Source: Sediminicoccus sp. KRV36 (GTDB lineage Bacteria > Pseudomonadota > Alphaproteobacteria > Acetobacterales > Acetobacteraceae). From it: a DNA stretch of 64,000 nucleotides. This document shows positions 1-64,000 of the stretch, one piece after another. The notes under the pieces were generated by a model. The model did not search any database, was not told the DNA's origin, and saw only the letters and a program-made list of their open reading frames with translations. The first letter of the stretch is position 1. Each line of letters starts with the position of its first letter. The stretch covers positions 3,989,001-4,053,000 of the forward strand of contig NZ_CP085081.1 of NCBI RefSeq assembly GCF_023243115.1, written 5' to 3'. The translations under genes were made by a program, and so were the position numbers.

Positions 1-803
1 GCCCCAGCTTCGCCCCTGCCCTGATGCTCCTGGCCGATACATTGGCCGAGGGCGAGCGCCTGGATGCCGCGCGCGAAACCCTGCTGCTGATCAACGAGAA
101 TGACCCGCTTTTCGGCCCCGCGCAGCTGCGCCAGGCAGCCCTGCTGGACCGCCTGGGCCGCGTGGATGAGGCCGAGGCCCTGCTGCGCCGCCTGGCCGAG
201 GCGCTGCCCGGCGTGCCACAGCCCCTCACTCGCCTGGGCGATCTGCAACGCCGGCGCGGCCGCTTCGCCGAGGCGGTGCTGGCCTATGACGGGGCCATCG
301 CGCGCAGCCTGCCGGCACGGCCGAGCGACTGGCCGCTTTTTTACGCGCGCGGCATCTCGCGCGAGCGTTCGGGCAATTGGCCGGGCGCCGAGGAGGATCT
401 GCTGTATGCGCTGACCCTCTCGCCCGAGCAGCCCTTCGTGCTCAACTACCTTGCCTATACCTGGGCCGATATGGGCGTGAACCTGGAGCGCGCGCGGGCC
501 ATGCTGGAAGGTGCGGCGGCGCAGCGCCCGCAGGATGGCAACATCGCCGACAGCCTGGGCTGGGTGCTGTTCCGCATGGGCCTGCTGCCGGCCGCCATCG
601 CGCAGCTGGAACGCGCGGTGGAGCTGGAACCGCGCAACGCCACGATCAACGACCATCTGGGCGATGTCTACTGGGCCGCGGGGCGCGAGGGCGAGGGGCG
701 CTTCCAGTGGCAGCGCGCGCTCACCATGGACCCGGAGCCGGCCGAGGCCGCGCGCATCCAGATGAAGATCGACACCGGCCTGCCCCGGGCCGTGCGGCGC
801 TGA
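1..803 (+). CDS. Tetratricopeptide-repeat protein, 3' part
   Basis: The open frame enters from before base 1 and stops at 803, so only the C-terminal ~267 residues are present. Seen: several 34-residue TPR-like helices, for example the stretch that reads [14 protein letters not shown] and the following [16 protein letters not shown] and [12 protein letters not shown] units. TPR proteins of this type act as protein-protein scaffolds. In alphaproteobacteria a long TPR protein commonly precedes ispE, and here only one base separates the two genes, so they are probably co-transcribed. No enzymatic motif is visible and the partner is unknown. Confidence 0.85.
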
Positions 804-804
804 C

Positions 805-1656
805 ATGCGCCACATGACGGAGGCCGCGCCGGCCAAGGTGAACCTGTTCCTGCATGTCACCGGCCGGCGCGGCGATGGCTATCATCTGCTGGACAGCCTG
901 GCCGTGTTCGGCCCCGCCGCCGATGCCCTGAGCGCCACGCCAGCCGAGGCGCTGAGCCTGACGCTGGCTGGCCCCTTCGGCGCGACCCTCGCGGCCGAGC
1001 AGGATAATCTCGTGCTGCGCGCAGCCCGCGCCCTGGCCGCCGCGACGGGCCAGGCGCCGGCCGCGGCGCTGCATCTGGAGAAGCATCTGCCGGTGGCTTC
1101 GGGCATTGGTGGCGGCTCAGCCGATGCGGCGGCGGCGCTGCGCCTGCTCAACCGGCTTTGGGGCAGCGGCCTGGATGCCGATGCCCTCGCGCGGATCGCG
1201 GCACCGCTGGGCGCGGATATCCCGGTCTGCATCGCCTCCCGCCCCGCCCGCATGCAGGGCATTGGCGAGGTGATCAGCGCCGCGCCAGCCCTGCCCGAAT
1301 GCGGCTTGCTGCTGGTCAATCCGCGCGTGCCGGTGGCCACACCCGCCGTGTTTCGCGCGCGGCAGGGCGCCTTTTCCACGCCCGCCCCATTGCCGCAGGC
1401 CTGGCCGGATGCGGCCAGCATGGCGGCAGACCTCCTGCGGCTTCACAATGATCTTGAGGCGCCAGCCCTGCTGCTATGCCCCGTGATCGCCGAGGTGCTG
1501 GCCGCCTTGCGCGCAACGCCCGGCTGCCTGCTGGCACGGATGAGCGGCTCCGGCGCCACATGCTTCGGCCTGTTTGCCACTGCGGCCGCGGCCCGTGCCG
1601 CCGCTGAAAACATGCCGCGCGATTGGTGGGCCATCGGCGGCGCGCCCTGCGCTTGA
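805..1656 (+). CDS. ispE: 4-diphosphocytidyl-2-C-methyl-D-erythritol kinase (IspE)
   Basis: Cytoplasmic GHMP-family kinase of the MEP isoprenoid pathway, phosphorylating CDP-methylerythritol at the 2-hydroxyl with ATP. Seen: the N-terminal substrate motif [18 protein letters not shown], the GHMP glycine-rich phosphate loop [16 protein letters not shown] near residue 95, and the C-terminal motif [12 protein letters not shown]. At 283 residues it has the usual family length. A second in-frame ATG lies three codons downstream (814) and could be the true start. It follows the TPR gene by one base. Confidence 0.95.
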
Positions 1657-1706
1657 CGGGCTGCCCGCTTCAGCCTCAGCCTTCGCGCAACCCGAAGGAG
1701 CCTGCC

Positions 1707-2744
1707 ATGATCCTCGCATCCCGCCGCACCCTCCTCACCGCCGCTGCGCTCTGCGCCCCATGGGTGACCAGCCGCGCGCAATCCGCCGGCACGCTGACCG
1801 TGGTGCTCAACCAGGGCCTGCTGGCACGGCTCTGGATTGACGAGTTGCACCCGGTGTTCGAGCGCGAGACCGGGGCGCGGCTGAATGTGCAGCAATCGGT
1901 CACGGGCAATATGCTCGGCATGCTGCGCACCCAGCGCGACAATCCGCCCGACCTCATGCAGTTCTCGGAAGCGGGTGTCTTCTCCGCCGCGCAGGCCGGA
2001 TTGCTGCGCGCGCACAACCCCGCGAACATCCCCAACTGGGCGAGCCTGCGCGATGCCTTCAAGCTGGCCGACAACTACTCGGCCGGCGTCATTGATGCCG
2101 TGCACACGCTCTATTTCAACACGCGCGCCCAGACGACGCAGCCCACTTCCTGGGCGCAGCTCTGGGACGCTTCCTCGCGCCGGCGCGTGGCCATTCCGCC
2201 CATCACCTGGAACAGCGGCGTCCGGATGGTGACGACGGCGGCGCAGATCGCCACCGGCAAACCCTTCGCCGAAGCGCAGCGCGACCTTGATGCCGGGATC
2301 CGGCACCTCGCCCGCCTCAAGGAGAACGGCGCCATCGCCTATACCAGCGCGCCACAGGCCATCCAGATGCTGCAATCGGGCCAGGTCCCGCTGGTGCCCT
2401 TCTATGGCATCTTCATCAACCCGATCATCGAGCAGGGTGCGCCCATCAAGCCCGCCGTGCCGCTCGCCGAGGGCATTCATGGCGAGATCGTCGGCCTCAA
2501 CATGCCGGTCAACGCGAAGAATGTGGAACTGGCCGAGCGCTATGTGAACATGAGCCTCTCGCGCGAGTTCCAGAGCAAGATTGACAGCGTGCTGCACGCC
2601 CGCGCCGCCAACAAGGACGTGAATCCCTCGCCGCGCACGATCGAGCTGCTCGGCCCGGCGGAGAACATCCTCTATGCTGATTGGCGCTTCCTCTCCGAGC
2701 AGCGCGCGCGGCTGACCGATGCCTGGAACAACGTGTTCGGCTGA
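1707..2744 (+). CDS. ABC transporter periplasmic solute-binding protein (PotD-like)
   Basis: First gene of an importer operon. The start at 1707 is preceded by the ribosome-binding sequence GAAGGAG at 1694-1700; an upstream in-frame ATG at 1623 would overlap ispE and lacks a signal peptide. The N-terminus reads RRTLLTAAALCAPW, a twin-arginine-like signal, with cleavage likely after SRAQ. The body resembles type 2 periplasmic binding proteins of the polyamine/iron class, with TLTVVLNQGLLARLWIDEL as first strand. The ligand cannot be read from sequence. Because nitrile hydratase-like genes follow in the same operon, a nitrile, amide or thiocyanate-related compound is an inference worth testing. 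The stop overlaps the next start (TGATG). Confidence 0.85.
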   Translation: MILASRRTLLTAAALCAPWVTSRAQSAGTLTVVLNQGLLARLWIDELHPVFERETGARLNVQQSVTGNMLGMLRTQRDNPPDLMQFSEAGVFSAAQAGLLRAHNPANIPNWASLRDAFKLADNYSAGVIDAVHTLYFNTRAQTTQPTSWAQLWDASSRRRVAIPPITWNSGVRMVTTAAQIATGKPFAEAQRDLDAGIRHLARLKENGAIAYTSAPQAIQMLQSGQVPLVPFYGIFINPIIEQGAPIKPAVPLAEGIHGEIVGLNMPVNAKNVELAERYVNMSLSREFQSKIDSVLHARAANKDVNPSPRTIELLGPAENILYADWRFLSEQRARLTDAWNNVFG

Positions 2745-3604
2745 TGCAGGGGGCTTCCCCACGCCTCACCGGGCTCCTGCTGCTCGCGCCGGCACTGATC
2801 TTCCTCGCGGTCTTCTACCTGGTGCCGCTGGGCAGCATGGTCGAGGAAAGCCTGCGCTCCTCGGCAGCCGATCTCGACCCACGGCCCGGGCTGAGCCTCT
2901 CTCAGTTCGAGCGTGTCTGGGGCTCGGGCCGGTCCTGGCGGGCGCTGGAGCGGACGGTGCGGATGTCGGCCATCTCGACGCTGCTCACGCTGCTGATCGC
3001 CTATCCGATCGCGCTGTTCCTGTTCCAGGTTCGGCCGCTGTGGCGCACCGCGATCCTGATCACCGTCTTCGTCTCGCTCGCGTCCAGCCTCATCGTGCGC
3101 AACTACGGCTGGCTGGTGACGCTGGCCGATGCGGGGCCGGTCAACCAGCTTCTGCTGGCGCTCGGCCTGACGGAGGAGCCGCTGCGCCTCGTCTATAGCG
3201 AGGGTGCGACCATCGTGGCGCTGGTGCATTACGCCCTGCCCTTCATGATCCTGCCCATCTATGGCGCGCTGACCCGCATTCCGCCCTCCTATATCGAGGC
3301 CGCGCAATCGCTGGGGGCGGGGCCATGGCGCGCCCTTTTCGGAACCGTGCTGCCGCTTTCCATGCCGGGCATCTTCGGCGGCACCACGCTGAGCTTCGCC
3401 ATCTGCATGAGCGCCTTCGTCACACCGCTGATGCTGGGTTCACCGGCCACGGCGATGATCAGCCAGGTGGCCGCGGAGCAATTCCTCATTCAGCTGAACT
3501 TCCCCTTCGGCTCGGCGATGATCGTGGCGCTGACCCTCGTCACCTTCGGCATCCTGCTGGCCTATACGCTGATCATCCGCATGCTGTTCCGCCACCATGC
3601 CTGA
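2744..3604 (+). CDS. ABC transporter permease, PotB/PotH type
   Basis: Inner-membrane permease of about 286 residues with six hydrophobic segments, beginning GLLLLAPALIFLAVFYLVPLG. The binding-protein-dependent transport EAA loop is visible near YIEAAQSLGAGPWRALFGTVLPLS, which contacts the ATPase. The start at 2744 shares one base with the stop of the binding-protein gene (TGATG), indicating translational coupling. The 3' end overlaps the second permease by eight bases. Confidence 0.92.
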   Translation: MQGASPRLTGLLLLAPALIFLAVFYLVPLGSMVEESLRSSAADLDPRPGLSLSQFERVWGSGRSWRALERTVRMSAISTLLTLLIAYPIALFLFQVRPLWRTAILITVFVSLASSLIVRNYGWLVTLADAGPVNQLLLALGLTEEPLRLVYSEGATIVALVHYALPFMILPIYGALTRIPPSYIEAAQSLGAGPWRALFGTVLPLSMPGIFGGTTLSFAICMSAFVTPLMLGSPATAMISQVAAEQFLIQLNFPFGSAMIVALTLVTFGILLAYTLIIRMLFRHHA

Positions 3605-4397
3605 CGCGAAGGGCTTCCGCGCCGTGGTGGCGCTGCTGGCCACACTGGGCCTGGCCTTCCTGGTCTTTCCCGTGATCTTCACCGGCGTCGTCGCCTTTGG
3701 CGGCTCCATCTTCATCGAATTTCCGCCGCAGAGTTTCTCGTTGCGCTGGTTCGAGAATATCGGGCGCATCAACCGCATCTGGGACGCGACGCTGACGAGC
3801 CTGTATATCGGCCTGCTCACCGCGGCCATCGCCACCGCCATGGGGGCCGCCGCGGCGCTGGCGCTGGTGCGCAGCCCCCTGCCGGCCAAGGCCGTGCTGA
3901 CCTCCCTGCTGCTCTCGCCCATCGCGCTGCCCATCGTCGCCATCGGCATCGCGCTCATCCAGTTCTTCATCCTGCTGGGGGTCGCCTTCACCTGGTGGAG
4001 CCTGGTCATCGGCCATGTGGTGCTGGTGGTGGCCTATCCCGTGCGGACGGTGGCCGCGGCCCTCACCCTCTCCAACCCCGCGCTGGAGGAGGCCGCGGGT
4101 TCGCTCGGCGCCTCGCCCTGGCAGGTTTTCCGCACGGTGACGCTGCCGCAGATGGCACCAGGCCTGGTCAGTGGCTTCCTCTTCGCTTTCCTCATCAGCT
4201 TCGACAACTACCCGATCAGCGTGTTCCTCGTGCGCGGCGATCTGACCACGCTGCCGATCGAGCTGTTCAACTACATCAGCCAGAATCTGGACCCGACGCC
4301 GGCTGCCTTCTCCTCCGCCTATGTCGCCATCATCGCGACGCTGATCCTGCTGGCCGAGCGGCGCTGGCGGATCATCTCCCTCTCCATCCCCCGCTGA
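3597..4397 (+). CDS. ABC transporter permease, PotC/PotI type
   Basis: Second inner-membrane subunit, 266 residues, six predicted membrane spans beginning VVALLATLGLAFLVFPVIF. The EAA loop is EEAAGSLGASPWQVFRTVTL. It overlaps the first permease by eight bases and is followed by the ATPase gene after nine bases containing GAGG. Pairing of two dissimilar permeases is typical of polyamine/opine/Fe-type importers. Confidence 0.92.
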   Translation: MPDAKGFRAVVALLATLGLAFLVFPVIFTGVVAFGGSIFIEFPPQSFSLRWFENIGRINRIWDATLTSLYIGLLTAAIATAMGAAAALALVRSPLPAKAVLTSLLLSPIALPIVAIGIALIQFFILLGVAFTWWSLVIGHVVLVVAYPVRTVAAALTLSNPALEEAAGSLGASPWQVFRTVTLPQMAPGLVSGFLFAFLISFDNYPISVFLVRGDLTTLPIELFNYISQNLDPTPAAFSSAYVAIIATLILLAERRWRIISLSIPR

Positions 4398-4406
4398 GGA
4401 GCGCGC

Positions 4407-5468
4407 ATGGCCCGGCTTGAGCTCGATCGCGTTGCGGTGACATTGGGCGGCAATCGCGTGCTGCACGGCGTCAGCCTGGATGTGGCGGATGGCGAATGCG
4501 TGGCGCTGCTGGGACCCTCGGGCTGCGGCAAGACGACCACCCTGCGCGCCATCGCGGGCTTCACGCCGGTGGCCTCGGGCGAAATCCGCATCGCCGGGCA
4601 TTCCGTGCTGGGGCTGCCGCCGCACAAGCGCAATCTGGGCCTGGTGTTCCAGGACTACGCGCTGTTTCCGCACATGAATGTCGCGCAGAATATCGGCTAT
4701 GGCCTGCGCATGCGCGGCGTGGATCGCGGCACCATTGCCAAGCGGGTCGAGGAAGCACTGAGCCTGGTGCGCCTGGACGAGATGGCTGAGCGCTTTCCCG
4801 CACGGCTCTCCGGCGGGCAGCGCCAGCGCGTGGCACTCGCCCGCGCGCTGGTGATCAAGCCGGATATCCTGCTGCTGGACGAACCCCTGGGCGCCCTGGA
4901 CCGCAAGCTGCGCGATGCGATGCAGGTGGAACTCAAACGCATCCATCGCGAGGTGGGGGTCACCACCATCATCGTGACGCATGACCAGGAGGAGGCGCTG
5001 TCCCTTGCGGACCGCGTCGCCGTCATGTTCGCGGGCGATATCCGCGAGGTGGACAAGCCGGCCCAACTCTATGCCCGCCCGCGCAGCCGCGCGGTCATGG
5101 ATTTCCTCGGCGAAGCGAATTTCCTGCCCGCCGACGTGACGGCGGAAGCCCTGCTTCGCCTGCCTGGCGGCGCCCTGCTTGGCCTGCCGGATGGCACCGC
5201 CACCACGCCGCGCCCCATGCGCATCGGCATCCGCCCGGAGCATATGCTGATCCTGGCCGAAGCCGGCTCCGGCAGCATTCCGGCGCGGGTGCTGGAAATC
5301 GTCTATAAGGGCGCGCATGCCGCACTCTATGCGCAAGGGCCGGAGGGACTGTCGCTCTCGGCCAGCCTGCCCGCCGGCGATCTGGCGGCGCCGCCGGTGA
5401 TCGGTGACACTGTGCATCTGCGCCCCGATCCGGCGCGAATGATCCTGTTCGAGGAGAATGCGCCATGA
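4407..5468 (+). CDS. ABC transporter ATP-binding protein, PotA type
   Basis: Cytoplasmic ATPase energising the importer, 353 residues. Seen: Walker A GPSGCGKTT around residues 35-43, Q-loop in VFQDYALFPHM, signature [15 protein letters not shown], Walker B ILLLDEPLGALD, and switch histidine in TIIVTHDQEEA. A C-terminal TOBE-like region carries GIRPEHM. The last four bases (ATGA, 5465-5468) are shared with the start of the first hydratase gene, which places importer and enzyme on one transcript. Confidence 0.95.
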   Translation: MARLELDRVAVTLGGNRVLHGVSLDVADGECVALLGPSGCGKTTTLRAIAGFTPVASGEIRIAGHSVLGLPPHKRNLGLVFQDYALFPHMNVAQNIGYGLRMRGVDRGTIAKRVEEALSLVRLDEMAERFPARLSGGQRQRVALARALVIKPDILLLDEPLGALDRKLRDAMQVELKRIHREVGVTTIIVTHDQEEALSLADRVAVMFAGDIREVDKPAQLYARPRSRAVMDFLGEANFLPADVTAEALLRLPGGALLGLPDGTATTPRPMRIGIRPEHMLILAEAGSGSIPARVLEIVYKGAHAALYAQGPEGLSLSASLPAGDLAAPPVIGDTVHLRPDPARMILFEENAP

Positions 5469-5788
5469 CCAGCGAACGCGCCATGCACGATATTGGCGGC
5501 CTTGATCTCGGCCCGATTGACCGCAGTGAGCACCCGCGCACGCTCTACGAATTGCGCGTCGATGCCATCCTCATGCTGCTCACCAGCCCTGGCTGCGGCG
5601 CCTTCAAGGTGGATGCGCTGCGCCGCGCCATCGAGGAATTCTCCCAGGATGACTATGACCACCTGCCCTATTACGACCGCTGGCTGCAGGCGCTGACCAA
5701 CCTGCTGGTCGAGCAGCAGGTGCTGAACCGCGCCGAGATTGACGCCCGCGTGGCAATGATCACGGAGGAACTCGCCCATGAGCATTGA
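5465..5788 (+). CDS. Nitrile hydratase beta subunit N-terminal half / thiocyanate hydrolase beta-like subunit
   Basis: A 107-residue protein corresponding to the helical N-terminal half of nitrile hydratase beta. Seen: the entry motif MHDIGG followed by LGPI, and the segment YYDRWLQALTNLLVEQQVL, equivalent to the family's YYxxWLxALExLLVExGVL. The SH3-like C-terminal half is encoded by the next gene, so the beta chain is split. Known: thiocyanate hydrolase has the same three-chain plan with separate N-half, C-half and alpha-like chains. Alternative: a P14K-type activator, which shares this fold, but the N-terminal GG motif fits a structural subunit better. It overlaps the ATPase gene by 4 bases and the next gene by 11. 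Confidence 0.8.
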   Translation: MTSERAMHDIGGLDLGPIDRSEHPRTLYELRVDAILMLLTSPGCGAFKVDALRRAIEEFSQDDYDHLPYYDRWLQALTNLLVEQQVLNRAEIDARVAMITEELAHEH

Positions 5789-6068
5789 GCAGCGCTTCCA
5801 GCCCGGTGCGCGGGTGCGCGTGGCAAGCCGCAAGCCGCAGGGCCATTGCCGCACGCCCTTTTATCTGCGTGGCCATCGTGGCGTGGTGCAGGCCTGTGCC
5901 GGCCGCTTCCATGACCCGACGCAACTGGCGCAACACCGGCCCGGCCTGCCCAAGCTGATCCTCTATCGCGTTCGCTTCGCGCATCTCGGCCCGGATGGCC
6001 AGGAAACGCAGGATGAGATCGAAGCCGACATTTACGAAGACTGGCTGGAAAGCGAGGCCGCCGCATGA
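5778..6068 (+). CDS. Nitrile hydratase beta subunit C-terminal half / thiocyanate hydrolase alpha-like subunit
   Basis: A 96-residue SH3-like barrel domain. Seen: FQPGARVRV then GHCRTPFYLRGHRGVV, the arginine-rich stretch whose arginines in the family contact the oxidised cysteines of the metal centre, then LYRVRF and the terminal DIYEDWLES, equivalent to the DLWExYLE ending of beta subunits. The protein lacks the whole N-terminal half, supplied in trans by the preceding gene. It starts inside that gene (11-base overlap) and its stop overlaps the next start (ATGA at 6065-6068). Hydratase versus hydrolase activity is not decided by sequence alone. Confidence 0.85.
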   Translation: MSIEQRFQPGARVRVASRKPQGHCRTPFYLRGHRGVVQACAGRFHDPTQLAQHRPGLPKLILYRVRFAHLGPDGQETQDEIEADIYEDWLESEAAA

Positions 6069-6712
6069 GCACGCCGCATGACCATCATGACCACGATCAC
6101 GACCATGACCACGCACCGATCGAGGAGCATGACGCCCACCCCGGCCCCTTCCAGATTCTTGAACGCGCCGTGCGCGAACTGCTCATCGAGAAGGGCGTCC
6201 TGACGGCCGAGCAGATCACCCGGCAGATCGAGCTCCAGGAAGGCCGCACGCCGGAGCTGGGTGCCAGCGTCATCGCCAAGGCCTGGACCGATCCGGAATT
6301 CCACGCCGCGTTGAAGCACGACGCCCGCGCTGCCGTGGCGAAGCTCGGCATCACCATCCCCGATGCGCCCGAACTCATCGCGCTGGAGAATGAGGAAGGG
6401 CTGCACCACGTCATCGCCTGCACGCTCTGCTCCTGCTATCCGCGCATGCTGCTCGGCGTGCCGCCCGCCTGGTACAAGAGCAAGGCCTATCGCGCGCGCG
6501 TCGTGCTGGACCCGCGCGGCGTGCTCGCGGAATTCGGGCTGACTTTGCCGGAGGAGACGCGCATCCGCGTCGTGGATAGCACGGCCGATCTGCGCTACCT
6601 GGTCATTCCGCGCCGCCCTGCCGGCACGGAAGGCTGGGACGAGGCGCGGCTCGCTGCCCTGGTGACGCGGGATTCCATGATCGGCACCGCTGTTGCGCTG
6701 CCGCCCGAATAG
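6065..6712 (+). CDS. Cobalt-type nitrile hydratase alpha / thiocyanate hydrolase gamma-like subunit with His-rich N-terminus
   Basis: Catalytic chain of 215 residues. The metal-binding motif CTLCSC lies at residues 119-124 (Cys119, Cys122, Ser123, Cys124). The Thr after the first Cys is the signature of non-corrin cobalt rather than iron enzymes. The motif is followed by YPR, where nitrile hydratases normally have a Trp; from memory, thiocyanate hydrolase gamma also has Arg at this place, which favours an anionic substrate. The PPAWYKS segment is conserved. Odd: the first 25 residues hold ten histidines alternating with aspartates (HDHHDHDHDHDH), suggesting metal binding, perhaps cobalt capture. 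No separate activator or cobalt permease gene is nearby. Confidence 0.9.
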   Translation: MSTPHDHHDHDHDHDHAPIEEHDAHPGPFQILERAVRELLIEKGVLTAEQITRQIELQEGRTPELGASVIAKAWTDPEFHAALKHDARAAVAKLGITIPDAPELIALENEEGLHHVIACTLCSCYPRMLLGVPPAWYKSKAYRARVVLDPRGVLAEFGLTLPEETRIRVVDSTADLRYLVIPRRPAGTEGWDEARLAALVTRDSMIGTAVALPPE

Positions 6713-6715
6713 GGC

Positions 6716-7141
6716 TCAGCCCACCGGTGCGCCGATCGCTTCCAGCGCATGGCGCGCCACCTCCATATCCTCGGAGTAATGGCCGCCGCTGATGCCGATT
6801 GCGCCGATCATCTGCCCCTCCTCCATCACCGGATAGCCGCCGCCGAAGATGATCAGGCGCGGGGTATGGGTGATGCCATGCAGCAAGGGCGGATCATTCT
6901 TGATGAAATCCCACCAGACATGGGTGGGAATGCCAAAGGACGTCGCCGTCCAGGCCTTGTCCTGCGCGATCTGCACCGTCAGGTGGCCAGCGCCATCCAT
7001 GCTGTGAAAGCCCTTCAACTGCCCCGCCTCATTCACGATGGCGATGGACATGGCCTTGTCCATCTCGCGCGATTTCTCGATGGCGGCGGCGATCAGCTTC
7101 TGCGCCGTCTCGGCATCCATGCTGCGCTTGATGATGCTCAT
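6716..7141 (-). CDS. GlcG/HbpS family haem- or cofactor-binding protein
   Basis: A 141-residue single-domain protein. Seen: the family's central pattern AIVNEAGQLKGFHSMDGA and the C-terminal glycine-rich loop FGGGYPV with GAIGISGGHYSEDMEVA. Members include GlcG of glycolate operons and haem-binding HbpS; the biochemical role is generally unclear. The start at 7141 has GAGGAG just upstream. It lies 24 bases after the flavin oxidoreductase gene on the same strand and is probably co-transcribed with it. It converges on the hydratase operon with only three bases between stops. Confidence 0.85.
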   Translation of the reverse strand: MSIIKRSMDAETAQKLIAAAIEKSREMDKAMSIAIVNEAGQLKGFHSMDGAGHLTVQIAQDKAWTATSFGIPTHVWWDFIKNDPPLLHGITHTPRLIIFGGGYPVMEEGQMIGAIGISGGHYSEDMEVARHALEAIGAPVG

Positions 7142-7165
7142 GTGGCTCTCCTCGGGGTGGGGTGA

Positions 7166-9148
7166 TCAGATGGCGCGGGCGGCGACCTGCGCCTCGACCA
7201 GCGCGTGATGGACGCGGCGCGGGGCGAAGGCATCGCCGATCAGGTGGATGCGCTCCTGCCCCGCCTCGCGCAGCTCGGCCTGGAGGCCGTTGCGCGCGCG
7301 CTGCGCACCGACCCAGAGCAGCCCGGCGCAATCCTCGATGCGGATTTCACGCCCGGTGAGGTAGTGGCGCAGCACCACCGCACCGCGTTCGATGCGATGC
7401 GCCTCCATGGAGGTGTGATGCTGCACTCCCGCCTGGTCCAAGGCGCGCAGCGTCGCGATGCGCGAGACCATGGGCAGTTCGCGCAGGGGCTCGAAGAAGC
7501 GGGTGGCGAGCACCATCTGCCCACCCCGCGCTGACGCCAGCGCGGCAGCGGCCTCGGCCACGGCCGCGGCCCAGAAATACCCATCCTCATCCATCAGCAC
7601 GAGACGCTTGACCGGCACGGTGCGGAACCGCGCAAGCTCCCGCACCGAGGCGGCGGCGATGAGCGGCACGCTGCCGTCGCTGGGCAGGGATGGCGTCACG
7701 GGCTCGGCGCCCGTCGCCAGGATCACCGCATGGGGTTTTTGCGCCAGGATGGCCGATGCCGTCGCGCGCGCGCCGAGGTGGATCTCCACCCCCAGGCGCT
7801 GCAGATGGCCGATCTGGAATTCGGTGAGGTGCCGTAATTCGGCGCCATGCGCGAAGGCCGCGGCTTCGGCGAATTTTCCGCCCAGAAAGGAATCCTGCTC
7901 GATCAGCGAGACGCGCATGCCACGCTCCGCCGCCACGCGCGCGGCCTCCATGCCGCCCGGACCGCCACCGACCACGATGACCCGATGCGGCTGCGCCCGC
8001 TTGAGCTTGCCGAAATGATGCTCCCGCCCCGCCAGGGGGTTGGTGGCACAGCCAATGGGCTCGGCCGAGGAAATCCAGTCCCAGCATTGGTTGCAGGCGA
8101 TGCATCGGCGGATTTCATGCGCGCGCCCGCTGGCCGCCTTGTTCGGCCATTCGGGGTCCACGATCAGCGCGCGGCAGAGGCCCACCATGTCCCCATCGCC
8201 CGAGGCGATGATGGATTCCGCCTGCTCGGGCGTCTGGATGCGCGTGCTTTGCACCACCACCGTAGCCTCGCCCACGGCGCGCTTCACCTCGGCCTGGATG
8301 GCGCGATAGGCGGTTTGCGGCCAATGGCGATCGGGCAGATGCGTCTCGATCGTGTTGAAATTGCCCTGGCTGAGCGAGACGTAGTCACAAAGCCCGGCAG
8401 CGGCCAAACGGGCGGCGATCTCGCAGGCCTGGGCGACATCCACGCCGCCCTCGGTGAATTCCTCCACCGCCATGCGATAGCCGAGGATGGCGCGATGACC
8501 GAGGCGCCGGCGCACGCCCTGCAGGATCTCGGTCGGGAAGCGCAGCCGGTTTTCCAGGCTGCCGCCGTAGCGATCGTCGCGCGCGTTACTATACGGCGAG
8601 ACGAATTGTCCGATCAAATGTCCCTGGGCGCCATGCACTTCGACGCCATCCGCGCCGGCTTCGCGGGCATGAAGTGCCGCGGTGACGAAGCATTCCACCA
8701 TCTCCTCCACCTCGCGCGTGGTCATCGCGTGGGGTGTGCCGCCGCTGCGCGGGCAGGCGATGGCGGAGGGCGCAAGCAGCGTGCCGACGCGCCGCCCCAG
8801 ATGCTGCCGCCCGCCGTGATTGAGCTGCATGATGAACAGGCCGCCCGCCTGCTGCGTTGCTTCCGTGATGCGGCGAAGGCCAGGGATCACGCCCCGGTCG
8901 AACAGCGGAATCGCTGCAGGAACCACGGAATCCGCGGGGTGTAGCCGGGCCGACTCACTGACGATCACGCCAGCGCCGCCCTGAGCCACCGTGGTGTAGA
9001 AGGCGAGCATTCGCTCGCCCACGCGGTTCTTCTCGGCGAGGTTCGATGTGGTGGCGACGCGCATGACGCGGTTGCGTGCCACCACCGGTCCGATGCGGAT
9101 GGGAGAAAAAAGCTTCGGGAAAACCTGGTTCTGCATCTCGCTCGGCAT
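7166..9148 (-). CDS. NADH:flavin oxidoreductase / FAD-dependent fusion (2,4-dienoyl-CoA reductase-like)
   Basis: About 660 residues with two parts. The N-terminal old-yellow-enzyme TIM barrel binds FMN (LFSPIRIGP start; the EVHGAQGHLIGQF catalytic segment; NRLRFPTEI). A cysteine cluster CIACNQC then a further Cys eleven residues later should bind a 4Fe-4S cluster. The C-terminal half has a Rossmann FAD motif VVGGGPGGMEAARVAAERG. This architecture is that of 2,4-dienoyl-CoA reductase FadH and trimethylamine dehydrogenase; the substrate is not evident. Start uncertain: 9148 has GGAGG twelve bases upstream; 9190 and 9136 are alternatives. It is divergent from tctB. Confidence 0.88.
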   Translation of the reverse strand: MPSEMQNQVFPKLFSPIRIGPVVARNRVMRVATTSNLAEKNRVGERMLAFYTTVAQGGAGVIVSESARLHPADSVVPAAIPLFDRGVIPGLRRITEATQQAGGLFIMQLNHGGRQHLGRRVGTLLAPSAIACPRSGGTPHAMTTREVEEMVECFVTAALHAREAGADGVEVHGAQGHLIGQFVSPYSNARDDRYGGSLENRLRFPTEILQGVRRRLGHRAILGYRMAVEEFTEGGVDVAQACEIAARLAAAGLCDYVSLSQGNFNTIETHLPDRHWPQTAYRAIQAEVKRAVGEATVVVQSTRIQTPEQAESIIASGDGDMVGLCRALIVDPEWPNKAASGRAHEIRRCIACNQCWDWISSAEPIGCATNPLAGREHHFGKLKRAQPHRVIVVGGGPGGMEAARVAAERGMRVSLIEQDSFLGGKFAEAAAFAHGAELRHLTEFQIGHLQRLGVEIHLGARATASAILAQKPHAVILATGAEPVTPSLPSDGSVPLIAAASVRELARFRTVPVKRLVLMDEDGYFWAAAVAEAAAALASARGGQMVLATRFFEPLRELPMVSRIATLRALDQAGVQHHTSMEAHRIERGAVVLRHYLTGREIRIEDCAGLLWVGAQRARNGLQAELREAGQERIHLIGDAFAPRRVHHALVEAQVAARAI

Positions 9149-9270
9149 GGGCCGGAGCACCCTCCATTTTGGCGGAGCAGACCACGACAAATACTTCCGG
9201 ACAAGTCGCTTGCCGAGCGCGCCCCGATGCTCAATGCTCTCGGCCGCACAGGATCGCGACGGGAGACGGG

Positions 9271-9738
9271 ATGGCTGCCCTCAACATCGGTTTGAGCCTC
9301 TTCTGGGTCCTCTTCGGCCTCGCGCTGGCGCAGCAATCCCTGGCACTTGGTCTGGGCGGGCCGGGCGGGCCGGGCTCCGGCCTCTTCCCGCTGCTTTCGG
9401 CCCTGCTGATCATCATGGGTGGTGCCGGCGTGCTGCTGCGCGATCTGCGACGCGCCGGCCCGAATGAGGAACTGGCCGAGCGCTTCTGGATGGCGCGCGG
9501 CGCGGCACTTCGCGTCGGGCTGCTGATCCTGGTGATGACGGGCATGATCCTCGCCGTGCCATCGCTTGGCTTCGCGCTGTCGGGCGCCATCGGGCTGCCC
9601 TTGCTGTTCCGCACCATCGCGCCGCATTCGCCCTGGTGGTTCGCGCTGCTGGTCGGCGCGGTGGCGGCGGCCATCGTGCATCTGCTCTTCGCGGTCCTGC
9701 TCGGCACGCCCTTGCCGCGCGGGCCGCTGGGCTTCTGA
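9271..9738 (+). CDS. tctB: Tripartite tricarboxylate transporter small membrane subunit (TctB family)
   Basis: A 155-residue four-span membrane protein. Seen: hydrophobic N-terminus LFWVLFGLALAQQSLAL, the family's glycine-proline loop GGPGGPGSGLFPLL, then paired spans near the C-terminus. With TctA it forms the secondary transporter fed by a TctC-type binding protein. The start at 9271 follows GGGAG at 9261-9265 and removes an implausible hydrophilic extension. The tctA start lies four bases after the stop. Confidence 0.85.
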   Translation: MAALNIGLSLFWVLFGLALAQQSLALGLGGPGGPGSGLFPLLSALLIIMGGAGVLLRDLRRAGPNEELAERFWMARGAALRVGLLILVMTGMILAVPSLGFALSGAIGLPLLFRTIAPHSPWWFALLVGAVAAAIVHLLFAVLLGTPLPRGPLGF

Positions 9739-9742
9739 GCCG

Positions 9743-11245
9743 ATGGAAGCGAGCCTCCTTGCCCTCTCCGGCGGCTTTGCCGCCATCCTGACACCGGGCA
9801 CGCTCTACTACATTTTCATCGGCAGCCTGATCGGCACACTGATCGGCGTGCTGCCCGGCATCGGCCCCCTGGCCGCGCTTTCGCTGCTGCTGCCAGCGAC
9901 GATCGCGCTGCCGCCGGTCGCTGCCATCGCCATGCTGTCGGCGATTTTCTATGGCTCCATGTATGGCGGCTCGATCACCTCCATCCTGGTGAATATCCCG
10001 GGTGAGGCCGCTTCCGTCGTCACCTGCCTGGATGGCCATGCCATGGCCAAGCAGGGGCGCGCGGGGGCGGCGCTGGGCATGGCGGCGCTTGGCTCCTTCT
10101 TCGCCGGCACCTTCGGCATCGTGATCCTCACCTTCTTCTCGCCGGCCCTCAGCGGCTTCGCCATTCGCCTCGGCCCGCCCGAATATTGCGCGCTGATGGT
10201 GCTGGGCCTCGTTTGCACCATCCTCATGATCCAGGGCTCGGCGCTGAAGGGCATGATCATGATCGGCCTCGGCGCTGCCTTCGCGACGCAGGGGATGGAT
10301 GTGGTGAGCGGCGAGTTCCGCTTCACCTTCAACACCATCGAACTGACCGCGGGGATCGAGTTGATCGCCGTGGTGATCGGCCTGTTCGGCGTCTCGGAAA
10401 TCCTGACCAATGTGGAGCAATCGGCACCCGGGCTCTCCATCAAGACGAAGCTGCGCAACCTCTGGCCCTCACGCGCCGATTGGGCGGCGAGCTGGGCGCC
10501 CATCCTGCGCGGCAGCGGCCTTGGCTTCGCGGTGGGGCTGGTGCCGGGCGGCGGGCCGGTCACGGCCTCCTTCCTCTCCTACGCGGCCGAGCGGCGCATC
10601 GCGAAAGACCCCTCCAGCTTCGGCCAGGGTCGGATCGAGGGCGTGGCCGGCCCCGAGGCCGCGAACAACGCCGCCGTCTCCAGCGGGATGATTCCGCTGC
10701 TCTCCCTCGGCATTCCCGGCAATGCGGTGACGGCGCTGCTGATGGGCGCGCTCATCATCAATGGCGTGCAGCCCGGCCCCATGCTGATCGTGGAGAACCC
10801 GCAGATCTTCTGGGGCGTGGTGGCGAGCCTCTATGTCGGCAACGTGTTCCTGCTGATCCTGAACCTGCCGCTGGTGGGGCTTTGGGTGCAGTTGCTGCGG
10901 GTGCCTTATTCCGTGCTGTTCCCCACCATCGTGCTGCTCGCGATGGTGGGCACCTATTCGGCCAATCGCAACATCTTCGACCTTTGGGTGATGCTGGGCT
11001 TCGGCGTGCTGGGCTGGTTCCTGCGCAAGCTCGGCTATGAGCTGGCGCCGCTGGTGCTGGCCTTCGTGCTGGCGCCGCTGCTCGAACAATCGCTGCGGCA
11101 ATCCATGGTCATGTCGCCCGACGGGGCGATGATTTTTCTCGCACGCCCGGTCGCCGCGACCCTCATGGTCGCCTCGGCGCTGCTGCTGCTCTTCGTGGCC
11201 TTCAAGGGCCGCGCGGCCACAACACAACCAGGAGGATCATCATGA
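9743..11245 (+). CDS. tctA: Tripartite tricarboxylate transporter large permease (TctA family)
   Basis: A 500-residue polytopic inner-membrane protein with about twelve spans. Seen: the hallmark N-terminal motif GTLIGVLPGIGPLAALSLLLP, the SMYGGSITSILVNIPGE segment, and the second half's GLVPGGGPVTASFLSYAAE, which repeats the glycine-rich motif. The start at 9743 directly follows the tctB stop. The stop is fused to the start of the binding-protein gene (ATGA, 11242-11245). Confidence 0.95.
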   Translation: MEASLLALSGGFAAILTPGTLYYIFIGSLIGTLIGVLPGIGPLAALSLLLPATIALPPVAAIAMLSAIFYGSMYGGSITSILVNIPGEAASVVTCLDGHAMAKQGRAGAALGMAALGSFFAGTFGIVILTFFSPALSGFAIRLGPPEYCALMVLGLVCTILMIQGSALKGMIMIGLGAAFATQGMDVVSGEFRFTFNTIELTAGIELIAVVIGLFGVSEILTNVEQSAPGLSIKTKLRNLWPSRADWAASWAPILRGSGLGFAVGLVPGGGPVTASFLSYAAERRIAKDPSSFGQGRIEGVAGPEAANNAAVSSGMIPLLSLGIPGNAVTALLMGALIINGVQPGPMLIVENPQIFWGVVASLYVGNVFLLILNLPLVGLWVQLLRVPYSVLFPTIVLLAMVGTYSANRNIFDLWVMLGFGVLGWFLRKLGYELAPLVLAFVLAPLLEQSLRQSMVMSPDGAMIFLARPVAATLMVASALLLLFVAFKGRAATTQPGGSS

Positions 11246-12267
11246 ACATCACCCGCCGCGGCTTCACCGCCGGCGCCGCCATGCTGCCCTTCGCAGCGCC
11301 CTTCGCCGCTCAGGCCCAGGACGCTGCGGTGCGCGCCCGGCTTAACGCCATCAAGCCCGCCGGCTTTCCGCGTGACCCGATCGAGATGACGGTGGTCTAT
11401 CCGGCCGGTGGCGGCATGGATATCACCGCCCGCGTGGTGCAGCGCTTCTTTGAACGCGCAACTGGCGAGCGCAGCCTGGTGAACAACCGCACCGGTGGCG
11501 CCGGGCTGGTGGGCCACACCTGGCTTGCCACACAGGCGCCGGCCGATGGTCATGCCGTCGGCATCGTGGCGAACCTGATCTTCTCCGATGCGGTGCGCTC
11601 GCAAGGCCGCTGGAGCTGGACCGATCTCGATCACATCGCCCATATCAACGCAGAGCCGCTGAACCTCGTCGTGAATGCGGAGGGGCCGTTCAAGACAGGC
11701 GGCCTGCAGGGCATCCTGGATGCGGCGAAGGCGCGGCCTGGCACCATCCGGGTACTGAATGTTCCGGGCGGCTATTACGAGTATCTGATCGAGCAGCTGG
11801 AAGCCGCCGCCGGCGCGCGCTTCCTGCGCGTGCCTTTCCAGGGCGGCGCCCCCGGCATCACGGCGCTGCTCGGCAACAATATCGATCTCGGCTTTGGCTT
11901 CTACGCGGAAGTGCGCGGGCACCTGGCCGCCAATCGCCTGCTGCCCATCGCCGTCACCGGGCGGGAGCGCACCGTCTTCCTGCCCGATGCGCCCACGGTG
12001 AACAGCGTGACCGGGCGCACGGATGTCAATTGGGGCGTCTCGCGCTGGGTGGCGCTGCCCAAGGCCGTGCCGGCCGATCGCAAGGCGTGGCTTGCCGCCG
12101 CCTTCCAGGCGGCCCTGGCGGACCCCGATGCGGTGCAGGAGTTCCGCAACCTCGGCGCCCTGCCCAACCCCGCCCTGGATACGCCAGCCAAGGTCGCCGC
12201 CGATGTCGCGGTCATGGCCGAGGCGGAGCGTGAATTCCTCATCCGCAGTGGCCGGATGCAGCGCTGA
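11242..12267 (+). CDS. tctC: TTT-system periplasmic binding protein (Bug/TctC family)
   Basis: A 341-residue periplasmic protein that delivers a carboxylate-type ligand to TctAB. The signal peptide begins MNITRRGFTAGAAMLPF and probably ends after AAQAQ; the Arg pair suggests Tat export. Bug features: MTVVYPAGGGMDITARVVQRF near residues 45-65 and NNRTGGAGLVGH. Compared with ordinary Bug proteins it has an extra ~15 residues before the first strand. Overlaps at both ends (ATGA and TGATG) place it inside a seven-gene operon, so its ligand is likely a substrate of the enzymes that follow. Confidence 0.92.
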   Translation: MNITRRGFTAGAAMLPFAAPFAAQAQDAAVRARLNAIKPAGFPRDPIEMTVVYPAGGGMDITARVVQRFFERATGERSLVNNRTGGAGLVGHTWLATQAPADGHAVGIVANLIFSDAVRSQGRWSWTDLDHIAHINAEPLNLVVNAEGPFKTGGLQGILDAAKARPGTIRVLNVPGGYYEYLIEQLEAAAGARFLRVPFQGGAPGITALLGNNIDLGFGFYAEVRGHLAANRLLPIAVTGRERTVFLPDAPTVNSVTGRTDVNWGVSRWVALPKAVPADRKAWLAAAFQAALADPDAVQEFRNLGALPNPALDTPAKVAADVAVMAEAEREFLIRSGRMQR

Positions 12268-13019
12268 TGCCAGACGTGCTGGGCTGGCGCGCCACCTTCG
12301 GGGTGGTGACGCCGTCCACCAACACGGTGGTGCAGCCGGAATATGATTCGCTGCGCCCCGTGGGCGTCACCAACCACGTCGCGCGCATGCATATCCCCAA
12401 TGATCCCGTGCAGAGCGATGCGGATTTCGACGAGCTGATCCGCCGCATCGACGCCGCCATGGAGGGCGCCATCGAACGTGTGATGACGGCCGAGCCCGAT
12501 CACATCATCCTTGGCATCTCGGCCGAGAGTGTCTGGAATGGCGGCATGGAGGCCGCGCGCGCGATTGCGGCGCGCGTGGCGAAACTCACCGGCGGATTGC
12601 CCTTCACCCAGGCGGCCGATGCGCTTCCGGCGGCGCTGAAAGCGCTCGGCATCAGCGGCCCCGTCGGGTTGGTGACGCCGTATTTTCCAGTGGCCCACGC
12701 ACATCTCGCTTCCTACCTGAAGGAGATCGGCTGCGAGGTGGTGGCGGCGAGGCATCTGGAGCGGCGCGGCCCGGTGGATATCGCCAAGACCTCCCTCGCT
12801 GACCTGCGCGCGGCCATCGCGGCGGTCAACCTGCCCGAGGCGCGCGCCATCATCCAGTTTGGCGCCAATCTGCCGATGGGCCAGCTCGCCGCCTCGGCCG
12901 AGCCCTGGCTTGGCAAGCCGGTGATCGCCATCAACACAGCCACCTACTGGCACGCGCTGCGCTCGCGCGGGATCACGGATCGCATGCGCGGCTGCGGCCG
13001 CCTGATGGAGGAATGCTGA
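12267..13019 (+). CDS. Maleate isomerase / arylmalonate decarboxylase-like protein lacking the catalytic cysteines
   Basis: A 250-residue member of the Asp/Glu racemase superfamily. Seen: the entry motif FGVVTPSTNTVVQPEYD typical of maleate cis-trans isomerases and arylmalonate decarboxylases. Odd: the first cysteine site reads GISAES (Ser85) and the second reads QFGANL (Gly199) instead of CTNL, so neither catalytic Cys is present. GISxxS resembles the dioxyanion hole of arylmalonate decarboxylase, but that enzyme keeps its second Cys. Isomerisation by the known thiol chemistry is therefore unlikely; a decarboxylase, hydrolase or binding role remains open. The start shares a base with the TctC stop. 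Confidence 0.75.
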   Translation: MPDVLGWRATFGVVTPSTNTVVQPEYDSLRPVGVTNHVARMHIPNDPVQSDADFDELIRRIDAAMEGAIERVMTAEPDHIILGISAESVWNGGMEAARAIAARVAKLTGGLPFTQAADALPAALKALGISGPVGLVTPYFPVAHAHLASYLKEIGCEVVAARHLERRGPVDIAKTSLADLRAAIAAVNLPEARAIIQFGANLPMGQLAASAEPWLGKPVIAINTATYWHALRSRGITDRMRGCGRLMEEC

Positions 13020-13486
13020 TGGCGACGAATGAGGAGAGACTGGCGGCACTGGGCGTCACGCTGCCACCGCCCTTCAAGGATGAGGCCAATCGCGTGCGCG
13101 CGCTGCGCTCGGGCCAGCACATCTACATGTCGGGCCACGGGCCGCTGGGCCCGGGCAATGTGCCGATGATGGTGGGCAAGCTGGGGCGTGAACTCTCCAT
13201 CCCGCAGGGGCGGGAGGCGGCGCGCCTTGCCGGACTCTGCACGCTGTCCACGCTGCGCACCTATCTGGGCGATCTCAATTCCATCACCCGCGTGGTGCGC
13301 GTGGTGGGCTTCATCAATTGCGCGCCGGGCTTCAACACGCCCTCCGATGTGCTGCATGGATTTTCCGACCTGATGGTGGATGTCTTTGGCGAAGGCGGGC
13401 GGCACACACGCTCGGCCATCGGGGTGGCGGAGCTTTACGCCGATATCCCCATCGAGGTGGAAGCGCTGTTCGAGGTGGCGTCATGA
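13019..13486 (+). CDS. RidA family protein (YjgF/YER057c/UK114), first copy
   Basis: A 155-residue RidA-fold protein. Seen: YMSGHGPLGPGN in the early strand, LGDLNSITRVVRVVGFINC in the middle and HTRSAIGVAELYADIPIEVEALFEV at the end. The TRSA arginine sits where the catalytic Arg of imine-hydrolysing RidA proteins lies, so enamine/imine deaminase activity is possible. TGATG coupling to the previous gene supports the start at 13019 (an ATG two codons earlier is out of place). In catabolic operons such proteins often clean up or hydrolyse reactive intermediates. Confidence 0.85.
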   Translation: MATNEERLAALGVTLPPPFKDEANRVRALRSGQHIYMSGHGPLGPGNVPMMVGKLGRELSIPQGREAARLAGLCTLSTLRTYLGDLNSITRVVRVVGFINCAPGFNTPSDVLHGFSDLMVDVFGEGGRHTRSAIGVAELYADIPIEVEALFEVAS

Positions 13487-14187
13487 CCGGCATGCCCGAT
13501 GCGGCCGAGGTGGAACGCCGCCTGGCCGAAGTGCGCGCCAAACGCGGCTACCTGCTGCCGCATCACGGGCTGCTCGCCATCGCGGCACCCGGGCTGCTGA
13601 AGGGGTATGATGCGGCCTATACCGCCCTCGCCCTCACGCCGCGGCTGATGCATGAGCGGCCCAAGGAGTTCGTCTGGCTGGCCGTGCTGACCGCGTGCGA
13701 CGAGGCGATCGCGACGCATCACATCGCGAAATTCCGCGCGGCCGGCGGCACGGATGCGGAGATCGAGCTGGCCATCCGCCTCGCGGCTTTCGCGGAGGGC
13801 GCGCCACGCTTCGCCTTCGCCGCCGAGAAATGGGGGCATCACCTGCCCGCCTATGACCGCGCGCGCGCCTATCGCGCGGCGCTCGATGCGCTGCAGGCCG
13901 GCAGCGGCGTGCCGCGTGGCCTGGTGGAGGTCACGCTGGCGGCCGTGCACACCACGCGCAAGGGCTGGTGGGAACTGGCCCTGCATATCCGCGGCGCCTA
14001 TGACGAGGGCGTGCCCGAACTCGAATTGGCCGAAGGCATCTCCTACGCCATGTTCCCCGGCAGCATTCCCAATTTCGTGGATGCCTGCGGCGTCTGGCAG
14101 GGCATGGTCGCGCGCGGCGAGGTGGCCGCCTCCGAGGCGTTCCGCATCTGGGGGGCCGATGCGGCGAACCAGGCGGGGTTTGGATGA
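13483..14187 (+). CDS. Carboxymuconolactone decarboxylase-like (AhpD-fold) protein
   Basis: A 234-residue all-helical protein that appears to contain two AhpD-like units. The first unit carries LTACDEAIATHHIAKFRAAGG, where the usual CxxCxxxH keeps the first Cys and the His but has Ala for the second Cys. The second, near residues 145-200, has LVEVTLAAVHTTRKGWWELALHI without cysteines. Peroxidase cycling as in AhpD is therefore doubtful; a decarboxylase or lactone-acting role in the operon's pathway is possible. ATGA overlaps on both sides (13483-13486, 14184-14187). Confidence 0.75.
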   Translation: MTGMPDAAEVERRLAEVRAKRGYLLPHHGLLAIAAPGLLKGYDAAYTALALTPRLMHERPKEFVWLAVLTACDEAIATHHIAKFRAAGGTDAEIELAIRLAAFAEGAPRFAFAAEKWGHHLPAYDRARAYRAALDALQAGSGVPRGLVEVTLAAVHTTRKGWWELALHIRGAYDEGVPELELAEGISYAMFPGSIPNFVDACGVWQGMVARGEVAASEAFRIWGADAANQAGFG

Positions 14188-14573
14188 CGCGCCTGATCAT
14201 CCCGCCGGGCATGGCGCATGCGGTGCCGCAATTCGGCTATGCACCGGGCCTGGTATCGGGCGGCTTCCTGTTCATGGCCGGCCAGCTCGGGCGGGATGAC
14301 GCCGGACAGGTCATCGCCGACCCCGAAGCCCAGATCACCCGCGCCTTTGAGAATGTGCTGGCCATCCTGCACGCGGCGGGGGCCGGCATCGCGGATCTGC
14401 TGGATGTCACCAGCTTTCATGTCGGGCTGCGGGAAACCCTGCCGCTCTACAAGACCGTGCGGGACCGCTTCATGCAGGGCCATACCCCGCCATGGACGGC
14501 CATCGGCGTGAGCGAGCTTTCGCGGCCTGGCCTGATCGTGGAGATCAAGGGCATCGCGAGGCTGCCGGCGTAA
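14184..14573 (+). CDS. RidA family protein, second copy
   Basis: Last gene of the TTT operon, 129 residues, compact RidA fold. Seen: GFLFMAGQLGRDDAGQ, ITRAFENVLAILHAAGAG and LLDVTSFHVGLR. At the place where RidA enzymes have the catalytic Arg the sequence is PPWTAIGVSEL, so the Arg is missing and simple imine hydrolysis is unlikely. It is closer to the classical short RidA length than the copy at 13019. The two copies are clearly diverged rather than a recent duplication. Confidence 0.85.
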   Translation: MTRLIIPPGMAHAVPQFGYAPGLVSGGFLFMAGQLGRDDAGQVIADPEAQITRAFENVLAILHAAGAGIADLLDVTSFHVGLRETLPLYKTVRDRFMQGHTPPWTAIGVSELSRPGLIVEIKGIARLPA

Positions 14574-14765
14574 GGCGGAAGAGACTCGTCATGCGCTGGA
14601 CGCGGCGCCGCTTCTGCACGGCGCTGTTGTCTCACCCCAAGGGGCCGTGCAGCGACGTTTCGCGATGAAGGGCTACCGCCATCGCCCAAGGGGGCAGTGC
14701 ATATCCGACGCTGCGATGGCCCAGCGGGTCATCGCTTCGCGCACACCCCACACGGAGCCGCCGAC
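14574..14765. other. Gene-free interval between convergent transcripts
   Basis: 192 bases between the stop of the TTT operon and the stop of the giant autotransporter gene. No credible short gene is seen. The only structure noticed is the inverted repeat listed at 14614-14652. Confidence 0.6.
14614..14652. terminator. Inverted repeat, possible terminator between convergent operons
   Basis: A 9-base arm CTGCACGGC at 14614-14622 is matched by GCCGTGCAG at 14644-14652, with a 21-base loop that itself holds CCCCAAGGGG. It lies 40 bases after the TTT operon stop. There is no T-run, so classical intrinsic termination is uncertain. Confidence 0.35.
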
Positions 14766-17700
14766 TCAGAATCGGTAGGCCAGCGCCAGCGAACCCCCGT
14801 GGCCCGTCAGATTGGCGCTGTACTCGCCCTCATATTGCAGGCGCAGTTCCAGCCGGTCCGTGGCGAAGACCTGCATGCCCGCGGCAAAACGACCCACCAC
14901 CTGGTCCGTCCGCACCACGCTGGAGAAGCGCCCCGCCGCCCCCGGCGCACTGACCATCCGGCCCTCCTGGTTCCAGCGCCCCTCGCTCAGCAGGCTCACG
15001 CCGGCCGAGGTGTAGAGCCGCAGCACCACGCCGTTGGACAGCGTCGCCCGGCCACCCACCTCCAGCGCCGGCGTCAAGGTCGCCACCGTGCTGGACGCCC
15101 CGGACATTTCGAGGTTCAGCACGCCGGCCCCGCTCTCGCGATAGGCGCCGGAGCGCGCATGCACGAGGCTCAGCGTCATGGAGGGACGCAGGTAGAGTTC
15201 CTCGCCGCCCAGCGTATAGGTGCCGCGCAGCATGGCGCCCACATTGGACAGGGCCGGGCTGCCGCGCGCGATCCCGCCGAAGCCCGGCAGCGTGATGGTG
15301 CGCGTGCTGTTGAATTCGCCACCGCCGCCGAACACCGCGCCGGCCAACAGCCAGGGCCCGGTCTGATACTTCGTCGTCACTGCGGCATAGCCTGCCTGGC
15401 CGCGCCCGCTATTCAAACCCTCGGTCGTGGACAGCCGCGTATTCTCGTAGGCGATGGAGCCGCCCAGGAACCAGCCGCCACCCATCGCCCACTGGCCGCC
15501 CGCCTGCCAGGTCATCGAGTTGAGCCGGAAGCTCGACAGGCCGTCACCGCTGGATTGCGCGGCGGTGCGGCCGGTCAGTCCGGCCCAGACGCATTCGCCC
15601 TCACGCAACATCGCGGTGGTGCCATCGAATTGCGGGCAGCTCATCGCGGCATTGGCGAAGCTGCGCGCGCCCGCCGCCACGCGCGCCCCTGGTGCCAGGC
15701 TGCCATTCGGCGAAATCTGGCGCAGCGCCGCGGCATAGGCCCCCTGCCCCCCCGCATCGGCCGTATTGCCCAGCAGGGCGAAGAGCGGGCCAAGCCCGGC
15801 GCCGCCCGCATCCCACGCACCCTGCAAATGGTTTGCCACGGCCGCCACATTGCGGTTGAGGCTGTAGCCGGCCGGCGTGAAATCCGCATTGGCCGAGACG
15901 GTGAAGGCGCCGCCCTTGCGGTTCACATTGTAGCTGAAGATCGCGGTCCGCTCGCCCTCCAGCGTTCCGGTGACGGGGCCGGCCACGGTCAGGAAGGGGA
16001 TCTCCACCTGCGGCAGCACGGAGGAGATCAGCGGCCGCACGCGGCCCGCGAGATCGGCGGAGCCCGCCACCGTCATCACATCCGAGCGGCGGTTGCTGAA
16101 ATCCGCATCGAACAGCAGGCGGCCGCTGGAGCGCTGGGTGAAATTGCCGCTGACGGCGGAGACGCCATGCGGCTCCAGCGCGCCGATCAGAACCGTTCCG
16201 GTGTTCACCAACTGAGCCGCGACCAGGGACGGGCCGGCATTGAGCGTCCCGTTGTTGTTGAACGTCCCAGTGGTGCCATCAATGTTGTAGCCACCGGTGA
16301 CGGTGCCGTTATTGGTCACGCTGCCTTGCGACATCCGGATCGCCAAGCCGGACAACGCCGAGACGCTGCCGCCGGGCGCCACCGTGACCGTGCTGGTGCT
16401 GGTGCCACCATCCACCCAGATTCCCCAGCCCCCCAGGCCCGACCCGCCCTGGATCGCCGAGGAGACATTGACCGTCACCGGACCCGGCTGGATGAAGGAT
16501 GATTGCGCGAAGATACCGACCGAATGGAAGCCGGAGACGGTGATGGGCGCGCTCTGCGTGATGGAGATGGCCTGGCCTGTGCCGGGCAGGATGACGCCTC
16601 CCGCACTGGTCGATCCGGCAAAGACCTGCGTGGCGCTCTGCGCGAACAGACCGCCGCCGCCGCTGATCGACTGCGCCAGGATGCCGTAGGCAAAAGCCCC
16701 CGTCGTGGTGATCGGGGTGGAGGAATTGATCGTCACCGCGCCGCCGGCGCCGTTGGGTGACGGTCTGTCGGGCCGAATGCCGCCCGCAAAGCTCAAATTC
16801 GCCGTCCCGGTGGGCAGGCCGGCGATGCCGCCCCCCCCGCCGATGCTCTGCGCGATGATGCCATGCGCGCCTAGACCGGTCGTCTGAATGTTGCCGCCTG
16901 TCAGGTTGAGCGTCACCGCACCGCCATTGCCCACCGACTGGGTGCCCGTACTGCTCGCGCCCAGCAAGTTGGTCGTGCTGTCCGTCTGGCCGGTGGAGAA
17001 GCCAAAGCCGCCGCCACCGCCGATGCTCTGCGCGAGCAGTCCGAAGGCATTGGCGCCCGATGTCAGGATGGTGAGGGACGCCGGGCTGGCGGCGGTGCCG
17101 ACGCTCACCGTACCGCCATCGCCGGAGACCCCGTTCCTGCCGCCCACCTGGATCTGCGTCGCGCCACTGACGCGCCCGAGGGCGGCCGAGGCCGAGGAGC
17201 CGCTGCCCGAAACGCCGCCGCCACCGCCGATGGATTGCAGCAGCATGCCCACCGCCACATCGCCGCGCGTCACGATATTGGCCGTGCCAATGATGGTCAC
17301 GCTGCTGCCCGAGCCCAGCAAACCGGGGCCGCCACTGCGGCCCGAACCACCGATATTGTGATCGCCGGTTGAGCCGACCGAGCCATCCGCGCCCACGCCG
17401 CCGCCGCCACCGATGCTCTGCGCCAGCACGCCGAAGGCGGCATAGCCCGTGCCGCCGGCCACACCGGTCACGATGCGGCTGGCTGGGCCGAAGGTCAGGT
17501 TGACGGCGCCGCCCGCCCCGCCCGATCCGCCAGACCCACCCACCGCGAAGGTCGCCGAATAGCTGGCGCCGCTGCTGGCGGAGGTCGCAGCCCCGCCGAG
17601 GCCGCCGCCACCGCCAATGCTTTGCGCGACCAGCCCATGCGACCAATCGCCATAGGTCGTGATACTGCCCGCCTGGCTATAGGTGACGGTGCCACCCACG

Positions 17701-20700
17701 CCGCCGCCGCCGCCGCGCCCGCCGATGGAGATATCGGCCACATAGCCCTCGGTGGAGTTGCCCTCGATCTTGTCCGTGATCTTGCTGCGCAAGCCGGTCA
17801 GGGTGGAAATCGGATTGTCGGACGAGGCATCCGAGCCGGCCGAGCCGGCGATACCGCCGCCGCCGCCGATGCTTTGCAGCACCACGCCCGCCGCGTCATT
17901 GCCCGCCGTGATGATCTGCCCTTGCATGGTGGTGGTGACGGCGCCGCCATTGCCGCCTGAACTGCCATTCGTGCCCAGGTTGATGGTCAGGTTGCCGGAA
18001 TAGGTGGTGGCGGCATCGCTGGGGGAGATGCTGGCGCCGAGGTTGAGCGTGCCGCCCTGGGAGGTGCCGCCCCCGCCGCCAATGCTCTGCGCGAGCACGC
18101 CGATCGCGCTGGCCCCGTAGGTCTGCACCTGGGACTGGGGGTTGATGGTCACGGTCACGTCCCCGCCCGTGCCGCCCGAGCCGCCGCGACCGCCCAGGCC
18201 GAGCGACATGGTGGCGTTGTTGGTGTTGCCAAAGCTCGCCGTCGTCGAGGAGCCAATGCCGGCATTGCCGCCGCCGCCACCGACGCTCTGCGCCACCAGC
18301 CCATTGGCGTAATCGCCGAAAGTGCTGATGCTGGAGCCATCCGGGGTGGTCGAACCCAGCGTCGCGGTCACGCTGCCGCCATTGCCCGCGCTGCCACTGC
18401 CGCCGCCGAGCGAGATGCTCGCTTCCAGCGTGAAGGAGGTGCTGCCCGCGGCGGTGATGGCCCGGCCATAGCCGGCGGTGGTCGCCATCGCCGAGGAATC
18501 GCCGCCCGCGCCGCCACCGCCGCCGATGGATTGCAGCAGGACGCCATGCGAGCCCTGGCCCTGGGTCCGGATGATGCTGCCACCGGTGAGGCTGAGGGTA
18601 ACGCCAGCGCCATTGCCGGCGGCACCTCCCGAACCACCCAGGGCGGAGGAGATGGAGGCGCCCAGGACGGTGGAGGGGGCGGCCTGGATCGGGATCGCGA
18701 TGGCCTGGGCTGTGGCCGCCCCGCCGATTCCGCCGCCGCCGCCGATGGATTGGGCATGGATGCCGAAGGCGTCCACTGGATTGGTGTTGACGCCCACGGC
18801 CGTTGCCTGCCCTGTGGCGATCCGGATACCCGGAAGCGTGACGGTGACGCTGCCGCCATCGCCCCCCTTGCCGCCGGTACCGCCAAGCGCGGTGGCCACG
18901 GCGAAGCCGGCGCCCACAGCCGTGGCATAGCCCGCGCCGGCCGCGCCGCCGCCGCCGCCGATGGATTGGGCCAGGATGCCGCCCGCATTGGAGCCGGATG
19001 TGCCGATCAAGCTGTAGGCGGAGCCGGTGCTGGGGTTGTTGCTCAGATTCAGCAGCACCGCACCGCCCGCCCCCCCATCCGACGCAGTGCCGCCGATCGC
19101 AAGGGTCACGAAGGCGCCGGTCGCGGAGGCATCCCCCCCATTGCCGCCGCCGCCGCCGATGGACTGCGCCACCAGGCCATAGGCCAGCCGTCCATTGGTC
19201 GAGATGCTGCTGCCGCTCTGCGTGACGGTCGTCGCACCGCCCGCGCCGCCGCTGCTGCCAGTGCCGCCGATGGAGGTGAAGATGGTCTGCGAATCACCGC
19301 CATTGCCGCCGCCGCCGCCGATGGATTGCGCCAGGATGCCCAGCGCGAAGTTGCCGCTGGTGACGATCGTGCCCGCATTCGTCACCACAGTGGCACCGCC
19401 GGCGATGGCCGTCCCGCCGGAGCCGCCGAAGGCGACGATGCCGCCATTCGCGGCGCCGCCGCTGCCCGCGCCGCCGCCGATGGATTGCGCCTGGATGCCG
19501 AAGGCGCCGGTGCCAGTGGTGTTGATGCGGCCCGAATTGCTCACATTGACCGAACCCGGAGCGCCGCTATTGCCGCCACTGCCGGCATTGCCGTCAAAGA
19601 AGCCGCTGCCATTGGCGCCATTGCCGCCCAGCCCGCCGATGGACTGCGCCAGGATGCCATGCGCCGCCGTCCCGCCCGTTCTGAGTGTGGCGGCATTGGT
19701 GACGGAGACCGCCCCGCCTCTGCCGCCATCCCCGCCATTGCCATCCTTCGAGCCGCCAATGCCCGAGGTGACGTAGGGCGAGGCAGCGCCACCCGCACCG
19801 CCCAGGCTGCGCGCCGCCACCGCGCTGGCGCTGGCGCCGCCGGTGGTGATGCTCACGCCCGCCGCGAGCGCGACGGTGACATTCTGCGCGTCGCCGCCGA
19901 AGCCGCCATTGCCGCGGCCCGAGGCGAAATTGGTGGCGATGCTGCCGCCCGCCCCACCAGCCCCGCCGATGGAAGCGGCGGAAACACCGTAGGCCGCCTC
20001 CAGATTGCCGGTGGCGGGGCCGCCGCTGGTGGTGATGATCGCGTTGCCCTGGATGTTGATGGTGGCCGTTCCAGCCAGGCCGCCATCGCCGCCGGTGCCG
20101 GAGCCGCCATATTGGCCGCTCATCGCGCCGCCAGTGCCGCCCAGGCCGCCCTGGGCCAGGGCCACGACGCCGGGGGATTGATCGCCCGTGGTGGTGACCG
20201 AGCCGCCGGTGATCTGAACCAGGACAGGGCCGGTCGCCCCACCGAATCCCGCGGTGCCCGACTCGCCCTTGCGAAAGAATTGCAGGCTGCTGTCATAGGG
20301 CTGGCCATTGCCCCCGGCGCCGCCGAGGTTCGCTGCCATCACGCCGGCCGAAAGCAGGCCCGTGGTGGAGATGGTGGTGCCGCTCAGGGAGATCTGCGGG
20401 CTGTTCGTGCTGGTGAAGCCGGCAGCGCCGCCGCTCCCCGCCCGGCTATTGTCCTGGCCGACGCCGCTGCGCCCGCCCGCGCCACCCTGGGAGAGGGCCA
20501 GGATGCCGCGTGTGCGGTCCCCTGTGGCGTTGACGGTGACGCCGGAATCCCCCGTCACGCTGGCGAAGCCGGTGTCGCCGCCCCGGCCGCCCGTGGATTG
20601 GTTGTAGCCCGCACCGCCAACACCGCCCAGGCTGATCGCGGCGACGGCGGCGGAAAAGGGCGAGGAGGCCAGGCCGGTGGGGTTGGCGGTGGCCAGCGTG

Positions 20701-21818
20701 ATGGTGATCGGCCGATTCTGGCCGCTGACGAAAACGCTGGCATCCGCCGCATTGCCGCCCGCGCCGCCGTCAACGCCGCCGCCGCCAGGGGCGGAGCCAT
20801 TCACGGACATGATGCCGTTGCCGCCCTGGCTCACCGCCACCACGGCCGCGCCGCCCAAGGCAGCGGGCGCCGGGGTTGACCCGGCCGGCTTACCCCAGGC
20901 GAAGCTGACGCTGACATTGGCCGTGTTGCTGACCGCCGCCTGCCCGCCGGCGCCGCCGGCGGTGCCGTCATTGCCAGTGCCACCATTGCCGCCGAGCGAT
21001 CGGGCCGCCGCCCCCCAATACCATTCAGACATGAGCGGCTGGGGCAGGTTCGCCGTGATCGCGCCCGTATTGTTCAGCCCCGCCCGCCCGGCTGCGGCAC
21101 CCGGGGTGCCATTATGGGCGTCATAGGTCGGGTTGCCGTTGGAATCCGGCTTGCTCTGGGGCTGCACATTGCCGCCGTTGCCGCCCAGGCTCTGCACGAG
21201 GAGCGCCGCCCCGGTGCTGAGGACGACGGGCGACGAGGAGAGCGCGCCGCTGGTCGAAACGGTGATGGTGGCCGTATTCAACATGGCGGCATCGGCGCCC
21301 GCCGCCGCAGCACCGGCATCATGCTTGGCGTCGCTGTTGGTGTAGTTGCCGCCATTGCCGCCGGCTGAAGCGCCATACACGCTGAAGACGGTCAGCGGCC
21401 CCTGCGGTGCGGGCGGCCCCTGCGGTGCGGCGGGCACGTTATGGATGACGCTTCCGTTGTTTACGAAGGTGAGGGCAAAGGCCGGCTTGCCGCTCCCGGC
21501 GGGCGCGCTGGAGGAGTTGGTGCCATCGCCACCGCTTGCAATGAACTGCAGGGCCGTCAGCGGCGAATCGGTGATCCCGGAAGTGACGCTGAAGGCACCG
21601 TTGTTGGTGAAGCTGTAATTCGCCCCGGGCACCAGGATTTGGCTGAAGGCGCTGCTGCCGCCCTGGATGGTGCATGACGTGCCGCCGCAGCCTTGCGCCT
21701 GCACCTGGGCGGCCTGCATCACGGCCAGGAGGCCGGTGGTGGCCAGAAGCATGCGCCGCGCATGGCGGAGGGGGCCGGGGCGGCTGAGCTCAGGGCGTGG
21801 ACGGCTTGGCTTCTTCAT
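14766..21818 (-). CDS. Giant autotransporter with glycine-rich repeat passenger
   Basis: A 2350-residue type V secretion protein. The N-terminus is a basic leader followed by LLATTGLLAVMQAAQVQAQ, a signal peptide. The passenger (about residues 45-2070) is a glycine- and alanine-rich beta-helix-like array. Sixteen copies of a motif close to ILAQSIGGGGG occur between roughly residues 726 and 1718 at an average spacing near 66 residues, preceded by weaker AxSLGGAGG versions. The C-terminal ~275 residues form the outer-membrane beta-barrel, starting near CVWAGLTGR and ending LALAYRF with the expected terminal aromatic. Passenger function (adhesion, matrix) is not readable. The gene stands alone on its strand, 291 bases downstream of the cellulase gene. 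Confidence 0.92.
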   Translation of the reverse strand: MKKPSRPRPELSRPGPLRHARRMLLATTGLLAVMQAAQVQAQGCGGTSCTIQGGSSAFSQILVPGANYSFTNNGAFSVTSGITDSPLTALQFIASGGDGTNSSSAPAGSGKPAFALTFVNNGSVIHNVPAAPQGPPAPQGPLTVFSVYGASAGGNGGNYTNSDAKHDAGAAAAGADAAMLNTATITVSTSGALSSSPVVLSTGAALLVQSLGGNGGNVQPQSKPDSNGNPTYDAHNGTPGAAAGRAGLNNTGAITANLPQPLMSEWYWGAAARSLGGNGGTGNDGTAGGAGGQAAVSNTANVSVSFAWGKPAGSTPAPAALGGAAVVAVSQGGNGIMSVNGSAPGGGGVDGGAGGNAADASVFVSGQNRPITITLATANPTGLASSPFSAAVAAISLGGVGGAGYNQSTGGRGGDTGFASVTGDSGVTVNATGDRTRGILALSQGGAGGRSGVGQDNSRAGSGGAAGFTSTNSPQISLSGTTISTTGLLSAGVMAANLGGAGGNGQPYDSSLQFFRKGESGTAGFGGATGPVLVQITGGSVTTTGDQSPGVVALAQGGLGGTGGAMSGQYGGSGTGGDGGLAGTATINIQGNAIITTSGGPATGNLEAAYGVSAASIGGAGGAGGSIATNFASGRGNGGFGGDAQNVTVALAAGVSITTGGASASAVAARSLGGAGGAASPYVTSGIGGSKDGNGGDGGRGGAVSVTNAATLRTGGTAAHGILAQSIGGLGGNGANGSGFFDGNAGSGGNSGAPGSVNVSNSGRINTTGTGAFGIQAQSIGGGAGSGGAANGGIVAFGGSGGTAIAGGATVVTNAGTIVTSGNFALGILAQSIGGGGGNGGDSQTIFTSIGGTGSSGGAGGATTVTQSGSSISTNGRLAYGLVAQSIGGGGGNGGDASATGAFVTLAIGGTASDGGAGGAVLLNLSNNPSTGSAYSLIGTSGSNAGGILAQSIGGGGGAAGAGYATAVGAGFAVATALGGTGGKGGDGGSVTVTLPGIRIATGQATAVGVNTNPVDAFGIHAQSIGGGGGIGGAATAQAIAIPIQAAPSTVLGASISSALGGSGGAAGNGAGVTLSLTGGSIIRTQGQGSHGVLLQSIGGGGGAGGDSSAMATTAGYGRAITAAGSTSFTLEASISLGGGSGSAGNGGSVTATLGSTTPDGSSISTFGDYANGLVAQSVGGGGGNAGIGSSTTASFGNTNNATMSLGLGGRGGSGGTGGDVTVTINPQSQVQTYGASAIGVLAQSIGGGGGTSQGGTLNLGASISPSDAATTYSGNLTINLGTNGSSGGNGGAVTTTMQGQIITAGNDAAGVVLQSIGGGGGIAGSAGSDASSDNPISTLTGLRSKITDKIEGNSTEGYVADISIGGRGGGGGVGGTVTYSQAGSITTYGDWSHGLVAQSIGGGGGLGGAATSASSGASYSATFAVGGSGGSGGAGGAVNLTFGPASRIVTGVAGGTGYAAFGVLAQSIGGGGGVGADGSVGSTGDHNIGGSGRSGGPGLLGSGSSVTIIGTANIVTRGDVAVGMLLQSIGGGGGVSGSGSSASAALGRVSGATQIQVGGRNGVSGDGGTVSVGTAASPASLTILTSGANAFGLLAQSIGGGGGFGFSTGQTDSTTNLLGASSTGTQSVGNGGAVTLNLTGGNIQTTGLGAHGIIAQSIGGGGGIAGLPTGTANLSFAGGIRPDRPSPNGAGGAVTINSSTPITTTGAFAYGILAQSISGGGGLFAQSATQVFAGSTSAGGVILPGTGQAISITQSAPITVSGFHSVGIFAQSSFIQPGPVTVNVSSAIQGGSGLGGWGIWVDGGTSTSTVTVAPGGSVSALSGLAIRMSQGSVTNNGTVTGGYNIDGTTGTFNNNGTLNAGPSLVAAQLVNTGTVLIGALEPHGVSAVSGNFTQRSSGRLLFDADFSNRRSDVMTVAGSADLAGRVRPLISSVLPQVEIPFLTVAGPVTGTLEGERTAIFSYNVNRKGGAFTVSANADFTPAGYSLNRNVAAVANHLQGAWDAGGAGLGPLFALLGNTADAGGQGAYAAALRQISPNGSLAPGARVAAGARSFANAAMSCPQFDGTTAMLREGECVWAGLTGRTAAQSSGDGLSSFRLNSMTWQAGGQWAMGGGWFLGGSIAYENTRLSTTEGLNSGRGQAGYAAVTTKYQTGPWLLAGAVFGGGGEFNSTRTITLPGFGGIARGSPALSNVGAMLRGTYTLGGEELYLRPSMTLSLVHARSGAYRESGAGVLNLEMSGASSTVATLTPALEVGGRATLSNGVVLRLYTSAGVSLLSEGRWNQEGRMVSAPGAAGRFSSVVRTDQVVGRFAAGMQVFATDRLELRLQYEGEYSANLTGHGGSLALAYRF
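16600..19720 (-). repeat. Coding repeat array (QSIGGGGG units) in the autotransporter passenger
   Basis: DNA-level repetition follows the protein repeats: the plus strand shows a recurrent GC-rich block close to CCGCCGCCGATGGATTGCGC, the complement of the AQSIGGGGG codons, about every 200 bases. Units vary outside the core, so this is an old, diverged array rather than a recent expansion. Confidence 0.8.
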
Positions 21819-22109
21819 GAACGTTGCTCTGTCGCTGGATCATGTTGTGCACGGAGCCAAACGGCGCCCCGGAGCAGGACCAATTCAGGCGGGGCGATCT
21901 TGAGAGCAGCCTCAAGCCCAGCCCCTGTCATCGTGAAACCTTGCCACAAACGGGCAGCCTCTCAAACGGTCCGGAATAGAAAAGAATACGATATTTTCGT
22001 GTGGCAGTTCTTTGTGCCGACTGCACCTTCGGCTTCGAAGCGGCAGGATACCAGACAAGGGCGCCAGGCTGCCGCTATTGTCGCAAGGAGCGCGCGAAGC
22101 AGGCGGACA
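21819..22109. other. Gene-free interval upstream of the autotransporter
   Basis: 291 bases between the autotransporter start and the 3' end of the cellulase gene. Around 21970-22010 the sequence is unusually AT-rich for this window (it contains AATAGAAAAGAATACGATAT). A promoter for the autotransporter may lie here, but I could not fix clear -35/-10 boxes. No convincing terminator for the cellulase gene was found. Confidence 0.5.
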
Positions 22110-25100
22110 TCAGCCAAAGAGAAAATCGCTGCCCGTGAGTTGCCGCGCCGATGCGAGGCCGCTCAGCATGACGGAGATATCCGCCGCCGCATCCCCATCC
22201 ACATCAATCAACACCGTATTGCCCGCGACCCGCGCCTCGCTGTTGTCCCCCCCGCCCGTAAAGGCGGCATCGCCGAGATAGGCGAAGCGGCCAAGCGCCG
22301 GGGCATCCACCACCAGAAGGTCGCCCTGAGCGGCACCACCATTCACCGCGTTGAAATCCGTGATGGTGTCACGCCCGGCCTCACGCGGGGTGAAGTGGAA
22401 GCGGTCGGCACCGCCGCCGCCGGTCAGCACGTCACTGCCGCCCAGGCCGAAGATCGCGTCGGCACCAGCACCCCCCGCCAGCCGGTCATCCAGCGCCGTG
22501 CCGCGCAGCGTGAGCGAGGCGCCGGCCGCGGCTGCCGGATCATCATCCAGGATGGTCGCCTGCGCCGTGGCGCGTGTGAGGGTGGCGCCCACCGGGTTGC
22601 TCAGCTGGATGGTGAAGCCCTCATTCGCCTCATCCACCGCATCGCCAGTGACGGCCACGCGGATCACCTTCGTCTGCTCGCCGGCGGCGAAGGTGAGGCT
22701 GCCCTGCGCCGCCGTGAAGTCAGCCGCACCCGCCGTCCCGGCCACCGTGCGCCACGCCACCGACACGGCTTCGACCGCCGGCGCCGAGAGGCTCACCTCG
22801 AAGCTCGCCTGGGCAACGCCGCCGCCGCCGCTGGGCAGCTCGAAGGTGATGGGCCGCAGATAGGCCATCTTCTCCTCATTCACGCTGCGCCAGTCATCCT
22901 TCAGGATGCCGCCAGTATCGCCGGAGTTCGGGTTCCAGGACCAGAAGGTCCAGCTGATGCCCTGCTGGCCGGCGGCCAAGTCATGCGTTCCGTCATTGTC
23001 GAGATCCCCCGAGATGTAGGAGGTGATGGCCTCGAACCAGGGCGCGTCCTTGGGGTCGGAGAGCTTCGTGCCGAATTCGCCGAGGTAGATCGGCGCGATG
23101 CCCTCTTTGAAGATGTAGCCCCACATCTGGTCGAATTTCGCGGGCAGCTTCGACGCGAAATCGGCCCCCTGAAACCAGGGCTGCGGATAGACCGAGTTCG
23201 GATAGTCATGCGGCGAATAGACCACCTTGTTCGTGACATCGAGTTCGATCGGGCGGTCCCGCACGCCCATCAGGTTGCCGCCCCACCAGTAATTCTCCCC
23301 CTGGTGGGCGCCGACGCCCTCCACGAAGATCAGCCAGTTGGGATTGACCGCGCCGATGGCATTGCCGGCCAGTTCCGCCGCCGCTGCCCAATCCCTGGCA
23401 CCCCCGCCGCCCCAGGCCCCGGCATGCGGCTCATTGTGCAGATCAGCGCCGATGATGGCTGTGTTGCCGGCATAGCGATCCGCCAGCATCTGCCAATCCG
23501 CCACCCATGCCGCTTCGCTATGCGTCGCATCATACCAGAGGCCGTTGGGTGAGGTTCCGGCCCCCGCATCGCTGCGATGATGGTCCAGGATGATGCGCAG
23601 GCCGATCTCCTCGGCATGGGCCGCGATGCGGTCCATCACCTGCAGGGGCGTCAGCCCGCGCAGATCGGCGTTCTGGCTGAAATCAATGCCGCGCGCCTCA
23701 CCCGTCGCGTGCAGCATGTCGCTGGAGAAGGGCAGGCGGATGGTGTTGAACCCCTCCTCCGCCATCTGCTGCATCATCTCCTTGTAGCCGCGCGTCCACA
23801 GCCCGTTGGGCGACATGTTGTCCCCCTCGAAGCCGAACCAGTTCACGCCGGCGATCTGCACGCTGCGCCCCGCCGCATCCACGATCTGATTGCCGGAAGT
23901 GCTGAGCCAGCCCGCCCCCTGGGAGGGGTTCCCCTCCTGGATCGAGGCGTCCTTGATGCTGATGCCGGGCCGGTCGTCATTGAGGATGGTGCCGGTGCCC
24001 GTACCGGTGCCGATGGTGGCGCCGGAGGCGTTGGCGAGGGTCAGCCGCATCGTCTCATTGGCCTCGATGGCGGTATCGCCGGCCACGGCCACGGTGACGA
24101 GCTTGGTGGTTTCACCCGCCGCAAAGCTCAGCGTCCCGCTCCTGGCCGTGTAGTCCGTGCCCGCCATGGCCGTGCCATTCGCCGTGGCATAGCCCACCGA
24201 GACCGGAGCCGTCGCCGCCGCCGAGAGCGAGACGGTGAAGCTGAGGCTCGTCGTCCCGCTCCCACCTTCGAGCACCGAGGCATTGCTGACCGAAAGGGTC
24301 GAAAGTGCCGCGGCGACATCGTCATTGAGGATGGTGCCCACCGCCAGGCCATCGCCGATGGCGGCACCCTTGGCTCCGGAGATCTGAAGATTGAACGTCT
24401 CACTCGCCTCGGCCAGCCTGTCACCGACCACGGCGATCTGCACGATCTTCGAGGTCTCGCCCGCGGCGAAGGTCAGGCTTCCGCTCTTGGCGGTGTAGTC
24501 CGAGCCCGCCGTCGCCGTGCCATTCGCCGTGGCATAATTCACCGTGACCGGGGCGCTGGCGGCGGCCGAGAGCGTGACGGCGAAGGCCAGGTTGGCCGTA
24601 CCGCCAGCACCTTCCAGCATCGAGGCATCGGCCACCGAGAGGAGCGGCAGGCTGTTCGCCGGCATGGCGTTGAGCAGCAGCCCCGTGACGGCGTTGCCCG
24701 CCCCGCCCGATGCCTGGAAGCCAAAGCTCGCCTCGCCCCCTGCCGCGATCCGGGCGTTGTAGCTCAGGTTGCGGATCACATAGTGCTGGCCGACATGGCT
24801 GACGATTTCCGCGTTCCAGATATTCGTGATCGTGAAGGGCGCGTCGAACTCCGCCACCCAGCCCGTGATGGGCTTGCCGCCGGCCACGACCGTCATGGCG
24901 GCGGTAAAGCCCGATGCCCAGGCGCTGGACACCTGGTATCCGAGGTTGCCGCCGGATGCAGGCGGCGCCGCGTCGTCATTCGTGATCGTGGCGATGGCCG
25001 CGCCATCGGCGATGGTCGCTCCGGTCGGATTGCTCAGCCGGATCGCGAAGGCTTCATGGCCTTCCACGGCCGTATCGCCCTGCACCGCGACCTGGATCGT

Positions 25101-26951
25101 CCTGGAGGTCTCGCCCGCCGCGAAAGTCAGCGTGCCGCTCTTGGCGGTGTAGTCCGATCCGGCGGTCGCCGTGTCATCCGCGGTGGCGTAGCCGACCGTT
25201 ACGGCGGCGGCCGAGGCCTTTGACAGCGTCACCGTCACATTCAGCATCTTCGTGCCGGAATGGCCCTCAACGATGCTGGCATCCGCGATGGACAGGGCCG
25301 GCAGCGGGGCCGCGTCATCATTGGTGACGGTCACGATGCCCAGGCCATCGGCAATGGTGGCGTTGGTGGGGGCGGAGAGGCGGATGCGATAGCTCTCATT
25401 GCCCTCGACCACCGTATCGCCCAGGAGATGGGCGTGGATGGTCTGGCTTGTCTCGCCGGGCGCGAAGGTCACCGTCCCGCTCAGCACCTCATAATCCACG
25501 CCGCCCTTCGCAGTGACATCCTCGCTGGCGTAGCGGACCGTAACCGTCTCGGTGGAGGCCTTGGAGAGTGTCAGGACAATCCGCATATGCGTAAGACCGG
25601 CATCGCCCTCGGCCGTGGTGTAGTCGGCGATGGCGATGCTCGGCGGCGTGGCGGGTGAGGGATCGTGATCATTGTCGGCGATCATCCCCGTCGCCCTGCC
25701 ATCCAGGATGCGCGCCCCGATGGGCGCCGAGAGTTGGACACTGAAGGCTTCGCTCAACTCGACCACCCGATCGGCCAGCACGGGGATGAGGATGGTCTTC
25801 GTCACCTCGCCCGCGGCGAAGGTCACGCTGCCGATGGTCGCCGTAAAATCCTCGCCCGCCCGGGCGCTGCCGTTGAGCGTCGAATAACTGACGCTGACTG
25901 GGCTGGCCGAGGCCCGGGACAACGTCACGGTAAAGGCCAAGTTGGTGATGCCGCTGTCACCCTCGGTGGCCTGGGCATCGCTGATCGAAACCGAGGGAAG
26001 CATGGGCGCGGCCTCCAGCGCCACCTGCCATTCCGCGCGCGTGCCCGGATCGCGCGCCACGATGTTGCTCATCGCCAATTCGCTGAGGCCGATGCCAGCC
26101 AGCGTGTAGCTTTGCCGGTTGCCCTCGATGGTGATGACGGTCGCGCCATTCACCTCGCTCAGGGAGATTTCATGCGCCTTGAACCAGCCGAAATCCAGCT
26201 TGTCCGCCGCGGGGTCGAAATCGAGCGTGGTGTTCACACCGTAGAGCCATGCGATCTGGTGGGTCACACCCTCGCTACCGGCCGGGGGCGCGCCTGCGCC
26301 AGGGCCGGTCGGCCAGGCTGTCGTGCCGGCGATGGGCAGCCCTTGCGGCTTCACCTGCGCATCCGGCACCGTGGCAAAGCCGAGTTGCAGATGCACGCGG
26401 TCCTCACGCACCTCCGCCGGATAGAAGAGAAAATTCTCGACCTTCAGCGCGGCCTTGGTGACGCCCAGCAGGATCAGCGCCTGGCCGGTGCCCGCATTGG
26501 CGATGACCACCCCCTCGGCGCTGTCCGTCATGGAAATCTGCTCGCGCGAGCCATAGAAGCGGAAATCCACCACGTCGGTCGCGGGATTGAAGGCGACACG
26601 GTCCACCTGGCCCAGCTCATGCGAGCGGGCATAGACGGTGTTCGCGGCCCTGGTGATCCCCTGCTCCCAGGCCAGCGCGCCGCTCAGGCATTGCCGGAGA
26701 TGGTCGTTCTGGATCGGCGTGAAGCTGTTGATCGTGAGCTGGCCGAGCGAGACGCCCTCGATGATGATCGTCGCACCCGACCATGGATCCATGAAGCCCA
26801 CACCGGCCGCCGTATCCACCACGATGAAGCTGTGCACCGAGACATCGCCGAAATCGAGCTTGTCCCGCGCGGGGTTGAAGCCGGTGATGTCGGCGCCCGC
26901 CGTGGTGACGGCGATGATGCGACCGGTGACGGGGGCGGAAGTGTCGGACAA
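22110..26951 (-). CDS. RTX-type secreted cellulase: GH5 (subfamily 1-like) with CBM2 and Calx-beta domains
   Basis: A 1613-residue secreted endoglucanase. The start is a TTG at 26951-26949 with AGGAGAG six bases upstream; longer ATG versions would add a basic, non-conserved extension. Order: three N-terminal FNPAxDKLDF-type modules (1-310), three Calx-beta domains (about 317-660), a CBM2 (669-757), two Calx-beta (770-990), a Calx-beta first strand (about 993-1008), GH5 (1011-1365), the rest of that Calx-beta (1379-1470), and C-terminal RTX repeats (1480-1525). GH5 catalytic residues are Glu1174 in LHNEPH and Glu1292 in LGEFGT. The domain resembles Acidothermus E1 (WFGFEGDN, FWSWNPNSGDTGGILKDDW). 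No N-terminal signal peptide; RTX repeats imply type I secretion, but no transporter genes are nearby. Confidence 0.92.
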   Translation of the reverse strand: MSDTSAPVTGRIIAVTTAGADITGFNPARDKLDFGDVSVHSFIVVDTAAGVGFMDPWSGATIIIEGVSLGQLTINSFTPIQNDHLRQCLSGALAWEQGITRAANTVYARSHELGQVDRVAFNPATDVVDFRFYGSREQISMTDSAEGVVIANAGTGQALILLGVTKAALKVENFLFYPAEVREDRVHLQLGFATVPDAQVKPQGLPIAGTTAWPTGPGAGAPPAGSEGVTHQIAWLYGVNTTLDFDPAADKLDFGWFKAHEISLSEVNGATVITIEGNRQSYTLAGIGLSELAMSNIVARDPGTRAEWQVALEAAPMLPSVSISDAQATEGDSGITNLAFTVTLSRASASPVSVSYSTLNGSARAGEDFTATIGSVTFAAGEVTKTILIPVLADRVVELSEAFSVQLSAPIGARILDGRATGMIADNDHDPSPATPPSIAIADYTTAEGDAGLTHMRIVLTLSKASTETVTVRYASEDVTAKGGVDYEVLSGTVTFAPGETSQTIHAHLLGDTVVEGNESYRIRLSAPTNATIADGLGIVTVTNDDAAPLPALSIADASIVEGHSGTKMLNVTVTLSKASAAAVTVGYATADDTATAGSDYTAKSGTLTFAAGETSRTIQVAVQGDTAVEGHEAFAIRLSNPTGATIADGAAIATITNDDAAPPASGGNLGYQVSSAWASGFTAAMTVVAGGKPITGWVAEFDAPFTITNIWNAEIVSHVGQHYVIRNLSYNARIAAGGEASFGFQASGGAGNAVTGLLLNAMPANSLPLLSVADASMLEGAGGTANLAFAVTLSAAASAPVTVNYATANGTATAGSDYTAKSGSLTFAAGETSKIVQIAVVGDRLAEASETFNLQISGAKGAAIGDGLAVGTILNDDVAAALSTLSVSNASVLEGGSGTTSLSFTVSLSAAATAPVSVGYATANGTAMAGTDYTARSGTLSFAAGETTKLVTVAVAGDTAIEANETMRLTLANASGATIGTGTGTGTILNDDRPGISIKDASIQEGNPSQGAGWLSTSGNQIVDAAGRSVQIAGVNWFGFEGDNMSPNGLWTRGYKEMMQQMAEEGFNTIRLPFSSDMLHATGEARGIDFSQNADLRGLTPLQVMDRIAAHAEEIGLRIILDHHRSDAGAGTSPNGLWYDATHSEAAWVADWQMLADRYAGNTAIIGADLHNEPHAGAWGGGGARDWAAAAELAGNAIGAVNPNWLIFVEGVGAHQGENYWWGGNLMGVRDRPIELDVTNKVVYSPHDYPNSVYPQPWFQGADFASKLPAKFDQMWGYIFKEGIAPIYLGEFGTKLSDPKDAPWFEAITSYISGDLDNDGTHDLAAGQQGISWTFWSWNPNSGDTGGILKDDWRSVNEEKMAYLRPITFELPSGGGGVAQASFEVSLSAPAVEAVSVAWRTVAGTAGAADFTAAQGSLTFAAGEQTKVIRVAVTGDAVDEANEGFTIQLSNPVGATLTRATAQATILDDDPAAAAGASLTLRGTALDDRLAGGAGADAIFGLGGSDVLTGGGGADRFHFTPREAGRDTITDFNAVNGGAAQGDLLVVDAPALGRFAYLGDAAFTGGGDNSEARVAGNTVLIDVDGDAAADISVMLSGLASARQLTGSDFLFG

Positions 26952-27148
26952 GATGGTCTCTCCTGGTCGGGTCCTGGGGTGCCGTATGGCGTGGGGGCCC
27001 TGATAGCCGGCCCCCATCGGCTGGCAGCGCGGCAATCGCCGAAGCGGGCCGGAAACTCGGTGAGGCGGCGCTTGCCGCCAAAGGGCGGCGCCGGTAGTTG
27101 CCAAGGCTGGCGTGGCGGGCGCGGGCCGCACCGGAACAAGGGGGCGTG
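26952..27148. promoter_or_regulatory. Divergent intergenic region between RTX cellulase and LytS-type kinase
   Basis: About 197 bases separating two divergent starts; both promoters should lie here. The cellulase ribosome-binding site is at 26958-26964. The region is GC-rich and I could not identify convincing -35/-10 elements or a LytTR direct repeat. Confidence 0.4.
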
Positions 27149-28225
27149 ATGATGGATTCGGCGCGGCAAACCCCCATGGCGATGGACCCGGGCGCCCTGC
27201 CGGGCCTGGGCCGCGTGCAGCCGGCGGCGCTCGCCATCTTCGTCCTCGTGGACGTGATGGCGCATGTCTCGGTCTATGCCAGCTTCGGCGTGGCACTCGG
27301 CATCGCGCTGGTGCTGGAACCGGTCATTCTGCTGCTGGCCCTCGCGCTGCGGCGGGCTTTCGGCCAGCTGCGCGCCAGTGAGGGCATCACGCCACGCATG
27401 CTGCCCTGGATCGTCGGGCTGAGCCTGCTGGCGGCGCTGGTGGCGGTCATCGCCGGCCAGATGGTGCGGGCCCATTTCGCGTTGGAATTCGACCCGCGCT
27501 CTGGGCGCCGCGCAGCGCTGATCGCGCTGATCTACTACTTCCTGGTCTTCGTGCTCTGGAGCGTCATCTGCTTCTGGACCCGGGCGGAGATGGAGCGCCA
27601 GGCGCAACGCCAGCGCGCCATCCAGGCGGAGGCCCAGGCCCTGCGCGCCGAGCTGGAGCGGCTGCGGCTGCAGATTGATCCGCATTTCCTGTTCAACGCC
27701 CTGAACGGAATCGCCGAGGAAATTCCCGACAATCCCGATGCCGCGCTGATGATGCTGCGGAACCTCGCCGTGTTCCTCCGCCAGTCGCTCGTCGGCATCG
27801 AGACGCCCCTGGTCACCGTCGCGGCTGAGGCTGAGGCACTCGCGGCCTATCTGCGCGTGCAGCAGGCCCGGTTCGGCGCGCGGCTGGCGCTGCGGCTGGA
27901 CGTCAGCCCCGAGGCGAAGCAGCACCTCATCCCCAGCTTGCTGCTGCAGCCCCTGGTCGAGAATGCCATCAAGCACGGCACGCGCGATCCGGTGCTGGAG
28001 GTGGCGATCACGATCGGCATGGAGGGCGGGGCGCTTCAGGCGGTGGTCGCCAATTCCGGCTGCATCGCGCCGGGGGATAAGGGCCGCAGCGGGATCGGGC
28101 TGCCCAATATTCGCAACCGGCTGCTGCTGCATTATCCCGGGCGCCACAGCTTTGATCTGGAGGAGCGGGGCGGAATGGTGGTCGCGCGGCTCCGGCTGGA
28201 GGGCGAGCCTTGCTCCGGGTCGTGA
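27149..28225 (+). CDS. LytS-type membrane sensor histidine kinase
   Basis: A 358-residue kinase. Four hydrophobic spans fill the first ~145 residues (for example AALAIFVLVDVMAHVSVYASF), with almost no periplasmic loop. A short coiled region leads to the His_kinase domain with phosphoacceptor His179 in QIDPHFLFNALNGIAEE, then a GHKL ATPase domain with LVENAIKHGTRD (N box) and SGIGLPNIRNRL (G box). Known: such kinases pair with LytTR response regulators, and the next gene is one, overlapping by 16 bases. The start at 27149 is preceded by AAGGGGG. Confidence 0.9.
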   Translation: MMDSARQTPMAMDPGALPGLGRVQPAALAIFVLVDVMAHVSVYASFGVALGIALVLEPVILLLALALRRAFGQLRASEGITPRMLPWIVGLSLLAALVAVIAGQMVRAHFALEFDPRSGRRAALIALIYYFLVFVLWSVICFWTRAEMERQAQRQRAIQAEAQALRAELERLRLQIDPHFLFNALNGIAEEIPDNPDAALMMLRNLAVFLRQSLVGIETPLVTVAAEAEALAAYLRVQQARFGARLALRLDVSPEAKQHLIPSLLLQPLVENAIKHGTRDPVLEVAITIGMEGGALQAVVANSGCIAPGDKGRSGIGLPNIRNRLLLHYPGRHSFDLEERGGMVVARLRLEGEPCSGS

Positions 28226-28914
28226 TCGTGGATGATGAGCCCTTGGCGATCCGCTCGATGCAGCGGCTGCTCGCCGCGCATGCCGATGTCTCCATCGTCG
28301 GCACGGCCGATAGCCTCGGCACCGCGGTCGAAACGATCCGCGCCACGCGGCCGGATCTGGTCTTCCTCGATATCGAGCTCGGCGGCGGCAATGGTTTTGA
28401 CGTGCTGGCGCAGCTGGACCCGCAGCCGCGCATCGTCTTCGTGACAGCCCATGCACGGCACGCCGTGGATGCCTTCGCCGTAGCGGCGACCGATTACCTG
28501 CTGAAGCCCGTGCTGCCCGAGCGGCTGGCGGAGAGCCTGGCGCGCGTGATTCCGGGCGGCCCATCGCGCCGGGCCCTGACACTGCGCACACCAGGCCGCA
28601 CCGTCATCGCCGAGGCGGCCGATATCGCGGCGTTTTGCGCCGAAGGCGATTTCACCCGCATCCACCTCGCCGGCCAGCCGAGCCTGCTGATCCTGCGCAC
28701 ACTCGGCCAATTCGAGGCCACGCTGCCCCAGCCACCCTTCAAGCGAATTGGCCGTTCCCTGATCCTGAACCTGGAGCGGGTGCGCCATGTGGCCTCGCGC
28801 GGGCGGGACCAGAATGAGGTCGTGATCGAAGGGCTTGAGAGGCCGCTGCCACTCGGCCGGGTGGCGACGCTGCGGCTGCGCGCGGCGCTGGAGGCTGTTT
28901 CCAGGTCCCCGTGA
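28210..28914 (+). CDS. LytTR-family response regulator
   Basis: A 234-residue regulator. The receiver domain starts RVVIVDDEP, has phosphoacceptor Asp54 in LVFLDIELGGGNGF and the conserved Lys in YLLKPV. The C-terminal LytTR DNA-binding domain contains AEGDFTRIHL and FKRIGRSLILNLERVRHV. The start is a TTG at 28210 preceded by GGAGG at 28198-28202, inside the kinase gene. Targets are unknown; the divergent RTX cellulase gene is the obvious candidate by position (inference). Confidence 0.9.
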   Translation: MLRVVIVDDEPLAIRSMQRLLAAHADVSIVGTADSLGTAVETIRATRPDLVFLDIELGGGNGFDVLAQLDPQPRIVFVTAHARHAVDAFAVAATDYLLKPVLPERLAESLARVIPGGPSRRALTLRTPGRTVIAEAADIAAFCAEGDFTRIHLAGQPSLLILRTLGQFEATLPQPPFKRIGRSLILNLERVRHVASRGRDQNEVVIEGLERPLPLGRVATLRLRAALEAVSRSP

Positions 28915-28920
28915 GGCGTC

Positions 28921-28955
28921 ATGTGGTACGTGGCAGGTACACAACCACGCCACAT
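28921..28955 (+). terminator. Hairpin after the LytTR regulator
   Basis: Arms ATGTGG+CGTGG (28921-28926, 28929-28933) and CCACG+CCACAT (28945-28955) pair with a two-base bulge and an 11-base loop, six bases after the regulator stop. There is no T-run. It may terminate the two-component transcript. Confidence 0.4.
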
Positions 28956-29046
28956 CGCACCAGGACGAGCGGGGTATTGCAGCACTCCGGGCCGGAAGCC
29001 CTGGTGCGTGCCAGCTCTTGCCGGGACTGGGGCGGAGATCGGCTGG

Positions 29047-29118
29047 TTGGGGTGCTAGGATTCGAACCTAGGGATGGCGGTACCAAAAACCGCTGCCTTA
29101 CCACTTGGCTACACCCCA
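29047..29118 (-). tRNA. tRNA-Gln (anticodon TTG)
   Basis: On the minus strand the sequence folds as a cloverleaf: acceptor TGGGGTG/CACCCCA with discriminator A; D arm GCC-AAGTGGTAA-GGC; anticodon stem GCGGT/ACCGC with loop TTTTGGT giving anticodon TTG; T arm CCTAG-GTTCGAAT-CTAGG type. The 3' CCA is encoded at 29046-29044. It reads CAA codons (and CAG by wobble). Confidence 0.95.
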
Positions 29119-29165
29119 GCCGTGCAGCCGTTTAGCGAGGCCGGAAGGGTCCCGTAAAGCCCCCC

Positions 29166-30140
29166 TCAGAGGGTGATATTCGCCTCACGCACCAGGCGCT
29201 GCCAGCGCGACAGGTCGGTGCGCAGGAGATCGGCCAGCCGCTCAGGCCCGCCGGGCGGCGCGGCTTCCACATTTTGCTGCGCCAGGCGGCGGATAAAGCT
29301 CGGCTCGGCCAGCAACTCGTTGAAGATGCGGTTCCAGTAGAGCGTGACGGCGGGCGGCGTCCCGGCGGGCCCCATCAGCCCGGCCCAGGCCAGGCTCTGG
29401 AAATCCACCACCTCCGGCACGCCCGCCTCCCGCATGCTGGGGACCTCGGGCAGGATGGGGGAGCGGTTTTGCGCCAGAACCGCCAGCGCCTTGACCCGGC
29501 CACCCGTGACCTGCGGCGTGGCGCTGGTCATGGCGTCCACCATGAAATGCACGCGCCCGACGGAGAGATCGAGCAGCGCCTGCGCCGAGCCGCGATAGGG
29601 CACCTGCTCCAGCGGGATGCGCGTCAGCCGTGAGAACATCTCCGTCGTCAGATGCCCCGCCGTGCCCATGCCGGGATTGGCGGCGATGTAGCGCCCGGGA
29701 TGGGCCCGCATGAGCGCAACCAGCTCGGCCAGGTTGTTGGCCGGCAGGTCGGGCGGGACCACGATCAGAAACCCGGTCCAGCCGATCAGGGACATGGGCA
29801 CGAGGTCGCGCAGCACATCAAAGGGCAGGTTCGGGGTCACGGCCGGGTTCACCGCCACGGGCGAATTGCTGGTGAGCAGCAGCGTGTGCCCATCCGGCGC
29901 GGCGCTGGTGACGGCCTGCACGCCGATCGCCCCCGTGGCGCCGGCGCGGTTGTCCACGATGACCTGGACATTGTGGCGGGACTGCATCTCCTCGGTCAGC
30001 ACGCGCGCGATCAGGTCGCTCATATTGCCCGGTGGGAAGGGCACGATGATGCGCACGGGGCGGCTCGGATAGCCCTGGGCGTAGGCCGTTCCGCCCAGTG
30101 CCAGGGCGGGTGTGGCCAGCAGGCTGCGGCGATGGATCAT
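29166..30140 (-). CDS. Orphan Bug/TctC-family periplasmic binding protein
   Basis: A 324-residue TTT-type binding protein. Signal peptide MIHRRSLLATPALALGGTAYAQ; then the Bug landmarks YPSRPVRIIVPFPPGNMSD and VDNRAGATGAIGVQAV. The start at 30140 overlaps the stop of the upstream monooxygenase gene (ATGA), so it is the last gene of the PrpD - monooxygenase - Bug operon. No TctA/TctB is adjacent; it may feed a distant TTT permease. Its ligand is presumably related to the enzymes upstream. Confidence 0.9.
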   Translation of the reverse strand: MIHRRSLLATPALALGGTAYAQGYPSRPVRIIVPFPPGNMSDLIARVLTEEMQSRHNVQVIVDNRAGATGAIGVQAVTSAAPDGHTLLLTSNSPVAVNPAVTPNLPFDVLRDLVPMSLIGWTGFLIVVPPDLPANNLAELVALMRAHPGRYIAANPGMGTAGHLTTEMFSRLTRIPLEQVPYRGSAQALLDLSVGRVHFMVDAMTSATPQVTGGRVKALAVLAQNRSPILPEVPSMREAGVPEVVDFQSLAWAGLMGPAGTPPAVTLYWNRIFNELLAEPSFIRRLAQQNVEAAPPGGPERLADLLRTDLSRWQRLVREANITL

Positions 30141-31507
30141 GTGCTCGGATTCCTTTGCCAATCGAAGGGCGCGGCCCGCGGCAGGCCGAGATTCTCGCGC
30201 AGGGTGGTGCCGGAAAACTCACGCCGGAACACGCCGCGCCGCTGCAACTCGGGCACGACGAGGCGCACGAAATCCTCATAGGCGCCGGGCATGTGCGTGG
30301 CAGCCAGGACGAAGCCGTCGCATGCTTCGCTCTCGAACCATTCCTGCATTTCATCGGCCACGCTTTGCGCGGTACCGGTGAAGCAGGGGAATTCGCGGAT
30401 GGTGCCGCGGCCGCTGATCTCGACGAAGTCGCGCAGCGTCGGATTCTGCTTGCCCGAAGTGCTGACGACGCGGTCACGGATGGCCTGCAGGCCCTTGATG
30501 CCGGCGAGTTCCGCATCGGTGAAGGCCTCATCCATGCCCTTGCTGGCGAAGTCGTAGTTCAGCACCTCGGAGAGCAGCGCCAGCCCATCCACCGGCTTTG
30601 CCAGGCCCTCGATGAGGGCGCGCTTCTCCGCCGCTTCATCCTTGGAATTGCCGATGATCGCATAGACGGCGGGGCAGACGCGCACCTTGGCCGGATCCCG
30701 GCCCGAGGCTGCCACCTGCGCCTTGAACTCGGCATAGACCTTCTGGCCCGCCTTGATGTTCTGGTAGAGCACGAAGATCAGATCACCCCAGGATGCCGCG
30801 AAAGCCTTGCCGCGCCCGCTCTGGCCGGCCTGGATCAGCACCGGGCGGCCCTGCGGCGTGCGCGGCACGGTGAAGGTGCCCTGGCTCTGGTACCAGCGGC
30901 CCTGGTGGTTCAGCCGCTTCACCTTGGTGGGGTCGGCGAAGATGCCCGAGGCGCGGTCATTGATGATCGCGTCATCGCCCCAGGCATCCCAGTGGCTGAG
31001 CACGATTTCCATGAACTCGTCAGCGCGGTCGTAGCGCAGATCATGCTCAGGGTGTTCGGCGCGGCCCATATTGTGCGCCTCGCTGTCATTCAGCGAAGTG
31101 ACGACATTCCAGGCGACGCGTCCGCCCAGCATGTGGTCCAGCGTCGCGAAGACGCGGGCCACGTGATAGGGCTCGTAATAGGTGGTGGAATATGTGGCGC
31201 CCAGGCCGAGCTTCTCGGTGGCGAGACCCATCGCCGTGATGATGGAAATCAGATCCAGCTTCACCACGCGGATGCCGTTGGTCACCGCCTGCGCGTGGTC
31301 ATGCCCCAGGATGTCCGGCAGCGCCAGGCGATCATCGAAGAAGGCCATGTGGAAGCGGCCGTCTTCCAGGTTGCGGGCGATGCGCTGGTAGTATTTCGGC
31401 GAAAGGAAATCCTGCATCGTCTCCGGATGCCGCCAGGAGCCTGGGTAGTTCGAGCAATTCTGCGCCTGAAGAAAGGCGACCATGGCCATTTCGCCGCGTC
31501 GTGACAT
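30137..31507 (-). CDS. LLM-class flavin-dependent monooxygenase (NtaA/SnaA/DszA family)
   Basis: A 456-residue FMNH2-dependent monooxygenase of the bacterial luciferase-like group. Seen: MVAFLQAQNCSNYPGSWRHP, then FHMAFFDDRLALP, LGLGATYSTTYYEPYHVAR, and GRVAWNVVTSLNDSEA, the block typical of nitrilotriacetate and dibenzothiophene-sulfone monooxygenases. It needs a separate flavin reductase, which is not nearby. It lies 12 bases downstream of the MmgE/PrpD gene and overlaps the Bug gene. Substrate unknown. Confidence 0.9.
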   Translation of the reverse strand: MSRRGEMAMVAFLQAQNCSNYPGSWRHPETMQDFLSPKYYQRIARNLEDGRFHMAFFDDRLALPDILGHDHAQAVTNGIRVVKLDLISIITAMGLATEKLGLGATYSTTYYEPYHVARVFATLDHMLGGRVAWNVVTSLNDSEAHNMGRAEHPEHDLRYDRADEFMEIVLSHWDAWGDDAIINDRASGIFADPTKVKRLNHQGRWYQSQGTFTVPRTPQGRPVLIQAGQSGRGKAFAASWGDLIFVLYQNIKAGQKVYAEFKAQVAASGRDPAKVRVCPAVYAIIGNSKDEAAEKRALIEGLAKPVDGLALLSEVLNYDFASKGMDEAFTDAELAGIKGLQAIRDRVVSTSGKQNPTLRDFVEISGRGTIREFPCFTGTAQSVADEMQEWFESEACDGFVLAATHMPGAYEDFVRLVVPELQRRGVFRREFSGTTLRENLGLPRAAPFDWQRNPST

Positions 31508-31519
31508 ACGTTCGATTCC

Positions 31520-32926
31520 TCAACCGTTCAGCGCTTCGGTGAGCGCCATGACATTCGCCGCCGCATCCAGCCCCATGACAAGATCAAGGATGCGCTGGGC
31601 CTGTGCCGCAGAGACCTGACGGCAGGCATTCTCCATGAATTTGCGTTCGACATCGGCGCTGGAGAGCGGATTGCCGTCAGAGCCGCGATTCATCTCCTCG
31701 CGATGCCGCAGCACGCGGCCATCCATCGTCTCGATGACCAGCTCACCGCCATAATAGCGCGGGAAATTCAGCGTCGCGTCGGTTTCGTAGCTGGTGCGGG
31801 CGCAGAGGGCGAGGGCACGCGGATCGCGGATCATCTCCTCCTCCAGCTCATCGAGCGAAAGCCGCCCGCGCAGCAGGCAGGAGGCGACGGCGTAATGCAC
31901 GCTGAACTGCGCATCATAGGAATTGGCCGGCAGCTTCTTCGCCGCCTCCGGCTCACACACCACCTTCACCTGGCCCGGATGGATGCGCACGGTGATGTGC
32001 TTGATCTCCTCCGGCCGCAGCCCGTGCGCGGCGCGCAGGGCCAGCGCCGCATCGGCGAAGGCGTGGTTGAAGTGGCAGCAGGGATAGGGCTTCAGCGCGT
32101 TGTTGCGCATCTCCCACAACTCGCCCAGGCGCTCGGCGCAGCGGGAGAGATCGGTGGGCGCCTTCTCCTGCAGGTGGCTGCGGAACAGGCCGAAGCGCCC
32201 CTCATAGGCGGCCGGCGGCGCCTTGAAGCCATTGCGGGCAAGTGCGGTCGCCGTGATGGCGGCGAAGCCCGCCCAGCCCGGATGGAGGCGCTTGGTCCAG
32301 GAGCCATCCTCCAGGAATTCCAGCGAGCCCGCGGCCATGGAGAGCAGGATGCCCTGCGCGGCCGCGATCTGCGCCGCGGTGGCGCCAGCAAGCCGCCCGG
32401 CCGTCAGCGCGCAGCCAAAGGCGCCCACCATGCCGGTCGGGTGGAAGCCCACCTGGTGAAACCCGCCCTGCGCGGCGGCACCAATGCGCGAGGCGGCCTC
32501 GACGCCCAGGATATAGGCGGCCAGGGCCTCGGCGCCGCTCGCGCCATGCTCACGCGCCATGTGCAGCGCCGTCGGAACTGTGCTCGAGGAGGCATGGACG
32601 ATGGCATCGGAATGCGTGTCGTCGTAGTCCAGCCCGTGGATCAGCGCGCCATTCATCATCACCGCATCGCGCAACGGCAGACGATACGGCATGCCGATCA
32701 CCGGATGGCTGCCCATCCCCGCCAGGCCATGGATCGCGCCGATGGTGCGCCGCGCATAGTCAAAGCCCGAAGCCGCGATGGCGATGCCCAGGCTGTCCAG
32801 CATGTGGCGCTTGGCCTGCTGCATCACATCGGCGGGAATCTCGTCCACGCGCAGGCTTGTCGCGAATGCGCCAAGCTGGCTGGAAATGGGCGTGCTGGTG
32901 GCAAGCTCCGCGGGCAGGCTGTCCAT
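31520..32926 (-). CDS. MmgE/PrpD family protein
   Basis: A 468-residue protein of the 2-methylcitrate dehydratase/cis-aconitate decarboxylase superfamily. Seen: ADVMQQAKRHMLDSLGIAIAAS near the start, LIHGLDYDDTHSDAIVHASS with the conserved aspartates and His, and KPYPCCHFNHAFADAA. The start at 32926 has AGGGAG at 32940-32935; an upstream extension in frame is not supported. It is the first gene of a three-gene minus-strand operon. The family handles tricarboxylate-like dehydration, decarboxylation or epimerisation, so the substrate cannot be named. Confidence 0.9.
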   Translation of the reverse strand: MDSLPAELATSTPISSQLGAFATSLRVDEIPADVMQQAKRHMLDSLGIAIAASGFDYARRTIGAIHGLAGMGSHPVIGMPYRLPLRDAVMMNGALIHGLDYDDTHSDAIVHASSSTVPTALHMAREHGASGAEALAAYILGVEAASRIGAAAQGGFHQVGFHPTGMVGAFGCALTAGRLAGATAAQIAAAQGILLSMAAGSLEFLEDGSWTKRLHPGWAGFAAITATALARNGFKAPPAAYEGRFGLFRSHLQEKAPTDLSRCAERLGELWEMRNNALKPYPCCHFNHAFADAALALRAAHGLRPEEIKHITVRIHPGQVKVVCEPEAAKKLPANSYDAQFSVHYAVASCLLRGRLSLDELEEEMIRDPRALALCARTSYETDATLNFPRYYGGELVIETMDGRVLRHREEMNRGSDGNPLSSADVERKFMENACRQVSAAQAQRILDLVMGLDAAANVMALTEALNG

Positions 32927-33077
32927 GGCGAAATCTCCCTCTCGGCGCGTCTGTGGCGCCATGCCTTTGGGGCAGGATGGCCCCGCCGGAGGAAGTCTGT
33001 CAAACATACGGACAAATCTGGCTGGACGCCGTCCCAAGCCCCGCCTATCAGCAACGCCCCACCGCAGGATACGCCGC
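32927..33077. promoter_or_regulatory. Divergent promoter region, MmgE/PrpD operon versus CoA-lyase gene
   Basis: 151 bases between two divergent starts. The segment GTCAAACATACGGACAAATC near 32998-33017 is the least GC-rich part and may hold promoter elements. No operator palindrome was recognised. Confidence 0.4.
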
Positions 33078-33974
33078 ATGACCGCCCCCAACCGGACCTT
33101 CCTCTTTGCCCCTGGCGACCATGCGCGCCGCACCGAAAAGGTTCTGACCGCCGGCGCCGATGCCTGCATCCTCGACCTTGAGGATGCCGTGGCGATCTCG
33201 GCCAAGGTGGCCGCCCGCGCGCTGGTGAACGCGGCGCTGGAGCGCCCGCGCAGTTGCCGCGGCTTCGTGCGTGTGAACGCCTTCGACACGGAATTCTGCC
33301 TGGGCGACATCCAGGCCGTGATCGGCCCGCGACTGGACGGCATGGTGCTGCCCAAGCTCGAGGACCCGGCGCAGCTCATCGCGGTGGATTGGCTGATCAG
33401 CGGCCTGGAGCGCGAGCGCGGCCTGCCCCATCGCGGTATCGAGATCATGCCCATCATCGAGACGGCGCGCGGCATGGCCGGGCTTGGGGCCCTCACCGCC
33501 TGCGCGGCCGGGCTGGGCGGGCGCGTCAGGCGGCTGAGCTTCGGCGCGGGGGATTACACGCTGGATCTGGGCATCAGCTGGGGCCTGGCCGAAACGGAGC
33601 TGGAGGGCGCGCGCGAGAAAATGGTGCTGCACAGCCGCGCCGCCGGGCTGGAGGCGCCGATTGATACGGTCTGGATCGAACTGCGGGAGATGAACGCCTT
33701 CACCGCCTCCTGCGCACGGGGCGTGGCGCTGGGCTTCCAGGGGAAGCTCTGCATTCATCCGGACCAAATCGCCATCGCCAATGCCGCCTTCTCCCCGCCG
33801 GAGGCCGAGGTCGCCCGCGCCCGCCGCATCATCGCGGCCTTCGCGGAGGCCGAGGCCCAGGGCCTGGCTTCCATCCAGGTGGAGGGGCGCTTCGTGGACT
33901 ACCCCATCGTGGATCGCGCGCAGCGCATCGTGGCGCTGGCCGAACGGATCGCCGCCGCGTCACCGGGCGGCTGA
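33078..33974 (+). CDS. HpcH/HpaI-family CoA-ester lyase (CitE-like)
   Basis: A 298-residue TIM-barrel protein similar to citrate lyase beta and malyl-CoA/citramalyl-CoA lyases. Seen: RTFLFAPGDHARRTEKVLT, CILDLEDAV (metal-site DLED), VRVNAFDTEF, DGMVLPKLEDP, IEIMPIIETARG (metal-binding Glu) and GKLCIHPDQI. No CitD/CitF partner genes are near, so a stand-alone lyase or thioesterase is more likely than citrate lyase. It is divergent from the MmgE/PrpD operon and probably belongs to the same pathway. Confidence 0.88.
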   Translation: MTAPNRTFLFAPGDHARRTEKVLTAGADACILDLEDAVAISAKVAARALVNAALERPRSCRGFVRVNAFDTEFCLGDIQAVIGPRLDGMVLPKLEDPAQLIAVDWLISGLERERGLPHRGIEIMPIIETARGMAGLGALTACAAGLGGRVRRLSFGAGDYTLDLGISWGLAETELEGAREKMVLHSRAAGLEAPIDTVWIELREMNAFTASCARGVALGFQGKLCIHPDQIAIANAAFSPPEAEVARARRIIAAFAEAEAQGLASIQVEGRFVDYPIVDRAQRIVALAERIAAASPGG

Positions 33975-33997
33975 TCCGGGCCCTTGCCGACCGATCC

Positions 33998-34954
33998 CTA
34001 ATCCGGCCGGATTCCCGCCCGGCCAAGCACGCCCGCCATGCGCGGAATTTCGCGCTCGATCAGCGCGCGGAATTCCTCGGGCGTGCTGCCGACGACATCG
34101 ACGCCGAGCTCCGCGAGGCGCCCGCGCAGCTCCGGCTCGGCCAGCGCCGCCACGACATCGCGATGGATGCGGGCCACATTCGCCGCCGGCATCGAGGCAG
34201 GCGCCAGCACGCCCAGCCAGGCCACCGCGTCAAAGCCGGGATAGCCCTGCTCGGCCACGGTCGGCAGGTCGGGCAGCGCCGCCATGCGCGCAGGCGCCGA
34301 GACCGCCAGGGCGCGCCAGGCATTGTCGCGCAGGCGCGGCAGCGCCACCACGCCGCTCTGGAAGGACATGGTGACGCGGCCGGTCAGCACGTCCTGGATT
34401 TGCGAGGCGGCGTCGTTATAGGCCACGCCGGTCAGCTCCACGCCCGCCATCTGCGCCAGCATCTCGCCGCCGATATGCTGCGAGGTGCCGTTGCCGGCAT
34501 GGCCAAAGGTCACGCTGCCCGGGCGCGCACGAGCGATGGCCACCAGCTCGGCCAGGTTCCGGGCGGGGAAGCTGTTCGAGACGACCAGGATATTGGTGGT
34601 GCGCCCCAGCAGGCTGACAGGCAGCAGATCGCGCCGCGGGTCATAGGGCGGGCGCGGCGCCATGCTGACGCGCACGACGATGGCCGCATCGGCCGAAAGC
34701 AGGATGGTGTGCCCATCTGTCGCCCGCACCGCGCGCTCCACCCCGATGATGCCCGCCGAGCCCGGGACATTGGTCACAACGACAGGTTGGCCCCAGGCCG
34801 CCTGGAGCTTCGGCGCCAGCAGGCGCGCGGCGATATCCACCGAAGTGCCCGGACCGAACGGCGCGATGATGGTGACGGGCCGGTCCGGCCAGGCATGGGC
34901 GGCAGGCGCCAGGGCCATCAGGCCCAGGCAGGCGGCGAGCAGAAGGCGACGCAT
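33998..34954 (-). CDS. Orphan Bug/TctC-family periplasmic binding protein
   Basis: A 318-residue TTT-type binding protein. Start 34954 has GGGAG five bases upstream; an ATG four codons earlier is less well placed. Signal peptide MRRLLLAACLGLMALAPAAHAW, then PDRPVTIIAPFGPGTSVDIAA and VTNVPGSAGIIGVERA. It lies 84 bases downstream of the GntR regulator gene on the same strand. No permease genes are adjacent. Confidence 0.9.
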   Translation of the reverse strand: MRRLLLAACLGLMALAPAAHAWPDRPVTIIAPFGPGTSVDIAARLLAPKLQAAWGQPVVVTNVPGSAGIIGVERAVRATDGHTILLSADAAIVVRVSMAPRPPYDPRRDLLPVSLLGRTTNILVVSNSFPARNLAELVAIARARPGSVTFGHAGNGTSQHIGGEMLAQMAGVELTGVAYNDAASQIQDVLTGRVTMSFQSGVVALPRLRDNAWRALAVSAPARMAALPDLPTVAEQGYPGFDAVAWLGVLAPASMPAANVARIHRDVVAALAEPELRGRLAELGVDVVGSTPEEFRALIEREIPRMAGVLGRAGIRPD

Positions 34955-35038
34955 GAATTCTCCCATCCACGGCGCTGCCTTGATGGCGCGCCTTGCCGGG
35001 AGCCTAGAGGGGCGGCGCCGGGCAATGGAAGCGCTGTC

Positions 35039-35785
35039 TCACACCTCGCGCTTGATCATGGCCCGGTAGGTGAAACGCGGCGCCGGGTGGCAGCCCTCCG
35101 AAACCTCGAAGACGCGCCCATTCTGGTCGAAATAGCGCCGGCGGATCATCAGCGCGGCGGCGCCTGGATCCACCTCCAGCAGGGCGGCCTGCGCCTGGGG
35201 CACGCCACCGGCCGAGAGGTCCACCTCGACCGAGGAGAGTTGCACCCCGAAGCGCCGCTCGATCAACGCATAGAGCGAGCCGGGCTGCTGGCCGATCTCC
35301 TCGATCACGGCCGCGTATTCGGTCGGGATGTGCACGATGACGAAACAGATCGGCGCCGTGGTCAGGCGGACGCGGCGGATGCCCTCGATGCGCAGCCAGG
35401 CTTCGCCCTCCGGCACGCCGGGCACCTCGCTCGCCGGCACTTCGCGGGCGCGCAGGACGGTGAGGCGGGTTTCCTCCGGATATTGCAGCAGCCCGCCCAT
35501 GCTGGTCAGGTCCTGCACGAAGCGGCCCCGATTCTCATGCGCGATGACGGTGGTGCCGCTGCCCTGGCGGCGGGCGACAAGCCCGGCCTCCTCCACCAAG
35601 CGCAACGCTTCCCGGACGGTATGGCGTGAGGCGGAATAGAGGGCGCACAGCTCCGTCTCGGTCGGCAGCATGGTGCCGATGGCGTGCTGGCCGCCACGAA
35701 TCTGCGCCAGCAGGTCATCACTGATCTGGCGATAGCGGGGCCGCGGATCTGCGGCGGAATTGGCGATGTCGCGCCTGCTGGTCAC
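35039..35785 (-). CDS. GntR-family (HutC-type) transcriptional regulator
   Basis: A 248-residue regulator. The N-terminal winged helix carries RYRQISDDLLAQI and TELCALYSASRHTVREALRLVEEAGL. The C-terminal UTRA effector domain carries TRLTVLRAREVPASEV and YALIERRFGVQLSSVEVDLSA, which assigns it to the HutC subfamily. The start is GTG with GGAGG upstream. It sits between the isochorismatase-like gene (28 bases upstream) and a Bug gene, so it may respond to the compound those proteins handle. Confidence 0.9.
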   Translation of the reverse strand: MTSRRDIANSAADPRPRYRQISDDLLAQIRGGQHAIGTMLPTETELCALYSASRHTVREALRLVEEAGLVARRQGSGTTVIAHENRGRFVQDLTSMGGLLQYPEETRLTVLRAREVPASEVPGVPEGEAWLRIEGIRRVRLTTAPICFVIVHIPTEYAAVIEEIGQQPGSLYALIERRFGVQLSSVEVDLSAGGVPQAQAALLEVDPGAAALMIRRRYFDQNGRVFEVSEGCHPAPRFTYRAMIKREV

Positions 35786-35813
35786 GGGGCCTCCGGGGTT
35801 GATGGGGTGCGTG

Positions 35814-36359
35814 TTAGCCGGCCTCCTTCACCAACGCCAGAAGAGAACGCCAGCGCGGATCCGTCGCGTCCTCGGCCCATTCGAAGCCGGCCATCTCGGT
35901 GGTGATGATTTCGGCCCCGGCACGGGCGAGCCTCGCCAAGGCGGCTTCCCGGCTGGTGGCGGTGCGCGAGCCCATGGCATCGCGCACCGCCCAGACCCGC
36001 CGGCCGAGGCCGAGCAGGCCCAGCGCCGTCTGCATCACGCAGACATGCGCCTCATAACCGCAGATCACGATGTCGCTGCGCTCGCGCGGCAGGGCTTCAC
36101 GGAAGGCCGCGGTGCGGCAGGCATCGAAGCTGGTCTTGTGGAAGGTGTTTTCACTGAAGGCGGCCAATTCGGGCAGCAAGGGGCCGATGCGGTCGGGGCA
36201 ATGTTCGGTGGCCCAGACGGGGACATCGAAAAGCCGGGCCAACTGGGTGAGGCGCAGCGCCTCACGCAGCACGGCCGGGCCATCCGCGATGGCGGGGTGC
36301 AGCCGGCCCTGGAGGTCCACGAGCAGAAGCAGGGAGGTGCGGCGGTTCAATGTGGTCAT
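35814..36359 (-). CDS. Isochorismatase-family cysteine hydrolase
   Basis: A 181-residue cysteine hydrolase of the isochorismatase/YcaC type. The catalytic triad is visible: Asp in LLLVDLQGRL, Lys in FHKTSFDAC and Cys in YEAHVCVMQTALGLL, the last with the usual cis-peptide context. Family substrates include amides (nicotinamide, N-carbamoylsarcosine) and isochorismate; sequence does not decide. The start overlaps the TetR gene stop (ATGA, 36356-36359). Confidence 0.88.
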   Translation of the reverse strand: MTTLNRRTSLLLLVDLQGRLHPAIADGPAVLREALRLTQLARLFDVPVWATEHCPDRIGPLLPELAAFSENTFHKTSFDACRTAAFREALPRERSDIVICGYEAHVCVMQTALGLLGLGRRVWAVRDAMGSRTATSREAALARLARAGAEIITTEMAGFEWAEDATDPRWRSLLALVKEAG

Positions 36360-36922
36360 GGCATGCGCTCCAGCAGGCGTTCCATCAGCCCACGTGCGGG
36401 CAGGCCAAACAAGCGTAATCGTCGGGTCTCCGACAGCACCAGCAGCCCGACCGCCTGGGCGAAGATCTCCGCCACCAGCGCATCCGGCTCGGCCGAGGCC
36501 AGTGCCGCGGCGGCGCGGATCGGCGCCAATGCGTCCAGCAGCAGGGCGTTGAGCGCCGGATCAATCCCCTCCCCCAGGCCGCGCGGCGCCGGGCCACCAG
36601 GGCCGAGGTAGAGGCCCAGTGCCAGCTCCTGCGGCCGCGCCGCGTAGAAGTCGAACAGCGCCATCGCGCCATCCCGCAACGCCGCCGGGCCGATGGCGGC
36701 GGCGCGGATCGCGGTGCCGAGTTCGCCGAGCGAGGTCCGCAGCAATTCGGCGTAGATCGCCTCCCGACTGTCGAAATGAAAGTAGAGCGCGGCCGGGGTA
36801 TAGCCGGCGCGGGCGGCGATGGCGCGCAGGCTGGCACCATTCAGCCCAGCTTCGGCAAAGACCTCCCGCGCCGCATCCAGGATGCGCTGCCGGCCCAGTT
36901 CCCGTTTCGTGGAGACGCTCAT
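36356..36922 (-). CDS. TetR-family transcriptional regulator
   Basis: A 188-residue repressor-type protein. The N-terminal helix-turn-helix reads RQRILDAAREVFAEAGLNGASLRAIAARAGYTPAALYFHF (seen over residues 11-50). The C-terminal ligand domain is alanine- and leucine-rich. It is divergent from the HpaB-family gene with 58 bases between starts, and upstream of and overlapping the hydrolase gene; by position it probably controls both. Confidence 0.9.
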   Translation of the reverse strand: MSVSTKRELGRQRILDAAREVFAEAGLNGASLRAIAARAGYTPAALYFHFDSREAIYAELLRTSLGELGTAIRAAAIGPAALRDGAMALFDFYAARPQELALGLYLGPGGPAPRGLGEGIDPALNALLLDALAPIRAAAALASAEPDALVAEIFAQAVGLLVLSETRRLRLFGLPARGLMERLLERMP

Positions 36923-36980
36923 TGACGGAGATAATTAAACAGCGTTAGATTATGTGCAAGCCGTCCAGGAACACGCCGCC
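36923..36980. promoter_or_regulatory. Short divergent promoter region, TetR versus HpaB-family gene
   Basis: Only 58 bases separate the two starts. It includes the AT-rich string GATAATTAAACAGCGTTAGATTATG (36929-36954), the likely site of overlapping promoters and a TetR operator. I see no perfect palindrome. Confidence 0.5.
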
Positions 36981-38510
36981 ATGCTGATTTCCGCCGAAGC
37001 CTATCGGGACTCGCTCCGCAGCCTTTCACCGCGCGTCTTCGTGAATGGCCAGCAGGTGAAAAGCGTGGCGGATGAGCCATTGCTGGCACCAGGCATCAAC
37101 GCCCTCGGCGTCACCTATGATTTCGCCCTGCGGGACGAGTATCAGGGCCTGATGGTGGCCACGCAAAAACCCTCGGGCCGCGTCACCAACCGCATGCTGC
37201 ATGTGAATGACAGCACGGATGACCTGCTGACCAAGCTCGAAGCCGTGCGCCTGCTCTGCCGGGAATCCGGCTGCGCCCAGCGCTACCTCGCGCATGATGC
37301 GCTGAACGCGCTGCACCAGGGCACGAAGCGCGCGGATGACGTGCATGGCGGGGAGCGCCACGCCCGCTTCCTGAACTACCTCGATGATGTGCAGGCGCGC
37401 GATCTCTCGCTCGGCATCGCCATGACGGATGCCAAGGGCGATCGCTCCAAGCGCCCCGGCCAGCAGGCGAACCGCGACGTGCATGTGCACATCAAGGAGC
37501 GCCGGGCAGATGGAATCATCATCCGCGGCACCAAGGCCATCGTCACCGGCGCGCCCTATATGCACGAATTCCTCGTCATGCCCTGCCGCACGATGACGGA
37601 GGAGGATGCGGATTTCGCCGTCTGCTGCGCCGTGCCGGTGGATGCCGAGGGCATCACCATCGTCGCTCGCCCCGCCGGCCGCCCAGGTGAGGCCGCCGCC
37701 CGCTTCAGCGGCAGATACGGCCAATCCACCGGCGTGGTCATGTTCGAGGATGTCTTCGTCCCGTGGGAGCGCGTCTTCTTCGCGGGTGAAGTGGCCGAGG
37801 CGGGCTTCATGACCACCAGCTACGCAACCCATCACCGCCATTCCTGCATCGCTGCCCGCGCCGGCTTCGGTGACCTGCTGATCGGCGCCGGCGCCTTGAT
37901 GATCGAGGCCAATGGCCTGGACACCGACCGCCACGCCCATGTGCGTGACGCGATGGTGGACCTGATCAAGATCGTGGAAGGATTTTTCGCCTGCGGTGTC
38001 GCCGCCAGCGTCTATGGCACGCGCGATCCGTCAGGCGCCGTGATGCCGGAGACGGTGTTCAGCAATATCGGCAAGCTGCTGCTGGCGACGCAGATCTACG
38101 ACATGCATCGCCTGGCGCATTACGTCTCGGGCGGGCTGATCGTGGCCCTGCCCGGCCCGGATGAGGACCACAACCCCGAAACCGCCGCATCACTGGCCGC
38201 CGTGCTGGCCGGCCGCGCCGATATCCCGGCCGAGAAGCGCCTGGATGTGGCGCGCTTCATGGAGGATCTGACGGCCTCCAACCAGGGCGGCTGGTACTCC
38301 GTCATCTCGCTGCATGGCGGCGGCAGCCCCGAGGCGATGAAGCGGGAGATCTGGCGCAACTACCCGACCGAGGAGCGCAGCGCGCTGGTAGAACGCCTGC
38401 TGGATCGCGGCATCCTGGACGAGGGCCGGCGCACCTCCAGCCAGCCTGGCCGCTGCTGCGACACCGGCTGCGCGCCGCCTGCCCTGCCGGCGCGCAACGC
38501 GGCGGAGTGA
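36981..38510 (+). CDS. HpaB-family flavoprotein (4-hydroxyphenylacetate 3-hydroxylase / 4-hydroxybutyryl-CoA dehydratase superfamily)
   Basis: A 509-residue FAD-binding acyl-CoA dehydrogenase-fold protein. Seen: LMVATQKPSGRVTN, the catalytic-region block GTKAIVTGAPYMHEFLVMP, and HHRHSCIAARAGFGDLLIGAGAL. Aligned by eye with 4-hydroxybutyryl-CoA dehydratase, two of the four cluster ligands are kept (Cys98, His285) and two are replaced (Tyr102, Ala292), so a standard 4Fe-4S site is unlikely. The C-terminus carries CCDTGC. Oxygenase, isomerase and dehydratase roles all remain possible. The start at 36981 is chosen for conserved MLISAEAYRDSL; the frame is open nine codons further up. No HpaC-type reductase is adjacent. 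Confidence 0.85.
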   Translation: MLISAEAYRDSLRSLSPRVFVNGQQVKSVADEPLLAPGINALGVTYDFALRDEYQGLMVATQKPSGRVTNRMLHVNDSTDDLLTKLEAVRLLCRESGCAQRYLAHDALNALHQGTKRADDVHGGERHARFLNYLDDVQARDLSLGIAMTDAKGDRSKRPGQQANRDVHVHIKERRADGIIIRGTKAIVTGAPYMHEFLVMPCRTMTEEDADFAVCCAVPVDAEGITIVARPAGRPGEAAARFSGRYGQSTGVVMFEDVFVPWERVFFAGEVAEAGFMTTSYATHHRHSCIAARAGFGDLLIGAGALMIEANGLDTDRHAHVRDAMVDLIKIVEGFFACGVAASVYGTRDPSGAVMPETVFSNIGKLLLATQIYDMHRLAHYVSGGLIVALPGPDEDHNPETAASLAAVLAGRADIPAEKRLDVARFMEDLTASNQGGWYSVISLHGGGSPEAMKREIWRNYPTEERSALVERLLDRGILDEGRRTSSQPGRCCDTGCAPPALPARNAAE

Positions 38511-38579
38511 CGCGTTAACCGCGGCTTCACCCGGCCCGGCCTAGATCGGCCAATTCCGATCCTTGAGGCCGCGCCGAAC

Positions 38580-39191
38580 ATGCCGACTGACCTTGACCCC
38601 GCCCTCACCCACGCGCTGCGCGATGCCGTCCGCGCCGAGTTCCAGCCGCTCTTCACCGATCTTAACCGCTTCGTGGATCGCCGCATCGCCGAACTCAGCG
38701 CCGAGTTGCATGCGAGCGTGCAGCTCGCCGATATGAGCGAGGAGAAGCTCTCTCGGGAATTGGCGCTGGTGCATGAACGCATCGCAGGGCTGGTGGCGCT
38801 GCCCGCCGAGGCCAGCCGCAACAGCGGCGTGGAGCTGGAGGCGGTGGTGATGGCCACCGAATCCGCCGCCAACATTATCCTCGAAGCCGCCGAGGCCATT
38901 CAGGACTGGATCATGACCGGCCAGCGCGACACCGCCGGGATCGAGAACCTTGCCACGAAGGTGAATGCCATCTTTGAGGCCTGCAGCTTCCAGGACGTCA
39001 CCGGCCAGCGCATCCGCCGCGCCATCCAGCATCTGCAGCAGGTGGAAACCATGCTGGAGCGCTTCGTGCCGGGCCTCGCCCGCGCGCCGGACAGCAAGGT
39101 CGTGGTGCGCACGCAGATGCGGACCGTGGCCGCGGCACCCAGTGCAGCCGATCTCGCGCAGGCGGAGATCGACGCGCTGCTCAACGCCTAG
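38580..39191 (+). CDS. CheZ-like protein phosphatase
   Basis: A 203-residue mostly helical protein. Seen: the CheZ core motif SFQDVTGQRIRRAI, whose Gln inserts into the active site of phospho-CheY in known CheZ, and a C-terminal tail QAEIDALLNA resembling the CheY-binding peptide. No chemotaxis or flagellar genes are in the window, so its partner CheY is elsewhere. It converges with the polyamine transporter operon and overlaps its last gene by 11 bases on the opposite strand. Confidence 0.8.
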   Translation: MPTDLDPALTHALRDAVRAEFQPLFTDLNRFVDRRIAELSAELHASVQLADMSEEKLSRELALVHERIAGLVALPAEASRNSGVELEAVVMATESAANIILEAAEAIQDWIMTGQRDTAGIENLATKVNAIFEACSFQDVTGQRIRRAIQHLQQVETMLERFVPGLARAPDSKVVVRTQMRTVAAAPSAADLAQAEIDALLNA

Positions 39192-39960
39192 GATCGGGCC
39201 TGAGCGCCCAGCCCAGCAGGCCCAACCCGCCGGCCAGGCCGAGCATGACAACGGCCAGCGCATTGGCCTCCGGCGTCATTCCCAGGCGCAATTGCGAAAA
39301 CAGATAGACCGGCAGCGTGGTGGCGCCAGGCCCGGAGACGAAGCTCGCCAGGACCACATCATCCAGCGAGAGGGTGAAGGCAAGAAGCCAGCCGGCCACC
39401 AGACTGGGCGCGATCAAGGGCAGGGTGATGGTGCGGAACACCACGAATGGCCCCGCCCCCAGATCCGCCGCCGCTTCCTCCAGCGCGGGGTCGAGCCCCA
39501 CCAGCCGCGCCTGCACCAGCACCGCCACATAGGCCATGCCAAGCCCGGCATGGGCGAGCCAGACCGTCACCGCGCCGCGCTGCGCGGGCCAGCCGGTCAA
39601 CGCCTGCAGGCCCACAAAGAGCAGCAGCAAGGCGAGGCCCATCACCACCTCGGGCAGCACCAGCGGCGCGCCGGCCAGGACGCCAAAGAGCGGCCGCCCG
39701 GCGAAACGCTTGTGCCGCGCCAGCACCCAGCCGAGCGTTAAGCCCAGCAGCGTGGCGAGGCTGGCCGCCGCGGCGCCGATGCGCAGCGAAAGCCAGGCGG
39801 CCTCCAGCAGCCGCTCATTCGCCGCAAGCGCCGCGAACCAGCGCAGCGAGAACCCGCCCCACTCGAAGGGCACGCGACTGCCGGAGAAGGCATAGGCCGC
39901 CATGAGCGCGATGGGGGCCCATAGAAACACCACGCCAAAGGCCAGGATCACGCGCCTCAT
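39181..39960 (-). CDS. Polyamine-type ABC permease (PotI/PotC type)
   Basis: A 259-residue six-span permease. Seen: LAFGVVFLWAPIALMAAYAFSG as first span and the EAA loop EEAAADLGAGPFVVFRTITLPL. It is the last gene of a four-gene operon; the start overlaps the preceding permease stop (ATGA, 39957-39960). Confidence 0.92.
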   Translation of the reverse strand: MRRVILAFGVVFLWAPIALMAAYAFSGSRVPFEWGGFSLRWFAALAANERLLEAAWLSLRIGAAAASLATLLGLTLGWVLARHKRFAGRPLFGVLAGAPLVLPEVVMGLALLLLFVGLQALTGWPAQRGAVTVWLAHAGLGMAYVAVLVQARLVGLDPALEEAAADLGAGPFVVFRTITLPLIAPSLVAGWLLAFTLSLDDVVLASFVSGPGATTLPVYLFSQLRLGMTPEANALAVVMLGLAGGLGLLGWALRPDPRR

Positions 39961-40793
39961 CGCGCCACCGAAAAGCGCTGATACAGGGCGATGGGAAGCA
40001 GCAGCAGCGCCAGGAGTGCCGTGGCCAGCGCCGCTGCGGCCGGCCAGTCGCGCGTCTGGAAGAACTCGCCCCAGATGGCGCGGCCGATCAGGACGGAGTC
40101 TGGCGCGCCGAGCACCTCGGGGATGACCACCTCGCCCGCCGCGGGGATGAACACCAGCAGGAAAGCCGCCGCCGCCGCAGGGGCGGCAAGCGGCAGGGTG
40201 ATGGTGGCGAACACCATCCAGCGCCCGGCGCCAAGATCGGCCGCAGCCTCCTCCAACCGCAGGTCGCGACGTGCCAGCGTCGCCGTCAGCGGCAGCACGG
40301 CGAAGGGCAGATAGCCATGCACCATGCCCAGCAGCATGGCACCCTCGCTGTAGAGCAGCGGCATGGGCTCGCTGATCAACCCCGCCTGGATCAGCACGGC
40401 ATTGATCCAGCCCCCATCACGCAGCAAGCCCACCCAGGCCGCCAGGCGCAGCACGAAGCCGGACCAGAAGGGCAGCAGCACCAAGGCCAGCAGCGGTGCC
40501 TGCCAGCGTGGCGCGGCGGAGGCGATGCCGAGCGCCATGCCAAAGCCCAGCACCAAGCAAAGCCCGGCCGTGATGGCCGCCAGCCGCAGCGAACGCAGCG
40601 CGGCGTCGAGGTAATAGGTATCAGCGAAGAGCAGCCCCCAGGCATCGAAGCTGCCCTGCCATCCGGAGGCGCCGATCGGCGGGAGCACCGGCGGCACGCC
40701 GGGTGCCGAAGTGCCAAAGCCCATGCACAGCACGATCACCAGCGGCGCGGCCACCAGCAACAGCAGCGCGGCCCAGGCACCGGCGCGGATCAT
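39957..40793 (-). CDS. Polyamine-type ABC permease (PotH/PotB type)
   Basis: A 278-residue permease. Seen: AALLLLVAAPLVIVLCMGF at the N-terminus, LVLLPFWSGFVLRLAAWVGLL in the middle, and EEAAADLGAGRWMVFATITLPL as EAA loop. ATGA overlaps link it to the ATPase gene before (40790-40793) and the second permease after. Confidence 0.92.
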   Translation of the reverse strand: MIRAGAWAALLLLVAAPLVIVLCMGFGTSAPGVPPVLPPIGASGWQGSFDAWGLLFADTYYLDAALRSLRLAAITAGLCLVLGFGMALGIASAAPRWQAPLLALVLLPFWSGFVLRLAAWVGLLRDGGWINAVLIQAGLISEPMPLLYSEGAMLLGMVHGYLPFAVLPLTATLARRDLRLEEAAADLGAGRWMVFATITLPLAAPAAAAAFLLVFIPAAGEVVIPEVLGAPDSVLIGRAIWGEFFQTRDWPAAAALATALLALLLLPIALYQRFSVAR

Positions 40794-41779
40794 GCCGAAA
40801 GCGGGGCCAGCGCGGCCGCATCCCAGGCGAGGAACACCGCGGCTCCCGCTTCGGGCAGCCGGGCGCCACCAGGCAGAACCAGACGCAGCACCTCGCCCTC
40901 GGCTTCGGCCAGAACCAGCGCATCGCCGCCACGGAAGGCGATGTCCCTCACCACCGCGGGCGTCCCGTTGGCCTGGGGCAGGGCATCCACGAGGCGAATG
41001 CGCTCCGGCCGCAAGGCGTAGGCGGGTGCCGCCTGCTCGGCGTGCAAGGCAAAGCGCCCGGCCTCCAGCACATTCGCCGCCCCCAGGAAGCGCGCCACGG
41101 CGCGGGTGGCCGGGCGCTCATAGAGGTCGCGCGGCGTGGCCACCTGGGCGATGCGTCCCTGATCCAGCACCGCCACGCGATCCGCGAGCGACAGGGCCTC
41201 CGCCTGGTCATGCGTCACCATGACGAAGCTGGCGCCCAGGCGCCGTTGCAGCGCGCGCAACTCCAGCCCCGTGCGCTCCCGCAGCCCGGAATCTAGGGCC
41301 GCCAGAGGTTCATCCAGCAGCACCAGCGGCGGCCGGCGGGCCAGAGCGCGGGCCAGCGCCACGCGCTGCTGCTGGCCACCGGAAAGCTGGTGCGGCCGCC
41401 GTGCCTCAAGCCCCTCCAGGCCCAGCAGCGCCACCAGCTCCGCCACCCGCGGCCCCGGGTCGCGCTCACCCGCGCGGCGCAGGCCATAGGCGATGTTGTC
41501 GCGCAGGTTCATATGCGGAAACAGCGCATAGGACTGGAACATCATGGCCACCGCACGGCTTGGCGGCGGCAGCGGGGTGATGTCCTGGCCTTGCAGCATG
41601 ACCCGCCCGGCATCCGGCCGCTCAAATCCTGCGATCACCCGCAACAGCGTGGATTTGCCGGAGCCCGAGCCGCCCAGCAGCGCGAAAAACTCCCCCGCGC
41701 CGATCTCCAGCGACAGGCCGTCCAGCGCCAGCGCCGCACCAAAGCGCTTGGTGACGCCCTCGATGCGGAGCAGCGTCAC
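40790..41779 (-). CDS. Polyamine-type ABC ATP-binding protein (PotG/PotA type)
   Basis: A 329-residue ATPase. Seen: Walker [14 protein letters not shown]-loop [12 protein letters not shown], signature [15 protein letters not shown], Walker [13 protein letters not shown], switch [11 protein letters not shown], and a C-terminal TOBE-like domain with [13 protein letters not shown] overlaps on both sides. Confidence 0.94.
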
Positions 41780-42864
41780 CTGCCCGCCTTGAAGCGTGCC
41801 CAGAGCCTTGCGCGCGCGCGCTCCCCGGCCTGGGCCGGCGTGCCGGCGACGAAGCTCAACGCCAGCGCTTCGGCTGGCGGAAAGACGCTCGGGTCATTGG
41901 CGACTTCGGGCGGCAGCAGCGGGCGCGAGGCAGGCACCGCATTGGGATAGCGCACCTGACGGGTGATGCCGGCCATCACATCGGGCTGCAGGATGAAATT
42001 GATGAAGGCATGCGCGGCATCCGGGTTGGGCGCATCGGCGGGGATGGCCAGCATGTCAAACCAGAGCTGCGCGCCCTCACGCGGCATCACGTAGCTCACC
42101 TCATGCGTGCGGCGGGCTTCACGGGCACGGGCCCTCGCCTGGATCACATCGCCCGAATAGCTGAAGGCGAGGCAGATCTCGCCCGCCGCCAGCGCGTCAA
42201 TGATGGCAGGCGGCGAGGGGATCGAGCGCAGGAAAGGGCGGATCGCCAGCAGGGCGCGCTGCGCCGCATCCAGATCCGGCGGCGCCACGCTGTCGGGATG
42301 CCGGCCCAGATGGCGCAGCACCGAGGGCAGCACATCCACCGCGCTGTCCATCACCGCGATGCCGCAGCGCGCGATGCGCCGCGCATGCTCGGGGTTGAGC
42401 AGCAGGTCGAGACTGTCCAGCGGCGCATCGGGAGCCACTTCGCGGATGCGCGCGGCGTTCATCCCCAGGCCCACCGTGCCCCAAAGGTAGATCACGCCAT
42501 GCCGGTTCCCGGGGTCCACGCTGGCGATGCGCGCCATCAGCGCCGGGTCGAGGTTGGCCGTGTTGGGCAGCCGCGCCGGCTCCAGCGGCCGCAGCGCGCC
42601 GGCCCGCACGAGGCGATTGAAAGCAGGCTCGCTGGTCGGCACCACGATGTCATAGCCCGAGCGGCCTGCGGATAATTTTCCTTCCAGCGTCTCCAGCGTA
42701 TCATAGACATCATAGCGCACCCGGATGCCGGTCTCGCGCTGGAAGCGCTCGATGGCGTAGGGGTCCATGTAGTCGGCCCAGTTGTAGATGTTCAGCGTGG
42801 CTTGCTGTGCCTGGGCTTGCAGGCCAATCGGCAGCAGGGCCAGGGTCAGCATCACTCGGCGCAT
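41776..42864 (-). CDS. Putrescine/spermidine-type periplasmic binding protein (PotF/PotD type)
   Basis: A 362-residue binding protein. Signal peptide MRRVMLTLALLPIGLQAQAQ, then the PotF/PotD opening strand LNIYNWADYMDPYAIERFQ, the YDIVVPTSE block and GVIYLWGTVGLGMN. It is the first gene of the binding protein - ATPase - permease - permease operon, the same order as E. coli potFGHI. Substrate among polyamines cannot be settled by sequence. This is the second polyamine-class importer in the window; the one at 1707-5468 is clearly diverged. Confidence 0.92.
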   Translation of the reverse strand: MRRVMLTLALLPIGLQAQAQQATLNIYNWADYMDPYAIERFQRETGIRVRYDVYDTLETLEGKLSAGRSGYDIVVPTSEPAFNRLVRAGALRPLEPARLPNTANLDPALMARIASVDPGNRHGVIYLWGTVGLGMNAARIREVAPDAPLDSLDLLLNPEHARRIARCGIAVMDSAVDVLPSVLRHLGRHPDSVAPPDLDAAQRALLAIRPFLRSIPSPPAIIDALAAGEICLAFSYSGDVIQARARAREARRTHEVSYVMPREGAQLWFDMLAIPADAPNPDAAHAFINFILQPDVMAGITRQVRYPNAVPASRPLLPPEVANDPSVFPPAEALALSFVAGTPAQAGERARARLWARFKAGR

Positions 42865-43077
42865 GGGGCGAACTCCGGGGCGGTGTCCTCTGCCTATGAC
42901 GCAGCGGCGATGGTTTCACAATATCCGCTTTTTTTCCTTGACGTTCTTTATTTGTTCTCGTAAACAAAGCGGGCCAAGGGGTGAATTGCGTCCAGTGCCG
43001 CGCCCCCGCCCGCACCCCCATCCCCGATGCATCCCCGCGCGCCGCGCGGCTTGTCGCCCCCATGGCTTAGGAGACGC
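42865..43077. other. Divergent intergenic region upstream of potF-like and tail-fibre genes
   Basis: 213 bases between divergent genes, with a notably AT-rich core (42925-42968) that contrasts with the surrounding GC-rich DNA. It should hold promoters in both directions; the plus-strand candidate is listed separately. Confidence 0.6.
42938..42966 (+). promoter_or_regulatory. Candidate sigma-70-type promoter for the tail-fibre-like cassette
   Basis: TTGACG at 42938-42943 and TAAACA at 42961-42966 are separated by exactly 17 bases. The -35 box is near consensus and the -10 box matches at three positions. The first gene of the cassette starts about 110 bases downstream. Found by eye only. Confidence 0.45.
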
Positions 43078-43740
43078 ATGCCCATGCCCTTCACCGCAAG
43101 TGACCTCGTGCCGCTGATCCAGTCCGCGCGCTTCAACCTCTGGCATTATCGCAGCGCCGATCTGCAGGCGGCGATCACGACGGCCGGCTATTTCGCCCCC
43201 GCCGCCGCGACGCTGCGCGCCGGCGACCTGATGATCGTCCAATCCGCCGATGCGATGGCGATGCTGCCCGTGCGCAGCAATGCCGTGACCGGCCCGGGCG
43301 TCGTGCTCGATGGCGCGGTGACGCCGATCGCCCTCAGCCGTTCCGTCGGGCAGACGCTGCGCATGGTGCAGGCGGCGGGTGCCGTGGTCTCCACCATCAT
43401 CCTGGCACCCCTGATGGCCGGCGTGATTGTCGGCACATCCATTCCCGTCCAGGCGCAGGTCACCGGGCCGATCCAGCAGGTGGTGATCTCCGTCCGCAAT
43501 GCGCAGAACCAGGTCATCCCGCCCGCGCAGACGGTCAATGTGGAACAGGGCTATGTGACGGCGACCTTGCCGACGCCCGCCGTCGGCAGCGGCTACCGCA
43601 TCCGCATCGAGGACGCGCTGGATACCGGCGTCGTCGCCACCTCGCGCAGCTTCAACATCCTGCCCGACCTCAGGCTCGTGCTGCTCGAGGATGGCGCCAA
43701 GCTTCTCCAGGAGGACGGCGCGGCCATCGCCCAGAACTGA
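43078..43740 (+). CDS. Hypothetical protein, first gene of tail-fibre-like cassette
   Basis: A 220-residue protein of unknown function. The start at 43078 has AGGAG six bases upstream. Seen: no signal peptide; a hydrophobic alanine/valine stretch near residues 100-128 (AAGAVVSTIILAPLMAGVIVG); an Ig-like or beta-rich region with VQGYVTATLP-type strands after 140; and a C-terminal ending LRLVLLEDGAKLLQEDG, an LLxEDG pattern I associate with tail-associated structural proteins. It is followed by a tail-spike-like gene after 52 bases. Assignment to a virion or gene-transfer-agent tail is inference. Confidence 0.6.
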   Translation: MPMPFTASDLVPLIQSARFNLWHYRSADLQAAITTAGYFAPAAATLRAGDLMIVQSADAMAMLPVRSNAVTGPGVVLDGAVTPIALSRSVGQTLRMVQAAGAVVSTIILAPLMAGVIVGTSIPVQAQVTGPIQQVVISVRNAQNQVIPPAQTVNVEQGYVTATLPTPAVGSGYRIRIEDALDTGVVATSRSFNILPDLRLVLLEDGAKLLQEDGAAIAQN

Positions 43741-43792
43741 GGCATCGCCCCCGGCCCGCCTTCCCCTTCCCCCCAAGATCGGACGGAGCCCC

Positions 43793-46321
43793 ATGCCCGA
43801 CCTCAAGATCAGTGAATTGCCGGCGGCGACCAGCATCGCCGACGCCGATATGACGCCCTTCGTCCAGACCTCGCCCTCGATCGCCACGCGCCGCGCCAGC
43901 ATCTCCCAGTTGCGGCGGGCCGTGCTGGCCGATCGTGGCGTGGATGTTCGCGACTTCGGCGCCGTCGGCAACGGCACGACGAATGACGCACCTGCCATCC
44001 AGTCCGCGATCAACGCGCTGGGGGCCGCGGGCGGCGTCGTGCAATTCGGCCCGCGCGCCTATCGGCTTGCTTCGGCCATCACCATCAACAACACCTCGGT
44101 GCGGCTGCAGGGTGCCGGCTTCGCCGAGGGCGGCAGCCCGGGCGATGGAACCTGGCTCACCGTGGACCAGACGAGCTTCACGCCCTTCACCTTCACGGGC
44201 ACCGCCGCGCGCGGCTCCGCCGTGCGGGACATGGCTTTCCGGCAGACCCATTCGGCCACGCAGAACGCCTCCTGGGCACCGACCAACTATGATTACCTGT
44301 TTCGCGTCGTCGACTGCTTCGGCGGGGTGGATTTCGACAATGTGATGCTGGCCGGCATCAATCGCGGCATCTTCGTGCGCAACTCGGGCCGGACGGATTT
44401 CCGCCGCATTCGCGGCCAGGTCTTCACCACGGGCATCGAGATCGACGAGGGCTACGACGCCTCGCGAATCCACAACCTGCATTTCTGGCCCTTCTGGTCG
44501 TCCAACGACAATGTGGTGCGCTGGCAGCAGGCCAATGGCGATGCGATGATCTTCCGCCGCTGCGATGGCGTCTTCGTGGACCAGGCCTTCGTGTTGGGCT
44601 ACCGCTCGATGTTCCGCTTCACCTCCTCGGGCACGGGCTACACGCAGAAATTCAGCATCGGCCAGGCCTATGCGGATTTCGTGCGGCATGGCGTCTGGGT
44701 CGAGGCCGCGGGCACGGACGGCCAGATTGATGCGATGACCGTCCAGTGCGAGATTTTCAACGCCGGGGGCTCGCCCGTCACCGGCTCCGTCGGCGTCTAC
44801 GTCAACGCGAATTCCAGCCGGATCCAGATCGGCTCGCTGCGTGTTGACGATGCCGAGGACAATGCGATCCGCATCGATGGCCACTCGAACCGGATGGATA
44901 TCGGCGCGCTGCGCTGCGTCAACTTCAACCTGCGCAACAATGGCGCCGCTGCCATCCATCTCGCGAATGCCGCAAGTGGCACGCCCAACCGCGTCAACCT
45001 GGCAAGCCCCCCGCTGCTGGAGACCGCCAATATGGGCCCGGTGTTCAACGCATCCAGCAACGGCTCGGTGGGCTTGCAGGCGCCAGCGGGTGAGGCGGCG
45101 CGGCCTGGGCTTTCCGTCGGTCAGAATGACACCGGGCTGTTTCGTCCCGCGGCTGGCAGCCTTGCGGCGGCTGTCAGCGGCGCGGAGCTTTTGCGGCTGG
45201 CGGGCGGCACGGCCAGCCTTGGGGCAGCCAGCGGGGCGCACGGGCTGGAGGTGACCACGCCGGGCAGCACGGTCAACCGGCCGGAAATCCTGGGCGGCGT
45301 TACCGGCGCGCCAGGGCGAACGGGTTGGCGCGCCTCAGGCTCGGATGCGAATATCTCAGCCGTGATGCAGCCCAAGGGCACCGGGGCACTGATCGCGCAA
45401 TTCCCGGACAACAGCGCGACAGGCGGCAATGCACGCGGCTCGAGCGCCACCGATTGGCAGACGGTGAGGACCGCTGCGACCCAGGTGGCAAGCGCGGCCA
45501 CTGCGACGATCGGCGGAGGGCAGAACAACACGGCGAGCGGCGCAAATGCGACCGTGGGCGGTGGCGTTGGCAACACCGCGAGCGTCAACGGCGCGACAGT
45601 GGGGGGCGGCAACACCAACACGGCCAGCAGCAGCAACGCCACGGTCGCGGGTGGCACCAGCAACACCGCCAGCCAATCCGCCGCAACGGTGGCCGGCGGT
45701 AGCGCCAACAATGCCAGCCAGGCCAACGCCACCATTGCGGGCGGCGCCAACAATATCGCCAGCGCGACGGGATCGTCCGTCGGCGGCGGCGTGAGCAACA
45801 CGGCCAGCGGCTCGCTATCCTGGATCCCGGGCGGATCGCGTGCCGCCACGCGCGGCATAACCGGAAGGGGCGCATGGGCCGCTGGCCGTATCGCCGCGGA
45901 TGGCGACGCCCAATGCGGTGAGCACCATCTGCTGCGGCAGACCACCGACGCCACCGCCACCCGCCTGACGGCCGATGGCGCCGCTGCCGGCACCGCCAAC
46001 ACCATCAACATGCCGAATTTCAGCGTCTATGCCGGCACGCTGACCGTGGTCGCCAAGGCCACCGGCAGCACGGCGGCGGCGACCTGGCGCGTGCAGGTCT
46101 CGGCCGTGCGCGGCAATGGCGTGGCGACCGTGGTGATCTACGAGGGCACAGGCACGGCGCTGGCGCCCACGGCCAGCAATGGCGCGGGCAGCGCATGGCG
46201 CCTGGATATCGCGGCGGACACCACCAATGGCGGCATCGCCGTCACCGTCACGGGGGCCGCCGCCACGACGATCAACCATTCGGCCCGCTTCGCCAATACC
46301 GAGGCGACCACCGCGAGCTGA
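43793..46321 (+). CDS. Tail-fibre/tail-spike-like protein with pectate-lyase-type beta-helix and YadA-head-like repeats
   Basis: An 842-residue protein; start 43793 preceded by ACGGAG. The N-terminus DLKISELPAATSIADADMTPFVQ resembles phage tail-fibre attachment regions. Residues about 50-420 look like a right-handed beta-helix starting VDVRDFGAVGNGTTNDAPAIQ, typical of pectate-lyase-3/tail-spike proteins. Residues about 571-675 are seven 15-residue repeats of the form ATVxGGxxNTASxxx, like trimeric adhesin head repeats. A C-terminal region with AAGRIAADGDAQ and TTDATATRLTADG follows, as in some tail fibres. It has no signal peptide, which argues for a virion-like particle rather than a secreted lyase. 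Confidence 0.75.
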   Translation: MPDLKISELPAATSIADADMTPFVQTSPSIATRRASISQLRRAVLADRGVDVRDFGAVGNGTTNDAPAIQSAINALGAAGGVVQFGPRAYRLASAITINNTSVRLQGAGFAEGGSPGDGTWLTVDQTSFTPFTFTGTAARGSAVRDMAFRQTHSATQNASWAPTNYDYLFRVVDCFGGVDFDNVMLAGINRGIFVRNSGRTDFRRIRGQVFTTGIEIDEGYDASRIHNLHFWPFWSSNDNVVRWQQANGDAMIFRRCDGVFVDQAFVLGYRSMFRFTSSGTGYTQKFSIGQAYADFVRHGVWVEAAGTDGQIDAMTVQCEIFNAGGSPVTGSVGVYVNANSSRIQIGSLRVDDAEDNAIRIDGHSNRMDIGALRCVNFNLRNNGAAAIHLANAASGTPNRVNLASPPLLETANMGPVFNASSNGSVGLQAPAGEAARPGLSVGQNDTGLFRPAAGSLAAAVSGAELLRLAGGTASLGAASGAHGLEVTTPGSTVNRPEILGGVTGAPGRTGWRASGSDANISAVMQPKGTGALIAQFPDNSATGGNARGSSATDWQTVRTAATQVASAATATIGGGQNNTASGANATVGGGVGNTASVNGATVGGGNTNTASSSNATVAGGTSNTASQSAATVAGGSANNASQANATIAGGANNIASATGSSVGGGVSNTASGSLSWIPGGSRAATRGITGRGAWAAGRIAADGDAQCGEHHLLRQTTDATATRLTADGAAAGTANTINMPNFSVYAGTLTVVAKATGSTAAATWRVQVSAVRGNGVATVVIYEGTGTALAPTASNGAGSAWRLDIAADTTNGGIAVTVTGAAATTINHSARFANTEATTAS
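45503..45817 (+). repeat. Seven tandem 45-base coding repeats (15-residue units)
   Basis: Seven in-phase units encode ATIGGGQNNTASGAN, ATVGGGVGNTASVNG, ATVGGGNTNTASSSN, ATVAGGTSNTASQSA, ATVAGGSANNASQAN, ATIAGGANNIASATG and SSVGGGVSNTASGSL. The glycine triplet and the N-[TI]-AS core are invariant in position. The pattern matches left-handed coil repeats of YadA-like heads; copy number may vary between strains. Confidence 0.85.
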
Positions 46322-46427
46322 GCCGTCGCGAATGCAGCCCCATCCCGCGCGACGACAGCCTGTTCCGCACGGGCATTCACCTGCCTGTTCGATGTCTTCA
46401 CCCGCCCAGAGCCCCAGGAGATCCCCC

Positions 46428-46727
46428 ATGGCTTTTCTGCTTCCCATCGAGATCAACGATACGGGCGCCTTCGCCGAATACTGGCGCCTGACGCATGTCC
46501 AGGTGGATCGCGTCGCCGGCATCGTCGAGGCGCAGCTGCACGGCTATCGCGACCAGGCCGCGCGGCGAGCCGGCAAATCCCCCCTGCAACGCCTCACCTT
46601 CCGCTTCGACCAGGCCACCATGGAGGACCCCTACACCCTGGCGGTGGAGGACCTCTATCGCGCCATCCGCGAACAGCCGGCGGGCGAGGACATGCCCTCG
46701 CGCTTCGCCCACGCCGCCGACATCTGA
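46428..46727 (+). CDS. Small hypothetical protein in tail-fibre-like cassette
   Basis: A 99-residue soluble protein. The start at 46428 follows AGGAG at 46416-46420. Seen: MAFLLPIEINDTGAFAEYW, LTHVQVDRVAGIVEAQLHGY and an acidic helical C-terminus ending AHAADI. Not recognised at family level; its size and place after the fibre gene would fit a fibre-assembly or tail accessory protein (inference). Confidence 0.6.
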   Translation: MAFLLPIEINDTGAFAEYWRLTHVQVDRVAGIVEAQLHGYRDQAARRAGKSPLQRLTFRFDQATMEDPYTLAVEDLYRAIREQPAGEDMPSRFAHAADI

Positions 46728-46752
46728 CCCACGACGAGAAGGAATTTCCCCC

Positions 46753-47127
46753 ATGAGCTCCCTGACCGATTATACGAAGAATGTCCTGACCCGCGCCCTG
46801 TGCGGCCGTGCGCCCGTGCTGCCCTCGGCCGTCTTTCTTGGCCTGGGCACCGGCGGCAGCGACCCCACCGGCATCAGCGGCGAGGCGGTGGGCAATGGCT
46901 ATGCCCGCCAGCGCGTCACCTTCACCGGCACCGGCGTGCAGCAGAATGCCGAGGCCGTGCGCTTCACCTTCAGCGCCGCCGCCGGCAGCTTCTCCCATGT
47001 CGGGCTGTTTGACGCGGCGAGTGGCGGCAATGCGCTGACCTGGTCCCCGCTGACGACGGCGGTGGCGGTCGCGGGGCCGGGCACGGTCACGATCAATCCT
47101 GGCGCCTTCACCATGACCGGCGATTGA
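46753..47127 (+). CDS. Hypothetical tail-associated protein
   Basis: A 124-residue protein beginning SSLTDYTKNVLTRALCGRAP and continuing VFLGLGTGGSDPTGISGE, GYARQRVTFTG and FSHVGLFDAASGGNAL. I recognise this layout as that of small phage tail/fibre-associated proteins (xTDYxxNKxLD... type) but cannot name a family. The start lies 25 bases after the previous gene with GAAGG upstream. It is the last gene of the cassette; no other phage or integrase gene follows. Confidence 0.65.
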   Translation: MSSLTDYTKNVLTRALCGRAPVLPSAVFLGLGTGGSDPTGISGEAVGNGYARQRVTFTGTGVQQNAEAVRFTFSAAAGSFSHVGLFDAASGGNALTWSPLTTAVAVAGPGTVTINPGAFTMTGD

Positions 47128-47160
47128 TAATCGGTCATGATTCGGACGGGGTGTCCAAGC

Positions 47161-47189
47161 TTGCAACTCGGACAATGTGAGGGTTAATC
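47161..47189 (+). promoter_or_regulatory. Weak candidate promoter for the FNR-type gene
   Basis: TTGCAA at 47161-47166 and TTAATC at 47184-47189 with 17-base spacing, ending about 30 bases before the GTG start. Only the -35 half is convincing. Confidence 0.3.
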
Positions 47190-47217
47190 TAAACCCCCTC
47201 GGGGAAAGACAAGAACC

Positions 47218-47964
47218 GTGAACCCGCTCGACGCCACACATGCCGGAAAAACCGAGTCCCGCACCGCGGAGGCCTGCACCACCTGCGGCAGCCGTGTGGC
47301 GGGGCTGTGCCATCGGCTGGACGCGTCGGCCCTGGACGACATCGCCTCCGACTCGCAACGCTTCCACCTGCCCGCCAAGAGCACCCTGTTCCGCGAGGGC
47401 GACCCGGCCAGCCGCGCCATCTCCATCATCGAGGGCGTGGTGAAGCTCTCCCGCCTGCTGCCCGATGGCAAGCAGCAGGTGGTGGGGTTTCGCTTCGCGG
47501 GCGATCTCCTCGGCTATGGTGCCGGAAAGACCTATCCGTTTGACGCTGAATCCCTGACGCCGGGGCATTTTTGCCGGATCGAACGCGGCCGGCTGGACGC
47601 GATGCTGCGGCTCTATCCGCAGATGGAGCGGCGCCTGCTCGATCTCTGCCTGCGCGAATTGTCCAACACGCAGGATCAACTCGTCACCGTCGGCCGCCGT
47701 TCGGCCGAAGCCCGCGTGGCGAGCTTCCTGATCGGCCTCACCGAAGCCCATCGGCAACGCGGCGCCCTGCCGGCGGATTTGCCCATGCCGATGACCCGCA
47801 GCGACATCGGCGATTTCCTGGGGCTGACGCTGGAAACCGTCAGCCGCAGCTTCGCCGCCTTCAAGCGCCAGAAACTGATCGCCGAGCCAGGGCATCAGAC
47901 GGTGCGCATCCTCGACATGGATGCGCTGCTGCGCATGACCGAGGGCGAACCCGCGGAGCTCTGA
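47218..47964 (+). CDS. FNR/FnrL-type Crp-family transcriptional regulator
   Basis: A 248-residue regulator starting at GTG. N-terminal cysteines Cys20, Cys23 and Cys31 (CxxC then seven residues, C) plus Cys119 match the oxygen-labile 4Fe-4S ligands of FnrL-type proteins in alphaproteobacteria. A cyclic-nucleotide-type beta-barrel follows (FREGDPASRAISIIEG). The C-terminal helix-turn-helix has SDIGDFLGLTLETVSRSF; the ETVSR recognition helix predicts binding to TTGAT-N4-ATCAA. It should switch genes on or off under low oxygen. It stands alone, between the tail-fibre cassette and an orphan Bug gene. Confidence 0.9.
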   Translation: MNPLDATHAGKTESRTAEACTTCGSRVAGLCHRLDASALDDIASDSQRFHLPAKSTLFREGDPASRAISIIEGVVKLSRLLPDGKQQVVGFRFAGDLLGYGAGKTYPFDAESLTPGHFCRIERGRLDAMLRLYPQMERRLLDLCLRELSNTQDQLVTVGRRSAEARVASFLIGLTEAHRQRGALPADLPMPMTRSDIGDFLGLTLETVSRSFAAFKRQKLIAEPGHQTVRILDMDALLRMTEGEPAEL

Positions 47965-48037
47965 CCCGCGGAGCTTTGAACCAGGGCTGGGCACGCGGCT
48001 TGCATGGGGGTGGCGGTCCATCGAAGGAAGCTCCTCC

Positions 48038-49018
48038 ATGAATCGCCGCGAATTGCTCGCCACCTCGTTGCTGGCGGCCCCCATCCTGGCAACGCCGGCC
48101 ATCGTGCAGGCGCAGCCCGCTTGGCCGAGCCGCACCGTGCGGATCATCATCCCCTTCACGCCCGGCGGTGCCTCGGACCTCATGATGCGGCCGGTGGCCG
48201 AGCGGCTGGAGCGGATGCTGGGCCAATCCTTCGTCATCGATAACCGGCCCGGCGGCGGCGGGGCGGTGGGTGCGGGTGCGGCCGCGAATGAGCGGCCGGA
48301 TGGCTATACGCTGCTGATGTCCACGGCCGGCCCGCTGGTGCTGCTGCCTTCGATGATGGCAAACCTGCCTTACAACCCGGCACGCAGCTTCACCTACATC
48401 TCGCTCATGGGCGGTGCGCCCATCGTCTGCGCGGTGAAGGGCGACAGCCCGATCCGCACGCTGGCCGATTATGCGGCTGCCGCGAAGCGCGCACCGGAAG
48501 CGGTCAGCTTCGGCTCCTCCGGCATCGGCTCGATGGGCCATCTGACCGGCGTGCTCTTTGGCATGGAGACCGGCTCGCAATTGCTGCATGCCCCCTTCCG
48601 CGGCGCGCCCGAGGCGCAGACGGCGGTGCTGGGCGGCACCACCACATCGCTGTGGGATACCGCGGCGGCGAATGTCCAGGCGATCCGTGCCGGCAATATG
48701 CGCGGGCTCTGCGTCTCCTCGGCGCAGCGCGCTTCCATCCTGCCCGATGTGCCAACGGCGCGGGAGGCGGGCTTCACCAATGTGGTCAGCCTCAACTGGT
48801 TCATGCTGTGTGGCCCGGCCGGCCTGCCGCCCGCCATCACCGAGCGGCTGAGCCAGGCGGTGCGCACCATCCTGGCCGAAGCTCCGATCCGTGAGCGGAT
48901 GGATTCGGTCGCCTTTGTTCCGGCGGAGGATATCCCGCAGCCCGGCCTCGCCGCCTGGGTTCAGGGCGAACAGTCGCGCTGGGCGCCGGTGGTCCGCGCT
49001 TCAGGCGCCAGCATGTAG
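48038..49018 (+). CDS. Orphan Bug/TctC-family periplasmic binding protein
   Basis: A 326-residue TTT-type binding protein. Signal peptide MNRRELLATSLLAAPILATPAIVQAQ with a twin Arg, then WPSRTVRIIIPFTPGGASDLMM, VIDNRPGGGGAVGAG and PVGL-type C-terminal landmarks (ILPDVPTAREAGF). It lies 73 bases after the FNR-type gene, with a strong hairpin right after its stop. No permease or enzyme gene adjoins it. Confidence 0.9.
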   Translation: MNRRELLATSLLAAPILATPAIVQAQPAWPSRTVRIIIPFTPGGASDLMMRPVAERLERMLGQSFVIDNRPGGGGAVGAGAAANERPDGYTLLMSTAGPLVLLPSMMANLPYNPARSFTYISLMGGAPIVCAVKGDSPIRTLADYAAAAKRAPEAVSFGSSGIGSMGHLTGVLFGMETGSQLLHAPFRGAPEAQTAVLGGTTTSLWDTAAANVQAIRAGNMRGLCVSSAQRASILPDVPTAREAGFTNVVSLNWFMLCGPAGLPPAITERLSQAVRTILAEAPIRERMDSVAFVPAEDIPQPGLAAWVQGEQSRWAPVVRASGASM

Positions 49019-49025
49019 CGCCACG

Positions 49026-49053
49026 GGCGGGCCAGGACCTGTCCTGGCCCGCC
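49026..49053 (+). terminator. Strong hairpin downstream of the Bug gene
   Basis: A perfect 12-base-pair stem: GGCGGGCCAGGA (49026-49037) and TCCTGGCCCGCC (49042-49053) around a four-base loop CCTG, starting eight bases after the stop. It lacks a T-run but is the clearest stem-loop next to a gene end here, so it is a probable transcription terminator or mRNA 3' stabiliser. Confidence 0.6.
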
Positions 49054-49186
49054 GCGCAAGATCACCCTGGCCTTGCGGCCCAGAATCGCAGGTAATCCGG
49101 CGGGCCGGCGTGGCTTGAACGCCGTGTGGCATGTGCCGGCAAGCATTGGGCTGAAGATTTCGTCACCAAATCGGCGGAAGGGCAAC

Positions 49187-49381
49187 TCAATGGGGTGCGC
49201 GGGCGCTCCATTCGATCAATCGTTTCGCTGGTATCACCCATATGATCCCGCAAAACACATAATACATCATCTGTATTGCCCAATGCTGCTGGACAACAAA
49301 ATCCCCAAGCGCAACCACAACCACCGTGTAAACGATAAATCCGACCACGCCGATCAGGAACGCAACCTTGCCTCGTGACAT
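49187..49381 (-). CDS. Small membrane protein, DUF2842-like
   Basis: A 64-residue protein with two hydrophobic segments: KVAFLIGVVGFIVYTVVVVALG and IQMMYYVFCGIIWVIPAKRLIEW. The ending (YYxxxGxxWxxPAxxLIxW) matches my memory of DUF2842, a short alphaproteobacterial membrane family. Start 49381 has AAAGGAGG 13 bases upstream, a little far; an ATG at 49465 would give 92 residues. The coding stretch and its flanks (49180-49440) are clearly less GC-rich than the rest of the window. Confidence 0.6.
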   Translation of the reverse strand: MSRGKVAFLIGVVGFIVYTVVVVALGDFVVQQHWAIQMMYYVFCGIIWVIPAKRLIEWSARAPH

Positions 49382-49549
49382 AGTAACGACATGGCCTCCT
49401 TTGGTTTTTCGCCCAAGGTGGAGCGAGAAGCTTGCTAAATATTGCCCAAAGGGACTAGCCTTCAAGGCAGTCGAGGGGCGACACAGTGTTGTCAGAGGTG
49501 CCCTTCCCTCCCACAGCTCCCCATTGGCCCGATCTCAGCGAAGAAGCAC

Positions 49550-50074
49550 GTGACGGAAAACGAACTCAAGCGCCACATCCGTGGCATTCCCGATTTTCCG
49601 AAGCCGGGGATCCTGTTCTACGACATCTCGACCCTGCTGCGGCATGGCCCGGCCTGGAAGGCCGCCATGGCGGCGATGGCCGCGCGCATCACGCCCTATC
49701 AGCCCCAACTCCTCGCCGGCATCGAGAGCCGCGGCTTCCTGCTGGCGGCGCCGCTGGCGCTGGAGCTGGGCCTCGGCTTCATCATGCTGCGCAAGCCGCG
49801 CAAATTGCCTGGGGCCACCATCGGCCTGGACTACGCCCTCGAATACGGCTCCGACCGCATCGAGATGCAGGCCGATGCGGTGCAGCCGGGCCAGCGCGTG
49901 GTCCTGCTCGATGACCTGCTCGCCACGGGCGGCACCATGCTCGCGGGGCTCGGCCTGCTGCGCCAGGCGGGCGCGGTCGTGCCTGCGGTGGCGACGATGA
50001 TCGAGCTCAGTTTCCTGGGCGGAAGGAATCGCCTCGATGTCCCGGTTGAAACCCTCCTCACCTATGACGAGTAG
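49550..50074 (+). CDS. apt: Adenine phosphoribosyltransferase
   Basis: A 174-residue purine-salvage enzyme converting adenine and PRPP to AMP. Seen: [21 protein letters not shown] at the start, the [16 protein letters not shown] block, RKPRKLPG, and the PRPP-binding loop [14 protein letters not shown]. The start is a GTG at 49550 chosen by alignment to the family N-terminus; longer frames would add unconserved sequence. The end overlaps the LOV kinase gene by eleven bases. Confidence 0.93.
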
Positions 50075-52109
50075 GGCACCCCCCCTCGACGCGCCGCGCA
50101 TCACCCGTGATGCGGGGGGCAATGCCTTCCTCGAAGGGTTTGACGGCGCCGTCACGGCCGCCGGGCTGGGTGGTGTCCTGGCCCTGGCCATCGCCGCAGC
50201 GCCCACCGGCATCACTGTCGCTGATCCCGCCCTGCCCGATTGCCCGCTGGTCTTCATGAACCCCGCCTTCACGCGGATGACGGGCTATTCGCCCGAGGAT
50301 GTGCTCGGCCGGAATTGCCGCTTCCTGCAGGGCCGCGGCACCGAGAAGGAATCCGTCCGGGCGCTGCGCCTTGCCGTGGCGGCGGCCAAGCCCATCACCC
50401 TGGAATTCACCAACCATCGCAAGGATGGCCGGCGCTTCGTCAACGAGCTGCGCATGGCGCCCGTGCTCGATGAGGCGGGGCAGCTGATCGCCTATATCGG
50501 CATCCAGCATGACGTCACCGCCCGCAAGCGCGCCGAGCGCGAGGCCGCGAAGGCCCGCCGCGCCGCCGAGCGCGCCAACCAGGAAAAAAGCGACTTCCTC
50601 GCCTTCATGTCGCATGAGGTGCGCACGCCGCTGCATGGCGTCATGGGCACGCTCTCCCTCCTCCTCGACACGGCACTGGACGCCGAGCAGCGCGCCTTTG
50701 CCGAAACGGCGCAACGCTCCGGCGCCACCTTGCTGCATACGGTCAATGAGCTGCTCGATCTGAGCCGGATCGAGGCCGGCAAGCTGGGCATCCATGCCGA
50801 CCCCTTCGCCCTGGCCGATGTAGTCAAGGATGTCCTTGACCTCCTCGCCCCGGCCGCGGCCGAAAAGGGCGTCGAGCTCTCCGCGAGCCTTGATCACCTT
50901 CTGCCGGGCCAGTTGATCGGCGATCCGGGCCGCATCCGCCAGGTTCTCATGAACCTCGCTGACAATGCGGTGAAATTCACCCATCGGGGCAGTGTGGAAC
51001 TGCGCATCGCGGCCCTGCCCGATGGCCATGTCGGCTTTGCCGTCACCGATACCGGCATCGGCATCCCGACGCGGCTGCGCCAGACCCTCTTCACCCGCTT
51101 CGCCCAGGCGGATCCCGCGGGCGAGCAGATCGGCTCGGGCCTTGGTCTCGCCATCTGCAAGCGCCTCGTCGCGCTGATGGGTGGGCAGATCGCGGTGGAC
51201 AGCACCGTGGGGCGCGGCAGCACCTTCTTTTTCGACCTGCCCCTCGCGCATGTGCCGGAATCCGGAACGCCGCCGACGCGCATGGCGCCGCAGCCGGTCC
51301 TCGTGCAGCCGCTGGGCGGTGCCCATGGGCGCATCCTGCTGGCCGAGGATGGCAAGGCCAATCAGCTTGTCGCCGCCACCATCCTGCGCAAGGCCGGCTA
51401 CACGGTCGAATTGGCGCGGGACGGCGCGGAAGCCGCCGCGGCCGCCGAATCCAGCGATTACGACCTCATCCTCATGGATGTGCGCATGCCGCTGATGGAT
51501 GGCTATGCCGCCACCCGCGCGATCCGCGCCCTGCACGGCCCGCGCGGCCGCGTGCCCATCCTCGCCATGACGGCCAGCGTCATGCCCGGCGATGCCGAGC
51601 TGTGCACAGAGGCCGGAATGGACGGACATCTGCCCAAGCCGCTGGGCCGCGCGGAGCTGCTCGCCGCCGTGCATCGCGTGCTGGATGCCCGGCCCCGCCG
51701 CCCGCGCGTGGCCATCCCCGAGGCCGAGCCCGGCGCAACCGCGCCCCTGCTTGACCGTGAGACGCTGGAGGAATTGCGTTCCGCCGTCGGCCCCGGACGG
51801 CTGCCCCGGCTGATCAGCGTCTTCACCGCCGAGACGAAGGAGCGCGTACGCCGCATGCATGCACTGACCGACCCGCAGCGCATCGAGGACGAGGCTCATA
51901 GCCTCAAGGCCGCCGCCGCCACCTTCGGCGCCATCGCGCTGCGTGATGCGGCCCGTGCGCTGGAGGAGGCGTGCCACAGCGGCGAACCCGCTTCCTGGCG
52001 CCGCATCCTGGATGTGTTGCCCGGCCTGGCCGAGCGGAGCATCGCGGCCTTCCCGCCGCCCCGCACCGAAGCGCGGGCCCGGCATGACCGCGACCCGAAG
52101 GGACACTGA
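50064..52109 (+). CDS. LOV-domain hybrid histidine kinase (blue-light receptor type)
   Basis: A 681-residue cytoplasmic hybrid kinase. The N-terminal PAS domain (about 45-165) is of LOV type: GRNCRFLQG with the flavin-adduct Cys85, then [17 protein letters not shown] and GIQHDVT. A HisKA domain follows with His184 in [11 protein letters not shown], a GHKL ATPase with [13 protein letters not shown] and [12 protein letters not shown], a receiver domain with Asp472 in [13 protein letters not shown], and a C-terminal HPt domain with His612 in EAHSLKAAA. All four phosphorelay sites and the LOV Cys are intact. No membrane segments. The start could be 50037 instead; both overlap apt. Output partner not in the window. 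Confidence 0.92.
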
Positions 52110-52121
52110 CGCCAGACGTCC

Positions 52122-52496
52122 TCAGAGGCGCCGCAGCGCCACCGCGATCGCGTCAAGCTCGGCGAGGAGATCAGCCAGGGCGCTTTCCTCCGGTGCGGCT
52201 TCACCCAGCGGCAATTCCGGCTCGCCCTCGCCCAGCAGGCGTTGCACGCCCTTGATGGTGTAGCCCTGCGTGTAGAGCAAATCGGAAATGCGCTTGAGCA
52301 GCGCGAGATCCTCCGGCCGGTAGTAGCGCCGGCCGCCGCCGCGCTTCAAAGGCTTGAGCTGCGGGAATTTTGTTTCCCAGAAGCGCAGCACGTGCTGGGG
52401 CACGTTCAACTGCTCCGCCGCCTCGCTGATGGTGCGGAACGCCTGGGCCGATTTGCGCGGCCGGGGGCGATCCTCTAGATCAACCTCTCCCGTCAC
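52122..52496 (-). CDS. MerR-family transcriptional regulator
   Basis: A 124-residue DNA-binding protein. Seen: [28 protein letters not shown] and the wing [28 protein letters not shown]. There is no metal-binding cysteine cluster. It is the MerR relative that in alphaproteobacteria routinely follows ihfA, here overlapping it (ATGA, 52493-52496). Targets unknown. Confidence 0.9.
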
Positions 52497-52828
52497 CCTT
52501 TGCTGCCCGCAGAAGCGCTCTTGCCGCTGCCGGCAATAACGGGCCGGCCGTTGATCCGCGCCTTCAGCACCTGGCTCGGCCTGAAGGTCAGGACGCGCCG
52601 CGGCAGGATCGGAACTTCGACGCCAGTCTTCGGGTTGCGCCCGATGCGCTGGCCCTTTTGCCGAATCAGAAAGGTACCAAAGCCCGAAACCTTCACGGAT
52701 TCTCCCGTCTCCAGCACGCTGGAAATGCGCTCCAGAACCGCTTCCAGCAGGGCCGCGGATTCATTGCGGGAGAGGCCGACCTCCGCGTAGATCGCCTCAG
52801 CCAGACCGGATCGCGTCAGCGTATCCAT
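52493..52828 (-). CDS. ihfA: Integration host factor alpha subunit
   Basis: A 111-residue DNA-bending protein that acts with IhfB in transcription, recombination and nucleoid structure. Seen: [49 protein letters not shown] with the Pro-bearing beta-arm ([12 protein letters not shown]). It has the family's normal core length plus a short Gly/Ser/Lys-rich tail. GGAGA precedes the start. Confidence 0.95.
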
Positions 52829-53020
52829 TTCTGTGTCTCCATGGTGTCACCTCGCCCCGCAAGTCTCTGAACAGTCAGGGAAGCCGGGAAGACCCTGCCG
52901 CGTCAACCATGTTTCGTGGCCAGGGCCGAAAACCCCGCGGAAAACCCAAGGGATTGCCCCCTTAACCGCCCATTCACCCGGGGCATGGCACCTCGCGCGC
53001 CGGCCCCAGGAAGGAGTCTC

Positions 53021-53629
53021 ATGCCCATGCCGCTCCATCGCTGGCACCTCTTGGCCATCCTGGCCCTCTTTGCCCTTCCGCCATCCCCTGCCCGCGCCCA
53101 GCCCGCCTGCCCGGATATCCTGCTGGGCGACAGCCTGGCGGTGGGCATGGCGCCCCACGCCCGCGCGCTCGGCTTCACCGTCATCGCCCAGCAGGGTGCT
53201 GGCATCGCCTGGCTGCGCCAGCAGGAACCCCGCTGCGCCCGCCGCCTGGTTCTCGTCTTTGGCACGAATGACCTGCGCGGCATGGCCCAGGCCGAAGCCG
53301 AGGCCTACCCGCTGCGGATCGCCGCCGTGATGGAGCAATGGGACGCGCAGCAGGCCATCTGGGCCACGCCGGGCTGCTTCCAGGATGCGGCGCTGGAGCG
53401 CGGGAGTGCGGCCCTCGATGCCGCCCTCAGCCGTCATCTGCGCCGTGCCAGCGACCGCCTGCGCGACCTGCCGGCCATCCATAGCGGGCGCCTCGCGCGC
53501 TGCGCCTATGCTTCGCATGACGGCATCCACCCGACCGGGGTTGGCTACCAGGCGTGGTGGGCCGGTCTTGCGCAATGGCTGGACCGGACACGGATGGCGG
53601 GAATGGAGCCGGTCAGGGCGCTGCCCTGA
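53021..53629 (+). CDS. Exported SGNH/GDSL-type hydrolase
   Basis: A 202-residue exported esterase-like protein. Signal peptide HRWHLLAILALFALPPSPARAQ. SGNH blocks: catalytic Ser in ILLGDSLAVGM, Gly in QQGAGIAWL, Asn in VFGTNDLRG and Asp/His in SHDGIHPTGVGY. Start 53021 is preceded by AAGGAG. It lies next to an O-acetylation locus containing two more SGNH proteins and may edit acetyl groups on an exported polysaccharide (inference). Confidence 0.85.
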   Translation: MPMPLHRWHLLAILALFALPPSPARAQPACPDILLGDSLAVGMAPHARALGFTVIAQQGAGIAWLRQQEPRCARRLVLVFGTNDLRGMAQAEAEAYPLRIAAVMEQWDAQQAIWATPGCFQDAALERGSAALDAALSRHLRRASDRLRDLPAIHSGRLARCAYASHDGIHPTGVGYQAWWAGLAQWLDRTRMAGMEPVRALP

Positions 53630-53662
53630 ACCGAGCCGCGGGGCCTGGCCCCGGCCCCCGCG

Positions 53663-53962
53663 TCATCGGCCCAGGGAGAGGGTGGCGCGCAAGGCCCGCA
53701 GGAATCCCGGCAGGCCAGAGGCCGCCATCGCGTCATTCCATGCCTCGGCCAGGATGATCAGCGCTTCCGTGCCGGGCAGCATGGGAAGCCCATAGGCGGC
53801 ATCGAGCATCGCCTCCGAGCGCCCCATCGCCAGCAGCAGCAGGATCAGCCCCAGCACCAGGAGCGTGCGGCCCAGCGGCAGCACGGCCGTCATGCGGGAG
53901 AAATCATCGGGCACGCCGGGGCGGGGCGGCGGCGCATCGGGCAACCAGGGCTGCTGCATCAT
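53663..53962 (-). CDS. Small single-span membrane protein in O-acetylation locus
   Basis: A 99-residue protein, not recognised. Seen: a proline-rich N-terminus (PDAPPPRPGVPDDF), one hydrophobic segment LGRTLLVLGLILLLLAMG near residues 30-47, then an amphipathic tail with LPGTEALIILAEAWNDAMAASG. GGAGG sits just before the start, and the MBOAT gene stop is seven bases upstream, so the two are co-transcribed. It may be an accessory subunit of the acyltransferase. Confidence 0.65.
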   Translation of the reverse strand: MMQQPWLPDAPPPRPGVPDDFSRMTAVLPLGRTLLVLGLILLLLAMGRSEAMLDAAYGLPMLPGTEALIILAEAWNDAMAASGLPGFLRALRATLSLGR

Positions 53963-53969
53963 CGCCTCC

Positions 53970-55358
53970 TCAGAACTGGAAATAGATGAAGGGGGCCACG
54001 CCCTCGGGGCCGGCGAGCAGGATCAGCAGCAGCGCCACGCCCACCAGCAGGCCCAGCAGGACGGGCGGCAGGCGGCGCAGCAGGGCCTCGATCCGCTGCC
54101 GCAGATCAGCCGGCCAGACATGGAAGGACAAGCCCAGCAGCGCCAGCGCCAGCAGCCGCCAGGTCACGCTCTCATTCGGCGCATCGAGGTTGAACACCCC
54201 GCCCAGCATCGCGCCGAAGCCCGCCAGGTCATGCGCGCGGAACAGCACGAAGCCGATGACCACGATGTGGAAGGTGATGACCCAGCGCAGCAACCGCGCC
54301 CCGCGCCCCGCGGGCGTCGCCTTGCCGCCCAGCGCGCGCTCCACCCAGAGGGCCACGCCATGGAGCAGGCCCCAGAGCACGAAATTCCAGGCCGCGCCGT
54401 GCCAGATGCCGCCCAGCACCATCGTCGCCATCAGGGCGAAGCCCGCCCGCCGGCGATTGCCGCCGAAGCAGCGGATATAGACATAGTCGCGCAGCCAGCT
54501 GGAGAGCGAGATATGCCAGCGCCGCCAGAATTCAGAGAGCGAGAGCGCGCGGAAGGGCTGATCGAAATTCTTGGGAAAATGATAGCCGAGCAGCGCGGCG
54601 AAGCCGATCGCCATGTCCGAATAGGCCGAGAAATCACAAAAGATCTGGATGCTGTAGCCATAGGCCGCCAGCAGGATATCCAGCGCGCCATGGGCCGAAG
54701 GATCGCGGAAGACAGGGTCGACGATGCCGGTCGCGAGTTCGCTCGCGATGACCATCTTCTTGAACAACCCGCCCAGGATGAGGATGCAGGCCATGACGAC
54801 GGGAATGCGGAAGCGGTCGGGCGGCGTGTGAAGCTGCGGCAGGAAATGCGCGGCGCGCACGATGGGGCCCGCCGCCAGATGCGGGAAGAAGGTCAGATAG
54901 ACGAGGACATTGAGCGGGCTGGGCTCGGGCTCGGCCGCCCCCTCATGGGCATCCACCATGTAGGAGATGGCCTGGAAGACGTAGAAGGAAATCCCGACGG
55001 GCAGGACGATGTCCAAGAGCGGCATGGGGCCAAGCCCCAGCCCATCAAGCCGGGCCAGCACCTCGACCAGGAAGAAATTCGCGTATTTGAAGTAGAACAG
55101 CCAGGCCAGCGCGCCAGCGATGCCAAGCCACAGCCAGGGGCGCGAGCGCCGGCGCCCCGCCAGCAGCCCGATGCCCCAGGTCCACAGCCCCACCAGCAGG
55201 AGCGCCGCGCAGAATTCCAGGCTCCAGAAGGCGTAGAACACGAGATTGGCGGCCAGCAGGAAGGGCCGGTCAAAGGCCGGCCGGAACCGCACCAGCGACC
55301 AGTGGCCCAGGAAGACCAGCGCGAAGAAGATCGCGAAAATGCCCGTGGGAAACAGCAT
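53970..55358 (-). CDS. MBOAT-family membrane O-acyltransferase (AlgI-like)
   Basis: A 462-residue polytopic membrane protein. Seen: LLVGLWTWGIGLLAGRRR, PVGISFYVFQAISYMVDAHEG, FFPHLAAGPIVRAAHFLPQL, FSAYSDMAIGFAALLGYHFP and the active-site region GGIWHGAAWNFVLWGLLHG, which carries the conserved MBOAT His. AlgI-like proteins move acetyl groups across the inner membrane for O-acetylation of alginate, cellulose or other polysaccharides by SGNH partners. Upstream lies such an SGNH protein and downstream a small membrane protein; polymer unknown. Confidence 0.92.
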   Translation of the reverse strand: MLFPTGIFAIFFALVFLGHWSLVRFRPAFDRPFLLAANLVFYAFWSLEFCAALLLVGLWTWGIGLLAGRRRSRPWLWLGIAGALAWLFYFKYANFFLVEVLARLDGLGLGPMPLLDIVLPVGISFYVFQAISYMVDAHEGAAEPEPSPLNVLVYLTFFPHLAAGPIVRAAHFLPQLHTPPDRFRIPVVMACILILGGLFKKMVIASELATGIVDPVFRDPSAHGALDILLAAYGYSIQIFCDFSAYSDMAIGFAALLGYHFPKNFDQPFRALSLSEFWRRWHISLSSWLRDYVYIRCFGGNRRRAGFALMATMVLGGIWHGAAWNFVLWGLLHGVALWVERALGGKATPAGRGARLLRWVITFHIVVIGFVLFRAHDLAGFGAMLGGVFNLDAPNESVTWRLLALALLGLSFHVWPADLRQRIEALLRRLPPVLLGLLVGVALLLILLAGPEGVAPFIYFQF

Positions 55359-55412
55359 CTAGCCCAGCTGCCGGATGCGGGCTGAAGCGGCGGCAGGCAT
55401 CCCCGGGCCGGT

Positions 55413-56717
55413 TCAGGCGCTGGCGATGCGCGCGCCGAGCCCCATGCCCCGCAGCAGATGCGCGTGCAGGCGCTCGGCCGTGAAGCGATAGCCATCGGGC
55501 GTGAAATGCACGAGGTCGGGGCGCAGCAGCGGCGCATCGCCACGCGCCATCTCGGGCAGGCGGCAGGGGCTGCGGGTGACTTCGGCGCTCCAGTCGAAGA
55601 AGCCCACGCGCTGCGCCTGGGCCACGCTGCGCTGCGCCGCGCGCACCCGCGTCAGCGAGGGCAGCGGCGAGACGGCGGCGCAGCCCTGCGGCGGGCGGCC
55701 GCGGCGTGGCGGGCGCACCGGGCGGCCCGCATCGGGCACGCCCATCAGCATGATTCCGCTGCGCGGCAGGCTCTGGCGCAGGCGCTGGATCTGGCGCGTC
55801 AGTTGCAGCGAATAGGCGGCTTCGTCGAAATCCGGATCCACAGCTTCATTCGTGCCGAATTCCAGGATCACCAGCGCGGGCGGCTTGGTGGTCAATTCCC
55901 GTGCGAGGATCAGCGGGTCCCGGTTGTCGAGCGAAGCAAGGGTGGCACCATTGATGCCGAAGCCCTCCACCAGCACCCCGCGCCCGCGGCGGTCGAGCCC
56001 CCAGCCCAGCAGCTCCACCGGGCCATCCCCCACCAGTTCCAGGGCGATCTCCCGGCTGCCACGCGGCGCGTCGAGCAGCACGGGGCGGAATTCCGGGCTG
56101 CCATGGCGCAGCGTGACGGGTCCGAGGGTGAGGCCATCCACACGCAGCCGGAAACTCCCCGCCTGGGGGCCGGCCATCAGGGAGAGATGCACACGGTCAA
56201 ACCCCGCGGCCTCGGTGGAGCGCAGGGTGATCATGTCCCCGGCGCGCTCGCCCGTCAGGCGATAGCCGGTCAGGCCGAAGGGGCCGGGATTGCTGGCCCG
56301 CAGGGCGCTGCGCACCTGCCATTCGCCGCTTTGCCCCGCTTCGACCATCTGATTCGCGTTGATCGGGCGCTGGGCGCGGCCTGGTGGCAGGCGGCCGGGA
56401 CCGGCGGCGCCGAAGCGGGCCTGCATCAATTCCCGCAGATGGCCCACCATGACGGGGCCGGCGGTGTGGCTGTCACCCAGCATCAGGATCAGCGCGCGGG
56501 CATCGCCGCCGCGCGGCTGGGCCCGCAGCGCATTGGCCAGTGGCTCATACGGGTTCTCGCCGGCGCGCACCGGCAGCAGCGCTTCGAGCCAGGGATCGGG
56601 CCTGGTCTGCGCCACGAGCTGCGTCGCGCCCACTCCCGGCGTGGAGGCTTCCGGCTGGGCCGCACAGCCTGCCAGAACAGCGCCGGACCCCAGAAAAAAA
56701 TTGCGGCGGTTCAGCAT
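55413..56717 (-). CDS. Periplasmic SGNH-type protein, AlgJ/AlgX-like candidate acetyltransferase
   Basis: A 434-residue protein. The N-terminus MLNRRNFFLGSGAVLAGCAAQ combines a twin-arginine-like motif with a lipobox (LAGC), so it may be a lipoprotein. SGNH blocks: Ser in ILMLGDSHTAGPVM, Asn in ILEFGTNEAVD and the Asp-His pair in RPDLVHFTPDGY. A beta-rich insert of about 150 residues between the Ser and Asn blocks looks like a carbohydrate-binding module. It lies 54 bases upstream of the MBOAT gene on the same strand, the usual partner arrangement for polysaccharide O-acetylation. Confidence 0.82.
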   Translation of the reverse strand: MLNRRNFFLGSGAVLAGCAAQPEASTPGVGATQLVAQTRPDPWLEALLPVRAGENPYEPLANALRAQPRGGDARALILMLGDSHTAGPVMVGHLRELMQARFGAAGPGRLPPGRAQRPINANQMVEAGQSGEWQVRSALRASNPGPFGLTGYRLTGERAGDMITLRSTEAAGFDRVHLSLMAGPQAGSFRLRVDGLTLGPVTLRHGSPEFRPVLLDAPRGSREIALELVGDGPVELLGWGLDRRGRGVLVEGFGINGATLASLDNRDPLILARELTTKPPALVILEFGTNEAVDPDFDEAAYSLQLTRQIQRLRQSLPRSGIMLMGVPDAGRPVRPPRRGRPPQGCAAVSPLPSLTRVRAAQRSVAQAQRVGFFDWSAEVTRSPCRLPEMARGDAPLLRPDLVHFTPDGYRFTAERLHAHLLRGMGLGARIASA

Positions 56718-56795
56718 TTCAAAGGGCCGGGGACTTATATGTGACAGGCCGCATGATATAAATCCTTCTTGCTCATCTGTCCCGGAGTATTCCGC
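56718..56795. promoter_or_regulatory. Divergent promoter region between two SGNH genes
   Basis: 78 bases with AT-rich stretches ACTTATATGTGAC and ATGATATAAATCC, unlike the flanking genes. TATAAA at 56757-56762 (reading plus) could be a -10 box, but no matching -35 is obvious. Confidence 0.4.
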
Positions 56796-57593
56796 GTGGC
56801 GTTCCGCGCCCAACCCGTCTGTGCGCTCCGGCGCGGCCTTGTCTATGGCGCAATGGCGCTGCTGTCATCGGGCGGCCTGGCGCTGGCCCAACCGGCCATC
56901 CTGCCCTCCGCCTTGCCGGAGCGCGCGGTACCCGAACGCGTCAACCTGCTGTTCTGCGGCGACTCCCTCGCGCAGGGCATGTTCCTCGCGCTGAACGGCC
57001 AGTTGCGGCGGCGCGACACGGTGCGCGTGACCAACGGCACCCTGCACGCGACGGGCGTGACCCGCAGCGATGAGCATGACTGGCCCAGTGTCTCGCGCGA
57101 TCTGGTGGCACGCCACCGGCCGAACCTGACGCTGTTCTGGGTCGGCGCCAATGATTTCCGCCCGCTGGTCGTGCGTGAAACCCGCTCCCGCCACGCCTTC
57201 GGCACCCAGGCCTTCGCCGATGGCTATGGCCGCCGCGTGGGTGACATGGTCACGAGCGCGGTGGAAGCCGGCTCGCGCGTCGTATGGTTTGGCCTGCCGA
57301 ATGTGCGGGACGCGCAATTCGCCAATGCCGTCCGGCAGTTGAACGAAATCCAGCAGAATGCCGCCATTGCCGCCGGCGCCGTCTGGATCCCCACCTGGGA
57401 CGCGACGAGCGACCCGCAGGGCCGCTTCAAATCCAGCGTCAGCCTGGAGCGCGGCGCGCGCGGCTTCCGCGCCGAGGATGGCGTGCACTTCACCGAATGG
57501 GGCTACCGCCGGATCGCGAGCCTGTTCTTCGACGAGGTGGACAACATCTTCCCCGAATTGGCGCCCGGCCTGGGCCGCGTCAGCGACACCTAG
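56796..57593 (+). CDS. Exported SGNH hydrolase, DUF459-like
   Basis: A 265-residue exported protein. The start is taken as GTG 56796 with GGAG nine bases upstream; a TTG at 56769 is in frame. Signal region LVYGAMALLSSGGLALAQ. SGNH blocks: Ser in LLFCGDSLAQGMF, Asn in FWVGANDFRPL, and Asp/His in AEDGVHFTEWGY. The layout with a long insert before the Asn block recalls DUF459 proteins. It is divergent from the AlgJ-like gene and likely belongs to the same acetylation locus. Confidence 0.85.
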   Translation: MAFRAQPVCALRRGLVYGAMALLSSGGLALAQPAILPSALPERAVPERVNLLFCGDSLAQGMFLALNGQLRRRDTVRVTNGTLHATGVTRSDEHDWPSVSRDLVARHRPNLTLFWVGANDFRPLVVRETRSRHAFGTQAFADGYGRRVGDMVTSAVEAGSRVVWFGLPNVRDAQFANAVRQLNEIQQNAAIAAGAVWIPTWDATSDPQGRFKSSVSLERGARGFRAEDGVHFTEWGYRRIASLFFDEVDNIFPELAPGLGRVSDT

Positions 57594-57715
57594 AGCTTGT
57601 TGCGTTCGCAAGGGCTTACGCCACAACCTCTATCCCATTGATTTTCCAGTATATTTATCCGTACAATTGGGCCCGTTTGAACGGATGATGCTCCGGCCCG
57701 CGGCGCGCATCTGGC

Positions 57716-58333
57716 TCAGCCCGGCTTGTTCGGCGCCTTGCGCGTCCAGATCCGCACGATCTGCCAGAGGAACATCACCCCCACGAGCACGATCAGCACC
57801 TTGCCGATCGGGTCCACATAAGCCTCGATATGCTGGTAGCCCTCCTCCAGCATATAGCCCAGCAGGGCCAGCGCCCCGACCCAGATCGTGCTGCCCAGCG
57901 CCGTCCAGGAATAGAAGACCATGCGCGGCATCTCGATCAGCCCGGCGGGGATGGAGATCACCGTGCGGATGCCGGGCATCATGCGCCCCAGGAAGACGGC
58001 AAGCGGGCCCCAGCGGCGCAGCGTCGCTTCGGCCTTGTCCAGATCCTCGCGCAGCACGCCAATCCAGCGGCCATATTTCTCGCAAAGGCGCCGCGTGCGG
58101 TCGGCGCCGAAGGCCCGCGCCAGTTCGAACCACACCACATTGCCGGCCAGCGTGCCCACCACACCCGCCACGATCACCAGGAGCAGCGACATCTCGCCCC
58201 GCGCGGCCGCGAAGCCGGCGAAGGGCATGATGAGCTCGGACGGGATCGGCGGGAATAAATTCTCCAGGAACATCAGCGCGAACACACCGAGATACCCGGC
58301 GGCAGCCACCCAGGAGGTGACGAGATCAATCAT
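57716..58333 (-). CDS. DedA-family membrane protein
   Basis: A 205-residue inner-membrane protein with four or five spans. Seen: FLENLFPPIPSELIMPFAGFAAARG, GTLAGNVVWFELARAFG, FLGRMMPGIRTVISIPAGLIEMP and GSTIWVGALALLGYMLEEGYQH. DedA proteins are implicated in undecaprenyl- or glycerophospholipid flipping across the membrane. The start overlaps the stop of the glycosyltransferase gene (ATGA, 58330-58333), suggesting a joint role in lipid-linked sugar metabolism. Confidence 0.92.
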   Translation of the reverse strand: MIDLVTSWVAAAGYLGVFALMFLENLFPPIPSELIMPFAGFAAARGEMSLLLVIVAGVVGTLAGNVVWFELARAFGADRTRRLCEKYGRWIGVLREDLDKAEATLRRWGPLAVFLGRMMPGIRTVISIPAGLIEMPRMVFYSWTALGSTIWVGALALLGYMLEEGYQHIEAYVDPIGKVLIVLVGVMFLWQIVRIWTRKAPNKPG

Positions 58334-60033
58334 GGGTGCGTGACCTTGAAGAGGCTGAGCGTGATGGGCCGCCCGCGCGTGTAGTTGAAACCCGGAACCT
58401 GGCCGATCTCGCGGGGCGTAATGCCCAGCACCGAGGCCTCGCGGTTGAAATCATCCAGTGCGCGGTTGCCGACGGCCACGACGCGGCCGGGCTGCCCGGC
58501 CAGGAAGCGGGCCGCATCCTCGCCCCGCCGCAGCAGGCGCAGCGCGCCGCCGATCTGGAACAGGGTGGAGGGCTCGGCATGGCTGGTGATGCCGAATTGC
58601 GCGGGCGGCAGGCCGGGCGCCTCGCGCGCCAGCACGGCTTCGAGGCGGGGGGCGATCCACAGCGCCTCGATGCGCGGGAAGGTGAGCTGCATGATGCTGG
58701 TGTAAAGCGGGATCGCCGCCAGCACGGCGAGCACCGCGGCCCTCGCCCAATGCGCACGGTCCATCTCGCGCCAGACCAGCCAGACCAGCAACCCGGCACA
58801 GGGCAGGGCCAGCAGCGCACCCAGCGGTTCATGCCCGGTGACGAACCACGGCACGGCGAGTGCCACGATGCCGATGCCGAAGGCGACGCCGGCCAGCGCC
58901 CCCTTCATCGCGACGCGCAGCCAGCGCGCCGGTTCGCGGCGCAGCGGGTCCATCGCCCAGATGGCACCCAGCAGCATCAGCGCCGGATAGGTCGGCATGG
59001 TGTAATGCGGCAGCTTGGTCGCCACCGCCTCGAACACCAGCCAGGTCGGGATGATCCAGGCAAGCAGGAAGCGCGTCACCGGCTGGCGGCGCTGCGCCCA
59101 GGCGGTGGAAAGCCCAAGCACGACGAGGAAGCCCGCCGGGAAGGCCGCAATCAGGAAGCTCAGCAGGTAGAAGCCGGGCGGGCCCCAGTGCTTTTCATCG
59201 CCGGAGCCCACCTTGCCCAGCATGTCATCGCCAATGGCCTGGGCGAAGAAACGGCCCTCGGTGGCGATGCCGATGGCCAGCATCCAGGGCAGCACCATCA
59301 GCAGCATCAGCGGCAGGCCCCAATGCAGGCGCAACGGGCGGAACCAGGGGGCGCGGCGGTCACTGACCGCCAGCGTGATGCCGGCCAGCAGCGGCACCAT
59401 GGGCGCGATCGGCCCCTTGAGCAGCACGCCGAGGCCGAGGATCACCCAGAAGGCGGCGGCGTGGCGGGCGGTGAATTGCTCGGGCCGCAGATAGGCCGCG
59501 CCGAACAAGCCCATGGCGGCGGTGATCGTCGCCAGCAGCGCCGCATCGGTCTTGGCGATATGCGCCTCCACCATCACCACCATGCAGCCGGCCAGCATGG
59601 TGGCCGCCAGCAGCGCGGAACGCCGACCAACCAAGGTTCGACCAAACTGGAAGGTGGCCAGCACGGCCAGCATAGCGCCCAGCAGCGAGGGGATGCGATA
59701 GGCCCAGATATCGCGCCGCGTGCCGAGGCCCGTGGCTTCCAGCAGATGCACGCTGGTGGCCTGCGCCCAATGGATGCCGACGGGCTTCTTGTTGCGCTCC
59801 TCCTCGCCGACGCGGATATGGATGTAGTCGCCGCTTTCGACCATCTGGCGCGTGGCCTGGGCGAAGCGGCTTTCATCGCGATCCGTCGCCGGGATGACGA
59901 AGAAGCCCGGCAGGAACAGCGCGAGGCAGAGCAACACCAGAACGAGGCGCGGCCAGGATTGGGCGCGCGCGCTGATCGCCGTGATCCAGCGATCCATCCG
60001 AGGCGAAGCGGGCTGAGGCGAAGAGGGCATCAT
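58330..60033 (-). CDS. Glycosyltransferase family 39 (ArnT-like)
   Basis: A 567-residue polytopic membrane protein. Seen: the periplasmic catalytic motif PATDRDESRFAQATRQMVESGDY after the first span, RNKKPVGIHWAQA, then many spans. This layout is that of ArnT/PMT-type enzymes, which transfer sugars from polyprenyl phosphate to lipid A, proteins or other acceptors. No aminoarabinose genes are nearby, so the sugar and acceptor are unknown. It is the first gene of a two-gene operon with DedA. Confidence 0.9.
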   Translation of the reverse strand: MMPSSPQPASPRMDRWITAISARAQSWPRLVLVLLCLALFLPGFFVIPATDRDESRFAQATRQMVESGDYIHIRVGEEERNKKPVGIHWAQATSVHLLEATGLGTRRDIWAYRIPSLLGAMLAVLATFQFGRTLVGRRSALLAATMLAGCMVVMVEAHIAKTDAALLATITAAMGLFGAAYLRPEQFTARHAAAFWVILGLGVLLKGPIAPMVPLLAGITLAVSDRRAPWFRPLRLHWGLPLMLLMVLPWMLAIGIATEGRFFAQAIGDDMLGKVGSGDEKHWGPPGFYLLSFLIAAFPAGFLVVLGLSTAWAQRRQPVTRFLLAWIIPTWLVFEAVATKLPHYTMPTYPALMLLGAIWAMDPLRREPARWLRVAMKGALAGVAFGIGIVALAVPWFVTGHEPLGALLALPCAGLLVWLVWREMDRAHWARAAVLAVLAAIPLYTSIMQLTFPRIEALWIAPRLEAVLAREAPGLPPAQFGITSHAEPSTLFQIGGALRLLRRGEDAARFLAGQPGRVVAVGNRALDDFNREASVLGITPREIGQVPGFNYTRGRPITLSLFKVTHP

Positions 60034-60082
60034 GTCGCGGCGCGTCTAGCACGCGGGGGCGGGCACGGCCATAAAGCGCCGG

Positions 60083-61315
60083 ATGAGCATCTCACCTGCA
60101 CGCCGCGTCGCCGATCTCCTGCTGGAAGCGGTCCTGGAACAGCACCGCGCGCTGGAGGAGGCGCTGGACGGGATTCCGGCCGCGGTGGAGCCACGCGACA
60201 AGGCCGCCGGCCATCGCATCGCAGCCGCCGTGCTGCGCCGGATGGGCAGCCTGGATGCGGTGATGGAGCCCTTCCTGCGCCGCGCCCCGCCGGCCCCTGC
60301 CCTGCGCGCCCTGCGGATCGGCGCGGCCGAGCTGCTGCTGCTGGGCACGCCGCCGCATGCGGCCGTGGCCTCCGCCGTCTCGCTCGCGCCCCGGCCGCTC
60401 GCTGGCCTGGTCAATGCCGTGTTGCGCCGCGTTGCCGAGCATGGCGCGAAGGCCCTGGAGGAGGTGGATGCCGAGAGGCTGGACACCCCCAGCTGGCTTT
60501 GGTCCGCCTGGCATGCCGCGCATGGGCCGGCGGTGCGCGCCATCGCGGCCGCGCATCGGCTGGAAGCGCCGCTTGATCTCTCGCTCAAGCCGGGGGCCGC
60601 CCTGCCCGAGGGGGCGATCCTGCTGCCCAACGGCACGGCGCGCATGCCGGCCGGCACGCGCATCACGGAATTGCCCGGCTTCCTCGCCGGTGAGCTCTGG
60701 GCGCAGGACGCCGCCGCCGCCCTGCCCGCGCGGCTGCTGGATGTGCGCCCGGGCGAGCGCGTGGCCGATCTCTGCGCCGCACCCGGCGGCAAGACGGCGC
60801 AGCTGGCGGCGGCCGGCGCGCAGGTCTTCGCCGTGGAGCGCGAGGGCGCGCGGATGCCGCGCCTGCGGGAGAACATGCTGCGCCTGAAGCTGGCGCCCGA
60901 GCTGGTCAATTCCGACGTGATCGGCTGGCAGCCCGGCGCGCTGTTCGACGCGATCCTGCTGGATGCGCCCTGCACGGCCACGGGCACCATCCGCCGGCAC
61001 CCCGATGTGCCGCATCTGAAGCGGCCCAAGGATGTGGCGGTGCTGGCAGCCCAGCAACGCAATCTGCTGGCGGCGGCGGCAAAGCTGCTCAAGCCGGGCG
61101 GACGCCTGGTCTTTGCCACCTGCTCGCTCCAGGCGGAGGAGGGCGAGGCGCATCTGGCGCATATCCCCGAGGGCCTGCGCCTCGACCCGATCCGGGATGC
61201 GGAACTCCCCGGGATCGGCGCGAGCGGGCCTGGCTATCTGCGCACCCGGCCGGACATGTGGGCGGAGCATGGCGGCATGGATGGCTTCTTCGCGGCGCGC
61301 TTCATCCGGCAATAA
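60083..61315 (+). CDS. RsmB-like rRNA cytosine-C5 methyltransferase
   Basis: A 410-residue protein. The N-terminal NusB-like RNA-binding region spans about 1-130 (VADLLLEAVLEQHRALEEAL). The C-terminal SAM-dependent domain has LCAAPGGKTAQLAAAGAQVFAVE, LDAPCTATGTIRRHPD with the assisting Cys, and FATCSLQAEEGE with the nucleophilic Cys. Both RsmB/NSUN cysteines are present. It probably methylates 16S rRNA. It is divergent from the glycosyltransferase gene. Confidence 0.9.
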   Translation: MSISPARRVADLLLEAVLEQHRALEEALDGIPAAVEPRDKAAGHRIAAAVLRRMGSLDAVMEPFLRRAPPAPALRALRIGAAELLLLGTPPHAAVASAVSLAPRPLAGLVNAVLRRVAEHGAKALEEVDAERLDTPSWLWSAWHAAHGPAVRAIAAAHRLEAPLDLSLKPGAALPEGAILLPNGTARMPAGTRITELPGFLAGELWAQDAAAALPARLLDVRPGERVADLCAAPGGKTAQLAAAGAQVFAVEREGARMPRLRENMLRLKLAPELVNSDVIGWQPGALFDAILLDAPCTATGTIRRHPDVPHLKRPKDVAVLAAQQRNLLAAAAKLLKPGGRLVFATCSLQAEEGEAHLAHIPEGLRLDPIRDAELPGIGASGPGYLRTRPDMWAEHGGMDGFFAARFIRQ

Positions 61316-61442
61316 CGGCGGTACGGTCGGCGGTACATGCCGCCTTCGCCAGGGCCCGGGGCCTGCGCTCCTGCCCATGGCCCTGCATGATCGCGGGGCA
61401 CCCGGCGGTCATCACGCCCGATCCGGCAGCCGCGGCAGGTCA

Positions 61443-61470
61443 CCGGCGCAAGCGCGATCGCTTGCGCCGG
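61443..61470. terminator. Strong hairpin between convergent genes
   Basis: A perfect 12-base-pair stem CCGGCGCAAGCG (61443-61454) / CGCTTGCGCCGG (61459-61470) with loop CGAT. It sits seven bases beyond the stop of the peptidoglycan-binding gene on the minus strand and 128 bases after the methyltransferase stop on the plus strand. By symmetry it could end both transcripts. No T-run. Confidence 0.6.
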
Positions 61471-61477
61471 GGATGGC

Positions 61478-62059
61478 TTACCGCATGCGGGCGGCCGGGT
61501 TGTTCGGGTCGAGACCCAGCGCCTGGACGGTCAGGGGATTGACCTGGCCGGTCGGCTGGATGCCGCGGCCCTGCTGGAAACGCTCGATGGAGGCTTGGGT
61601 GCCCGCGCCCCACATGCCGTCCACCGCACCGCGGTAGAAGCCCAGCGCGCGCAGCCGCTGCTGCACATTGCGAATGACGGCGGGGCTGATCGGCTCCGGC
61701 GTGGTTGGCGCCATGGACGCCGGGGCCGGCGCCTGGACGGCCCGCGCCGAAAGCAGATCGGACGGCGGCAGGCCGAGTGTCGCCACCGTCGCCTGGTTCA
61801 GCTGGCCCGTCGCCTGGAGGTTGCGCGTCTGCTGGAAGCGCTCCAGGGCGGCCTGGCTTTCGGGGCCCCAGACCCCGTCCGCCCGCCCGGCATAGACGCC
61901 GGCCTGCTGGAGCTTCTCCTGGATCATCGCCGTGGCGCCGCTGGAGAGCGCCTGGCTGTAGATCAGCACGCCCGGCGCCTGGGCCTGGGCCATGGATCCC
62001 GGCAGGAAGGCCGGGGTGGTGAGCAGGAGGGTGGTGAGCAGTGCCTGGTGGATCTTCAT
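61478..62059 (-). CDS. Exported protein with two peptidoglycan-binding (PG_binding_1) domains
   Basis: A 193-residue exported protein. Signal peptide MKIHQALLTTLLLTTPAFLPGSMAQAQ; then two repeats: residues about 40-97 (IQEKLQQAGVYAGRADGVWGPESQAALERFQ) and about 130-187 (VQQRLRALGFYRGAVDGMWGAGTQASIERFQ), joined by an Ala/Pro-rich linker. There is no catalytic domain, so it is a wall-binding or scaffolding protein. The start at 62059 is chosen for the signal peptide; the frame is open 23 codons further. Confidence 0.85.
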   Translation of the reverse strand: MKIHQALLTTLLLTTPAFLPGSMAQAQAPGVLIYSQALSSGATAMIQEKLQQAGVYAGRADGVWGPESQAALERFQQTRNLQATGQLNQATVATLGLPPSDLLSARAVQAPAPASMAPTTPEPISPAVIRNVQQRLRALGFYRGAVDGMWGAGTQASIERFQQGRGIQPTGQVNPLTVQALGLDPNNPAARMR

Positions 62060-62166
62060 CTCGGGTTCCCTGTGCCAATGCGGCCAAGGGAGAAACGCCC
62101 AGGCAAGGCGGACGTTGCCTGGGCGCACGCAAGATCAGGCCGGCAATCAATCAGGCTGGCAACCAA

Positions 62167-62631
62167 TCAGGCAGGGCGGGGACCGTTCAGCTTGAGCATG
62201 GTGAAGTTCAGCCAGCCCGCGAAACTGACCCAGGCGAGATAGGGGATCATCAGCGCCATGCCCCAGCCGCTGATGGGGGCAAAGACGATGATGCAGGCCA
62301 GGATGGCGACCCAGAGCGCCATCAGGTCATACAGCGCCAGGTCCGGCCGCCGCATCCCGAAGAAAAACGCGGACCAGAGGAAATTCAGCACAAGCTGGAT
62401 GCCATACAGCACCAGCGCCAGGCCGAAGCCGACCTCCCGCCAGACCAGCCAGCCGCTGATCGCGATCATGATGAACAGCAGGCCCCAGGCCGGGCCGAAC
62501 AGCCAATTGGGCGGCCGCCACCAGGGTTTCTTCAGCCCCTCATACCACTGGCCGGGCGTGAAGATCGCGCCCGACAACGCCGTGGCGAAACACGCCGCGA
62601 AAAATCCCACGAGGGGCAACCAATCACTCAT
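62167..62631 (-). CDS. tspO: TspO/MBR family membrane protein
   Basis: A 154-residue five-span membrane protein binding porphyrins or sterol-like ligands. Seen: WYEGLKKPWWRPPNWLFGPAWGLLFIMIAISGWLVW with the family's tryptophan-rich loop, and LNFLWSAFFFGMRRPDLALYDL. The start at 62631 has AGGAGG upstream and overlaps the folP stop (ATGA), making it the third gene of the ftsH - folP - tspO run. In photosynthetic relatives TspO modulates pigment genes. Confidence 0.92.
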   Translation of the reverse strand: MSDWLPLVGFFAACFATALSGAIFTPGQWYEGLKKPWWRPPNWLFGPAWGLLFIMIAISGWLVWREVGFGLALVLYGIQLVLNFLWSAFFFGMRRPDLALYDLMALWVAILACIIVFAPISGWGMALMIPYLAWVSFAGWLNFTMLKLNGPRPA

Positions 62632-63656
62632 CCAGGAGCCTCCTGGAAACCGGCGGCGAGGGCTTCGGCGCATTTCAGCGCCTGCACCGTCTCCGCCACA
62701 TCATGCACCCGCAGGATATGGGCCCCTTGGGCCGCCGCCGCCAGGGCCATGGCAAGGCTGCCCGGCATGCGCTGCCCAGCTTCGGCCACGCCTGTGATGC
62801 GTCCGATGAAGCCCTTGCGCGAAGCGCCCACCAGAATGGCGCAACCCAGGTTGAACAGCAGCGGCAGGCGCGCGATCAGCGCCAGATTGTCCTCGATGCG
62901 CTTGCCGAAGCCGATCCCCGGATCCACGCAGATCCGGCCGCGCGGAATGCCCAAGGCCTCCAGCGTGGCCACGCGCCCTTCCAGGAAGCGCGCCACTTCG
63001 AGCGGCGCATCCTGATACTGGATATCCTGCTGCATCGTCCGCGGGTCCAGCGTGCGCATATGCATCAGGATGACCGGGCAGCGCGCCTGGGCGATGACGC
63101 GGATGGCATCGCCGTCATGGCGCAGGGCGCTGACGTCATTGATGACCTCGGCCCCGGCATCGAGCGCGGCCTGCATCGTCGCGGCATGCCGCGTATCCAC
63201 GCTGACCGGCGCCGAAGTTGCCAGCGCGCGGATCACGGGCAGGATGCGCGCCTGCTCCTCCTCGGCGCTCACCGGGGCTGCGTCGGGGCGGGTGCTTTCG
63301 CCGCCAATGTCGAGCATGTCGGCACCCGCCTCCAGCATGGCGTGGCCCTGGCGGATGGCCGCGTCACGCGCGGTGCCGTCACCGGAGAAACTATCGGGCG
63401 TGCAGTTCACGATGCCCATGACCAGCGGGCGCGCGCGGTGCCGCTCGATCCCGGCGAAGGGCTGGATGGGCCGGGTCAGCCGCTCCAGCGCCGGGTGATC
63501 CTCGGGGGGCGGAATGATGGTGCCCGCGGGTTCACGCAGGAGCGAAAACGCGAAAGGCCCGCCCTGCAACGGCAGGGCGAGCCCATCACGCATCGCGGTG
63601 AAAGCCGTTGGACCCTGCAACAGGCCCAAAGGCTCCAACCACTCCGAATGCATCAC
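62628..63656 (-). CDS. folP: Dihydropteroate synthase
   Basis: A 342-residue folate-pathway enzyme joining p-aminobenzoate to pterin pyrophosphate. Seen: MGIVNCTPDSFSGDG, the GADMLDIGGESTRPDA pterin-site motif, VINDVSALRHD, DPGIGFGK and LVGASRKGFIG. It has an N-terminal extension of about 75 residues relative to the E. coli enzyme, as often in alphaproteobacteria. The start overlaps the ftsH stop (ATGA, 63653-63656), the common ftsH-folP linkage. Confidence 0.94.
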   Translation of the reverse strand: MMHSEWLEPLGLLQGPTAFTAMRDGLALPLQGGPFAFSLLREPAGTIIPPPEDHPALERLTRPIQPFAGIERHRARPLVMGIVNCTPDSFSGDGTARDAAIRQGHAMLEAGADMLDIGGESTRPDAAPVSAEEEQARILPVIRALATSAPVSVDTRHAATMQAALDAGAEVINDVSALRHDGDAIRVIAQARCPVILMHMRTLDPRTMQQDIQYQDAPLEVARFLEGRVATLEALGIPRGRICVDPGIGFGKRIEDNLALIARLPLLFNLGCAILVGASRKGFIGRITGVAEAGQRMPGSLAMALAAAAQGAHILRVHDVAETVQALKCAEALAAGFQEAPG

Positions 63657-64000
63657 CCCACCGGCTGCGGATTCAGCCCGCCGCCCGTATCCGGCCGCGG
63701 GTTGCGGCCCGAGCTCGGCACGCTGCCGCGCCCGGCGGAAGTCGGCTCGTCGGGGCGGTTGCGGATCACCGGCTCGCCCCGCAGCACGGTGCGGATTTCA
63801 TCGCCCGAGAGGGTTTCGTATTCCAGCAGGCCCTTGGCCAGCAGCTCCAGCTCATGGCGGTTATCCGTCAGGATCTGGGTGGCGCGGGCATAGGCGCGAT
63901 CAATGATGCCGCGGATTTCGCTGTCAATGATCCGCGCCGTCTCTTCGGAGAGGTTCTTCGACTGCGTGACGGAATGGCCGAGGAACACCTCCTGGCTGTT
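63653..64000 (-). CDS. ftsH: ATP-dependent zinc metalloprotease FtsH, C-terminal part
   Basis: The 5' end lies beyond base 64000; the last ~115 residues are present. Seen: EVFLGHSVTQSKNLSEETARIIDSEIRGIIDRAYARA and LLEYETLSGDEI, the helical end of the FtsH protease domain, followed by an Arg/Pro/Gly-rich tail ending LNPQPVG. The AAA and HExxH parts are outside the window. Known role: membrane-anchored degradation of short-lived and misfolded proteins. Confidence 0.93.
   Translation of the reverse strand, partial: NSQEVFLGHSVTQSKNLSEETARIIDSEIRGIIDRAYARATQILTDNRHELELLAKGLLEYETLSGDEIRTVLRGEPVIRNRPDEPTSAGRGSVPSSGRNPRPDTGGGLNPQPVG

Follow-up and report, generated by a model that had tools for sequence, protein, structure and literature searches.

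A stretch of 64,000 nucleotides from Sediminicoccus sp. KRV36 (the window) carries, at 1707-6712 of the + strand, seven co-directional genes that join an ABC importer to a three-chain enzyme of the nitrile hydratase (NHase) type. The locus raises the question whether importer and enzyme serve one compound, and which compound this might be. An earlier note had read the block as a unit for uptake and hydrolysis, with thiocyanate as its lead substrate.

All seven open reading frames of that note were confirmed on the + strand: a solute-binding protein (SBP), two permeases, an ATPase, the N-half and C-half of the beta chain (beta-N, beta-C) and alpha (Table 1). The junctions, in gene order, are -1, -8, +9, -4, -11 and -4 bases. 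Five of them overlap; the claim that the block has no gaps fails at the third junction, missing from the earlier list, where 9 bases separate permease 2 from the ATPase gene. The ATG at 1707 was taken as the start of the SBP gene and 2744 as that of permease 1; the list of open reading frames opens the SBP frame at an upstream TTG (1623) and has a longer upstream start for permease 1. An Rfam search of window positions 1-12000 gave no match, and a scan of 1500-7300 for promoters and terminators, uninformative in itself, found none.

Table 1. Features of the importer-enzyme block and the evidence for each (window coordinates).
Feature	Position	Strand	Basis
AAGGAG ribosome-binding-like site ahead of the SBP gene	1695-1700	+	sequence
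SBP, signal-like N-terminus	1707..2744	+	SBP_bac_11/6/1
ABC permease 1 (PotB/PhnU-like), TGATG overlap with SBP gene	2744..3604	+	BPD_transp_1
ABC permease 2 (PotC/PhnV-like), 8-base overlap with permease 1	3597..4397	+	BPD_transp_1
ABC ATPase with TOBE domain, preceded by 9-base gap	4407..5468	+	ABC_tran + TOBE_2
beta-N chain (NHase_beta_N), ATGA overlap with ATPase gene	5465..5788	+	PF21006, 61.8 bits
Leu-Arg-Arg of beta-N, first Arg aligning with the conserved NHase beta Arg	5618..5626	+	alignment
beta-C chain (NHase_beta_C), 11-base overlap	5778..6068	+	PF02211, 64 bits
His-Cys-Arg of beta-C, Cys before the conserved Arg	5844..5852	+	alignment; signature of unit clade and sister pair
alpha chain (NHase_alpha), His/Asp-rich N-terminus, ATGA overlap	6065..6712	+	PF02979, 255.3 bits
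CTLCSCYPR of alpha, Co-type cysteine motif then Tyr-Pro-Arg	6419..6445	+	sequence

Orthologues of the SBP (at least 63% identity) are present in 14 genomes; the window protein is 63-92% identical to copies from 12 other genomes, and the copy in G312 is a broken open reading frame. A search for conserved neighbourhoods, proposed in the earlier note, showed that the three enzyme genes follow the importer in the same order in 11 of the 14 genomes, in one of them (G629) as inferred across a contig break. Since most of these loci were found via the SBP, this count gives the share of importers that have the enzyme behind them and says nothing about the share of such enzymes that have an importer. 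The seven-gene order recurs in three other families and in two genomes of the same genus, four families in all, and the overlap of the permease genes is present in 14/14 genomes compared. Compared with the two same-genus genomes, dN/dS is 0.06-0.26 for each of the seven genes, which together with the recurring gene order argues that the block is not a product of chance. Among plasmids, 342 records contained an SBP match, none reaching 60% identity, and the alpha matches listed had at most 61.5% identity.

In a concatenated tree of 75 rows the nine importer-linked enzymes form one clade (support 99/92), and an importer is present for all nine; in a tree of alpha alone they do not come out as a single clade (3 changes). 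CTLCSC, YYxxW and the two NHase-type beta arginines are kept in 9/9 of these unit rows. The cysteine before the conserved beta-C arginine occurs in 11 of 148 beta-C rows, namely the nine unit rows and the sister pair of their clade (L036 and L042). In this sister pair a TctC receptor gene lies directly upstream of the enzyme.

The idea that split-beta enzymes are generally coupled to importers was considered and rejected. When loci were drawn by alpha search alone, co-directional ABC- or SBP-type matches within 1.5 kb accompanied 2 of 49 split-beta rows, one of these two ABC matches being exporter-like, and 7 of 62 fused-beta rows. Among these nine rows, L074, L091 and L153 are not importer-like as judged by length and start sequence; L136 is importer-like.

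With its SBP, two permeases and TOBE-domain ATPase the window importer resembles PotABCD and PhnSTUV-type importers, but it stays below the cut-offs of the Pot and Phn models listed: 23.3 bits for PotD (cut-off 582), 149.8 for PotB, the best NCBIfam match of permease 1 (348), 118.6 for PotC (326) and 325.1 for the potA subfamily model (355.6), with all Phn models listed likewise under theirs. The earlier label of a polyamine-class importer therefore holds for the superfamily and not for these curated families. No relative of the SBP with a known ligand came to light at useful similarity. The resemblance to PotABCD and Phn would suit a block in which importer and enzyme are transcribed together yet act on different compounds, the importer taking up, for example, a polyamine- or phosphonate-like solute or supplying the metal. 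So would G524, G431 and G630, which keep the importer with neither enzyme nor clear remnant at the site, showing that the importer can persist alone. We nevertheless regard separate compounds as unlikely: four families preserve the order and linkage, every one of the nine clade enzymes is accompanied by the importer, and in the sister pair a receptor of another type occupies the corresponding position.

The enzyme shares its fold family, Co motif and conserved beta arginines with two-subunit Co-type NHases (PDB 3qxe, 1v29, 4ob1), which differ in having a fused beta chain, mostly YPW and mostly a separate activator-like gene. Among fused-beta rows 63/72 have YPW and 68/72 have a separate activator-like beta-N gene in the vicinity, whereas the window has two half-chain genes in place of a single beta gene; YPR occurs in 61 of 74 split-beta rows and YPW in none. 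Split beta with YPR thus marks a large lineage, far wider than thiocyanate hydrolase. In the alpha tree, the second check proposed earlier, a branch with support 100 parted the window alpha from 71 fused-beta rows and 3 references, setting the split-beta, Co-motif, YPR enzyme apart from ordinary two-subunit NHases. The alpha chain does not lie deep within the latter and the importer linkage is conserved, the two points on which the earlier note had staked its reading. The curated alpha model TIGR01323 is narrowly missed by the window (241.5 bits, cut-off 249.85); other unit copies fall on both sides of the cut-off (G304 256.5, G540 242.4).

The CTLCSC motif followed by YPR, remarked on earlier because nitrile hydratases usually have YPW there, was confirmed in alpha. 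Thiocyanate hydrolase (SCNase, PDB 2dd4), presumably that of Thiobacillus thioparus, shares the split beta in the order beta-N, beta-C, alpha, and its gamma chain (2dd4_C) carries the same Co motif and YPR; it also lies on the same side of the support-100 alpha branch as the window. The TIGR03887 model for the SCNase gamma subunit, however, gave 194.3 bits for the window against a cut-off of 291.45, and the SCNase reference forms with three SCNase-like rows (L224, L113 and L115) a clade of its own, support 100, that leaves the window outside. A loop before the Cys motif, seen in 2dd4_C, L113 and L224, is absent from the window and from the eight other unit rows. The Arg after YP in gamma and the Arg before the conserved beta Arg are what we take to be the pocket arginines of SCNase. 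The first is present in the window; the second is Leu (LRR in 9/9 unit rows, RRR in the SCNase reference). Thiocyanate hydrolase was therefore dropped as the default identity, and such a hydrolase fed by a thiocyanate importer appears quite improbable to us. Of the earlier reading the conserved importer-enzyme unit stands, and thiocyanate as its favoured substrate does not.

ToyK and ToyL are presumably the beta halves of TNHase. This enzyme (ToyJKL, Streptomyces rimosus) is named as a three-subunit NHase together with ScNHase of Streptomyces canus, whose genes run <anhD><anhE><anhA>, two partial beta chains then alpha, with no activator gene (PMC7329996). We read the description there as making AnhD the N-half of beta. 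The gene order seen earlier as the layout of SCNase was confirmed, and it is equally that of ScNHase. In the window, too, two separate beta-half genes precede alpha. PF21006 has three matches in the genome, all of them beta-N genes of three-chain sets, one per set, and the model detects 3/3 activator-type genes tried as controls, so no separate activator gene is evident. Going by the published description, gene layout and absence of an activator gene match three-subunit NHases such as ScNHase; no importer is mentioned for ScNHase or TNHase in the passages of PMC7329996 consulted. None of the titles or abstract openings of the literature matches listed describes an importer coupled to a nitrile hydratase, which does not establish the absence of such a system from print. 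The comparison also took in parts of PMC7329996, PMC10098168, PMC8567248, PMC12625717, PMC9800807 and PMC3511329.

Elsewhere in the same genome there is a second importer/three-chain unit, with an upstream importer of a different, NMT1 type; different receptor classes thus adjoin related enzymes, here and at the TctC-bearing sister pair. Its SBP has five matches in four genomes; two of these matches (L244 and L245) have no such enzyme alongside. Next to this second unit lies a gene for biuret amidohydrolase (427.1 bits against a cut-off of 370), which suggests N-cyano substrates. Such an N-cyano hydratase would turn N-C#N compounds (cyanourea, cyanoguanidine, N-cyano amino acids) into N-carbamoyl compounds, to be cleaved by isochorismatase-type hydrolases. 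In line with this, the second-unit type in G304 adjoins BiuH (421.4 bits) and allophanate hydrolase (776.8 bits, cut-off 511.05), and downstream of the window-type unit of G540 comes a gene of the isochorismatase family, with N-carbamoylsarcosine amidohydrolase as its best relative among solved structures. A similar gene, by start sequence, follows the unit in G640 and G642. Acetamiprid and thiacloprid carry N-cyano groups. ScNHase has been applied to both (PMC7329996). On the other side, Pfam and curated models detected no isochorismatase- or biuret-type hydrolase adjoining the unit in the window itself, the second unit's enzyme falls in a clade other than the window's in the concatenated tree, no BiuH-like gene was noted beside the second-unit type in G543 (start sequences), and G540, G640 and G642 belong to one genus. 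A literature search for dicyandiamide with nitrile hydratase gave no match. We consider N-cyano hydration by the window enzyme rather doubtful. Equally tentative is a wider proposal: importer-fed three-chain YPR-type cobalt enzymes would be N-cyano hydratases (N-C#N to N-CO-NH2) served by importers of different families and finished by biuret- or N-carbamoyl-hydrolases, the genome would hold at least two such nitrogen-scavenging routes, the seven-gene unit being one of them, and the beta-C Cys would mark that unit's substrate type.

The reading that we favour, and hold to be reasonably probable, is a self-contained cassette for uptake and hydration of a small organic nitrile (C-CN or N-CN). 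From the genes we infer a single substrate for importer and enzyme, and a nitrile as that substrate. Captured by the SBP on the outer side of the inner membrane, it would be brought in by the permeases and the ATPase, and a predicted cobalt enzyme of beta-N, beta-C and alpha would hydrate it; the resulting amide (or ureido compound) would serve as a source of nitrogen or carbon. Since no separate activator gene is evident, beta-N probably helps to load cobalt into alpha, by analogy with AnhD in ScNHase. In the cyn cluster, too, an ABC importer and an enzyme acting on a small cyano-type compound are encoded together, namely the CynABD cyanate importer and the cyanase CynS (PMC8567248); the enzyme there is unrelated and the compound is cyanate, not a nitrile.

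Two consequences follow for the enzyme family. Because split beta and YPR extend well beyond SCNase, neither YPR nor the beta-N/beta-C/alpha order alone is a safe basis for calling a gene a thiocyanate hydrolase. To our knowledge, what nitrile hydratases act on in the cell is mostly unknown. An SBP inherited with the enzyme offers a direct biochemical handle, its ligand being the best candidate for the natural substrate, and since the block recurs in other bacterial families, the importer is a handle on the natural substrate of the enzyme family.

Seven open reading frames, all in one direction, occupy the importer-enzyme unit (ORF calls on the sequence), with the Pfam order solute-binding protein (SBP), permease, permease, ATPase with TOBE domain, NHase_beta_N, NHase_beta_C and NHase_alpha. 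The junctions measure -1, -8, +9, -4, -11 and -4 bases; the overlapping run described in the earlier note thus holds, apart from one small gap (+9 bases) where it had claimed none. All seven genes show dN/dS values of 0.06-0.26 (simple Nei-Gojobori) between this genome and either of two same-genus genomes, G1071 and G1102. The gene preceding the unit is ispE-like by our reading. In G1071 and G1102, the gene convergent to alpha is instead TctC receptor-like (Pfam for G1071 only).

Location of the unit, its neighbours and related gene sets
Feature	Location	Orientation	Content
Gene before unit	window 805-1656		GHMP-kinase domains; unit begins ~50 bases downstream
Seven-gene unit	window 1707-6712		importer and three-chain enzyme
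HbpS-like gene (Pfam)	window 6716-7141	convergent	unit ends before it
Genes beside unit	window 6716-11245		OYE-like oxidoreductase, TctB/TctA, HbpS-like
Second unit, own genome (gene calls)	G000:C1 ~2489709-2493519 = L005 8710-12520	minus	importer and three-chain enzyme
Second unit with biuret amidohydrolase gene	L005 8710-13386 = G000:C1 ~2489709-2494385	amidohydrolase gene divergent	
Beta-N/alpha fusion	L054 7551-8561		single ORF
scnC (annotation), Azospirillum ramasamyi plasmid	L224 5027-6669		both beta halves in one ORF
Planktothrix plasmid genes	L229 2211-6567		two SH3-like (beta-half) genes, alpha

The SBP was searched against genome sets that overlap each other. Only its own genome matched in the family set (1/249, limit 1e-30) and the phylum draw (1/398, 1e-40). 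The class set gave 10/385 genomes (1e-30), comprising its own, six at 65-69% identity and three at 29-31%, and the order draw 3/395 (1e-40), its own and two of the same genus at 92-93%; 11 other same-genus genomes listed in that draw had no match at 1e-40. At 1e-60, matches were found in 7/11 genomes of one other family, 3/18 of another and 1/1 of a single-genome set. Pooled over all searches, 14 distinct genomes carry a close orthologue. The importer linkage, for which the earlier note had asked conservation, is retained in ten of these 14 (own, G1071, G1102, G304, G540, G640, G642, G601, G631 and G312) as seven contiguous genes in the same order, the SBP ORF of G312 being interrupted by TAG close to a contig end. 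An additional one, G629, is cut by contig ends, with the SBP at one and the remaining six genes beginning at another contig, which fits a single unit split by assembly. G524, G431 and G630 have the importer without the enzyme, and no clear enzyme remnant was seen at the site after it. In G1071 and G1102 the unit has the same upstream neighbour as in the window; since the surroundings vary from family to family, the unit is probably a transferable cassette.

To place the enzyme, the beta architecture and the residues following CTLCSC were recorded for each of 155 alpha rows taken from the fetched loci. The 74 split-beta rows carry YPR (61), YPV (7) or YPK (6) and never YPW, the 72 fused-beta rows YPW (63), YPF (3), TAF (3), YPV, YPH and YPR (one each). 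The remaining nine, without separate beta pair, are eight beta-N/alpha fusions and L218, in which no beta was found. In the alpha tree (159 rows including four references), a branch with value 100 separates 71 fused rows and three nitrile hydratase (NHase) references from 85 rows, namely the 74 split rows, these nine, L224 and the thiocyanate hydrolase (SCNase) reference. The window alpha therefore stands outside the ordinary NHases, and it is also no member of the separate clade (100) formed by SCNase and three near kin. The nine importer-linked enzymes (unit rows) do not come out as one group in the alpha-only tree (3 changes). In the concatenated three-chain tree (75 rows) they are one clade (99/92), whose sister is the pair L036 and L042 (100/96); the window's exact position within it is weak (90/59). 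G1071 and G1102, fetched later, are absent from both trees.

Other architectures were met among these loci. The beta-N/alpha fusions (L054, L116, L119, L121, L125, L127, L128, L135) have a His/Asp-rich linker and form a clade (98); no beta-C was found in these loci. L112, L207 and L208 are fused-beta NHase-like alphas on a very long branch, with CTLCSCTAF replacing CTLCSCYPW. In the genus of G601, a split-beta clade with YPV (L203, L211, L217, L220-L223) supplies a second three-chain set. L224, annotated as thiocyanate hydrolase gamma, is the sole fused-beta row with YPR and falls in the SCNase clade. The L229 genes immediately follow asparagine synthase, glutathione S-transferase and NADAR genes, and the set looks like a biosynthetic cluster.

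The earlier note had considered thiocyanate as substrate. At the aligned beta-N site all nine unit rows have LRR, whereas the SCNase reference has RRR and PDB 7qom, an NHase beta, has FRI, and the SCNase loop before the Cys motif is missing from 9/9 unit rows. HCR in beta-C occurs in 11/148 rows, the unit rows and L036/L042. The window alpha scores 241.5 against TIGR01323 (cut-off 249.85) and 194.3 against TIGR03887 (cut-off 291.45); by model score it is closer to nitrile hydratase, though above neither cut-off, and by plain identity it is about equally far from NHase alphas (48-51%) and SCNase gamma (48%). With clade, loop, RRR and TIGR03887 cut-off all failing, thiocyanate is an unlikely substrate. 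PDB 3vyg_C, which we take to be a substrate-specificity mutant, has W after YP, unlike 2dd4_C.

The PF21006 matches in the own genome are three beta-N genes, and each of its three three-chain sets holds one of them. As a control, this model recovered 3/3 activator-type genes from fused-beta loci, and 68/72 fused rows have an extra beta-N nearby; no separate activator gene is thus evident in this genome by PF21006 search. The three-subunit nitrile hydratase ScNHase (PMC7329996) is encoded as <anhD><anhE><anhA>, likewise without activator, with AnhD as metal and swapping chaperone. By analogy, beta-N here probably has an AnhD-like chaperone role.

The second unit consists of permease, NMT1-type SBP, ATPase, beta-N, beta-C and alpha (gaps <=13 bases by gene call), an order also found in G304 (L219) and G543 (L243). 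Its SBP gave five matches in 4/308 class genomes (1e-50); the enzyme adjoins three and is absent beside L244 and L245. The third three-chain set (L004) has no importer on its strand, and a Pst-like importer gene set, by start sequence, lies divergent to it. In L036 and L042 the gene immediately before beta-N encodes a TctC-type receptor; receptors of three Pfam families therefore stand beside related three-chain enzymes. A general rule to that effect is countered by the loci from the alpha search only, where such neighbours are rare: 2/49 split-beta rows have a co-directional ABC hit, one being exporter-like.

Sequence searches gave no known-ligand protein at useful similarity to the window SBP. 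In G540, alpha is followed by genes of the PEP-mutase/isocitrate-lyase, isochorismatase (nearest in PDB N-carbamoylsarcosine amidohydrolase) and HupE/UreJ families; the first two also follow in G640 and G642, by start sequence. The own second unit adjoins a biuret amidohydrolase gene, and that of G304 a biuret amidohydrolase and an allophanate hydrolase gene, each above cut-off. These neighbours make N-cyano compounds candidate substrates, a reading we hold doubtful because the window unit has no biuret- or isochorismatase-type hydrolase neighbour. Judged from sequence, the unit is genuine and conserved, and it couples an importer to a three-chain enzyme of the cobalt nitrile hydratase-like kind.
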